41,785 nucleotides of DNA from Candidatus Zixiibacteriota bacterium (lineage in GTDB: Bacteria; Zixibacteria; MSB-5A5; GN15; FEB-12), in the NCBI GenBank assembly GCA_024277795.1, contig JAJRUL010000038.1:1-41785 (forward strand). The letters run 5' to 3'. Made by a program: the position numbers and the translations under genes. The notes beneath the pieces are model-generated. The model did not search any database, was not told the DNA's origin, and saw nothing but the letters and a program-made list of their open reading frames with translations. Within the stretch, counting starts at the first letter, position 1. The number at the start of each line of letters is the position of its first letter. This document shows positions 1-41,785 of the stretch, piece by piece.

Positions 1-2
1 AA

Positions 3-974
3 GGAAACTGGGTCAATGTTTCTGTCCGTGGCGGAACAGTCAACCGTGCCCGCATCCTCTCTCGTCTTGACCGACGGTTCATGTACAAGCTCAAAGCACA
101 TCAAGTTGACGGAGCCGCACAAGTATCGTTTCGTTTGAAACGAAAAGTAGAAAAATGGCATCACAAAATTGTAATGGACCCGCCCCGTATTCAGATTGCA
201 ATCGCTGATCAAAACTTTGAGCTCGATGGTGTCGACACACCTTCTACTATAGGTCCCGATGAGAAAATAGACATCATAGTAATAGATCCGGGACATGGAG
301 GGAAACAATCAGGTGCGGTCGGGCCTGGTCGAACACGAGAAAAAAAAGTCGCACTTGACATTGCAAAACGCTTAGCAAAACTGATCCGCAAAGATAAAGA
401 ATTCAAAGTTATCATGACCCGAGATCGTGATAAAACGGTCTCTCTCCAAAAACGGGCAGATATTGCCAATCGAGCCTCAGCTGATCTCTTTATCTCTATT
501 CATGCCAACTCATCCCTCAAACCCTCTGTACGAGGTTGGAATATCTTCTTCCTCGCCCAAGCCAGAAATGACTCAGCACGAGCAGTCGCACAGTTTGAAA
601 ACTCTGCCTTCTTAAGAGATCAGGACTCGTACGACAGCCCTGGAAACGAATCAGATCAAAACACGCTCTTAGAAGACCCGGTCATTAGTATCCTCAATGA
701 AATGATTATGACCGAGTTCCAAGCAGAGTCACATGATTTTGCCATGATGGTCGACCGTGAGTTCAGACGATCACTGAAAATCCCTGCGCGAGGAGTTGAC
801 CAAGCAGGCTTTTTTGTCTTGAATATGGTATTCACTCCCTCCATTTTGGTTGAAACAGGGTTTATATCTAATAAGAAAGAAGAAAAACTGCTGAAAAGCG
901 GGAGATATCAACAAAAGGTAGCCGAATCAATCTACCGTGCGATTAAGAGATTCAAAGCGAAATATGAAAAATAA
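3..974 (+). CDS. N-acetylmuramoyl-L-alanine amidase (Amidase_3), 5'-truncated
   Basis: Zinc-dependent amidase that cuts the bond between N-acetylmuramic acid and L-Ala of the peptide stem in periplasmic peptidoglycan (AmiC/CwlM-type). The frame is open from base 3, so the N-terminus (probably signal peptide and AMIN-like domain) lies outside the window; the first ATG at 81 is internal. The catalytic domain starts at the IDPGHGG motif (zinc His encoded near 294), followed by the REKKVALDIAKRL helix carrying the zinc Glu, the SIHANSS motif with the second His, and VETGFISN with the catalytic Glu near 849-860. The segment between SIHANSS and VETGF is long and polar, as expected for an autoinhibitory helix insertion in AmiC-like enzymes; that role is inference. 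It is followed after 69 bases by murI on the same strand, so a cell-wall gene pair is likely. Confidence 0.93.
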   Translation, partial: GNWVNVSVRGGTVNRARILSRLDRRFMYKLKAHQVDGAAQVSFRLKRKVEKWHHKIVMDPPRIQIAIADQNFELDGVDTPSTIGPDEKIDIIVIDPGHGGKQSGAVGPGRTREKKVALDIAKRLAKLIRKDKEFKVIMTRDRDKTVSLQKRADIANRASADLFISIHANSSLKPSVRGWNIFFLAQARNDSARAVAQFENSAFLRDQDSYDSPGNESDQNTLLEDPVISILNEMIMTEFQAESHDFAMMVDREFRRSLKIPARGVDQAGFFVLNMVFTPSILVETGFISNKKEEKLLKSGRYQQKVAESIYRAIKRFKAKYEK

Positions 975-1043
975 TTCTATGTTACTCATACTCTTTTCGT
1001 TTTTTTGATGCTCAATACAGCAAACTAAAGTACATTTATCACC

Positions 1044-1868
1044 ATGAATAACGATTGCCCCATAGGTATTTTTGACTCAGGAGTCGGTGGCCTCACCGTT
1101 GCCCGTGAGATATTTCATATCCTCCCCCATGAAGACATTGTCTATTTTGGCGATGTTGGACGCTACCCCTATGGCGGACGTTCCCGTGACATTATCACTG
1201 CATTCACCCGACAGGATGTTGCGCTTCTCAATGAACACAATGTCAAATTCATTATCTGTGCTTGCAATTCCGCCTCATCTGTCGCCCTTGATGAAGTCTC
1301 TGCTGAACAGAATGTCGAAATGATCGGTGTGATAGAACCGGGGGCAAAAGCGGCCATCGAAAAAACAACCACAGGAAGAATAGGAGTGATCGGCACCCAT
1401 GCAACTATCGGTTCGAATGCATACGCACGCATTATTCACTCGATCGACCCAAAAGCAAAAGTTTTCTCGCTCGCCTGCCCTCTCTTTGTCCCGTTGGCCG
1501 AAGAAGGATATATAGACAAAGAAGCAACCTACCTGATCGCCCGCGACTATCTGCAAACGATGCAAGATGTCGATATCGATACCCTTGTTCTCGGATGTAC
1601 TCATTACCCGCTTCTGAAACATGTCATCTCCGATGTCATGGGTGACTCAGTCTCCTTGATAGATTCAGGCGAAGAGACAGCCCGTGAAGCTCTCAGAAGG
1701 CTCGGCAAAAGTGAATTGCTGAATCCAAAAATGACACAATATCCCGCTCCAGAGGGGGAACATAAATTCTTCGTTTCAGATGTTCCGGAGAAGTTTTCAG
1801 CAGTCGCCAACCGCTTCTTAGGTCGTACAATCGACCGCATCACGAGGGTAGATATTAGTGGGTATTGA
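1044..1868 (+). CDS. murI: Glutamate racemase
   Basis: Interconverts L- and D-glutamate to supply D-Glu for the peptidoglycan stem; cytoplasmic and cofactor-independent. At 274 residues it has the usual family length. The N-terminal GIFDSGVGGLTV motif (Asp11, Ser12) and the two catalytic cysteines are present: Cys74 in CACNSAS and Cys185 in LGCTHYPLL, with His187 beside it. The start ATG has no clear Shine-Dalgarno sequence (upstream is TTTATCACC), so it may be translated from a very short leader. It lies between the amidase and rdgB on the same strand. The murI-rdgB neighbourhood is common in bacteria. Confidence 0.96.
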   Translation: MNNDCPIGIFDSGVGGLTVAREIFHILPHEDIVYFGDVGRYPYGGRSRDIITAFTRQDVALLNEHNVKFIICACNSASSVALDEVSAEQNVEMIGVIEPGAKAAIEKTTTGRIGVIGTHATIGSNAYARIIHSIDPKAKVFSLACPLFVPLAEEGYIDKEATYLIARDYLQTMQDVDIDTLVLGCTHYPLLKHVISDVMGDSVSLIDSGEETAREALRRLGKSELLNPKMTQYPAPEGEHKFFVSDVPEKFSAVANRFLGRTIDRITRVDISGY

Positions 1869-1909
1869 GGAAATAGAATCTGCAATAACAGAAATGAATA
1901 ACTGAATAC

Positions 1910-1944
1910 CCCGCCAAGAACTCTCGGAGAGAGTAGCTGGTGGG
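1910..1944 (+). other. Two-step RNA hairpin between murI and rdgB
   Basis: The 35 bases can fold as CCCGCCA / AGA / ACTCTC - GGA - GAGAGT / AGC / TGGTGGG. That is a 7-bp outer stem with one G:U pair, a symmetric 3x3 internal loop, a perfect 6-bp inner stem and a 3-nt loop. No T-run follows, so it is not an intrinsic terminator. It may be a processing or attenuation structure ahead of rdgB, or a fragment of a dispersed repeat (GGTGGGCTCT recurs near 14057). The role is unknown. Confidence 0.5.
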
Positions 1945-1993
1945 CTCTATCAATATCATCTGAAAATCACTTGGTTGACAAAGGAACCTTAAC

Positions 1994-2596
1994 ATGCAAC
2001 TCGTCCTCGCCACAAACAACCGAGACAAAATCAGAGAGATGAAGAACCTACTCGATGACCTCCCGGTCACAATCCTAACCCGTGACGACTTCCTCGAATT
2101 CCCCGATGTCGAAGAAACTGGAACAACCCTCGAAGAGAACGCTATCTTAAAAGCACATGCTATTGCTGAATTCTGCGACCTCCCCGCACTAGCCGATGAT
2201 TCAGGGCTTGAAGTGGATGCTCTCAATGGCGCACCGGGTGTCTACTCATCTCGCTATGCTGGCGACAATGTCACTTACGCCGAAAATAACCGTAAACTCA
2301 TATCCGAACTTGCAAAACATCCTGATCAACCACGTACTGCCCGTTTCAGATGCGTAATTGCAATTGATTGGGGTAATGGCAATATAGAAACTCTTGAAGG
2401 GCGAGTAAACGGAGTTATTGCTAACGAAATCGACGGTTCCGATGGCTTCGGCTATGATCCAATCTTCTTGCATCCCCCCTCAGGCAAACGATTCAGCGAG
2501 ATGACGATTGATGAAAAAAACCTGATATCCCATCGTGGCCTAGCCCTCCAAAAAGCCCGTGACCTAATTATCGAACACTTGAATCGCGCGAGATAA
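1994..2596 (+). CDS. rdgB: XTP/dITP diphosphatase (Ham1/RdgB family)
   Basis: House-cleaning nucleotide pyrophosphatase that hydrolyses ITP, dITP and XTP to monophosphates, keeping deaminated purines out of DNA and RNA. The 200 residues match the family length. Visible motifs are LATNNRDKIREM at the N-terminus (substrate lysine region), TGTTLEENAILKA, the DDSGLEVDALNG motif with the catalytic Asp68-Asp69, the SDGFGYDPIF loop that recognises the base, and SHRGLALQKA near the C-terminus. An AAAGGAA Shine-Dalgarno sequence lies 7 bases before the ATG. It is the last gene of the left-hand plus-strand group, 125 bases after murI. Confidence 0.96.
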   Translation: MQLVLATNNRDKIREMKNLLDDLPVTILTRDDFLEFPDVEETGTTLEENAILKAHAIAEFCDLPALADDSGLEVDALNGAPGVYSSRYAGDNVTYAENNRKLISELAKHPDQPRTARFRCVIAIDWGNGNIETLEGRVNGVIANEIDGSDGFGYDPIFLHPPSGKRFSEMTIDEKNLISHRGLALQKARDLIIEHLNRAR

Positions 2597-2728
2597 GTGG
2601 CAGACTCGAAGACAAATCTCCCCTACACAATCCTTTTGTCGCAACTATCCAATCTTCAAGTAGCACAACGTCCGCTTTCGAACCTGCGACAACACTACAT
2701 CCCATCATTGCGAACCACACCCCACCCT

Positions 2729-2806
2729 GTCATTGTGAGCGAAGCGAAGTAATCTCTACCATACAACTAACAAAATTGCCACGTCGCTCTCGCTCCTCGC
2801 GATGAC
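2729..2806. repeat. REP-like palindromic unit, copy 1
   Basis: Its ends are GTCATTGTGAGCGAAGCG and, inverted, GTCATCGCGAGGAGCGAG, giving a roughly 78-bp imperfect palindrome. The inverted right arm is nearly the same as the sequence at 13930-13960 (GTCATCGCGAGGAGC, then GCGACGTGGC). It resembles the GTCATTGCGAGCGAAGCGAAGCAATCTC type of palindromic repeat I recall from many environmental genomes; that resemblance is from memory and unchecked. Confidence 0.65.
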
Positions 2807-2820
2807 GTACAGACATCCTT

Positions 2821-2864
2821 CTGTCAGGTCTTGCTTTTGACCAGTCAAAAGCAAGACCTGACAG
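2821..2864. repeat. 44-bp palindrome, copy 1 (21-bp perfect arms)
   Basis: Arms 2821-2841 and 2844-2864 are perfect inverted complements around a 2-base centre (CA). A related 44-bp copy lies at 14084-14127, and both are preceded by CATCCTT. No T-run follows on either strand, so it is probably not a simple terminator. In RNA it would fold into a very stable hairpin; in DNA it could form a cruciform or be the target of a REP-type transposase. Confidence 0.8.
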
Positions 2865-2873
2865 TAAGTAAAC

Positions 2874-2920
2874 TAGGGCAGATTCACCATTAAAACAGGC
2901 TCGAAAACAAATCTGCCCTA
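2874..2920. terminator. Possible bidirectional hairpin between rdgB and the dehydrogenase
   Basis: TAGGGCAGATT at 2874-2884 pairs perfectly with AATCTGCCCTA at 2910-2920 across a 25-base loop. It sits 8 bases downstream of the minus-strand dehydrogenase stop, where a transcription end is expected. No clear T-run follows, so termination is a guess from position. Confidence 0.35.
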
Positions 2921-2928
2921 CTATTCAA

Positions 2929-4047
2929 TTACAATTTCGATGCAACCGCCTCTGCGACCTCAAGGGTTGTATTACTGCCACCCATATCGTAGGTACGCAC
3001 TTTACCCTCCTTGATCACTTCCGCGATCGCACCTTCGAGTGATGTACCCATGTCGGTCTCACCCAACCAATCAAACATCATCTTAGTCGTCAAAAGCATA
3101 GCCATCGGATTGACTTTGTACATGCCGTCATACTTTGGAGCAGAGCCATGCGTCGGTTCAAAGACAGCATAATTATCACCGATATTACCTGATGCGGCAA
3201 AACCAAGCCCACCAACAAGCTGTGCACAAAGATCAGACACAATATCACCAAACATATTTGATGTAGCCAAGACTGAATAATCATTAGGATTCTTCACTAA
3301 CCACATACACATAGCGTCGATGTTTGTCTCCCACAACTCAATACCAGGATAATTCTTTGCAACTTCACGAGCAGTACGAATCATCAAACCCGACGTTTCG
3401 CGAATGACATTAGGTTTTTCAACCACCGCAACACTCTTACGTCCCGTCTTTTTGGCATATTCAAACGCATCAGTAATAATATTGCGACAACCGTTTCGCG
3501 TATTAACTCGCAATGAGACAGCAATATCATCACCCGCAGTATTATCAAAACGACTCATTTTCTTGTTGTGTTTTTTGATCGAATCACGCACTTCATCAGG
3601 CAACGGATGAAATTCTATTCCAACATATAAGTCTTCAGTATTCTCACGGAACACAACTATATCAATCCCCTCTTTATAATTCAGCGGGTTACCAGGATAC
3701 GCCTTGCAAGGACGAAGATTTGTCCGAAGATTAAACTCCTGACGCAATCGAACGATTGGCGAAGAATAGATCTTCCCCTTTCCTTGAAACTCGGGGGCAA
3801 GTTCAGCTTCCGCTTCTTCTTTTGGTAGCGATGTTATCGCACCAAAAAGAGCCGCATCGGTGTTTTTGAGTATCTCGATTGTACGATCTGGAAGCGGGTT
3901 CGCTTCTTTTTTCCAGAACTCCCAACCGATGTCAGCATGAACAAACTCAGCATCAAAACTCATGCGATCTAAGACGATCTTCGCCGCCTTCATCACATCG
4001 TTGCCGACGCCATCGCCCGGCATCCACGCAATCTTGTACTTGGCCAT
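2929..4047 (-). CDS. Isocitrate/isopropylmalate dehydrogenase family protein, probably NAD-dependent isocitrate dehydrogenase
   Basis: Metal-dependent beta-decarboxylating dehydrogenase of 372 residues. Visible family features are the N-terminal PGDGVG motif, the substrate arginines in RLRQEFNLRTNLRP, FRENTEDLYVG near residue 129, the metal and Lys region around VVEKPNVIRETSG, SDLCAQLVGGLGFAASGNIGDN near 265-290, and EPTHGSAPKY, which forms the nucleotide loop. The ENTEDLYVG form favours isocitrate (or homoisocitrate) over isopropylmalate, but the substrate cannot be settled by eye. No leucine-pathway genes are nearby. It follows two PorV/PorQ genes by 20 bases on the same strand and may be cotranscribed with them, although the functions look unrelated. 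Confidence 0.9.
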   Translation of the reverse strand: MAKYKIAWMPGDGVGNDVMKAAKIVLDRMSFDAEFVHADIGWEFWKKEANPLPDRTIEILKNTDAALFGAITSLPKEEAEAELAPEFQGKGKIYSSPIVRLRQEFNLRTNLRPCKAYPGNPLNYKEGIDIVVFRENTEDLYVGIEFHPLPDEVRDSIKKHNKKMSRFDNTAGDDIAVSLRVNTRNGCRNIITDAFEYAKKTGRKSVAVVEKPNVIRETSGLMIRTAREVAKNYPGIELWETNIDAMCMWLVKNPNDYSVLATSNMFGDIVSDLCAQLVGGLGFAASGNIGDNYAVFEPTHGSAPKYDGMYKVNPMAMLLTTKMMFDWLGETDMGTSLEGAIAEVIKEGKVRTYDMGGSNTTLEVAEAVASKL

Positions 4048-4067
4048 AGTAGATGAACTCCCAAAGA

Positions 4068-4982
4068 CTACAGGCTAAAGGTGAATTGAAACATATGTGC
4101 ATCACGTAAACCCCGTTGAAACGGAATAAACGCATAATCAATTGTCATATTTCGTCGTGTAAAGGATGCCCCTGCGCTAATATTCTTGGTATCATAACCG
4201 GTCATATACCCCGCGCGCAACTGCAATCCCATACCTATTGTCGCATTGGCTCCTATATTCAAGTGTGAAGTACCATCAACTGCAACTATATCAGACACAA
4301 CTAAATATCTATCATACTTGTATACACCACCAAAACGATATGTCGTAGGGAGCGGAATAGGCCTCGATGAGGCACCGGCAGAATTAGATATGGTAAGGTC
4401 TCCACCAATATTAATTATCGATCCCCCGACAGAGAGTTTATCATTTACCTTGGCTGTTGCACCAATATCCAAACTCATCTCTGTACCTCGATATGTCCCT
4501 ATTTTTTCAAGGAACCACCCTGTCGCAAAACCGACTGCAATACGATCGCTTAGTTGATGAGCCAAACCTGCCTTAAATTCTACATCATGTGCGTCAAAAA
4601 TACCGATAGGTTGTGAAGAAGGCCGGTCATCGCGCAACTCAATCTGACTAATCACACCAAAACGTATACGACTGTGCAATACTGTTTTCTTAGTCAAACG
4701 CTTAGACAGGAAACCATTCTCCTGACGAATATCCTGCCAATACGATGTGTGCCCGATAGAGATATCAAAATCGGTAATAGTGCTTACCGATGCAGGATTG
4801 TACAAAGCCAATTCAGCAATCCCGTTCCTCGCAACACCAGCCCCTCCCATTCCTGCAATCTGTGCACCGCTTTCAATCTTCAGCAGGGACAAACCATTAA
4901 CTGTCGCTGATGATAACTTTGGTGCTATAACAACCGCAACACCTACAAGAAAAGCCCCTATGTATCGTACAGTAGTCCTCAT
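4068..4982 (-). CDS. PorV/PorQ family outer-membrane protein
   Basis: A 304-residue predicted outer-membrane beta-barrel of the PorV/PorQ (UPF0164-like) family. A signal peptide is visible (charged MRTTVR, hydrophobic stretch, cleavage near SSATV). The family hallmark follows: GAQIAGMGGAGVARNG, then ALYNPASV. The rest is alternating amphipathic beta-strands, ending in the aromatic terminus QFTFSL expected of outer-membrane barrels. In Bacteroidota, PorV carries type IX cargo to the sortase; whether this homologue does so is inference. It lies 3 bases after another PorV/PorQ gene, which itself overlaps a secreted propeller gene. Confidence 0.88.
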   Translation of the reverse strand: MRTTVRYIGAFLVGVAVVIAPKLSSATVNGLSLLKIESGAQIAGMGGAGVARNGIAELALYNPASVSTITDFDISIGHTSYWQDIRQENGFLSKRLTKKTVLHSRIRFGVISQIELRDDRPSSQPIGIFDAHDVEFKAGLAHQLSDRIAVGFATGWFLEKIGTYRGTEMSLDIGATAKVNDKLSVGGSIINIGGDLTISNSAGASSRPIPLPTTYRFGGVYKYDRYLVVSDIVAVDGTSHLNIGANATIGMGLQLRAGYMTGYDTKNISAGASFTRRNMTIDYAFIPFQRGLRDAHMFQFTFSL

Positions 4983-4985
4983 AGG

Positions 4986-5966
4986 TTAAAACAGCAGATC
5001 GAATGAAAAAATATGTTCAGAGCCTTCCCCTGCTTTCTCCGTTGAGAAAGCATAATCCGCAGCCAGTTTATATCCGGAAAAGTCAAAGAGATATCCTGTC
5101 CCAGCAGTCAACCGTCCGTTGTCAAAACCTGCACGTATCATAAATATCGGAGTGATGAGATACTCAACTCCTGAATGAAAACGTGGAGATTGTTTTGCAT
5201 TGACGACAAGATCAGATGTCAACATCAGTTTTGTTTGCAGTAATCGTGTAGAAACACCAAGTGCTACTTCAATCGGAAGATCATCCTGCTGATCAACTCC
5301 ACCAGATGGGCCACCATACGTTCTGTTATAATCATCGGAATTCCAACGAAACTTTGCGGCGATATTTCGTACTGCAAGCCCCACTCGCATATCCTGCAAC
5401 GGATACGAATCACGGCTTTCCCGATCTAAAAACTGATTGAGGTACAACATCGCACCCAAATCAATACCGACAGAAAATGACGACATCTCAGCAAAAAATG
5501 ATTGTAAATATGAAGCCCGCATCCCCACGGATAGATATGATTCAAACTGCTTGGCGAAAAGAAGAGATATCGCATGGCTCGTATATGCTAACTCATCCCC
5601 AACTTCTCGTCCATTGCCATCGCGCATCTGCACCCCACCTGCTCGAAAGTAATGCCAGTTAAAGCCGATTGCAGAGTTTTCACGACTCGGAAGAACTAAA
5701 CTGATATAACCAAGGTCACGATCCAAAGTCAACGCACGGTAGGAAGTAGCAAAAAGCTTTGACCTTTGAATTGTAATACCTGCTGGATTGTAAAGCGGTC
5801 CTGCACCATCATCCGCAACAGCAGTATATGCCCCACCAAGTGCTGTCGGGCGAGCACCTATAGGTATTTGGAAAAACGAACCAGCATACCCACCGTCTCC
5901 ATCACCTGCAAAGGCGGTTGAAAAAATAAGCAACCCCGTCAATATCACACTCAGGAAATTTTTCAT
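4986..5966 (-). CDS. PorV/PorQ family outer-membrane protein
   Basis: A 326-residue predicted beta-barrel with a clear signal peptide (MKNFLSVILTGLLIFSTAFA, cleavage before GDGDGG). The classic PorV/PorQ opening follows: IPIGARPTALGGAYTAVADD and GPLYNPAGI. Strand pairs typical of the FadL-like fold run to the C-terminus, FSFDLLF. Its start codon overlaps the stop of the upstream propeller gene by 4 bases (ATGA), so the two are translationally coupled. That fits an exported cargo made together with its outer-membrane partner. It is a distant paralogue of the next gene (4068-4982). Confidence 0.9.
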   Translation of the reverse strand: MKNFLSVILTGLLIFSTAFAGDGDGGYAGSFFQIPIGARPTALGGAYTAVADDGAGPLYNPAGITIQRSKLFATSYRALTLDRDLGYISLVLPSRENSAIGFNWHYFRAGGVQMRDGNGREVGDELAYTSHAISLLFAKQFESYLSVGMRASYLQSFFAEMSSFSVGIDLGAMLYLNQFLDRESRDSYPLQDMRVGLAVRNIAAKFRWNSDDYNRTYGGPSGGVDQQDDLPIEVALGVSTRLLQTKLMLTSDLVVNAKQSPRFHSGVEYLITPIFMIRAGFDNGRLTAGTGYLFDFSGYKLAADYAFSTEKAGEGSEHIFSFDLLF

Positions 5967-8593
5967 GGTATCACCGCAAATTTCCCCCAGCGAGTTTCAC
6001 CGGACGACAACTCTAACTTCATATAATACACTCCGACAGCAACCTCATCCCCTTTTCCGTTCAGACCGTCCCAAGTCGGCAAACCTGAGTTTCGCCCCTG
6101 ATACACACCCGCAGGATATTGCTGATTGTCAATGAGCCTTTTCACTAAATTCAATGCCATATCATATATCTCAAGCGTTACCGTTTCATCTTCTCTCAAC
6201 ACAAACCTAAAATCGATACCTGTACCGTCACTCGACCGATAGGGGACAGGAAAGGCGTATACCTCATCATCAGGCGTTTCAACATCGACATAAAAGTAAC
6301 TCGTGTCGGCCACTAATGTATTAAGCGCTACCTTGACAGTCGCTTGATCAGTTCCAACCCACAAATAGTCACCGATAACACGTACAGCAACAGCATGGAA
6401 TTCACGCTGACCCGGTTCAACCAATGTATCACCAAATACATTCACAAGTACAAGTGTATCCCATGTCAAACCAGTGTCTGCATAGTTCATCAAAACACCA
6501 ACATCAGTAGCCACAAAGGTAGTATCACCGTTGAAAGCAAAGTTCCACGCAAATCTATTCTGAATCCTGTTTCCCCATCTGAGATCATGCCGTACATATT
6601 CGGGGAGCGTATCAGAAGCAATAGGATTCCCTGCAGAATCAACAGGGAAATAGACTCCGACTGAAATTCCATCATTTCCATCAAAAGTCGGTTTAGCCGA
6701 TACCCATATCCTCGGGAACCCATTATCAAAATGCTGAATCCCTATTGCAGGAATAAAATCCCCTGAAATTGCTGTCAATGATGAAGCTCTCGAGTGATTT
6801 ATGACAAGATCAGCTCCTAGCGAATCTCTATTAGGACGAAGAATCACAAATGAACCTGCTCGGTTGTTGGACAATGCAAACCCATTCTCTGTTGCAATAA
6901 CAACAGTATCCCCATGTACTGACATTGCAGTAATAATATCGCTGTTGAGATTGTCAGCATTGGTACTATCTGACACTGGGAATCCGTTTGCAGGATTACT
7001 GCCATCTGTCGTAAGTCTTATCCCTTCACTCCCAACCACAAACGCCGTATCGCCAAAAAATGCGAAATCATTCGTTAAAACCCCCCATTGCATTGCCACC
7101 CACGCTGTATCCACCTCACCAACCTGTCCGAAGATATTGTCATGTGATCGAAAAACAACAGCTGTCCCACTATCAGTTATTGGCCTATTGCTCAACCAGA
7201 TCGCAAGCGAATCCTGAACTAAACCAGTCGAATCAAAGAAGTATTGCGTCTTTATATTGGTAACACGACTAGAGCTAAACGCTCCTTCAGGAAAAACAGC
7301 ATATCTGGAAGAGTCAATCAATCCCGTCGGGCTCAAAAATAACGTAACCAAACCTGAATCAGTCCCAACTCTGAGAGTATCGTATGAGGACTCGAGCGCA
7401 AACACAACATTACGACGGTTTGCAGGAGTTATGTTTGATGAATCAACATAGATATGAGTCCATGTTAACCCTGTATCAACCGAGACAAACAAACCTCCCT
7501 CTTCACCGGCCAAATACAACCGTTGATTGATCGAAGCGAAGGAATGAATAGTTCTGTTTAATCCGATCACCTCTGAAAAAGAAGAAAGTGCAGTATATGA
7601 CAATCCACCGTCATCAGAATAGGCCAGCCCTGTTGAAGCACCACCCGAAGAATCTGCCGTTCCGACAAAAATACGATTCGCAAATACATAGACCTCAGAA
7701 ATCATTGCCCCGGGCAAACCGTCTCCTGTAAACCGTGAAATAGCAGGAAGACCCGTTGTATGAACCCGTGTCACTCCCGTATCTCCTGCAAGATAGATAA
7801 AGCTCTCAGAACCACAACTGTCGCAAAAAACGACAGAGCTGTACTTACGTGAATATACTTTTTCTTCCTTGGGAGCAAAGATATACTGAAAGACTCCTCC
7901 CGCTGTTCCTGTCCACAAGAAGAGTGAATCTCCGTGAGTCGTGTCAACCTGACAAGAAAAGTAGAGCGTCCGAACTGGAGGAGCTGGTAAAGTATTGAAG
8001 TCAATAGAATCTGATCGAGAAGAGTAGATCCTCCGCCAGTTTATGCCTCCATCTGCTGACGCTAACAGTCCCCCCGCAAAACCTGCAAAGAAAAGCCAAT
8101 CCTCATTTTGCGAAGGATCATAATGTCCCGTAATATCAAATATCGATCGATTTCCGCCTATAACTTGCGGAATATCCAACCCTGTAGAGGAAAAATCAAT
8201 TGTTGTAAAACTCGCCCCATTGTCGTCTGTGTACTGCAAAGCATCGGAAAAACCGACAGATGCACCGTCTACTAATTCAGAGTGACCAGTAGCAACCCAA
8301 AGCCTCCCTCCGATTGAAAAAAGAGCCGAAAGGTCGTTGGCGACTAAACCATTGGTATTGTCATAGAGAAGCCAAGTAACACCATTGTCGAAAGTGAAAT
8401 TCAGACCGTCTCCAGTAGCCATCCAAATACCACCATCATGCTCAATAATATCAACTACGGAATTGGAAGCAATAGATGTATCAGGTTGCTCCATGAATGT
8501 GGCTACTCCTGCATACGCAGATTGCGCATATAAAAAGACCACTACGGGAATCAGAAACCAAATGCGGGTAAGCTCTTTTTTGATAGACTGCAT
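5963..8593 (-). CDS. Secreted BNR/photosystem-II-HCF136-like beta-propeller protein with FlgD-like C-terminal domain
   Basis: A large exported protein of 876 residues. The N-terminus has a signal peptide (IWFLIPVVVFLYAQSAYAGV). Most of the chain is propeller-type repeats of the kind DDGGLSYTAL, SVDTGLTWTHIYV, TFDNGVTWLLYD and SADGGINWRRIYS, i.e. sialidase/BNR or sortilin-like blades. The last roughly 90 residues form a FlgD Ig-like domain: a PVPYR motif in place of PNPF, then LEIYDMALNLVKRL, PAGVYQGRNSGLPTWDG and VAVGVYYMKLEL, ending GKFAVIP. This domain resembles type IX sorting domains. An AAGGA Shine-Dalgarno sequence precedes the ATG. Natural ligand unknown; it is the first gene of the propeller-PorV-PorV group. 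Confidence 0.87.
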   Translation of the reverse strand: MQSIKKELTRIWFLIPVVVFLYAQSAYAGVATFMEQPDTSIASNSVVDIIEHDGGIWMATGDGLNFTFDNGVTWLLYDNTNGLVANDLSALFSIGGRLWVATGHSELVDGASVGFSDALQYTDDNGASFTTIDFSSTGLDIPQVIGGNRSIFDITGHYDPSQNEDWLFFAGFAGGLLASADGGINWRRIYSSRSDSIDFNTLPAPPVRTLYFSCQVDTTHGDSLFLWTGTAGGVFQYIFAPKEEKVYSRKYSSVVFCDSCGSESFIYLAGDTGVTRVHTTGLPAISRFTGDGLPGAMISEVYVFANRIFVGTADSSGGASTGLAYSDDGGLSYTALSSFSEVIGLNRTIHSFASINQRLYLAGEEGGLFVSVDTGLTWTHIYVDSSNITPANRRNVVFALESSYDTLRVGTDSGLVTLFLSPTGLIDSSRYAVFPEGAFSSSRVTNIKTQYFFDSTGLVQDSLAIWLSNRPITDSGTAVVFRSHDNIFGQVGEVDTAWVAMQWGVLTNDFAFFGDTAFVVGSEGIRLTTDGSNPANGFPVSDSTNADNLNSDIITAMSVHGDTVVIATENGFALSNNRAGSFVILRPNRDSLGADLVINHSRASSLTAISGDFIPAIGIQHFDNGFPRIWVSAKPTFDGNDGISVGVYFPVDSAGNPIASDTLPEYVRHDLRWGNRIQNRFAWNFAFNGDTTFVATDVGVLMNYADTGLTWDTLVLVNVFGDTLVEPGQREFHAVAVRVIGDYLWVGTDQATVKVALNTLVADTSYFYVDVETPDDEVYAFPVPYRSSDGTGIDFRFVLREDETVTLEIYDMALNLVKRLIDNQQYPAGVYQGRNSGLPTWDGLNGKGDEVAVGVYYMKLELSSGETRWGKFAVIP

Positions 8594-8905
8594 CGAATCC
8601 TTTTCTTTACATTCAAATCAGAATACGCTCTACTTTTTAGCCTGCTAATATCCAACTGCAATTGTTCGTTCACGTACTGCAGAACAAACAGGCAGAACAA
8701 AATATCAACAAACTGTGCTCAAAAATGCCCTTTCGGACAACGCTTCGATCATAGTAGAAAGACAGTTCGATAGCAAGTTATTTCAAAGAGGCTCCTTAAT
8801 GGCGGTATCTCTTAAACTTGTAAGTTGATAGATAGTTCCAGCCTTTGAGCTGTGTTGTGCTGTCATTTTTTGGAAAAGGTAAACTACTGCTTGTCTATCC
8901 ACAGA
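8594..8905. other. 312-base leader region upstream of the propeller gene
   Basis: No gene is supported. It contains a short inverted repeat TTGTTC / GAACAA (8662-8667 and 8682-8687) and a doubled GCAGAACAAA. A minus-strand promoter for the propeller operon is expected here, but I do not see convincing -35 and -10 boxes. Confidence 0.4.
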
Positions 8906-10315
8906 TTACCTTTGTAGTGCACTTTTCTCAAAAGTCACAGCACCCAAAACAGAATCAACGCAAAAATAATGTTCGTAATGAAAAGGGACAAAAAAGAGAG
9001 ATAAACCTGTCAAACTGGCTCCCAGATCAGGAGCTTCCAAAGAAGAGGATACATTCGCTATCTCACGGGCGACAATTACCTCGGCCATCACAAGTGCTTC
9101 ACGAGGACCGATTGCTACAGGTTGAAAACGCCCATCTGTACGAGCGAGCGATTGCATATTCATCTCCATCATTGCAGAAGAGATCCGTCGAGTCAGACGG
9201 TAAGTAGCCTCAAAATTACCCAATCGAATCGCTGGAATCACTAATCGATCTGAATAATGCAAACCACCCCAAAAGCTCCTAAGCCTCTCACCTATTTCCT
9301 CTGTAATATTGAGTGACCAAAAAGGTATCATCATATCATCTTCATTGCCAAAACCGGCAGTACAAATATCGGGAGAAACTAAATCACATGGTTCAAGAGA
9401 TGTAAGCTGACGACAATTGCCACAAATATACAGAAATGACTGTTCACGTGAAAGGTCGATACCACAATTGCTACAACGATGAAAACCTACTGCTATCTGA
9501 CCAAAACTCATAGTCGTTTGCTCAGGAATGACCACCTGCTCAGGATCTGCAGGATCACTCATATAGTCTATAACACGTCCCGTTATACAATCAACAATCC
9601 ACCTTCCGAATCCTCCTGGACTATAAGACTCTGCTATACAATACGGAAAATAGATCAGAGAACCGGAAGGACGATACATTTCTGTCCGATTCTTGCCAAA
9701 ATCAGCCGCTTCAATCCTACCTACTGACTCAACAGAGTTTCTTGCCCGTTTAACTGCTTCCTCCACATTCAAAACGACTGGCAAAGCGACAAACCTATCT
9801 TCTATATTTTCCTCTGAGAATGTTTCGACCCTCAGATATTCTGTACGCAAACCAAGGGAACATGGTATACCGGGCAAGTTGAAACCTGCGGGGAATGTAA
9901 CTGTGTGGGGAGAAAGAGAAATATCAGTATGTCTTGACTCAATCTCCACAGGCGGGTCATGTTTATTCCCCCCGCCCGAATGAACAATACTAATACGGTT
10001 GCGAGTCTTAAGAACAATGGAATCAACCTTCCAATATGGATAATAGAAAAACTTGTACTGAATATCCGAATCAGTTAGTGGACTATCATGTTCCTTCTGA
10101 AAGCGATCAATCTTGAAGCGGATTTCCCTCTGCCTAACCGCAGAGCGAACAACATATACTGGTGGCAAATCCGGCATAACAACCCGTAGTGTTGACCCGC
10201 AATAATCACATTGTAGAACAAAAAAGTTCTCCTGTAATTCAAGTGCACCACCACAGCCGGGACAACCGACCTCAATGTAAAAACCTCTCTTAGCTTGATT
10301 GGTTGTTGCTCTCAT
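8906..10315 (-). CDS. Zinc-ribbon protein, YdjG-like partner of an SPFH protein
   Basis: About 469 residues. The N-terminus is a treble-clef zinc ribbon (CPGCGG at 18-23, CDYCG at 36-40); a second ribbon lies near residue 280-305 (CSNCG then CGNC). Between and after them are aromatic-rich segments of the YYPYWKVD and PFWSLNI kind. The layout recalls B. subtilis YdjG and related zinc-ribbon proteins encoded beside SPFH proteins. I chose the ATG at 10315 because GGAAAG lies about 8 bases upstream; an ATG at 10357 would overlap the previous gene by 68 bases. The chosen start still overlaps that gene by 26 bases, so coupling is likely. No transmembrane segment is obvious. A membrane-stress role is inference. 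Confidence 0.7.
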
Positions 10316-11423
10316 CCGATTGCTTTCCACATTCGCCACAGAATTTTGAACCTGCAATCAACTCCGAAGAACAATGCGGACAACGGGTCTTCGCATCCAA
10401 CTTCAGCCCGCATTTAAAACAATATCCTGCTTCTGTTGGCAATGATGTTCCACAACCATGACAAACATTTTGGGCAATCATCTGGTGACCACACCGATAG
10501 CAGTATCGTGACTGCTCAGGTGTATCAGTATGGCATTTTGGACATGTAACTGTTGCAACTGGTTCGCGCTTCAGCTCAGTCTGTTCAGGGGCGAAAACCT
10601 GATGCATCACACTTGGCATCATCATCCCGACACCTGCCGCCATCCCAATACCCGCACCAGCAGAACCTGCTCCGCCTGTTCCCCCCATCCCTTTAGCCAT
10701 CTCATACTTCAAGAACTTATCAAGATCGCCAACAGCTTCCATTCCGGAACGTTGATCTATCATCTTCGATACCTCATCTGGAGGTGTGATTGATGAAATA
10801 AAGAAGTCAACAAGCTCAAGACCATACTTTGCAAACTCTGAATGGACAACTCCTTTGAAATCTTCTGCTAACTCTGTATACACAGCAGGAAGATCAAGAA
10901 TTGAATCAAGTTGCTCACCAAGCAGATCATTCATCCTCGCAACTATAACATCACGCAGATAATCTTGAATATCAGAGGTTGTATATTTGGACTGACGGCC
11001 AACTAGTGAATTGAGGAACAATGACGGATTCTCAATCCGCATAGTATAAGAACCGAATGCACGCAAACGAATCAAACCGAGTTTGCTGTCTCTAAATGTT
11101 ACTGGATGAGAAGTCCCCCACTTCAAACCGGTAAACACTTTTTGATTAACGAAATAGACTTCCGCCCTAAATGGTGAGTCAAACCCAAACGGAAAAGCGA
11201 GCAAACGAGTCAAAATCGGCACATTGAGCGTCGAGAGAGTATGCCTGCCCACAGAAAATTGGTCGGCCGCATGCCCATCTTTGAAGAAGATAGCCATCTG
11301 TGAATCACGGACAATTAGTTGTGCCCCAAGCTTAAAATCAGCGGAACCCTCCTGAGGTAGTCGGTAAATCATCTCTTCACCCGATGGATCCATCCACTCG
11401 ATAATCTCGATCAACAATGACAT
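10290..11423 (-). CDS. SPFH-domain protein with C-terminal zinc ribbons (YdjI/COG4260-like)
   Basis: A 377-residue stomatin/prohibitin-family protein. The SPFH domain covers roughly residues 20-230 (opening [50 protein letters not shown]). A Gly/Ala/Met-rich hydrophobic linker follows (about 245-280), then three zinc ribbons of the CPKC...CYRCG, CHGCG...CFKCG and CPHC...CGECG type in the last 90 residues. In B. subtilis the YdjF-I group ties a PspA homologue to the membrane through YdjG/YdjI; here the YdjG-like gene overlaps, but no PspA gene is in view. GGAG lies 7 bases before the ATG, and a perfect TATAAT stands upstream within a palindrome. Confidence 0.85.
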
Positions 11424-11439
11424 AATATACTCCTGAATA

Positions 11440-11461
11440 ATAATGATTCTTTCTCATTATA
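11440..11461 (-). promoter_or_regulatory. -10 box and overlapping palindrome upstream of the SPFH gene
   Basis: On the minus strand a perfect TATAAT occupies 11461-11456. It overlaps a perfect palindrome, ATAATGA (11440-11446) and TCATTAT (11454-11460) with a 7-base spacer. Placement over and just after the -10 box is typical of a repressor operator. The -35 region is weak. The spacer is too long for a standard Fur box, so the regulator is unknown. Confidence 0.55.
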
Positions 11462-11550
11462 TCGGGTCGCCAACTCAATGCTTTATCATGAGGAACAACC
11501 ATCCCCTTTTTTGGTAGAAACAATACCTCTATTGGAATTGGAGATTCTAT

Positions 11551-11579
11551 TTGACTGCCGGAATCAGCAGGATTATATA
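11551..11579 (+). promoter_or_regulatory. Sigma-70-type promoter of the PKD lipoprotein gene
   Basis: TTGACT (11551-11556), a 17-base spacer, then TATATA (11574-11579). The predicted start near 11586 leaves a leader of about 25 bases with the AAGGAAAGAG ribosome-binding site before the ATG at 11611. This placement excludes an upstream start at 11551. Confidence 0.7.
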
Positions 11580-11610
11580 CTGTGTATACAATAATAAAGG
11601 AAAGAGACTG

Positions 11611-13005
11611 ATGAAGAGAAACATAGCCATCTTAGGATTTGCAATCATGATTATAACAATAATCTGGTCTATACCCGGCTGTGACACTCTAGTAACTGAA
11701 ACAGTTGAAACCGCAGGACACCCAACCGCAGAATTTACAGTAAATGTCGACTCAGGTTGTGCCCCTCTTACTGTCTCATTTTCCGATGCCTCCAGCGGGC
11801 CCCATGATGTATGGCTTTGGCAATTCGGTGATGATAGCACTTCTGTGGAAAGCGACCCAGTCCACACATATACTGAAGCGGGAGTATACACTGTTCGCCT
11901 TGAAATCAAAGATACAGAAACTGACGGTTCCGATATTGAAATAAAACGTCGTTTTATCATTGTAGGGGCAACTGTCGGCGACTTTGGAGCATCTGATACT
12001 GTCGCATGTCCCGGAACAGAAATAACCTTTACACCGACAGATTTTGGCGGGGTCTCCTCATGGCTGTGGAGTTTCGGTAAACCGGGGTGGACATCAACCG
12101 ACTCTATCCCCTCATGGACATACCCCGACACAGGCATCTATACAGTCTCTCTGACATTGAATACATCGAGTGAAGGTTGCGGAACCAAAACAATTATCGA
12201 CAGCAACCTGATTCGCATACACGAGTGCCCAAAAGTACAATTTGTCATCCAGAACACCTCAGGGTGCTTACCGCTCTCGGTACCGTTCGCTGATAGCTCC
12301 ACACCGGCAACAGGAGAAGCAATAACGTCTCGTTTATGGGACTTCGGAGATGGACAAACATCAACCGAACAGAATCCTACTCATATTTATGATTCTTCAG
12401 GAACATTTACTGTCAAACTTACGATTGGCGATACCGGGGGAGGAGTCTCTGTCGATTCCCTTGCTAATGTCATAACTGCCTATGACACGCTCATCCCCAA
12501 TATGCTCGTCCTATCCGACTCGACAGCCTGCTACTCATCATTCCAACAATTCCAGGTCAAGTTCGACATGGATATCTTTACTGATATCGATAGTTTCCTC
12601 TGGAATTTTGGTGACGGAATTATTGCTACTGATTCTGCTCCAGTGCATGCCTATGTCACCCCGGGAATCTATGATGTTCAACTCAATGTCTGGGGACAAT
12701 GTATCAACGACTCAATTATCAAACCGGGTCTAATCATTCTCTCCGACACACTCGATTCTCTGCTTGCAGGAATAAATATTGTCCCTGCCAGCGGTGTTGT
12801 TGCTGACACCTTTACAATTAGTGCAACCTCTCCAAATGTCATGACTGGATGGGATTGGGCTTTAGGTGATGGTACAACTGCAACTGATTCAGGGGCGGTA
12901 ATAACCCACACGTATGCAGATAGCGGATGGTACCAAATCCTACTCACTATCCGCAACGGTTGCGGATCAATTACTATTTTGGATTCTGTTCGAGTCGACT
13001 TGTAG
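11611..13005 (+). CDS. PKD-repeat surface lipoprotein
   Basis: 464 residues counted from the ATG at 11611, which has a good ribosome-binding site (AAGGAAAGAG) and sits after a strong promoter. A lipoprotein signal is present: MKRN, a hydrophobic stretch, then IPGC with Cys24 as the lipidated residue. The mature part is five PKD-type immunoglobulin-like domains in tandem, with cores WLWQFGDD, WLWSFGKP, RLWDFGDG, FLWNFGDG and WDWALGDG, each followed by a TYxxxGxYTVxL strand. The first four domains carry an extra Cys near their start (SGCAPL, VACPG, SGCLPL, TACYS). The fifth has a degenerate core and lacks that Cys. No enzymatic domain is attached, so a structural or adhesive role at the cell surface is likely. 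Confidence 0.85.
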   Translation: MKRNIAILGFAIMIITIIWSIPGCDTLVTETVETAGHPTAEFTVNVDSGCAPLTVSFSDASSGPHDVWLWQFGDDSTSVESDPVHTYTEAGVYTVRLEIKDTETDGSDIEIKRRFIIVGATVGDFGASDTVACPGTEITFTPTDFGGVSSWLWSFGKPGWTSTDSIPSWTYPDTGIYTVSLTLNTSSEGCGTKTIIDSNLIRIHECPKVQFVIQNTSGCLPLSVPFADSSTPATGEAITSRLWDFGDGQTSTEQNPTHIYDSSGTFTVKLTIGDTGGGVSVDSLANVITAYDTLIPNMLVLSDSTACYSSFQQFQVKFDMDIFTDIDSFLWNFGDGIIATDSAPVHAYVTPGIYDVQLNVWGQCINDSIIKPGLIILSDTLDSLLAGINIVPASGVVADTFTISATSPNVMTGWDWALGDGTTATDSGAVITHTYADSGWYQILLTIRNGCGSITILDSVRVDL

Positions 13006-13104
13006 AATAAAATTGTACGTATAACCTGTTTTTGTTTGAAACCTACGCCCACTTGACCCCGTAAATCCTATCATATCGAATAATCTGCCTTGTATGGAGG
13101 AATT

Positions 13105-13707
13105 ATGAAGCTGTTGCTAACACTCACTTTTATAACCCTGCTTGCACTACCGGTTAAGGGGTATAGCAATGAAGTCAATATCGGATATAAAGGGAATGAC
13201 AATATCTCGTATGATATTTCGCGCCACTCTTTCACTGTTCATGGAATCACGATTGACTTTAAGGATAGAGTTCTCATTCTCGACCATGTAGACTATAGTG
13301 GCGAAATAATTGAATTCACACCAGATCATGAACTATTCATCAATGATAGCAAAGTACCATTAACTCCTGACCAACAAGTTTTGGTCAAAGATTTCTACAA
13401 TGAAATGAGGTTTGTTTTCAAAGAGACCAAGTCAATAGGTGTTGAAGGAGCAAAAATCGGCCTGCATGGTGCCCAAATCGGTTTAAGTGCTATCGGTGGA
13501 CTATTCAAAATGTTGCTTACCAACTATAATGAAGATGACTTTGAACGTGATATGGAAAGACGTTCCAGCAAAATTGAAAGACGAGCTAAACGACTTGAGC
13601 GTAGAGCAAACAAACTTGATGATGCAGTTGAAAATGTCACACATCTTTCTGTCGAAATGTACCAGCAAATACCCGCACTCCAAAAAGTTGAATGGCTCAG
13701 CGACTAA
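13105..13707 (+). CDS. Exported protein of unknown function, DUF2884/YggN-like in outline
   Basis: 200 residues from the ATG at 13105, preceded 5 bases upstream by GGAGGA; the in-frame ATG at 13090 lacks such a site. A signal peptide is clear (MKLLLTLTFITLLALPVKGYS). The middle has a strand-rich region, then LTPDQQVLVKDFYNEMR and a Gly/Ala-rich helical stretch (GVEGAKIGLHGAQIGLSAIGGL). The C-terminal part (about 142-185) is highly charged and helical, with repeated ERRAKRLERRANKL, probably a coiled coil. The order (exported, a short L.I.....LT..Q segment, helix) recalls DUF2884, but this is a loose match from memory. It lies 99 bases after the PKD gene. Confidence 0.65.
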   Translation: MKLLLTLTFITLLALPVKGYSNEVNIGYKGNDNISYDISRHSFTVHGITIDFKDRVLILDHVDYSGEIIEFTPDHELFINDSKVPLTPDQQVLVKDFYNEMRFVFKETKSIGVEGAKIGLHGAQIGLSAIGGLFKMLLTNYNEDDFERDMERRSSKIERRAKRLERRANKLDDAVENVTHLSVEMYQQIPALQKVEWLSD

Positions 13708-13929
13708 CAGCACCTTTCCCGAATAGATAGTAGTTCGAAGACAAGTCTGCTTACAGAGTTTCCAAATAGTAGTTGAATAGCTCAAATACTAAACACACGC
13801 GTCGCGTATTCTATCTTCGCTTTGTCTTTGTTATTCCTCAGATCATATTTTCTTCATAAGTTAGCCCCCCTGCACTCCCAACCCTTTTTCTTCATAAGTC
13901 CGGTTGCTCGGTCGAAGAATAGATAATAC

Positions 13930-14032
13930 GTCATCGCGAGGAGCAGTGCGACGTGGCGATCTCTCTCCATCGTTACGCAAAAGATTGCATCGCTTCTGTT
14001 ACGGAGAGTTTGCATTGCTACGCTCGCAATAG
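13930..14032. repeat. REP-like palindromic unit, copy 2
   Basis: It opens with GTCATCGCGAGGAGC and GCGACGTGGC, nearly the same as the inverted right arm of the unit at 2729-2806. It closes with TTGCTACGCTCGCAAT, the inverse type of end. The interior differs (ATTGCATCGCTTCTGTTACG), so the unit is diverged or composite. Confidence 0.6.
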
Positions 14033-14083
14033 AGTGCCCCCCAGAGCGGAGCGCCGGGTGGGCTCTTTGCTGAATTCATCCTT

Positions 14084-14127
14084 CTGTCGGGTCTTGCTTT
14101 TGACTTGTCAAAAGTGTGACCCGACAG
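14084..14127. repeat. 44-bp palindrome, copy 2
   Basis: Same length and plan as 2821-2864: 21-base arms around a 2-base centre (TT), again preceded by CATCCTT. The arms differ from copy 1 by an A-to-G change at arm position 6 that is matched by the compensating T-to-C on the other arm. A 3-base mismatch block in the right arm (GTGTGA for GCAAGA) opens an internal loop. Confidence 0.75.
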
Positions 14128-14147
14128 CGAATCGATCAAATTCAAAC

Positions 14148-14179
14148 AAAAAAAGGTGGAATCATTTCGATCCCACCTT
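14148..14179 (-). terminator. Intrinsic terminator of etfA
   Basis: Arms 14153-14163 and 14169-14179 pair over 11 bp with one mismatch and a 5-base loop. On the minus strand the hairpin is followed by a T-run. It lies 33 bases past the etfA stop. Confidence 0.85.
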
Positions 14180-14211
14180 ACATAAACCGATGAATCATGC
14201 AATACGTCTGC

Positions 14212-15168
14212 CTAACCCAACTCCGCTTTGAACTTCGCAGTCAAGGCTGGGACGATCTCAAATGCATCACCAATTATACCATAATTGGCCACGTTGAAAA
14301 TCGGCGCGTCTTTATCTTTGTTTACTGCTACGATAGTCCCCGATCCTCGCATTCCAACAAGATGTTGAATTGCACCTGAGATCCCTACTGCTATGTACAA
14401 TTTCGGATTAACTGTCTTACCTGTCTGCCCTACTTGATTGCTGTATGGTGTCCAACCAGCATCAACAATCGCACGAGAGGCACCAAAGGCAGCACCCAAT
14501 GCACTCGCAAGATCATGCACAAGCGGAAGGTGTTCCTCAGCTTTCATACCACGACCAGCAGCCACAATAATATCTGCTTCGGTTAAATTGATTGACCCTG
14601 TTGACTCAGATTTAACCTCATCAATCGACATCTTGACGTCGAATGTGACTGCCTCAATTGTTTCAGCAACGACCTCACCTGAACCATCTTTTTGCTCAGC
14701 AAAAATCTTAGGACGAACAGTAAGTAAGTATGGGCCTTTTTTGGCAATCAACTCGGAAATAACTGCTCCACCATAATGAGGACGCGATGCAACAACATTG
14801 TCACCATCAACTCGCAAAGCTGTTATATCAGAGGCCAATGGTGCGTCGAGTTTTCCCGCCAAACGACTGAAGAGTGCTTTGCCGTAAAAACTTGCAGGTC
14901 CTAAAACAATATCAAACTGATGTTTGTTAATCAACTCAGTCAAGACATTGGTGTAAAGTTCATCATTGAAATGTTTCAGATTCGGATGTGAAACTGTAAG
15001 AACTTTCCCGCCCCCACGAGAGGCAAGTTCCGAAGCGGGAGTATCAGCATTTTCAGCCAATATGACAGAGCTAAGATCCCCATTAAGGCATGTGGCCGCA
15101 GTCAACAATTCATATGTAGCAGGAACTACATGTCCATCTTTTTGAAGCCCAACTACCAAAATTTTCAT
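14212..15168 (-). CDS. etfA: Electron transfer flavoprotein alpha subunit
   Basis: Alpha subunit of the FAD-containing electron carrier that takes electrons from acyl-CoA and related dehydrogenases. 318 residues, full length. The N-terminal alpha/beta domain starts MKILVVGLQKDGHV; the C-terminal FAD-binding domain shows AAGRGMK, AFGASRAIVDAGW, QVGQTGKTVNPKLYIAVGISGAIQHLVGM and the terminal VNKDKDAPIFNVANYGIIGDAFEIVP. An AGGTG site lies 6 bases before the ATG. A promoter (15216-15244) and an intrinsic terminator flank it, so it appears monocistronic. The usual partner etfB is not adjacent: upstream is dusB and downstream is the repeat gap. Confidence 0.95.
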   Translation of the reverse strand: MKILVVGLQKDGHVVPATYELLTAATCLNGDLSSVILAENADTPASELASRGGGKVLTVSHPNLKHFNDELYTNVLTELINKHQFDIVLGPASFYGKALFSRLAGKLDAPLASDITALRVDGDNVVASRPHYGGAVISELIAKKGPYLLTVRPKIFAEQKDGSGEVVAETIEAVTFDVKMSIDEVKSESTGSINLTEADIIVAAGRGMKAEEHLPLVHDLASALGAAFGASRAIVDAGWTPYSNQVGQTGKTVNPKLYIAVGISGAIQHLVGMRGSGTIVAVNKDKDAPIFNVANYGIIGDAFEIVPALTAKFKAELG

Positions 15169-15215
15169 CTATTCACCTCATCCTTTATCCATTTTTCATT
15201 CGCTAAAATCAAACA

Positions 15216-15244
15216 AATATAGAGAGCAAGAGAACTCACGGCAA
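15216..15244 (-). promoter_or_regulatory. Promoter of etfA
   Basis: On the minus strand TTGCCG (15244-15239), a 17-base spacer and TATATT (15221-15216). The predicted start leaves a leader of about 40 bases before the etfA ATG. Confidence 0.6.
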
Positions 15245-15291
15245 GACAATAGCGATAACAATCTTCGTATTTTATAAAACCGTATTACTAT

Positions 15292-16260
15292 TTACCATGT
15301 TCTTTGATACTCCGCAAACAAATCATTCATATCTGCAATTGTAGTGACTTGAAAGAGTTTTGGCCTCAACTCCGATGCCCCTCGAAAGCCTTTTACATAC
15401 CATCCGAGATATCGTCGCATCATAACAACCCCTTTTTCCTCTCCGAATTGCTCAACCATCAAACGGGCATGAATCTGAGCCATTTCGATTTTTTCATCTA
15501 CAGTAGGGGGATCTGGTCTTATGCCTGTTTCAAGATAATCATTCATCGCTTTGAAAATAAACGGATTCCCCAATGCCGCACGCCCAACCATAACCGCATC
15601 ACACCCTGTCTCCTCAAGCATTCTTTGTGCATCACGACAAGTGTTGACATCTCCGTTGCCAATAACAGGAATCGAGACAGCTTGTTTAAGCTTACGAATA
15701 GCCGACCAGTCTGCGGAGCCTGAGAACCCTTTCGCTCGGCTTCTTGCGTGAAGGGTAACTGCTTTTGCCCCGGCTCTCTCAGCAATCTTCCCAACTTGCT
15801 CAAAAACAGGACAAGATTCATCCCAACCAGTCCGAATTTTGATTGTAACAGGTGTCTCCCCTGCCCCTTCAACTGTTGCTTTGATTATATCCTCAGTGAG
15901 AGAAAGATCTTTCAGAACTGCCGCACCTCCATTGCGCCCGACAACTTTCTTGACGGGACAACCAAAATTGATATCAATCAAATCTGGTCCTATTTTCTCA
16001 ACTGTAATAGAGGCAGCTTCTTTCATCACTTCAGGCTTAGCTCCAAAGAGTTGAATCCCAACAGGCTGTTCATCTTGATGAATCGCCATCATTTCCATAG
16101 TACGAGTCTGGTTACGTATTATCCCCTCAGAGGAAACCATTTCCGTATAAGTCATTGCCGCCCTGGCTTTTATAGCCAAAACTCGAAACGGCCTGTTTGA
16201 GACACCAGCCAAAGGTGCTGAGAGCACCTTACCTTGAAGCGTTAACTTTCCAATATTCAT
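15292..16260 (-). CDS. dusB: tRNA-dihydrouridine synthase, DusB type
   Basis: Flavin-dependent enzyme that reduces specific uridines in tRNA to dihydrouridine. 322 residues. The TIM-barrel FMN domain opens with LSAPLAGVSNRPFR. The catalytic acid Cys101 is in INFGCPVKKVVGRNGG. KIRTGWD, TLHARSRAKGFSG (with the FMN-phosphate region) and PVIGNGDV, then VMVGRAALGNPFIF, follow in order. The C-terminal helical tRNA-binding domain contains MMRRYLGWYVKGF. No Shine-Dalgarno sequence precedes the ATG, and the -10 box is only 6 bases from it, so the mRNA may be leaderless. DusB subtype is by overall similarity. Confidence 0.94.
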   Translation of the reverse strand: MNIGKLTLQGKVLSAPLAGVSNRPFRVLAIKARAAMTYTEMVSSEGIIRNQTRTMEMMAIHQDEQPVGIQLFGAKPEVMKEAASITVEKIGPDLIDINFGCPVKKVVGRNGGAAVLKDLSLTEDIIKATVEGAGETPVTIKIRTGWDESCPVFEQVGKIAERAGAKAVTLHARSRAKGFSGSADWSAIRKLKQAVSIPVIGNGDVNTCRDAQRMLEETGCDAVMVGRAALGNPFIFKAMNDYLETGIRPDPPTVDEKIEMAQIHARLMVEQFGEEKGVVMMRRYLGWYVKGFRGASELRPKLFQVTTIADMNDLFAEYQRTW

Positions 16261-16266
16261 GCCGAC

Positions 16267-16295
16267 AATATAAGCAACTCGTCAATTTACAACAA
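16267..16295 (-). promoter_or_regulatory. Promoter of dusB, placed for a leaderless transcript
   Basis: On the minus strand TTGTTG (16295-16290), a 17-base spacer, then TATATT (16272-16267). Transcription would start about 7 bases on, at or next to the A of the ATG at 16260. It is back to back with the FHA gene promoter region (TATAAT at 16326-16331, plus strand). Confidence 0.5.
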
Positions 16296-16325
16296 GCGTA
16301 CAGAATGAGCTTCTGGACGGTTATC

Positions 16326-16331
16326 TATAAT
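16326..16331 (+). promoter_or_regulatory. -10 box of the FHA-phosphoesterase-kinase operon
   Basis: Perfect TATAAT; the -35 region is weak. The start of transcription would be near 16338, with about 50 bases of leader before the FHA gene ATG at 16388. The in-frame ATG at 16331 would lie before the transcript start. Confidence 0.4.
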
Positions 16332-16387
16332 TGATGAGAGATCAAAGTTGGAAAAAAAGAACGCGAGATATACCGAAGGACTCGGCT

Positions 16388-16834
16388 ATGCCAGAAATCG
16401 TAGTCAAGTATGACAACAAGGTGATCGAACGAATCGTCACCGAAAAAAAACGAATTTCAATCGGCAGGACTAATGACAATGATGTGGTTCTGGAAAATCG
16501 TGGTGTTTCCCGAAAACATGCGATGATTGAATTCAACAACAATGCAGCTGTAGTGATGGACAACGAGTCCCTCAATGGTACGTTCGTCAATAGCAGAAAA
16601 ATCACGGAAGAGATTCTGCGCGATGAAGATATTATTACAATTGGCAAATACCAACTCATCTACCATAGCGATAGTTCACAGGAAACCGATGAAGGAGCCA
16701 ACTTTGACGGCACTATGGTGCTTAATACAAAAGCCCAGAAAAAGCTGGTAGAAAACGACAGAAAAGACCGGGAAGTTGTTGAACGTTATGGTGGTTCTGT
16801 TCTTGTCGCACAAGAAAACGCTGATTTCTCATAA
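16388..16834 (+). CDS. FHA-domain protein, N-terminal half of an interrupted two-FHA protein
   Basis: Phosphothreonine-binding signalling protein. It is 148 residues from the ATG at 16388, chosen because GAAGGA lies 7 bases upstream. The FHA domain (about residues 5-92) has all key residues: Gly26-Arg27 in ISIGRTND, Ser41 and His44 in GVSRKHA, and Asn63-Gly64-Thr65 in LNGTFVNSR. A linker with FDGTMVLNTKAQKKL follows; this TMVL(N/D)TKAQ segment is familiar to me as the phosphorylatable link of two-FHA proteins. Translation then stops at TAA (16832), yet the same frame continues at once as a second FHA domain to 17086. It heads an operon with a phosphoesterase and a Ser/Thr kinase, a natural source of the phosphothreonine ligand. 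Confidence 0.85.
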   Translation: MPEIVVKYDNKVIERIVTEKKRISIGRTNDNDVVLENRGVSRKHAMIEFNNNAAVVMDNESLNGTFVNSRKITEEILRDEDIITIGKYQLIYHSDSSQETDEGANFDGTMVLNTKAQKKLVENDRKDREVVERYGGSVLVAQENADFS

Positions 16835-17086
16835 TACCGCCTCGAACGGGACGTTGTGACTATCGGCAAGGCAAAATTCGTCCATATCCGGGCTAAAGGC
16901 TTCTTCCTTTCTGGGATTCAAGCAAAGATAGTAAAGGAAGATAACACGTTTTACGTAGCAAATTTAGGCCGAAAAGGGAAAACAAAAGTCAATGGCGAGG
17001 AAGTCGACCGTTGTCACATTAAAAACGGCGACATTATCTCTGTTGGTAAGACTGTCTTCAAATTTGTTGAGGCTTCTCGTCTATGA
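16835..17086 (+). pseudogene. Second FHA domain, in frame after a TAA stop
   Basis: The 83 codons after the TAA at 16832-16834 read YRLERDVVTIGK..., then GFFLSGIQAKIV, TFYVANLGRKGKTKVNGEEV and IKNGDIISVGKTVFKF. This is a degenerate FHA fold of the kind that ends two-FHA proteins (RAKGFF replacing the usual SRxH region). The only fault is one stop codon one residue before the first strand; there is no frameshift. Restart from GTG at 16856 is possible, but it would drop the first strand and has only a weak GGGA site. The reading frame is otherwise clean and its TGA overlaps the next gene's ATG. It may be a broken gene, a read-through product or a sequencing error. Confidence 0.7.
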
Positions 17087-17811
17087 AAATTGCCTTAATC
17101 TCTGACATTCATGGTAATCTTGAAGCTTTAACTGCTGTTCTCATCGCCGCCGAACAGGCATCGGCTGATGTAATCTACTGTCTTGGAGATGTAGTCGGAT
17201 ATGGAACAGATCCGTCTGCATGCCTAAAACTTATAGATAAAACCTGCCGAGTAAAACTAATCGGCAATCATGAATATACAGCACTCGGTAGGTGTAGTAC
17301 CGAAAAATATACGGAGCTTGCACGAATCTCATCTGACTGGACAAGAAATATCCTGACAGATGAAGACCTGGAAATGATACGACAATTCGATCTTGATTAC
17401 TCAAGTGACAATACGAGATTTGTACATGCTTCCCCTTATGAACCCGAAAAGTGGAAGTATATCCTCAAACCTGATCAGGCAAAAAAAGCATTTGACTGTT
17501 TTGATGAGGCAATGTGCTTTGTTGGACACACCCACTTACCGATGATTTTCACCGAAGTACCAAATGATAATCCGAAAAAGAAAATCGGACATGATTTTGA
17601 GCCTCATGAAGAGAGCAGATATATTGTCAATGTTGGTTCAGTAGGTCAACCGCGTGACAATGACCCTCGGGCTTCATTCGTCATATATGATAATGTCGAA
17701 CAAGAAGTACAATTCTGCCGAGCAGAGTATGATATAACGACAACACAAACAAAGATTAGTCAGACAGAACTGCCATCACTATTGGCTGAACGACTGGCTA
17801 TCGGGCGATAG
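17083..17811 (+). CDS. Calcineurin-like metallophosphoesterase (YfcE/MJ0936-like family)
   Basis: 242 residues, cytoplasmic, predicted two-metal phosphoesterase. All motif residues are present: Asp8 and His10 in SDIHGN, Asp36 in GDVVGYG, Asn62-His63 in GNHEY, His115 in FVHASP, and His149 and His151 in VGHTHLP. INVGSVGQPRD-type sequence (VNVGSVGQPRDNDPRAS) closes the fold, as in the predicted phosphodiesterase subfamily. Its ATG overlaps the FHA frame's TGA by 4 bases, so coupling is expected. Only 12 bases separate it from the kinase gene. It could remove phosphates laid down by the kinase, but this family often acts on small phosphodiesters, so the substrate is open. Confidence 0.88.
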   Translation: MKIALISDIHGNLEALTAVLIAAEQASADVIYCLGDVVGYGTDPSACLKLIDKTCRVKLIGNHEYTALGRCSTEKYTELARISSDWTRNILTDEDLEMIRQFDLDYSSDNTRFVHASPYEPEKWKYILKPDQAKKAFDCFDEAMCFVGHTHLPMIFTEVPNDNPKKKIGHDFEPHEESRYIVNVGSVGQPRDNDPRASFVIYDNVEQEVQFCRAEYDITTTQTKISQTELPSLLAERLAIGR

Positions 17812-17823
17812 GATTCAGGACAT

Positions 17824-20265
17824 ATGAACAAGTATTCCTCTTATATTCTGTACCTTTTGACATCAGTATTCGTGGTCATTCTTTATGCCAACGGATTTGG
17901 TCCATTGGAGAACCTGCAACAGTCTCTTGATGACTTCCTCTGTCAGGTAACTTCAAAAGAGGGAATACGCCCAAATGTAATCAAGATCGAGATTGACGGC
18001 CGATCTCAGGATGAGTATGGCCCCTGGCCCTGGAATCAAGATCGAATTGCAGACCTTTTGGCGGCAGCAGCAGCTGGTGAACCGAAAGCGATTGCTGTTC
18101 GTTTTGATTTAAGCGAAGATGCAACACAAGATTCTGCGGGCTATACCAATATCCTCGCAGGTCAACTAACATGGATTGATAACGTTGTCTTACCCTACGA
18201 TATCGCTCTTGCAACATACCGAAGTGATAAAACCAATAACACAAAATATCTCTTTGAACATTCAGTAACAGTAGATAATAAAGTCGGTATTTTGTCTGAA
18301 AACTCTTCACTCTTGGTACGTAAAGTCTTCCTGCCGGCAGAAAAACTTCTGCAAAGCAAACCAAAAGTCGGTTTCGATTACGTCCAGCCCGATCAGGATC
18401 GTATTCTCAGACATGAACCGACAATCATGAATTTCGACGGGTACTATTACCCATCTCTTTCACTGCTTACTGCCGCTACTTACTTGGGAGTCCCTGCTTC
18501 ACAAATCGAAGTTATCGAAGGAAAAGAAATCAATATAGGATCCAAAGTGAGTATACCGATCAATTCTAAAGGTGAGTTTTATATCAACTTTGCTCCTCAG
18601 AACTCATTTACAACAATATCCGCCGCTGATGTCCTCTCAGAAGATTTTAATCGTACACGGCTAAAAGACAAAGCTCTATTAATCGGTCCCGATGTATTTA
18701 TAGACCGCGAAACATTCACTACCCCTGTAGACCCAAGTGCAAGTCGACTGACAATCGATGCAAATATCATTGAAAATATCATCAATCAAAACTTTGTTGT
18801 TCCTAAAGAAAAACAGCCTTTAACAGATATGGCCATCCTGTTCCTCCTAGGTGCGATTTGTGCATTTGTCCTGCCACAGGTGAATCTTTCATACAGAATG
18901 GTTATACTGTTCATCGGCTTTATCATTCTTGCAAATGTAAACTATTTCCTTATTAGTTCATTTAGCATAATCACAAACACTATATATATTGCACTTGAGT
19001 TACTGCTCTTCATGGGTGTCGCGCCAATTCTTGACTCCTCTCTCCTTTCAGGTGAAGAGGAAGAAGAAACTGATTCAGATCGCCCTCTACCGAAGATTAA
19101 TATCTCACAAGAAATAGAAAAAGAAGCACCTGTTCGTGAGATTATCTCCTCTCCTAATGATCAAGAAAATCTTCACACAGCTGCAATCTCAGACTCTCAG
19201 GAAATTTATCCCGATGATCATCAGGCAGTAAACCTTGATGTTTCGTTAGAAAAAACATCCGCAACACCTAGCGATGGTCTCAATCCAAATATGGAATCGA
19301 CATCAGCTCAACCGGAGATTATATCAAGCAAAGGCAATTCAGATAATATCTCTGAACCTGATGGTCTGGATGAAGAGTCAATCGCTTCAAGTGAGAGTCA
19401 ACCATTAAGTGAAATCAAGCTATCTGCTGATAATGCTAAGAATCTTGGACGCTACCAAATAACAGGAGTTCTTGGTAAGGGTGCAATGGGTCTTGTCTAC
19501 AAAGGTGTCGACCCGGCGATCAATCGTCCTGTCGCACTTAAAACAATTAGACTCGATTTTGTAAATGACCCTGAAGAGATGGCCGAGCTCAAAGAACGTC
19601 TATTCCGCGAAGCTCAAGCCGCTGGTAAACTCTCACATCCAAACATTGTGACCATCTATGACGTTGGTTCTGAGGGACATTTACAGTATATAGCGATGGA
19701 ATATCTTGAGGGACAAACCCTTGAGGATATGATCAAGAAGAAAACCAAGTTCAATTATCGTATTATTGCACAGATTATCATGCAAATCTGTGCAGCGCTA
19801 CAATACGCTCATGAAAAGGGAATTGTCCATCGTGACATTAAACCTGCCAATATCATGGTACTCAAAGACTATAAAGTCAAGGTCATGGATTACGGAATCG
19901 CTCGAATCGACTCTAACTCGATGACCAAAACGGGTATCGCTATGGGTACGCCGAATTACATCTCACCGGAGCAACTCAAAGGACAAGCTGTTGATCGTCG
20001 TGCTGACCTGTTCTCATTGGGTGTTGTTATGTATGAAATGGTCTTAGGTCGCAGACCATTCAAAGGTGAAAATATAACATCCTTAATCTATGCAATTACA
20101 ACACAGGATCCGAAGATGCCCTCAACGATAAACCCTCAAATCCCTCTCTTGTTTGATCATATAATAGGACGTGCATTAAAGAAAAATCCAAACGAACGAT
20201 ATCAAAAAGCTTCGGAAATTGCCGCTAATTTAAGCGATTTTGTTGAGAGCTTCTCAATAAAGTAG
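17824..20265 (+). CDS. CHASE2-domain Ser/Thr protein kinase
   Basis: 813-residue transmembrane receptor kinase. The order is: one N-terminal membrane helix (about 8-25); an extracytoplasmic CHASE2 sensor (about 35-325, with VIKIEIDGRSQDEYGPWPW and INFAPQNSFTTISAADVL); three membrane helices (about 335-410); an acidic Ser/Glu-rich linker (about 415-535); and a kinase domain (544-805). Kinase residues are intact: GKGAMG loop, Lys573 in VALKTI, HRDIKPAN with Asp671, and the metal Asp689. The metal motif is DYG, not the usual DFG. The activation segment contains TKTGIAMGTPNYISPEQL. It is the last gene of the FHA-phosphoesterase-kinase operon. Threonines in the activation loop and linker are likely FHA ligands; that is inference. 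Confidence 0.93.
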   Translation: MNKYSSYILYLLTSVFVVILYANGFGPLENLQQSLDDFLCQVTSKEGIRPNVIKIEIDGRSQDEYGPWPWNQDRIADLLAAAAAGEPKAIAVRFDLSEDATQDSAGYTNILAGQLTWIDNVVLPYDIALATYRSDKTNNTKYLFEHSVTVDNKVGILSENSSLLVRKVFLPAEKLLQSKPKVGFDYVQPDQDRILRHEPTIMNFDGYYYPSLSLLTAATYLGVPASQIEVIEGKEINIGSKVSIPINSKGEFYINFAPQNSFTTISAADVLSEDFNRTRLKDKALLIGPDVFIDRETFTTPVDPSASRLTIDANIIENIINQNFVVPKEKQPLTDMAILFLLGAICAFVLPQVNLSYRMVILFIGFIILANVNYFLISSFSIITNTIYIALELLLFMGVAPILDSSLLSGEEEEETDSDRPLPKINISQEIEKEAPVREIISSPNDQENLHTAAISDSQEIYPDDHQAVNLDVSLEKTSATPSDGLNPNMESTSAQPEIISSKGNSDNISEPDGLDEESIASSESQPLSEIKLSADNAKNLGRYQITGVLGKGAMGLVYKGVDPAINRPVALKTIRLDFVNDPEEMAELKERLFREAQAAGKLSHPNIVTIYDVGSEGHLQYIAMEYLEGQTLEDMIKKKTKFNYRIIAQIIMQICAALQYAHEKGIVHRDIKPANIMVLKDYKVKVMDYGIARIDSNSMTKTGIAMGTPNYISPEQLKGQAVDRRADLFSLGVVMYEMVLGRRPFKGENITSLIYAITTQDPKMPSTINPQIPLLFDHIIGRALKKNPNERYQKASEIAANLSDFVESFSIK

Positions 20266-20288
20266 AACATATCTCAATAGTAAATATG

Positions 20289-20322
20289 AAAAAACCCGCA
20301 TCATAACTGTTGCGGGTTTTTT
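20289..20322. terminator. Bidirectional intrinsic terminator
   Basis: AAAAAACCCGCA (20289-20300) and TGCGGGTTTTTT (20311-20322) pair perfectly over 12 bp with a 10-base loop. The T-run serves the kinase operon on the plus strand and the A-run serves the minus-strand gene ending at 20342. Confidence 0.93.
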
Positions 20323-20341
20323 GCTTACCTTTTCTCCGACC

Positions 20342-20797
20342 TTAATCCTTCTCATCTCTTTCGTCCAAAAGGACCTCTTCAGCAAGAGACAAAGCAACAC
20401 CTGAAAGCATAACCTCGACACCTAACTGCGTAAAATCACTTGAGATCAGCTCACGGTTCAACGCAGCATATTGTGAACATGAAGCCCCCCGTTCAACAAC
20501 CAAACCACTCAAACGACCTTCTGACTCTGCGACAAAAGTCACCTCGCCTAATTCCTCTGAAATAACATAGCCCGTACAGTTGTGCAACTGTAAATGCACA
20601 TTCCCTGCATAGACAACAACGAGCATTCCTCGTTCTGATCCTAAAGCGGTTTCTGGGAAAACCTCCAATACAAGCTTTCTGTTTTCTTCAGAATTTTCGG
20701 TCTTGAGTCGGAAATGATCAGTTTCAAATGCTATCTCATTTGCCCCGATTGCATCACCAATTTTTTCAGCATCGGCGGTGTCGAATTTTTTCTTCAT
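20342..20797 (-). CDS. Protein of unknown function at the end of the tatA operon
   Basis: 151 residues, cytoplasmic by sequence (no signal, no membrane helix). I do not recognise a family. The N-terminus is charged and helical, the middle alternates beta strands (MLVVVYAGNVHLQLHNCTGYVI, GEVTFVAESEGRLSGLVVERG), and the end is acidic (LLDERDEKD). The strand pattern suggests a small beta-rich fold. A GAGG site lies upstream of the ATG. It lies 35 bases after tatA and shares the terminator at 20289-20322, so it belongs to the long minus-strand block. Confidence 0.6.
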   Translation of the reverse strand: MKKKFDTADAEKIGDAIGANEIAFETDHFRLKTENSEENRKLVLEVFPETALGSERGMLVVVYAGNVHLQLHNCTGYVISEELGEVTFVAESEGRLSGLVVERGASCSQYAALNRELISSDFTQLGVEVMLSGVALSLAEEVLLDERDEKD

Positions 20798-20832
20798 ACC
20801 CCGTAACCTCAGATGTCTCTCATCTCATCCAA

Positions 20833-21045
20833 TCAATTGGACTTCTTGTTATCGGAGTTCTCATTTGAATTCTCGTCGTTCATTGATCCTTTGAATTCAT
20901 CAGTCGTATCTTTTACCGAACGTCTAAATTCACGTATCCCCTTACCCAAACCCTGGGCAATATCAGGAAGACGCTTCGCACCAAACAAAAGAAGAACAAC
21001 GAGAAAAATAACAATAAGTTCTGTGAGTCCCAGGCCAAAAGGCAT
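20833..21045 (-). CDS. tatA: Sec-independent protein translocase subunit TatA/E
   Basis: Pore-forming or adaptor subunit of the twin-arginine exporter of folded proteins. 70 residues from the ATG at 21045; GGAGGT lies 4 bases upstream, whereas the earlier in-frame ATG at 21057 has no such site. One N-terminal membrane helix (LTELIVIFLVVLLLFGAKRLPDI, including the conserved FG hinge) leads into an amphipathic helix (AQGLGKGIREFRRSVKD) and a polar acidic and Asn-rich tail. No tatB or tatC is in view. It sits between a DUF4321 membrane gene and an unknown gene. Confidence 0.93.
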   Translation of the reverse strand: MPFGLGLTELIVIFLVVLLLFGAKRLPDIAQGLGKGIREFRRSVKDTTDEFKGSMNDENSNENSDNKKSN

Positions 21046-21069
21046 GATGACCTCCATATATTTGATGGT

Positions 21070-21336
21070 TTATAAATACCACCATCTGAAATAAATAATT
21101 ACCAACAGTAAGACCAAAGCCGACATGAAGTTTATTTTCAACATGAATCCAAAAGTAAACAAGACAGCATAAAAATCAACTTTGATTGTCTCAAAGCCGA
21201 TTGAAATAGATTGTGTAAACAATGTCTTAGCTGCACCCGGGGGCAGGTATGTTCCTATAATTTCACCAATCAAACCACCGACAACAGCACCCAAAATAAG
21301 CGACACTAAAATAAATGTAACTTCACGTTTCTTCAT
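21070..21336 (-). CDS. DUF4321-like small membrane protein
   Basis: 88 residues with two or three hydrophobic helices: a first Gly-rich one (FILVSLILGAVVGGLIGEII), the middle (VDFYAVLFTFGFMLKINF) and a last (ALVLLLVIIYFRWWYL). The SIGFETIKVDFY and KINFMSAL segments and the terminal FRWWY match what I recall of DUF4321 proteins, whose function is unknown. It is packed between purQ (2 bases) and tatA (24 bases). Confidence 0.75.
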   Translation of the reverse strand: MKKREVTFILVSLILGAVVGGLIGEIIGTYLPPGAAKTLFTQSISIGFETIKVDFYAVLFTFGFMLKINFMSALVLLLVIIYFRWWYL

Positions 21337-21338
21337 AA

Positions 21339-22043
21339 TTACGCCTGTGCCGTTACTTTCTTATAATCATTAACTGAGTTCAGAATCTTCAACCCATCAG
21401 CAGATCCGAGAATTGACTCAACAGCCCTTTCAGGATGTGGCATCAATCCGACAACATTTCCTCCCCTGTTGCAGATCCCCGCAATACCCGCAATTGAACC
21501 ATTAGGATTAGCCTTCTCAGTAATTGATCCGTCAGCTTCACAGTAGCGGAAAACAACTTGGCCGTTATCCTCCAACTCTTTAATCTCTTTATCGAAATGG
21601 TAATAGTTCCCCTCACCATGTGCGATAGGGATATTCAAAACCTCTCCGACAGTACAACCATGTGTAAAAGGCGTTTGATCTGATTCAACCCTGATATGAA
21701 CATACTTGCATGAAAATCTAAGATGGCTATTCCGCATCAACGCTCCGGGTAACAGCCCGCACTCTGTAAGGACCTGAAACCCATTACAAATCCCTATAAC
21801 TGGCCCTCCAGATGAAGCAAATTGTAGAACCTCTTCCATAATAGGAGAAAAACGGGCAATCGCACCACCACGCAAATAATCACCATAAGAGAACCCCCCA
21901 GGAAGAATAATAACATCTGCATTACACAGGTCAGATGATTTATGCCAAAGAAATTCCACTTCCTGACCAAGCACAAATCTCACCGCTGCATAAGCGTCAT
22001 AGTCGCAATTCGACCCGGGAAATGTCACTACACCAAATTTCAT
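21339..22043 (-). CDS. purQ: Phosphoribosylformylglycinamidine synthase, glutaminase subunit
   Basis: Releases ammonia from glutamine for the fourth step of purine synthesis (FGAR to FGAM), working with PurL and PurS. 234 residues, a class I glutamine amidotransferase. The nucleophile Cys86 lies in [10 protein letters not shown]; the His-Glu pair is in LMPHPERA near the C-terminus. The start [14 protein letters not shown] and the [13 protein letters not shown] segment are typical of PurQ. Its start codon overlaps the stop of purS by one base. PurL is not in this window. Confidence 0.96.
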
Positions 22044-22291
22044 TATACCTTCTCAATTCGGTAATTTTCTATCACAGGGTTTGCTAACAAACGCGAACAG
22101 ACTTCATCAAGCCTCTGGTCTATATTCTCAACCGAACCGTTTACTTCAAGCTCAAAGAATCGACCCGAACGAACTTGCGCAAACTCATCATATCCCATCT
22201 GCAAAAGAGCTTTTTGAATTGTCACACCCTGTGGGTCTAAAACGCCGTCTTTTAATCTTACGTAAACAACTGCCTTGCAAGTTTCACTCAT
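22043..22291 (-). CDS. purS: Phosphoribosylformylglycinamidine synthase subunit PurS
   Basis: Small structural subunit that joins PurQ to the small form of PurL. About 82 residues from the ATG at 22291 (an AGGA lies 9 bases before it; a TTG at 22300 is an alternative). The family core [27 protein letters not shown] is clear, followed by [10 protein letters not shown] and the C-terminal [12 protein letters not shown]. Its start lies within the end of pssA (8-base overlap), and its stop overlaps purQ by one base, so all three are translationally linked. Confidence 0.94.
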
Positions 22292-23057
22292 TTTCGTCAA
22301 TCCTGTCTTCCTTACGCCTGCCTACATTCCGGCCAGTGACTCTTTCCACACCAACTGAAAATAAGCGGTACATTTCTCTACCTACTCCGAACAATATATA
22401 GCAAGCTAAAATTGGAAACAACAACAGTCTCGGTTGAACAATCAAAGCAAGAATACTGAACAAAACCAAAGCTAATTTTATTTTGGCTTCCTTCGTATGA
22501 AAACGATCAGGAACAACTTCATATCGAACCTGAGAAACCATGAGAAAAGCCATGATAATTATCATCGAAACTAACATCTGGGAATATCTAAGTTCTCCCC
22601 AGAGGTGATAGGAAAAAATGACATAGGATACAAGCAGAAGTGCGGCCGCTGGCACAGGAAGACCAAGGAAATCTTTCTTTTCATCAGTGGATGCCAACAA
22701 ATTGAAGCGGGCCAAGCGATACGAAGCAGACATAATATAGACTATTGATATAATCCAACCCCATTTGCCCAACTCAGATAGTTTTATCGTATGTACCAAA
22801 ACCGCAGGAGCGACTCCGAATGAGAGAAAGTCAGCCAAGGAGTCAAGCTCTACGCCAAACTCCGAGGTCCCACCGCTAAGTCTTGCAACTTTACCATCAA
22901 GAGCATCAAGAAAACCTGCCAATACCACAAACCAACAAGCACCGACTATATTCCCCTCAAAAGCAGAAAGAATAGAAAGAAAGCCACATACAACATTCCC
23001 CATTGTGAATGTCCCGGGGAAAATGCCTCTATATTTAGAGACAGCATCAGATGCCAT
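22284..23057 (-). CDS. pssA: CDP-diacylglycerol-serine O-phosphatidyltransferase
   Basis: Integral membrane enzyme that makes phosphatidylserine from CDP-diacylglycerol and serine. 257 residues from the ATG at 23057, which has AAGGGAG 5 bases upstream. The CDP-alcohol phosphotransferase motif is complete: Asp54-Gly55, Ala58-Arg59, Gly68, Asp72 and Asp76 (sequence LDALDGKVARLSGG then FGVELDSLADFLSFG). Several hydrophobic helices follow. Its product is the substrate of psd, whose gene overlaps it by 11 bases upstream, so the two steps to phosphatidylethanolamine are encoded together. Confidence 0.94.
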   Translation of the reverse strand: MASDAVSKYRGIFPGTFTMGNVVCGFLSILSAFEGNIVGACWFVVLAGFLDALDGKVARLSGGTSEFGVELDSLADFLSFGVAPAVLVHTIKLSELGKWGWIISIVYIMSASYRLARFNLLASTDEKKDFLGLPVPAAALLLVSYVIFSYHLWGELRYSQMLVSMIIIMAFLMVSQVRYEVVPDRFHTKEAKIKLALVLFSILALIVQPRLLLFPILACYILFGVGREMYRLFSVGVERVTGRNVGRRKEDRIDENE

Positions 23058-23733
23058 CCGTACTCCCTTCATCCGCTTTCATCTCAGGTAAAAGTGCAAG
23101 GATGGAACTCCCACCCTCAACCCGATCTCCTACAGCTACTTGAATTGTGTAATCTGATGGCATAATAATATCACAACGTGAACCAAAACGAATTAAACCA
23201 AAAAGCTCACCCTTCATCACTTTTTGCCCTTTTTTCAGATTACAAACAATCCGTCGAGCAATTAAACCTGCGATCTGCTTAAATACTACTTTGTGACCAC
23301 TATCAGAAATCATCCCTATCTCTGTCTGCTCATTCAGCTTTGAGGCTTTCTCTTCAAAAGCGGCAAAGAATTTACCGGGATTGTAGTCGACAAAGTCGAT
23401 CGTACCTGATAGAGGTGTACGGTTGACATGAACATCAAATACAGAAAGAAAGACAGAAATCCTCGTCACCTCACCCTCAAAAAACGGATGGGATTTTTCC
23501 TGAACAATAGCAACAACTTTACCATCAGCAGGAGAAACCAAAGCAGATTCCTGTGCGGGTATAACCCTATTCGGATTGCGAAAGAAAAACGCTGTGAAAA
23601 CCGTCAAAAGTGCAAACAAACCGGCGAGACTAACCAACCATATCGAACTGTAACGCAAAGCAACAAACAAAAATGCTACGGCAAAAAACAGAGCGATGAA
23701 AATGAATGGCCAGCCATCACGAACAATCATCAT
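23047..23733 (-). CDS. psd: Phosphatidylserine decarboxylase (short, archaeal-type PSD-A)
   Basis: Converts phosphatidylserine to phosphatidylethanolamine with a pyruvoyl cofactor formed by self-cleavage. 228 residues, matching the short form. Two membrane helices stand at the N-terminus (about 8-50). The decarboxylase core starts at LVSPADGKVV, with SVFDVHVNRTPLSG. The self-cleavage site is Gly184-Ser185 in IRFGSRCDI. The ATG overlaps the purB stop by 4 bases. The combination of psd and pssA in one operon is common in many phyla. Confidence 0.95.
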   Translation of the reverse strand: MMIVRDGWPFIFIALFFAVAFLFVALRYSSIWLVSLAGLFALLTVFTAFFFRNPNRVIPAQESALVSPADGKVVAIVQEKSHPFFEGEVTRISVFLSVFDVHVNRTPLSGTIDFVDYNPGKFFAAFEEKASKLNEQTEIGMISDSGHKVVFKQIAGLIARRIVCNLKKGQKVMKGELFGLIRFGSRCDIIMPSDYTIQVAVGDRVEGGSSILALLPEMKADEGSTDGI

Positions 23734-25022
23734 CCGAACACTCGTTTGAGAATCTTATCTACATTCTTGGTGTAGTGATCTAGCCCAAAGCAACTGTCAA
23801 TCTCATCATCAGAAAGATACCTGGTAATATCCGCATCAGCTTTGACCAGTTCACGGAAAAGCCCTTTTCCTTCAGAAGCTTTCATTGCATTCCGTTGGAC
23901 CATCCGATATGCCTTTTCCCGTGAACCAACAGGACCGGTCAATTTCAAAAGCAATCGCTGAGAAAAGACTATTCCACCACGAAAATAAATATTTTCCAAC
24001 ATCCGCTTCTTATCTACAACTAAACCTTTGAGTAAACCGATAAACTTCTCCAAACCATAATCAATAAGAATACAAGAATCAGGGAGAATGATTCTCTCAA
24101 CTGAAGAGTGGGCAATATCACGCTCATGCCAAAGTGCAATATTCTCCATTGCCGTTCCTGCATATCCACGCATCATCCTGGCAATACCGGTAATCCTCTC
24201 GGCAGTAATTGGATTTTTCTTATGAGGCATAGCCGAAGAACCTTTTTGTCCTTTGGCAAAACCTTCCATCATCTCACCAATCTCTGTACGTTGCAAATTC
24301 CGAATTTCTGTGCCAAATTTCTCCAATGATGATGCAAGTAAGGCTAAGGCATTGATAAAGTGAGCATGTCGATCACGTTGAATAACCTGAGTCGACACCT
24401 CGGCAGGCTTCAAACCGAGAGCACGACAAACAGCCCCTTCAACCTTCGGCGGTAGATTGGCAAAGTTCCCGACTGCTCCAGATATCTTTCCTACCGATAT
24501 CGACCGAGTTGCTTCAGTAAAACGGTCACGGGCACGACTTAATTCCGTGTACCACATAGCAAATTTCAACCCAGCCGTTGTCGGCTCTGCCAAAACTCCG
24601 TGCGTTCGGCCTATACATGGAGTCTTCTTATATCTATTAGCGAGTTTCTTGATCTCTCTGAGTGATGCAACTATTTTCTTATCGATAATCACTGCACTTC
24701 GCTTCAATTGTATTGAGAGAGATGTATCAAGCACATCTGATGAGGTCATCCCAAAATGCAGATATTTTGCTGGTTCTCCGACATACTCACCAACTGAGGT
24801 CAAAAATGCGATAACATCATGATTAACTTCTTTTTCAATCTTATTGATTCTCTTTACATTGAAATTCGCTTTCCTTTTGATCGCTTTATAGGCAGTCTCA
24901 GGAATGATCTTATATTTTGCCATCGCTTTGGCCGCTTCAAGCTCAACCTCAAGCCAGATCCCAAAACGTGCCTCATCGGTCCAAAGGGCACCCATTTCAG
25001 GAAGTGTATACCGCTCAATCAT
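23730..25022 (-). CDS. purB: Adenylosuccinate lyase
   Basis: Catalyses two fumarate-releasing steps of purine synthesis (SAICAR to AICAR; adenylosuccinate to AMP). 430 residues of the fumarase/aspartase superfamily. The signature SSAMPHKKNP at about 262-271 holds the catalytic Ser. TSSDVLDTSLSIQL and GRTHGVLAEPTTAGLKFA are the other two conserved regions. Its ATG overlaps the stop of the upstream aldolase gene by one base and its stop overlaps psd by 4 bases. It sits apart from purS/purQ by the two phospholipid genes. Confidence 0.96.
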   Translation of the reverse strand: MIERYTLPEMGALWTDEARFGIWLEVELEAAKAMAKYKIIPETAYKAIKRKANFNVKRINKIEKEVNHDVIAFLTSVGEYVGEPAKYLHFGMTSSDVLDTSLSIQLKRSAVIIDKKIVASLREIKKLANRYKKTPCIGRTHGVLAEPTTAGLKFAMWYTELSRARDRFTEATRSISVGKISGAVGNFANLPPKVEGAVCRALGLKPAEVSTQVIQRDRHAHFINALALLASSLEKFGTEIRNLQRTEIGEMMEGFAKGQKGSSAMPHKKNPITAERITGIARMMRGYAGTAMENIALWHERDIAHSSVERIILPDSCILIDYGLEKFIGLLKGLVVDKKRMLENIYFRGGIVFSQRLLLKLTGPVGSREKAYRMVQRNAMKASEGKGLFRELVKADADITRYLSDDEIDSCFGLDHYTKNVDKILKRVFG

Positions 25023-25669
25023 CAGCTCTTCCCTGCTTTCTTGTAATCCGCAAGGAATTTCTCCAGACCAATATCCGTTAGTGGGTGCTTGATAAGGCTT
25101 GCAATCACACTATACGGCATCGTTATAACATCAGCACCGATCAGAGCCGATTCGACCAAATGCATCGGGTGTCGTACCGATGCAACCAGTACTTCTGTGC
25201 CGTAGCTATAATTGTGGTATATAGTAACAATTTCTTCAATAAGCCTCATACCTTCAGAAGAGATATCATCAAGTCTCCCAATAAACGGACTGACATAGGA
25301 TGCACCTGCTTTAGCGACAAGAAGTGCCTGAGAGGGTGAAAAAACTAATGTCGCATTGGTTTGAATACCCTCAGCCGTAAGACTCTTAATCGCTTCCAAA
25401 CCGGGCATAATTGTCGGTATTTTTACAACAATATTATCTGCTATTTTGGCTAACTCTTGCCCCTCGGCAATCATCTCCTCGGCGGTGACAGACAAAACTT
25501 CAGCAGAAACTGGGCCGGGAACAATCTTACAGATTTCTGTCAGCAACTCCCGATATGGAGCCTCTTCTTTTGCCGCCAACGATGGATTGGTTGTCACTCC
25601 ATCGAGCACTCCCATTGCGACGGCAGACTTGATCTGCTCAATATTTGCAGTGTCTATAAAAAATTTCAT
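25022..25669 (-). CDS. fsa: Fructose-6-phosphate aldolase / transaldolase-like protein
   Basis: 215-residue short transaldolase (TalC/MipB/FSA group). It opens [14 protein letters not shown], then GVTTNPSL. The Schiff-base lysine is Lys83 in [37 protein letters not shown] and [24 protein letters not shown] complete the family motifs. Whether it acts as a transaldolase in the pentose phosphate route or as a fructose-6-phosphate aldolase cannot be told here. Because the pathway would otherwise need a transaldolase, the former is quite likely. It lies 12 bases after truA. Confidence 0.93.
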
Positions 25670-25681
25670 CGGAACCTTTCT

Positions 25682-26443
25682 CTAATACGCGACCGACACA
25701 AGATACAATCCATGAGCCGGGGCGGTAAAAACTATTCTCTGCCCGGACGGAGCGTGTATAATATCGGCAAACTGTTCTATTGTCAAGTTCTCGGGATGGC
25801 TGTCCTTACGCATCATCGCAACATTTGCCATAGCCCCGACCAATGAGCGTATCATACTGTGAAGGAATCTGTTCCCACGCACTTCATAGACCAGTAAAGG
25901 CCCCATTTTATGCCATTTTGAGTGCATTATCCGACACCTGTTATCCTCTTTTCGGGAAGCGGTCACGCAGAACGCCTCAAAATCGTGCTCCCCGACAACT
26001 AGTTTGGCTGTTTCTTTAAGGAGGTCAAAATCAAGCTCCGTAGTCATTTCCCATCTCAGATTTCGATAAAGCGCAGAACGACTCAAGCCAAGGATATATC
26101 TGTAGCGCTTAGATAGCGCCGAACGTCGAGAATCAAATTGTGGCTCAACCTCAACCGCTTCATGAATATATATATCTTCATGTAAGTAGTGATTGAGTGC
26201 ACTCTTATATTTTTCTGGTTCCAGATGATGGTTGATTCGAAAATTAGCAACCTGACCCAACGCATGAACACCCGCATCAGTACGTCCTGCACCAGTAAGA
26301 TGAACAACTTCACCAGTCGTTGATTCAATCGCTTCGACTATCTCCCCTTGTATCGTCGTCTGTCTCTTTTGGATTTGCCAACCTGAAAAGTTTGTCCCGC
26401 GATATTCAATAGTTAATCGTATATTCTTCACCGTATCACTCAT
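25682..26443 (-). CDS. truA: tRNA pseudouridine(38-40) synthase
   Basis: Isomerises uridines 38-40 in the anticodon arm of many tRNAs. 253 residues. The catalytic Asp56 lies in GAGRTDAGVHA. RLTIEYRGTNFSGWQIQ at the N-terminus, RYRYILG, and the C-terminal NRFLHSMIRSLVGAMANV are all characteristic. Its ATG overlaps the end of ecfT by 4 bases. The order ecfT-truA is a familiar pairing. Confidence 0.96.
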   Translation of the reverse strand: MSDTVKNIRLTIEYRGTNFSGWQIQKRQTTIQGEIVEAIESTTGEVVHLTGAGRTDAGVHALGQVANFRINHHLEPEKYKSALNHYLHEDIYIHEAVEVEPQFDSRRSALSKRYRYILGLSRSALYRNLRWEMTTELDFDLLKETAKLVVGEHDFEAFCVTASRKEDNRCRIMHSKWHKMGPLLVYEVRGNRFLHSMIRSLVGAMANVAMMRKDSHPENLTIEQFADIIHAPSGQRIVFTAPAHGLYLVSVAY

Positions 26444-27243
26444 GCCGTCACCCGAAACAACAGAAAAACTGCCAATGTTGTCAGCCCCAAAAATAGGTAT
26501 TCTCTACTACCAATTCTCGCATGTGTATAGACTGTTCTTGGTTTGTTCGATCTGTATCCTCTAACTTGAAGAGCTAACGCCAACTCGTCAGCACGATTCA
26601 AGGATGCGATAAAAACAGGGATAAGAATTGCTACTGTCCTGCGGACTTTCTTCGGAAGAGATACATCAAAACGTAACCCTCTCATTTTTTGAGCATTGCG
26701 TATTGTTACAAACTCTTCATATACAAGCGGGATAAATCGTATTGCCATAAACAGAATTAGACCAATATCATCAACAGGAAAACGAAAGTGTCTCAATGGG
26801 GAGAGGAACCAAACAATTGCCTCAGATAGCTGAGACGGAGAACTTGTCATCGTTACAATAAACACAATGGAAATAAAAAGAATAAGTCGCATTGAAAAGA
26901 ATAATGCCATAGTCAAAGCACCTTCCCTGATTGACAAACCGAATGGTTGCCAAAGGAGCTCTGTCTCCCTGCCTGAGAAGATAAGGTGGTAAAGAGCAGT
27001 AATCACAATCAGCAGAAGAAGCGGTTTGTAGTTTGACAAAAGCCGTTGAGGTGAAAGGCCAGACAACAAGAGACCACTCAATATCCCAATAATCAAAGGG
27101 ACATAAAACAGGAGCGAATGTGAAAACATCCCTAAGATCAGAATAAGCAAAACAGGCAGTATTTTTGCTCTCGTATCAAGTTTGTGTAGATATGAATCGG
27201 CGGGGGTATATTGCCCTAATACTACTTGTCCATTTGACAGCAT
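26440..27243 (-). CDS. ecfT: Energy-coupling factor transporter transmembrane protein (EcfT/CbiQ)
   Basis: 267-residue membrane subunit of an ECF vitamin or metal transporter. Five to six hydrophobic helices are visible. The two Ala-Arg-Gly-type coupling motifs that contact the ATPases are present as MRGLRF and VRGYRS near residues 190 and 230. PADSYLHKLDTRAKIL at the N-terminus is typical of the family. GAGGAA precedes the ATG. No ATPase (ecfA) or substrate-binding S component is encoded in the window, so it must pair with subunits made elsewhere; its substrate is unknown. Confidence 0.9.
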   Translation of the reverse strand: MLSNGQVVLGQYTPADSYLHKLDTRAKILPVLLILILGMFSHSLLFYVPLIIGILSGLLLSGLSPQRLLSNYKPLLLLIVITALYHLIFSGRETELLWQPFGLSIREGALTMALFFSMRLILFISIVFIVTMTSSPSQLSEAIVWFLSPLRHFRFPVDDIGLILFMAIRFIPLVYEEFVTIRNAQKMRGLRFDVSLPKKVRRTVAILIPVFIASLNRADELALALQVRGYRSNKPRTVYTHARIGSREYLFLGLTTLAVFLLFRVTA

Positions 27244-27286
27244 CGGTTCCTCAATTCTTACGAATGAATATAGAGAGACCCCATTG

Positions 27287-27463
27287 CTAAGTCAAATCGG
27301 ACGATGATGCTGATTTCTTTTTTGATGATGTTACTGTTTTCATCAAGCTACAATTTGAACAAGACGCTTGGCTCCGACGTTGACGTTTGTAGCGCAGGAA
27401 GAGAAAAAGAATAGAGCATGCAACTATAACACCAATAACAATTTCCTGAAATCCCGTACTCAT
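27287..27463 (-). CDS. FeoB-associated Cys-rich membrane protein
   Basis: A 58-residue protein that general gene finders could miss. It starts MSTGFQEIVIGVIVACSILF, giving one N-terminal membrane helix (about 7-24). A basic stretch follows (RYKRQRRS), then a Cys pair in SCSNCS and a Ser/Lys-rich tail ending SSSDLT. Its ATG overlaps the feoB TAA by one base, so it is translationally coupled. Small single-helix proteins with a Cys cluster directly after feoB are a known family (FeoB-associated Cys-rich). Its Cys content is low for the family. Role in iron uptake is inferred from position. Confidence 0.75.
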   Translation of the reverse strand: MSTGFQEIVIGVIVACSILFLFLRYKRQRRSQASCSNCSLMKTVTSSKKKSASSSDLT

Positions 27464-29874
27464 TACAAACCCACAATCCTAAAAAGCTGGTAGCTAACAA
27501 ATGACAGTACATACGCCAATGAGGTCATATAGAGAAATATGTAGATCGGATATTTCCATGAACCTGTCTCTTTCTTTATAGTAACAAGGGTTGCCCCACA
27601 CTGACAACAGAGTGCCAAAAAGACCATAATAGAGATTGCAACAGCAGGAGTAAAAACCTTTTGCCCCATCTTCGGTCCCTCTTCCCAAACCGATTGACGC
27701 ATTTTCTCAACAAGTGATGATGATTCCGCATCAACATCAGAGCCTAAGTTATAAAGCGTTCCAAGAGTCGCCAGAATAACTTCACGGGCAGGAAAAGCCG
27801 CAAGTGTTGCCATAGTAACTTTCCAATCCCAACCCAAAGGCTCAAACATCGGGGATACGAGATGCCCTATTCGTGCAAAGTATGAGTTTCTGAGGTGGAT
27901 ACCTGCTTTTTCGTTGGCAAGAGCAGAAAGAGCACCTTCATATTCATCCTTTTTCGTAGTCAATTGAGAATATGCATGTATCAGCAATAAACGTTCAGGA
28001 TACTTTTCAACCAACTTTTCGACTGTTGTTGCAGTTAGACTATCACTAACTTGAGATTCAAATGCACTCTGTATCTCTGCTTCGACAGAAGGATCTCTAC
28101 CCACATCCGTCGCAATTAATTCCTTAATCTGAGATTGAATCTCATCTATCTCGTGATCATACGCAACTCGAAGCTCCTTGACCTCTTGCGCAACTGCTTG
28201 ATCAATTGTCTCACTATGCGGGAAATAACTCAATGCCCAAATAATTATAGTTATTGCAAGGATTACTCCACCCGCCCTCACAATAAAAGCCTTCACACGA
28301 TTAAACACTCGGATAAGGATCGATTTTGCTGTTGGAATCTTGTAAGAAGGCATCTCCATCAAAAATGTCCCCTGTTCTGTCCGAAACAGAAATCGTTGAA
28401 GCAAAGAAGAGACAACAATTGCTACAATAATCCCAAGAAGATAAAGAGCAGTAAGAGTCAACCCCTGAAGGTTGAAAATACCCAAAATAGACTCATAAGG
28501 GATAAAAGCGGCAATCATAATAGCATAAACAGGCAAACGGGCCGAGCAGGTCATCAATGGTGCAACTATAATCGTAATCAGTCTAAGTTTGCGATCTTCA
28601 ATCGTTCGCGTTGCAAGTATTCCTGGAACAGCACAGGCAAATGATGAGAGCATTGGAATAAACGACTTCCCGGACAACCCGCACCATCGAAACATCCGAT
28701 CCACAATAAACGCCGCTCGAGACATATAACCCGAATCTTCAAGCAGGGCAATAAAGAGAAATAAAATCACGATCTGTGGAATAAACATCAATACTGATCC
28801 AACACCACCAATGATACCGTCAGTGAGTAATGATTGTAATGGTCCGTCAACCATCAGTAAATCTACTCGTGAGGCAAAATATCCAAAACTCGAATCGAGC
28901 AAATCCATAAACGGCTCAGACCAACTAAAAATGGATTGAAAGACAAACACCATTATTACCACGAGTATGATCGGGCCGAGTATCGGGTGAAGAAGGAATC
29001 GGTCAAGTTTTTCAGAGCGGGTTAACTGTCGTTTCGATTCTTCGGTAACAGTCATCGTATAGAGAAGATCTGCCCTGTCAGTCAAAGGGGAAGTCTCTTC
29101 TAAAGATAGTGCTTCAGAACTAATGGCACGACGACCCTCTTCAAGAAATGTATGTACTTCGATAGGACATTGAACGAGGAATTTCTTCTCAGCCGATCCA
29201 CCAATATCAAAAATAACTCGCAAACAAGCAGCACGACTCTCAAAACCGGGGATGTGCATCTGCTGAAGGTGATCTATCAGCCTGTTCGTTTCATCACTAT
29301 AGAGCTGTTCTCCTTCAGGCAATCGAGTATTCAACGATGCTACAACTTCGCGCTTCAACTCATCAATACCTATAGAACGACTACCAACAATCTCAACAAC
29401 AGGGATACCATGCAATTGTTTTGACAAAGCTTGGGAGTCGATCTTCAACCCTCTCCCCTCAGCAAGATCAACCATGTTAAGAGCAACAACAACAGGCCTG
29501 CCGATTTCAAGAACTTGAAGCAAAAAGTAAAATCCCCGTTCAAGATTTGTCGCATCGATCATGCAGATAATGACATCAGGGATTGAACTACCTTCTAACC
29601 AACCGGTCAAAGCCGCCGCTGCTATATCTTCATCGGGTGAAAAGGCACATAGTGAATATGTGCCAGGAATATCGATAAGAGTTATTTTATCGGGGTAACC
29701 ATCAGCCTTGAATTGACCAGTGACTTTCTCTACTGTTACACCGGGGTAATTGCCAACATGCTGATTAAGACCAGTGATTGCATTGAAAACGGTTGTCTTA
29801 CCACAGTTTGGATTTCCGCATATTGCTACTACGGGCGAGCCCGTCCTCACCTCTGTTCGTGCGGTCTTATCCAT
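27463..29874 (-). CDS. feoB: Ferrous iron transporter FeoB
   Basis: GTP-driven inner-membrane Fe(II) importer, 803 residues. The N-terminal G domain has the P-loop at residues 20-28 (GNPNCGKTT), switch I around HVGNYPGVTVEK, DIPGTYSL, and NMVD for guanine recognition. Two Gate domains and the FeoB core follow (FIPQIVILFLFIALLEDSGYMSRAAF; SGKSFIPMLSSFACAVPG; FPAREVILATLG). Between the helix ending YFPHSE (about 550) and NSYFARIGHLVSP (about 660) is a roughly 110-residue polar, mostly helical insertion, longer than in the E. coli protein. Feature order with feoA upstream and the small Cys protein downstream fits a full Feo operon. Confidence 0.96.
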   Translation of the reverse strand: MDKTARTEVRTGSPVVAICGNPNCGKTTVFNAITGLNQHVGNYPGVTVEKVTGQFKADGYPDKITLIDIPGTYSLCAFSPDEDIAAAALTGWLEGSSIPDVIICMIDATNLERGFYFLLQVLEIGRPVVVALNMVDLAEGRGLKIDSQALSKQLHGIPVVEIVGSRSIGIDELKREVVASLNTRLPEGEQLYSDETNRLIDHLQQMHIPGFESRAACLRVIFDIGGSAEKKFLVQCPIEVHTFLEEGRRAISSEALSLEETSPLTDRADLLYTMTVTEESKRQLTRSEKLDRFLLHPILGPIILVVIMVFVFQSIFSWSEPFMDLLDSSFGYFASRVDLLMVDGPLQSLLTDGIIGGVGSVLMFIPQIVILFLFIALLEDSGYMSRAAFIVDRMFRWCGLSGKSFIPMLSSFACAVPGILATRTIEDRKLRLITIIVAPLMTCSARLPVYAIMIAAFIPYESILGIFNLQGLTLTALYLLGIIVAIVVSSLLQRFLFRTEQGTFLMEMPSYKIPTAKSILIRVFNRVKAFIVRAGGVILAITIIIWALSYFPHSETIDQAVAQEVKELRVAYDHEIDEIQSQIKELIATDVGRDPSVEAEIQSAFESQVSDSLTATTVEKLVEKYPERLLLIHAYSQLTTKKDEYEGALSALANEKAGIHLRNSYFARIGHLVSPMFEPLGWDWKVTMATLAAFPAREVILATLGTLYNLGSDVDAESSSLVEKMRQSVWEEGPKMGQKVFTPAVAISIMVFLALCCQCGATLVTIKKETGSWKYPIYIFLYMTSLAYVLSFVSYQLFRIVGL

Positions 29875-29892
29875 AACAGACCTTAGTCTGGG

Positions 29893-30123
29893 CTAGTCAT
29901 CCAATTCAACAGCAACTAATGACGCTTCAGTATGACGAAGCGTCAAACAGCAGGAGCCAATCTTTACTTCCATCGGGTCCTGCAAGGGAGCATTACGAAG
30001 ATATGTAACCTCCCTACCGGGTACCATACCAAGTTCAAGCAATCGACGGCAGACTTTACAATCACCGGTAAACCCGATAACTTTTCCGCTCTGCCCAGGC
30101 AACATTTTGTGTAGATATGTCAT
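29893..30123 (-). CDS. feoA: Ferrous iron transport protein FeoA
   Basis: 76-residue SH3-like cytoplasmic partner of FeoB. Visible features are PGQSGKVIGFTGDCKVCRRLLELGMVPGREVTYL and the closing LRHTEASLVAVEL, the standard FeoA core. It lies between fur and feoB, 18 bases before the FeoB start. Its Shine-Dalgarno sequence is weak; an internal ATG (residue 7) is possible. Confidence 0.93.
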   Translation of the reverse strand: MTYLHKMLPGQSGKVIGFTGDCKVCRRLLELGMVPGREVTYLRNAPLQDPMEVKIGSCCLTLRHTEASLVAVELDD

Positions 30124-30165
30124 AGTAGTATATTCGGGAACATCACTATCTTGGCTATAGAATTA

Positions 30166-30615
30166 TCAATCCCGAACTTCCTCCTTGGTATTCAACGATG
30201 TTTTCTTGTTTTGGCATTGTTGGCAAAGGCCACGGATTTCTATCTTAAAAGCTTCAGGCACAAACTTATGGTCATTGGCAGACTGGGCTAACACACCAAC
30301 AATTTGATCAACTGAAAATTCGGTCAGGCTCTTACACTCAACACAAAAGAAATGTCCGTGAGGAACTTGTGTAACCCGATCATAGCGAGTAACACCGTCC
30401 CCAATATTCACTTCCTCAGCAAGTCCAACCTTGCAGATCAGCTTCAAATTGCGCCAAACAGTACTATAACCGACTGACTTATCTTTCTCTTTAACTTTAT
30501 CATATAGCTCATCAACTGTGACATGATCCCCCAACTCAAAGAAAGCCCGAAAAACTAACTCTCTTTGCGGGGTCATTTTAAAACCTTTTGTTCTTAAGAA
30601 TTCTCTCAAAATCAA
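30166..30615 (-). CDS. Fur-family metal-dependent transcriptional regulator
   Basis: 149 residues. The winged-helix DNA-binding part covers LRTKGFKMTPQRELVFRAFF and YSTVWRNLKLICKVGLAEEV. The metal site HGHFFCVECKS (His86, His88, Cys91, Cys94) and the second zinc pair Cys131 and Cys134 (CQQC) are intact. The start codon is TTG at 30615; a second TTG at 30609 has better spacing from GGTGG. It heads the feo operon and sits just after a promoter overlapped by a Fur-box-like palindrome, so it probably senses iron and controls itself. Zur or PerR cannot be excluded by sequence alone. Confidence 0.9.
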   Translation of the reverse strand: MILREFLRTKGFKMTPQRELVFRAFFELGDHVTVDELYDKVKEKDKSVGYSTVWRNLKLICKVGLAEEVNIGDGVTRYDRVTQVPHGHFFCVECKSLTEFSVDQIVGVLAQSANDHKFVPEAFKIEIRGLCQQCQNKKTSLNTKEEVRD

Positions 30616-30630
30616 TCCACCAGTTAAGCT

Positions 30631-30651
30631 AAATGAAAACGATTTTCAATT
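30631..30651 (-). promoter_or_regulatory. Fur-box-like operator
   Basis: Core TGAAAA-CGA-TTTTCA (30634-30648) is a perfect palindrome. Extended to 9-base arms it has one mismatch. With the neighbouring GATAAT and TGAAAT hexamers it resembles a Fur site (GATAAT-like repeats). It covers the predicted transcription start of the fur-feo operon, a normal position for iron-dependent repression. Confidence 0.7.
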
Positions 30652-30654
30652 TCA

Positions 30655-30683
30655 ATTATCGGTATAAAACTGATATTTGTCAA
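30655..30683 (-). promoter_or_regulatory. Promoter of the fur-feoAB operon
   Basis: On the minus strand a perfect TTGACA (30683-30678), a 17-base spacer and GATAAT (30660-30655). The predicted transcript start is near 30648, inside the Fur-like palindrome. Confidence 0.8.
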
Positions 30684-30740
30684 GTCGTTTTGAAAAAGAA
30701 GGCGAAAAATATCTTAAATCCTTATCTCATTGAAAGACAT

Positions 30741-30770
30741 AAAAATAGCCGTCAGTTACCCAACGGCTAT
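30741..30770 (-). terminator. Intrinsic terminator of the protease genes
   Basis: ATAGCCGT and ACGGCTAT (30745-30752 and 30763-30770) form an 8-bp stem with a 10-base loop. On the minus strand it is followed by TTTTT. It lies 30 bases past the stop of the M6 protease gene. Confidence 0.8.
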
Positions 30771-30799
30771 AGACACTAAAATATGAGAGAAAGAAGGGT

Positions 30800-33613
30800 T
30801 TATTTCAGGAAAAGCATCTTACGTGTTTCGGCATCATCCCCACGAACTAAGCGATAAAAATAGATCCCGGTCGCAACCTGCTGACCTGTCCGATCGGTAC
30901 CATTCCATTCAACTTCATATTGACCTGGAACCTGCACTTGATCGACAAGTGTTTTGACATGCTGACCAAGCAAATTGTAGATATTCAGTTCTGTTCGGGG
31001 TGGAATCTGGTTTGCATTTCCAGTATTACGAAGGGTATATCTAATTGTCGTTGTTGGATTGAACGGGTTTGGATAGTTCTGTGACAAATCAAAACTACGG
31101 GGCAATTGATGAAACGGACTACCATCATAAATATCGGTAGCCATTCCCCCAAAATAATCCATAGTGCGAGTCAAAACAGAATCAATATCAGTTCCATATC
31201 CTTCAACGAGATATTCTAAACCGAATGTCATCAGCACCGAAGCATGAGACCCTTTGTGAGAGACGGCAACCGTACGAAAACTTCCCCCCGCACTCACCTG
31301 AGCAACAGCTTCTCCTTGGCTCAGAGGAAACAATTCTATCTGATCAGCAAATGGTTGAGGTTTGGAAGCATCCAATCTCATATTCAGACCATCCCCCAAA
31401 GTGCTTCCCGCAACCCCTTGTATTATCGGAGAAAAAACACCGCTTCCAACAGAACACTTGAAATATGATTGAACAAAGGCTGAGTCAAGAGCCCAGAGAT
31501 CTATCGCACCACTCTTACTCGTTAACATCAAGCTCCCACCATTATTCATAAACCCTTTCATTGAAGCGATATCGGATGAATTAAGAGCATTCGATGTTGA
31601 ATCACCCGTGATCCAAAAGACCATGTTATACGCTGACAAATCAGCTACGCTTGGTGTCCCAAAAATTTGTTTCCCCCATGTACGAGTGGGGACTCTAAGG
31701 CGATAAAACGCCTGTTCATAATCTGCTTGATAATTTTTCCCACGGTCATCATCGACGATCAGGACTTGAGGAGCACCTAGGTTCTGCTCAAAAGTAAATG
31801 TGGTTACATATTCTCCTGAACCTGTCCCCCCCGGCAAAGAGTCAGTTGTAATAACCAACGTAAAAGAATCGATTGATGAAGTCATCGTGTCAGAGAGAGT
31901 AAAAATGATCGGGAGCATACTTGTCCGTGCAATTGAGAACATATCAGGATTCGGGTTATTAAATGGCGTCGTCTGCGTCGTAAATGTCACCTCGTTCGAG
32001 GTCGTCTGCAAAGTTGCATGTACATTGTAGGACTCACGCATAAAATTCTTAACTGTACAATAAAAAGCAATCGTCTCACCCGCTTCCAAAAGCCCGTCTC
32101 CATCACCACCATACGAATCATCAAAAACAAGTGGTGTCGATCCTGACAATTCTATATAAGGTCTTGAATATGTCAGGTCTAAATCGGCAAACATAATAGA
32201 GTCTGAGTTCGATATATTCCAAACTGATACTTCTGTTGCAACACCAGTAGTAAATGGTTGGTAATCGTTTGTCCATGACCCTGGGATCGTCAGGTTGTTA
32301 AATGCTCGAACATTCATCGCACCAGGAAACAGATCACCCCCATCACCGATATTCCCATCAGTCAAAGCAAGATCATCATTGCCGTCTGCCTGCTCTAAAG
32401 CTACCAGATATCTATTTGAGTTCACATTTCCAGTACCTATCCCGCCACCCTCATCAATATGATAGATCGCAAGTCCCGAAGTCGGAAGATAAAGGTCAAA
32501 TCCAATTTTCTGCCTATTCTCAACCACCCAATACTCTTGCGGATTTGTTGAGTCAGGAATTAAGCGATATGCCACAGGATTAAACTCTGCAGCAGGAATA
32601 GCAACATGTGAAAGGTTCGCACGTGTTACATCAGTATATTGCAGGAATCCAACATATTCTTTCGACCATGCGCACATATGTGCTGGTTTCTTAGACCCAC
32701 CCAAGTAATTACCCGATGACATTAAACCCCAACGCCCTAAACCATCTGATGAACTCGGGTTGTAATCCCAGTCGTAAAGATCAGGTAAACCTATAAAATG
32801 TCCGAACTCGTGGCAAAATACACCAATATGAGAAAGACTAGTATTGAACTGTCCAGTTTCTTCAGGATTCATCGTATAATCAGATATCAAAACATTGTCG
32901 TACATAACTGTCGGACTAACCTGACTTTTATGCGACCAGATTCCATAGGCTCCCTCTTCAGCACCTCTGCCGGAGTGAATAATGATCAAACCATCACACC
33001 GACCATCAAGGTTATTATCATATTTACTGAAGTTTGCTCCATCCGTTTCTGCGGCATCGGCCGCGTGACGAGCCAAGGTCGAACCATACGTACCACCATC
33101 ATCAGAACCAACATAGTAAGCATAGGTCTGAGGCATTGTATACCAACCGTAAATATCCCCTTGGATATAGTACGTACCGTTCGAATTTTCCATATAGAAA
33201 TCAGTCATAGACCCGGTAGGATTATAAATTGAATCGATATTTTGATCTGAAAACAGGATTGAATCAAATTGATATGGTTCGCCAGCTACGCCGACGGTGT
33301 AAGGCTGATCCGTAAAATCAACCAGAATGACGATCACGTTAATTGTATCAACTACTTGAGTACCAAGAGCGAGCTGTGAACCTCTGGTTTTTTTATCCAA
33401 CATCGGATGTGCTGACGGCTTGCACCAACCAGCTTCACGATTCTTATTCCATGTCGCAATTTTCTCTTTGAGGGTGCCATCAAGCTTCCATTGGGCAATT
33501 GCTTCATCACTTGGTGCAACCGCACCTACATTGACAACTATTAGTGACATGGAAATAATCAGGAGGACAGAAAGTCCGATTTTTCGTATTTCGTTCATCA
33601 GCTCTACTTTCAT
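30800..33613 (-). CDS. Secreted M6-family (immune inhibitor A-like) metalloprotease with C-terminal sorting domain
   Basis: About 938 residues from the ATG at 33613; an ATG at 33598 and a TTG at 33658 are alternatives. A signal peptide (IGLSVLLIISMSLIVVNVGA) is followed by a propeptide, then the protease with the zinc motif HEFGHFIGLPDLYD (His268, Glu269, His272). The middle has Ig-like and GATase-like regions (VLIVDDDRGKNYQADY; LSAYNMVFWITGDS), and the end is a FlgD/type-IX-like domain: LSQNYPNPFNPTTTIRYTL, LNIYNLLGQHVKTL, VATGIYFYRLV, KMLFLK. It is probably exported and anchored or released at the surface. It lies 76 bases after the S8 protease and may share its transcript. Confidence 0.9.
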   Translation of the reverse strand: MKVELMNEIRKIGLSVLLIISMSLIVVNVGAVAPSDEAIAQWKLDGTLKEKIATWNKNREAGWCKPSAHPMLDKKTRGSQLALGTQVVDTINVIVILVDFTDQPYTVGVAGEPYQFDSILFSDQNIDSIYNPTGSMTDFYMENSNGTYYIQGDIYGWYTMPQTYAYYVGSDDGGTYGSTLARHAADAAETDGANFSKYDNNLDGRCDGLIIIHSGRGAEEGAYGIWSHKSQVSPTVMYDNVLISDYTMNPEETGQFNTSLSHIGVFCHEFGHFIGLPDLYDWDYNPSSSDGLGRWGLMSSGNYLGGSKKPAHMCAWSKEYVGFLQYTDVTRANLSHVAIPAAEFNPVAYRLIPDSTNPQEYWVVENRQKIGFDLYLPTSGLAIYHIDEGGGIGTGNVNSNRYLVALEQADGNDDLALTDGNIGDGGDLFPGAMNVRAFNNLTIPGSWTNDYQPFTTGVATEVSVWNISNSDSIMFADLDLTYSRPYIELSGSTPLVFDDSYGGDGDGLLEAGETIAFYCTVKNFMRESYNVHATLQTTSNEVTFTTQTTPFNNPNPDMFSIARTSMLPIIFTLSDTMTSSIDSFTLVITTDSLPGGTGSGEYVTTFTFEQNLGAPQVLIVDDDRGKNYQADYEQAFYRLRVPTRTWGKQIFGTPSVADLSAYNMVFWITGDSTSNALNSSDIASMKGFMNNGGSLMLTSKSGAIDLWALDSAFVQSYFKCSVGSGVFSPIIQGVAGSTLGDGLNMRLDASKPQPFADQIELFPLSQGEAVAQVSAGGSFRTVAVSHKGSHASVLMTFGLEYLVEGYGTDIDSVLTRTMDYFGGMATDIYDGSPFHQLPRSFDLSQNYPNPFNPTTTIRYTLRNTGNANQIPPRTELNIYNLLGQHVKTLVDQVQVPGQYEVEWNGTDRTGQQVATGIYFYRLVRGDDAETRKMLFLK

Positions 33614-33689
33614 TGTTGTAACATCTTCGTTACTTATAATAACATATTTGAGACACAATGCGTTCAGCTTTTCACACTAAGCGCAAGAA

Positions 33690-36614
33690 TTACTTCACAA
33701 ACAGCATTTTTCGTGTCTTGGTCACCTCTTCAGCCTGCATTCTGTAAAAATAAACGCCGGACGCAACTTTGTTACCATAATGATCAGTCGCATCCCATTC
33801 AAACTGATGGGGACCTGCAGATAGTGGCGCGTCGTTTAGGACACGAACTAACTGACCGAGTGTATTGTATATTGACAAATTCACGTTGCCAGAAGCAGGA
33901 ATCTGCAAAGAAATAGTCGTAGTTGGGTTAAACGGGTTCGGATAATTCTGAGAGAGTATAAAATCTTCAGGAAGCAGATTCGATAACCCTTCATCCAAGT
34001 CAGTAGCAATATCAAAATGCATACGAGCAGCCGTAGCATTTGCATATAATTCTGTAAGATTTGAACCTCCAACAAGCGCGAAGGCGAACTGTGCGGAATC
34101 ACCAGGGTCAAGATCTACCTGCCCGCCATTGATAATAAAGAGTTTGTCCCCTCTGGATTGATCGCTAACATCAATGAAATCTGATGATATGAACTGATGA
34201 AGTTGCTCTCTTGTAAAACCTCGTTTGAACAAACCATTCTCAAGGGTATGTATACCATTCATATTCTTCAAACTGATATAGCCAACCAATGGCAAACCGG
34301 GTGCTTCTTGGTACATCAACCCCACCTGTGCATCGTATACAATCGTGTCATTGCCCGAAGAAAGATCAAAATCAAGCAGTGTACCAAAATTCAAACCTGT
34401 CAATACAGTTAAAGCATCATTTCTAATATTATATGAAAAAATCACCAAACCATTATCGCCAAGACTCGGATACGAAATTGTCTCCTGCTTGACCGTTACA
34501 GGAATCGGGATTTCTGATGTATTGTCAGTAAAAACTGCTGTTCTGTGAAGTCCGTTGTCGGCAGTCGAAAACGGTTCTGACAATGATCTGATCGGTCTGA
34601 AATCAGATTGAGCAAAACGGCCATCATCAGCACGAACCGCACTCGATATTTGAAGAGCATTTCGAGAAACAATTATCCCGCCTTCATAGAGTAGATTGTT
34701 GCCACTATGAACTTTTACACCATCCCCTGCAAGATTATATATCGACCCGTCAGCTAAACCAAATTGACCAAAATCTGAAACGGTCATACTAAGTTGAGTA
34801 CTCGTATGTGTTGCAAATGAACCATTTGACTCAACCCCTATAGTAATAGTAAATGCTGTCGTATCATGTACAACACCATCACTGCTTGAAAGAGTCATGA
34901 GTAAGTCTATCTGCGTACCACTAACGATTCCTTCGGGAATAGCTAACTCGAAAGGTAGCATATTGACAGCACCTGAAGCTGAAGAACTAAACACAAATTG
35001 AGCGTCAGCAATATTCGCTGTTATAGTCGTATTTGACACTATTTCAACAGACGCATCTGCTTGTCCAATAAACTTAGAATCATTTGAAAGGGTTATCCAA
35101 AAATCAAGCGCCTGACCAGGTGATGTGACACCCTGTTCTTGGGTTCGAATTGATGTTATCTGGAAAGAAGGAGTAGCAACTGCAGGATCTAGGAAAGATA
35201 GCAACTTTGATGCATCAACAAGACCGTTGCCATAAGCATTATCTTCTCCAGTAGGGCCAAGGTCTGTTGCTGAGGATATCAACGCATTTTTGATCTGCTC
35301 GACTGTCGCGTCAGGATTATATTGACGCATAAGAGCAACAAGACCTGCAATATAAGGGGCAGCCATCGAAGTTCCGCTTAGTGTCTTATAGCCTCCACCT
35401 TTGTAAGACGATCTCACGAGGACACCGGGGGCAACAACTTCAGGCTTGATCTGGGTTGTATCACATGAAGATGGACCACGACTTGAAAAAGTCGCTATGA
35501 CACTATTATTATCAACCGCTCCAACAGCAAAACTGCTTAATCTGTTCATTGCAAGATCAGCAGGGTGACGAAGTGATTGTGATGTCGGGCCTTCATTCCC
35601 AGCGGCAAAAATTGTCACTATTCCAGCCGACTCAACATTGGCAATAACTGAATTAAACGTACTATCACAAGGGAGAAAAAGTCCTTTAGGAATTCCCCAA
35701 CTATTGAGAATGACATCAGGAACATCATCAGTAGTAAGAACATTTCCATCAGGATTCAAAGCCCATTGGAAAGCTTCTACAATATCAGCAAGAGTTGTCG
35801 CCAAAGGGCGACCTTGATCTATTACCCCTGCCGTAATCCATTCAGCACCTGGAGCGACACCTATAGTATCTCCGAGACTCGATCCAATCATGACTCCCAT
35901 TGTATGACTACCATGACCCGCTTTGTCAGTCGGATTCTCAAGAGGTGCAACTTTTGAAAACCATGATGAAGAAAGCGAAGCATGGTTCCCTCGCCATTTT
36001 GATGCAAGGGCGGGATGATCAGACTCAACACCGGTATCAAATGAACAGACAAGCCTGCCAGTTCCAGTATAACCTTGTTGCCAAAGGGCAGGTACATGTA
36101 GCTGTTGAAGCTGAGAAGAAACAGAAGTAACTAACGATGTAGAAGCACGAACTTCAACGGGTTTTGTATAAACTAACGCCACATCTTCTACGACTAATCT
36201 GACACCTCTAAGATTTGCCAACGTCGCTAATGCTGAGGCCTTGATCCGAATTTCATAAACAGGTGTTATCCAGAATTTTCTTAAGATCGTCCCTGATACT
36301 GATTCAATATATTTTGTGACAATGTCAGCAGATGGAGACTTAAATGACTGTAGTTGACGAGTAACTGCCTTAATCCGATCTGACCGTCGATCGAAACTCA
36401 TGCTCGCACTCTTTGATAGCGACCTTGTACGTGAGTCATCAAGAAAAACAAGAACTTCAAGAGTAGAATCAGCAGAGACGTGATCGATCTGTTGCACCAT
36501 TCTTTCGAGATGAGGCGAAAGAACAGACCCCTTTACATTCCCACTGGATAGCATAACAATCAATCCAATGAGAAACAGGCTATAACAACCTTTAATGTAT
36601 CGAACAGAACTCAT
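33690..36614 (-). CDS. Secreted S8 subtilisin-like serine protease with C-terminal sorting domain
   Basis: 974 residues from the ATG at 36614, chosen because AGGAGA lies just upstream; an ATG at 36656 has none. Order: a signal peptide (YSLFLIGLIVMLSSGNVKG); an inhibitor-like propeptide (about 30-140); the peptidase with catalytic Asp193 (SFDTGVESDHP), His237 (GHGSHTMG) and Ser416 (GTSMAAPYIAGL), plus the oxyanion Asn in LNSWG; a bacillopeptidase-F-like region; and a FlgD-like sorting domain with LSQNYPNPFNPTTTIS, LSIYNTLGQLVRVL, VASGVYFYRM and KMLFVK. The sorting domain closely matches the M6 protease. Both proteases form a likely two-gene operon. Confidence 0.93.
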   Translation of the reverse strand: MSSVRYIKGCYSLFLIGLIVMLSSGNVKGSVLSPHLERMVQQIDHVSADSTLEVLVFLDDSRTRSLSKSASMSFDRRSDRIKAVTRQLQSFKSPSADIVTKYIESVSGTILRKFWITPVYEIRIKASALATLANLRGVRLVVEDVALVYTKPVEVRASTSLVTSVSSQLQQLHVPALWQQGYTGTGRLVCSFDTGVESDHPALASKWRGNHASLSSSWFSKVAPLENPTDKAGHGSHTMGVMIGSSLGDTIGVAPGAEWITAGVIDQGRPLATTLADIVEAFQWALNPDGNVLTTDDVPDVILNSWGIPKGLFLPCDSTFNSVIANVESAGIVTIFAAGNEGPTSQSLRHPADLAMNRLSSFAVGAVDNNSVIATFSSRGPSSCDTTQIKPEVVAPGVLVRSSYKGGGYKTLSGTSMAAPYIAGLVALMRQYNPDATVEQIKNALISSATDLGPTGEDNAYGNGLVDASKLLSFLDPAVATPSFQITSIRTQEQGVTSPGQALDFWITLSNDSKFIGQADASVEIVSNTTITANIADAQFVFSSSASGAVNMLPFELAIPEGIVSGTQIDLLMTLSSSDGVVHDTTAFTITIGVESNGSFATHTSTQLSMTVSDFGQFGLADGSIYNLAGDGVKVHSGNNLLYEGGIIVSRNALQISSAVRADDGRFAQSDFRPIRSLSEPFSTADNGLHRTAVFTDNTSEIPIPVTVKQETISYPSLGDNGLVIFSYNIRNDALTVLTGLNFGTLLDFDLSSGNDTIVYDAQVGLMYQEAPGLPLVGYISLKNMNGIHTLENGLFKRGFTREQLHQFISSDFIDVSDQSRGDKLFIINGGQVDLDPGDSAQFAFALVGGSNLTELYANATAARMHFDIATDLDEGLSNLLPEDFILSQNYPNPFNPTTTISLQIPASGNVNLSIYNTLGQLVRVLNDAPLSAGPHQFEWDATDHYGNKVASGVYFYRMQAEEVTKTRKMLFVK

Positions 36615-36656
36615 CAACTCTCCTCTTTCAGTGTCTGACCTACTTTGAGCAATCAT

Positions 36657-36884
36657 TGTGCCGATACTTTACATCCATCGTTTTATCATATTCAATCTTA
36701 GGGGGCATAATAATAGTATGTCTGGCAATACCTTAGCAAGAGCAAATAATTCCCACTTTTGAAATGATAGATTTATGAAAGAAGATACCATCTTGCATAC
36801 AATGCAAAACATTGCATATTGATGCAATCCGTAAACAATGATTTTTTGCTGTGAATCAACAGCTATCGTCTATATTGTAGGATC
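36657..36884. other. Divergent intergenic region between the S8 protease and glycosyltransferase genes
   Basis: No gene is supported. The half-site array at 36793-36827 is the main feature. TATATT at 36871-36876 with TTGCTG 19 bases upstream is a weak promoter candidate for the glycosyltransferase. The protease promoter on the minus strand is not obvious. Confidence 0.45.
36793..36827. promoter_or_regulatory. Four alternating TTGCAT / ATGCAA half-sites
   Basis: TTGCAT at 36793, ATGCAA at 36802, TTGCAT at 36812 and ATGCAA at 36822, starting 9, 10 and 10 bases apart, nearly one helical turn each. They make two palindromes (TTGCAT-N3-ATGCAA and TTGCAT-N4-ATGCAA) 4 bases apart. They lie between the S8 protease gene and the glycosyltransferase gene, 58 bases before the latter. 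This looks like a cooperative operator; the factor is unknown. Confidence 0.55.
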
Positions 36885-39044
36885 ATGAAGCTAACTGTAC
36901 CACCTTTGCTGAAGAAATATTCCTTTTTGTGGGTAATCTCAGTAGCACTTATTGTACGCCTAATCTATCTCTACTACTATTCAAAATCTCCATTTTGGGC
37001 AATGCTCACTGTTGATAATTATTATCATCACCACTGGGCCGAAGTTCTCGCATCAGGTGAACTCTTTGGAGGTACAACCTATTTTCGTGCACCAGGCTAT
37101 CCGTTTCTATTAGGATTCATGTACTTCATCTTCGGATCATCGATTTGGGTTGGCCGAATTGTAGGGCTGTGTATTGGGTTAGCTTCGGTCAGTATGACGT
37201 TTGTAATCAGTCGTACCGCTTTTAATCGCAGAACCGCTATAATAGCAACGATTATTCATGCGCTATACCCTATCTGTATATACTTTGATTATGAATTACT
37301 TCTCGACCCATTCTTTACACTCCTGCTTCAGATTGCAGTATACTGTTTTCTTCTCACATTTAGGAGCAACAATCTCCGTCTAGTCGTAATAAGTGGTAGC
37401 TTTTTCGGTTTTGCCTCAATAACTCGACCTACAGCACTTGTAGTTGCAGGCATTGCAACGTTGTTTCTTATCTGGTACTATGATGCATCAGGACTATGGC
37501 TGAAGCGAATCGTCTTATTTCTCTTTGGTATAGCACTATGTATCGCACCAATTACTGTACGGAATCTTGTGGTAGCTGAAGATCCTGTACTAATCGCTTC
37601 GCAAGGTGGAATTAACCTCTACTTGGGCAATAACCCGGATGCTAACGGTGTTTCAGCCGTTATGCCGATGCCACTCGGATACAATTGGCGAATAAAGCAA
37701 ATCGAATTAATTGCAGAAAAAGATATGGGATTTCGACCAAAACCAGGCGACCTGTCGTCATACTGGTTAGGCAAAGCAACTGCCTGGGCTGTGGCACATC
37801 CAACGGACTTCCTCACTCTCTTTGCAAAAAAGATCGTCTACTCCTTTTCAAACAAGGAGATCTCAAACAACAGGGATTTGCAACAGCATTTCAGGGCTTT
37901 TGGAGTTTTAGACTATATTCCCCTATCCTTTGGCCTTTTGCTCCCATTTTCTCTGTTGGCCATTCTGATGGGCTGGCAAAAGCATCGTGAAATCAAGTTC
38001 CTCACCTTCACAATTCTCACGTACTTATTTGCAGGAGCTATGTTCTTTTTCTCCAGCCGATTTAGACTGCCTATTCTGCCTTTTATTTTTGTTTTAACGG
38101 GCTATGCTTTCAGTGTATTACGGGATATTAAAGGATATAAGCGTAGTATTGCTATATCTATTGTCATGGTTAGTTTCGCAATAGGATTATTCTCTTTCTT
38201 CCCTCCTGTAACACCACCTGCAACTAACGCACCGCAATTCGAACTCGCACAGGCAAAACACTATTTCAATAAGGGAGAGTATCGAAAGGCCCTTCGCTTC
38301 GCTCACTCGGCCTTATCAGTTGACTCTTCGTACGTTGATGTCAACCTCACTATAGGAAGTTGCTATTTTCGTCTTGGGCTTATTGATTCTGCTTTAGCTT
38401 ACTATGAAAAAGAACTGCGTCTCTATCCGCAACGAAGCCAAGCATACACAAACCTTGCATCATTGCTGTTGACACAAGAAAATCCTGAAGTAGCAATAGA
38501 AATCGCACGCAGGGCACTTGATATAGAACCATCAAGCATTGATGCAAACCTGATACAACTGAGAGCTATGTCGACCTTACCTCAATATGATCCTTCCGAC
38601 TTCTTTGAACACGTCCGTCGTGCGGGAGAGAGAACTGAATATGATCTGCAGGTCATGATGGAAGGTGGCGTACTGCTGACAAACCATGTGAACTACGATC
38701 GCGCACTAGCGATCTTAAATGATGCACTCAAAACGACCAGACCTCCTATAGAAACAGATGACAATGCCTTCGATCAGCTCTACCGCAACAGTCCTGCTAA
38801 TCGACAAAAAATGCTAAGCGCAATACATTATCAAATCGGGTATATCCTTGGTCGAAAAGCAATATATGGCGAATCGATTCGTCATAGTCTCATAGCAATT
38901 GAGTTAGATTCATTACGAGTGGAAGCATACATAAACCTCATAGGAGGTTATGCATCAATTGGCCAAACGAAAAAAGCAGATTCAGTATTAGTAGTTGCCA
39001 AAAGGAAATTTCCAACTAATCAACTTCTCAACCAACAGAAGTAG
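36885..39044 (+). CDS. GT39-type membrane glycosyltransferase with C-terminal TPR domain
   Basis: 719 residues. The first 440 form a polytopic membrane domain of the PMT/ArnT type with about ten helices. The first extracytoplasmic loop has Asp44 in TVDNYYHHHWAEVLASGE, then TYFRAPGYPFLLGFMY, the pattern expected of the lipid-phosphate-sugar-binding site. RPTALVV and FSSRFRLPILPFIFVLTGYA follow later. From about residue 450, soluble TPR repeats (AKHYFNKGEYRKALRFAHSAL; GSCYFRLGLIDSALAYYEKEL; ASLLLTQENPEVAIEIARRAL) continue to the end. A fusion of this kind probably glycosylates or scaffolds exported protein or lipid; the donor and target are unknown. TATATT lies 8 bases before the ATG, so the leader is very short. 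Confidence 0.82.
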   Translation: MKLTVPPLLKKYSFLWVISVALIVRLIYLYYYSKSPFWAMLTVDNYYHHHWAEVLASGELFGGTTYFRAPGYPFLLGFMYFIFGSSIWVGRIVGLCIGLASVSMTFVISRTAFNRRTAIIATIIHALYPICIYFDYELLLDPFFTLLLQIAVYCFLLTFRSNNLRLVVISGSFFGFASITRPTALVVAGIATLFLIWYYDASGLWLKRIVLFLFGIALCIAPITVRNLVVAEDPVLIASQGGINLYLGNNPDANGVSAVMPMPLGYNWRIKQIELIAEKDMGFRPKPGDLSSYWLGKATAWAVAHPTDFLTLFAKKIVYSFSNKEISNNRDLQQHFRAFGVLDYIPLSFGLLLPFSLLAILMGWQKHREIKFLTFTILTYLFAGAMFFFSSRFRLPILPFIFVLTGYAFSVLRDIKGYKRSIAISIVMVSFAIGLFSFFPPVTPPATNAPQFELAQAKHYFNKGEYRKALRFAHSALSVDSSYVDVNLTIGSCYFRLGLIDSALAYYEKELRLYPQRSQAYTNLASLLLTQENPEVAIEIARRALDIEPSSIDANLIQLRAMSTLPQYDPSDFFEHVRRAGERTEYDLQVMMEGGVLLTNHVNYDRALAILNDALKTTRPPIETDDNAFDQLYRNSPANRQKMLSAIHYQIGYILGRKAIYGESIRHSLIAIELDSLRVEAYINLIGGYASIGQTKKADSVLVVAKRKFPTNQLLNQQK

Positions 39045-39067
39045 ATACATGAGGTCTTGCAAAAGAA

Positions 39068-39095
39068 AAGGGATCGGTAACAAAACCGATCCCTT
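39068..39095. terminator. Hairpin between convergent genes
   Basis: AAGGGATCGGT (39068-39078) and ACCGATCCCTT (39085-39095) pair perfectly over 11 bp with a 6-base loop. On the minus strand it is followed by TTCTTTTG, a good T-rich tail for the lipoprotein gene. On the plus strand the tail is poor. It lies between the two stop codons. Confidence 0.75.
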
Positions 39096-39119
39096 CATGT
39101 CTATTAGAAATCCGAAAAA

Positions 39120-41294
39120 CTATCGTTCTGCTTTGTCCGTCGTATTGTAATTGGTCAAATCAATACCCTCTTCACGAGCGGCTTCTTCATTACGCAACCA
39201 ATAACGACGTCGTTGCTCTGATACAGAAAGCTTATTCTGAGCTTCTGGATAACGAATTTCTGATACTGGTGTAGCAATTGACGGATCATACAGGTAGTTC
39301 ATAACGGTATCAAACAATTGCTGGAAACTAGTCGGCTCAAGAACAATAGGAGTGAAGTTGAAATGGACAGTCCGGAAAAGACCTGTATTCTGTCGATGAC
39401 CAACAGGTGCTCCTTCCATCACAAAATCAAAATCATCTCTTCTACCTAATGGGTGAGCCGCACCATACATAGACTTATACAGATACATAACTTCAGCACC
39501 ATACCTTGCTTCACTCCAGTTTACCTCAGGCAAAGCAGGGTATGCATCATTGTATCGAACAAGTCCTTGATAACGCAGTCTAGACTTCAAATACTCAGGA
39601 ACAACTGTCAAATCTGGCCACTTCTGAGTATCAAGACTATATGCTCCGACAAAGTCTTCTATGCGTGCATTAAGTGCACAAGGAGTAAATCCTGTTGTAT
39701 CTCCCAAACAGAATGATCCAGAAAATGCCATCTTGCGTACTGCAAAATAAAATTGGTAAGCAAACGGTGGAATAACATTCTGAGTCGGTGGTTGAGTCGG
39801 ACCGCCAGAAATAGCAGCACGCATTGTCGCCCACATATTCACCCCAGCATCAATAGCCTTATATAGAGGCAAACCAATCTTAGAATCAGTAATTCCGGAG
39901 GCTACGATTTCATCATTATGAAGAATGACTACTTTGTGATTCAATAGAATATTCATAGGTAGAATCACGTTGAACCTTCTGGTCTGTTGCCAATCTTGAT
40001 TCACATCAAAACCAGCACCAATATTCGGATCCCAAGCGGTAATTGCTTCTTTCCAGAACTTCGATACATGGAAACTATCAGGATAGGACGATTGAGGCCA
40101 GTTCCTCGGAGACGTATGCGTAAACCCAAAAACAGGAGCAAAATCGAGCACCAAAACATCACGTTCGAAACGTGGATTGATTACACTAAAGGTATCAAAT
40201 GCAGGTGCAGGATCAGGAACAAACGCATCATCACGTGAGCGAACCCAGAGGATGAACTTCATCTGACTAGTAGTATCCACATCAATTGTCTTAAAGACAT
40301 TGTAAATCGTATCTGTAGTATTGAGTACCCACGGATCAATACCATTGAACGAGCTATCCTCAACTCGATCATACATCGAACCAACAAAATCAGAATCGTC
40401 AACTCGGAAATAATCTTCCATAGCACCCAAAGCAGAACTACCCATGCCAGGGACAACAACTGTTGTATCACAGTTGATAGCCACAGCAGTATCTACAAAT
40501 GAGGTATCACATCGGATAATAGTATCACCTATCCTGTAGACAAATCCGTCTGAAGAAATAAAGACCTCAGTAAAGAAAGAATCAGAGAGCTGAGATATTT
40601 CACTCGTTGTATATGGACCGTATAAACGCCACTGATACTCAAAAGGTGGGGGATCTGACGGGAAGTCTATAGGGTCTTCAGCACTCCATCGGAGTCTGAT
40701 CCCTGTAATAATACCGCCGGGATTAACCGCATTTACAAACGGATTGTCGGCCGCAATAATATTATACAACTGTGTCTGTGGCGGGTTATCGTTGCGGAAG
40801 AACAATCTGTATGCAACTTCTGAGCTAGCACCCTCCATATCAAATGCTTGTAGGAAAACCCACTGAGGAACATATGAATTAACTGGATCGAGCACATTAG
40901 CAGACATCGGAACAGTTTGACCCGTTTGTGGTTCAGACTCAGCAGGATCGACATCAATATACATCCATGATGTATCATTGACACTAGCAATGTATTCTTC
41001 TGGTGCCTGGGATCCAACCTCATCATCGGTAGCAACATGAATGCGATAGTAATCGATTAGTCCATCACGATCAGTGCCATACCAATAGACCAATGGATTC
41101 CTAGAAAATTGCTGACCTTCAGGTGGGATATTTACAAAGAAAACGAGAGGTTTTTCATTGTCCAAGACATCCTCTTTGAGAGTATCTGTACAGCCACCAA
41201 TAAATATGGTAGAAGCTACAACTGCAAGAAGCATAGTTGCAAACATTGTTGCAGTTTGCCGAAGATTGATCTGTCGTTTAGCCATGATATTCAA
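39120..41294 (-). CDS. Large surface lipoprotein of unknown function
   Basis: 724 residues from the TTG at 41294, which lies 4 bases after GGAG; the ATG at 41285 is an alternative start with a longer gap. A lipoprotein signal is clear (LAVVASTIFIGGC, Cys35). The mature N-terminal part has fibronectin/Ig-like strand patterns (NIPPEGQQFSRNPLVYWYGTDRDGLIDYYRIHV; PPQTQLYNIIAADNPFV; IRLRWSAEDP) of the kind seen in FCB-group secreted lipoproteins. The later half has no motif I recognise and ends in a charged helical tail (EQRRRYWLRNEEAAREEG). It starts 10 bases after a PorV/PorQ gene, so the two are probably an operon. Confidence 0.75.
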   Translation of the reverse strand: MNIMAKRQINLRQTATMFATMLLAVVASTIFIGGCTDTLKEDVLDNEKPLVFFVNIPPEGQQFSRNPLVYWYGTDRDGLIDYYRIHVATDDEVGSQAPEEYIASVNDTSWMYIDVDPAESEPQTGQTVPMSANVLDPVNSYVPQWVFLQAFDMEGASSEVAYRLFFRNDNPPQTQLYNIIAADNPFVNAVNPGGIITGIRLRWSAEDPIDFPSDPPPFEYQWRLYGPYTTSEISQLSDSFFTEVFISSDGFVYRIGDTIIRCDTSFVDTAVAINCDTTVVVPGMGSSALGAMEDYFRVDDSDFVGSMYDRVEDSSFNGIDPWVLNTTDTIYNVFKTIDVDTTSQMKFILWVRSRDDAFVPDPAPAFDTFSVINPRFERDVLVLDFAPVFGFTHTSPRNWPQSSYPDSFHVSKFWKEAITAWDPNIGAGFDVNQDWQQTRRFNVILPMNILLNHKVVILHNDEIVASGITDSKIGLPLYKAIDAGVNMWATMRAAISGGPTQPPTQNVIPPFAYQFYFAVRKMAFSGSFCLGDTTGFTPCALNARIEDFVGAYSLDTQKWPDLTVVPEYLKSRLRYQGLVRYNDAYPALPEVNWSEARYGAEVMYLYKSMYGAAHPLGRRDDFDFVMEGAPVGHRQNTGLFRTVHFNFTPIVLEPTSFQQLFDTVMNYLYDPSIATPVSEIRYPEAQNKLSVSEQRRRYWLRNEEAAREEGIDLTNYNTTDKAER

Positions 41295-41303
41295 GACTCT
41301 CCC

Positions 41304-41785
41304 TTAGAATGACAAAGACATCGTAAAACGGTGAACTTCCGTCAGGATTCCAAAATCCTGGAAAGCATAATCGATACGGATTTCACGATCCTCACCAAGA
41401 GGCTGTCTTAATCCTGCACCGGCTGTAAAACCATCAATATCATAATTGAAGCGTCCACCGGAACGGAGCACAAAGCGATCTTTGAAGACAAACTCAAGTC
41501 CAGTGTTGTATTTTTCCAAGTTATCAGAAGGATGAGAACCCTCTGCTGAAAAAGTCAAATAGTAGTCATCTGCTTCAACAAGATTTATCGCACCACCAAA
41601 CTTAAAATTAATTGGAAGCGGGAATGAATTCTTGATGAATTTCATATCAGGACCAAAGTTAGTAATAACCATCCCGATCTTGAAACCGCGGAAGCCAGTA
41701 TCATAAAGCGTACCAACATCAGCAGACCAACCACTAGCACTGAAATCGTGAGCAAATTCACCTATATATTTAACAGTAAATCCTA
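41304..41785 (-). CDS. PorV/PorQ family outer-membrane protein, N-terminus beyond the window
   Basis: The frame stays open from 41783 to the stop at 41304, so the gene is cut by the window edge; the internal ATG at 41672 is not the start. The visible 159 residues include GWSADVGTLYDTGFRGFKIGMVITNFGPDMKFI, the usual mid-barrel segment of PorV/PorQ proteins, then strand pairs (LTFSAEG, TGLEFVFKDRFVLRSGGRFN, TAGAGLRQPLG, IRIDYAFQDFG) and the aromatic C-terminus FTMSLSF. It is the third PorV/PorQ homologue in the window and sits beside a surface lipoprotein gene. Confidence 0.85.
   Translation of the reverse strand, partial: GFTVKYIGEFAHDFSASGWSADVGTLYDTGFRGFKIGMVITNFGPDMKFIKNSFPLPINFKFGGAINLVEADDYYLTFSAEGSHPSDNLEKYNTGLEFVFKDRFVLRSGGRFNYDIDGFTAGAGLRQPLGEDREIRIDYAFQDFGILTEVHRFTMSLSF

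Follow-up and report, generated by a model that had tools for sequence, protein, structure and literature searches.

The in-frame TAA at positions 16832-16834 of the window, which interrupts a gene for a signalling protein with two FHA domains, is truly in the assembled sequence, but the organism itself most likely does not have it; the main rival to this view is a true nonsense allele. We consider it probable that the TAA is one of many G>T substitutions scattered over this MAG, each of them a consensus error or a guanine-damage artefact and not a product of cell biology. Sequence error or damage takes first place because the MAG holds many such stops, the clear ones are all compatible with G>T, and some of them fall in essential genes.

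The window, i.e., the whole stretch of 41,785 nucleotides that was analyzed, is contig C250 of a Zixibacteria MAG (G000) of 2.96 Mb in 252 contigs, with 90.7% completeness and 1.3% contamination. The set of relatives searched comprised 60 genomes, none of them congeneric with the source MAG, and a search for a second assembly of the same species found none.

The interrupted two-FHA gene and its homologues

The whole read-through frame occupies positions 16388-17083, with the TAA as its sole interruption, and a good ribosome-binding site (GAAGGA, 16375-16380) precedes ATG 16388, the context of which is the same in the relatives. The sequence-only reading had described the TAA, 83 further codons in the same frame and two FHA domains; its coordinates were right, and Pfam FHA matches were obtained for both halves (1.3e-19 for the first and 6e-10 for the second). 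The features considered here are the following:

15292..16260, minus strand: divergent tRNA-dihydrouridine synthase (Dus) gene, intact; upstream in 50 of 73 related loci
16388..16831, plus strand: 5' part of the two-FHA gene, with FHA1, the linker and the first strand of domain 2; 148 codons from ATG 16388
16454..16645, plus strand: FHA1 domain; nearest solved structures GarA and OdhI
16706..16723, plus strand: linker motif DGTMVL; Thr109 invariant in all homologues
16796..17068, plus strand: FHA2 domain, residues 137-227; conserved, without the canonical Arg, Arg, His and Asn
16832..16834, plus strand: in-frame TAA, codon 149; Glu in 56/59 homologues and Gln in 3/59
16835..17086, plus strand: same-frame continuation after the TAA; 83 codons and TGA 17084-17086
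16856..16858, plus strand: GTG, proposed restart, after the second strand of domain 2; judged unlikely
17083..17811, plus strand: calcineurin-like metallophosphoesterase gene, which overlaps the FHA gene by ATGA and directly follows it in 73 of the 76 related loci with enough flank
17824..20265, plus strand: CHASE2-domain Ser/Thr protein kinase gene, intact; downstream in all 70 related loci with room for it

The read-through protein has 59 full-length uninterrupted copies in 58 of the 60 relative genomes, with 60 to 78% identity, and the named relatives that carry them are Zixibacteria MAGs. Since the alignment with these uninterrupted homologues runs from end to end, the two-FHA read-through frame is not a product of chance. 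The sequence-only reading had allowed for the two domains being always separate genes, a case which is absent, the homologues always being one gene. A search for a second intact copy of the FHA gene elsewhere in the MAG found none.

At the codon homologous to the stop, the 59 copies have GAA (29), GAG (27), CAA (2) or CAG (1), and in a second collection of 80 loci, drawn from GTDB and overlapping the first, the residue is Glu in 68, Gln in 8, Lys in 3 and Met in 1. A stop at this position occurs in 0/59 homologues and in 0/80 loci of the overlapping collection. In the close match L006, the sequence is GAT TTC TCG GAA TAC CGT, compared to GAT TTC TCA TAA TAC CGC here. The single base change proposed from the letters alone is supported and sharpened by these codons, and the simplest event would be a single G>T transversion, from GAA to TAA.

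Different from what was first proposed, the stop does not lie one codon upstream of the first domain-2 strand. The TAA takes the place of residue 149, which is inside the domain, since the first domain-2 strand in the AlphaFold2 model (mean pLDDT, 80) spans residues 138 to 143, the next one spans residues 149 to 151, and the profile match of FHA2 to the FHA domain of Bdellovibrio DgcB starts at residue 137. Termination at the TAA would leave a product with FHA1 and the putative switch Thr of the linker but without FHA2.

Domain 2 is without decay in the MAG. In the conservation of domain 2 relative to domain 1, the source genome ranks 21st of 59, and it presents one private change at the near-invariant domain-2 columns, which is an ordinary count; relaxed selection on domain 2 was thus not seen. 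Since domain 2 is no more diverged here than in the other copies, the comparison suggests that normal selection either still acts on the FHA gene or ceased to do so very recently.

These observations bear on the possibility that the sampled population really carries a recent nonsense mutation, which would leave a 148-residue protein made of FHA1, the TMVL linker and a broken FHA2 and would possibly reduce the translation of the coupled phosphoesterase gene. One base change suffices for it, the gene is otherwise intact with no secondary decay, and nothing marks the FHA gene as essential. However, elsewhere in the order the gene is never broken, and the stops found in other genes of the MAG also weigh on this possibility.

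Single in-frame stops across the assembly

Besides the FHA gene, at least 10 conserved frames of the MAG are broken by one in-frame stop. To reveal them, 757 kb (26%) of the MAG were scanned for coding frames split by one stop without a nearby start, and, in a comparative scan, proteins of the complete relative G027, amounting to 1.2 Mb, were aligned to the MAG. With the FHA gene included, the 11 interrupting stops are 9 TAA, 1 TAG and 1 TGA. The genes are listed below (asterisk, stop), under names based on recognizable motifs and homology and not on curated annotation:

L217:8652, plus strand: prfA, encoding RF1; AIV*MRAGTGGDEA; lost residue Glu in 11/11
L199:2778, minus strand: obg; ADIPGLI*GASEGKGLG; lost residue Glu in 10/11
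L194:15643, minus strand: rnhB; DRM*AIYPSYSF; Glu in G027
L216:9771, plus strand: pabA; YRND*ID; TAG; Glu in G027
L104:6274, minus strand: gmd; TGMT*QDGSYL; TGA; Gly in G027
L103:5468, plus strand: M16 peptidase; NVLS*YSDLGLDVLA; Glu in 6/11 and Asp in 5/11
L350 (G000:C133): second M16 peptidase; SVEV*NTRQS
L209:12380, minus strand: gamma-glutamyltransferase (GGT)
L214:8371, minus strand: trigger-factor-like gene; lost residue variable among relatives
L198:11546, plus strand: giant phage-like gene; TAA, EGY*FEEARVE

The last of these belongs to a region of L198 (G000:C10), at about 8200 to 20000, with a phage-like frame of more than 3,000 codons and phage-like neighbors.

Model bacteria depend on RF1 and Obg for viability. 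No second intact copy of either was found in the assembly, and no stop was found in the orthologues of RF1, Obg, the M16 peptidase or the trigger-factor-like gene in the 20 relatives searched for each. Given their essentiality and the lack of a second copy, true null alleles of prfA and obg would not be viable unless the stops were read through. The occurrence of like stops in two genes where a true null would be lethal argues against a nonsense allele in the FHA gene, which we regard as unlikely, although it keeps a real share of our expectation.

Relative to the genomes compared, this MAG has an excess of stops. Aligned to the complete relative, the MAG presents 6 clean in-frame stops and 0 frameshifts in 165 kb of coding DNA, and the reverse comparison gives 0 clean stops in 204 kb of the complete relative (P = 0.008). 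As a control, 508 kb of aligned neighborhoods from 80 other Zixibacteria MAGs yielded 1 clean stop by our judgment, at a Leu in the kinase gene of L130 (P = 0.001), a count that holds if the other hits listed are antisense or gene-junction matches, as they appear to be. Frameshifts were also considered as a mark of long-read errors, and the 165 kb held none. A split-frame scan of G027, also intended as a control, gave a list flooded by shadow frames, probably from its higher GC content.

All seven cases with a clear ancestor, including the FHA gene, fit a G>T change (GAA>TAA, GAG>TAG or GGA>TGA; P = 1.7e-5 under uniform changes); this set leaves out the trigger-factor-like, GGT, phage-like and second M16 cases, and several of the stop cases rest on one comparison, that with G027. 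The stops imply a rate of about 9e-4 per mutable codon. G>T is the signature of 8-oxoguanine in sequencing libraries (PMC8748355), and the pattern in the MAG resembles such artefacts, with an excess of G>T-type stops over the assembly, no indels and no regard to gene essentiality. An artefactual origin is the explanation left, and an inferred one, once real null alleles, recoding and a GO-repair mutator are disfavored. On the other hand, the usual 8-oxoguanine artefacts are low-frequency read errors, whereas the changes in the MAG are in the consensus, and a consensus error of about 1e-3 per guanine is high unless the depth was very low or a damaged template was amplified. Moreover, the clear cases are one-sided: on the coding strand every one of them is G>T, C>A being absent, compared to an expected G>T share of about 64%.

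Taken alone, the stop in the FHA gene would suggest regulated read-through or gene decay, and the view over the whole MAG is a warning in this respect. By extrapolation, a MAG that is about 91% complete, with 1.3% contamination, can hold roughly a hundred stop codons of G>T character that are false or damaged, pass completeness checks and would be misread as pseudogenes or recoding. The TAA at 16832 is therefore of low interest as biology and useful as a caution about the MAG.

Recoding, restart and mutator activity as possible explanations

Among the four options originally put forward for the TAA, sequencing error, taken to include damage, is the most likely and a fresh nonsense mutation is possible, whereas regulated read-through and a restart at GTG 16856 gained no support.

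If, in this lineage, a suppressor tRNA or leaky release allowed some UAA codons to be decoded as glutamate, the stop would be a decoding switch and the full two-FHA protein would be made. In agreement with this, 9/11 interrupting stops are TAA, and the clear ones are at Glu positions, also in essential genes; indeed, the first scan had found only TAA at Glu. However, TAG at Glu and TGA at Gly were then found, which is at odds with a single reassigned codon, and the TAA share is that expected from codon usage (9/11 versus 56%; P = 0.08), so that TAA-specific recoding was rejected. Furthermore, no UUA anticodon, as a suppressor tRNA would require, occurs among the 38 tRNA matches in the 91% complete genome, where two partial matches are pieces of tRNA-Arg(ACG). 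TAA is the normal terminator of 177 of 392 long ORFs, most commonly in the form TAAT, which is also the context at 16832. Finally, a stop subject to programmed read-through would be conserved among relatives, and the present one is shared by none of them (0/59 and 0/80). Together, the TAG and TGA cases, the missing UUA tRNA, the normal termination at TAA and the absence of the stop from the relatives contradict recoding or read-through of UAA, and we hold this explanation to be very improbable. Hardly any more credence, and if anything a little less, is due to the broader proposal that UAA serves in this lineage as both a stop and an occasional glutamate codon, with FHA, RF1, Obg and the other proteins made full length by decoding.

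In a functional split, translation would end at the TAA and start again at GTG 16856, so that the two FHA domains would be made as separate proteins. The GTG is in frame and 21 bases past the stop, but the restart product would be without the first two strands of domain 2, inspection revealed no well-spaced ribosome-binding site before the GTG, and no homologue is split. We see this as the least probable of the explanations, with next to nothing in its favor.

With regard to the mutational origin of the change, a mutator deficient in GO repair gives G:C>T:A changes (PMC11078426). The MAG has an unbroken mutM along with a mutY-like gene that scores about 170 bits, at the level of the relatives that have one; a mutator through the loss of mutM or mutY is thus not indicated, and it would not explain the stops in essential genes. 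The same lack of a mutator sign counts against a true nonsense allele. In the genomes G000-G044, no mutY match exceeded the NCBIfam cutoff, and only some of them had a mutY-like gene, of 156 to 173 bits.

The two-FHA family and its operon

Under the preferred reading, that of sequence error or damage, the assembled sequence would carry GAA>TAA in an otherwise intact two-FHA signalling gene, and the cell would most likely make one full-length protein of about 232 residues. FHA1 matches PF00498 with 70.8 bits (cutoff, 20.7), and the residues of the canonical phosphothreonine site (G26, R27, S41, R42, H44, N63 and G64) are invariant in 59/59 and 80/80 sequences. In the linker, Gly108, Thr109, Met110 and Thr114 are invariant across the aligned homologues of both sets.

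FHA1 is closest to GarA and OdhI in both structure and profile, keeping all the canonical FHA residues, and the protein, like them, has a conserved Thr motif, with the gene of a Ser/Thr kinase nearby. In OdhI, the switch is the phosphorylation of a single Thr by a kinase (PMC9769921). However, GarA and OdhI are actinobacterial metabolic regulators, marked also by the inhibition of 2-oxoglutarate dehydrogenase, with a single FHA domain and an N-terminal Thr motif phosphorylated by a kinase, whereas the present protein, from Zixibacteria, has two FHA domains and a Thr motif C-terminal to FHA1, and the neighboring kinase is a CHASE2 sensor kinase and not PknG. It is possible to hypothesize that Thr109 of the DGTMVL motif is a phosphothreonine switch, a candidate both as the target of the kinase and as the ligand of an FHA domain. 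FHA1 would bind phosphothreonine, the CHASE2 kinase two genes downstream could plausibly phosphorylate the invariant linker Thr, and the phosphorylated residue could fold back on FHA1, a switch made plausible by the invariance of Thr109 and the presence of the kinase in the operon.

The second domain has distinctive features. FHA2 matches PF00498 with 39.9 bits (cutoff, 20.7), and its best match among solved structures is the FHA domain of Bdellovibrio DgcB (residues 137-227 to 7-100; E value, about 5e-9), although, different from DgcB, FHA2 is without the canonical phosphothreonine-binding residues and the GGDEF domain is absent. The replacements are Arg27 by Lys161, Arg42 by Gly176, His44 by Gln178 and Asn63 by Gly197. 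Despite these losses, the domain is strongly conserved, for instance, at Gln178, Asn202 and Gly203. Since the phosphopeptide site has lost its two Arg, its His and its Asn, FHA2 is probably a member of the FHA fold family that does not read phosphothreonine, and probably a structural or protein-binding module, which may act as a degenerate scaffold.

The operon is intact in the window, as the sequence-only reading had it, with the phosphoesterase, CHASE2 kinase and Dus genes all unbroken. The ATGA overlap is also kept, TGA 17084-17086 overlapping the ATG at 17083 of the phosphoesterase gene, and in most related loci the start of the next gene overlaps or touches the FHA stop. The intact family is of some interest in itself: throughout the Zixibacteria, the gene of the two-FHA adaptor shares an operon with those of a phosphoesterase and a CHASE2 kinase, and an invariant Thr of the adaptor is a candidate phosphothreonine. 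In another Zixibacteria MAG (L130; JAUXBJ010000028.1), a clean in-frame stop takes the place of a Leu in the downstream CHASE2 kinase gene (LPQVS*LYRIVI). Farther along the window, at about 20850-21070 on the minus strand, there is a small TatA-like ORF (MPFGLGLTELIVIFLVVLLLFGAKRLPDIAQGLGKGIREFRRSVKDT).
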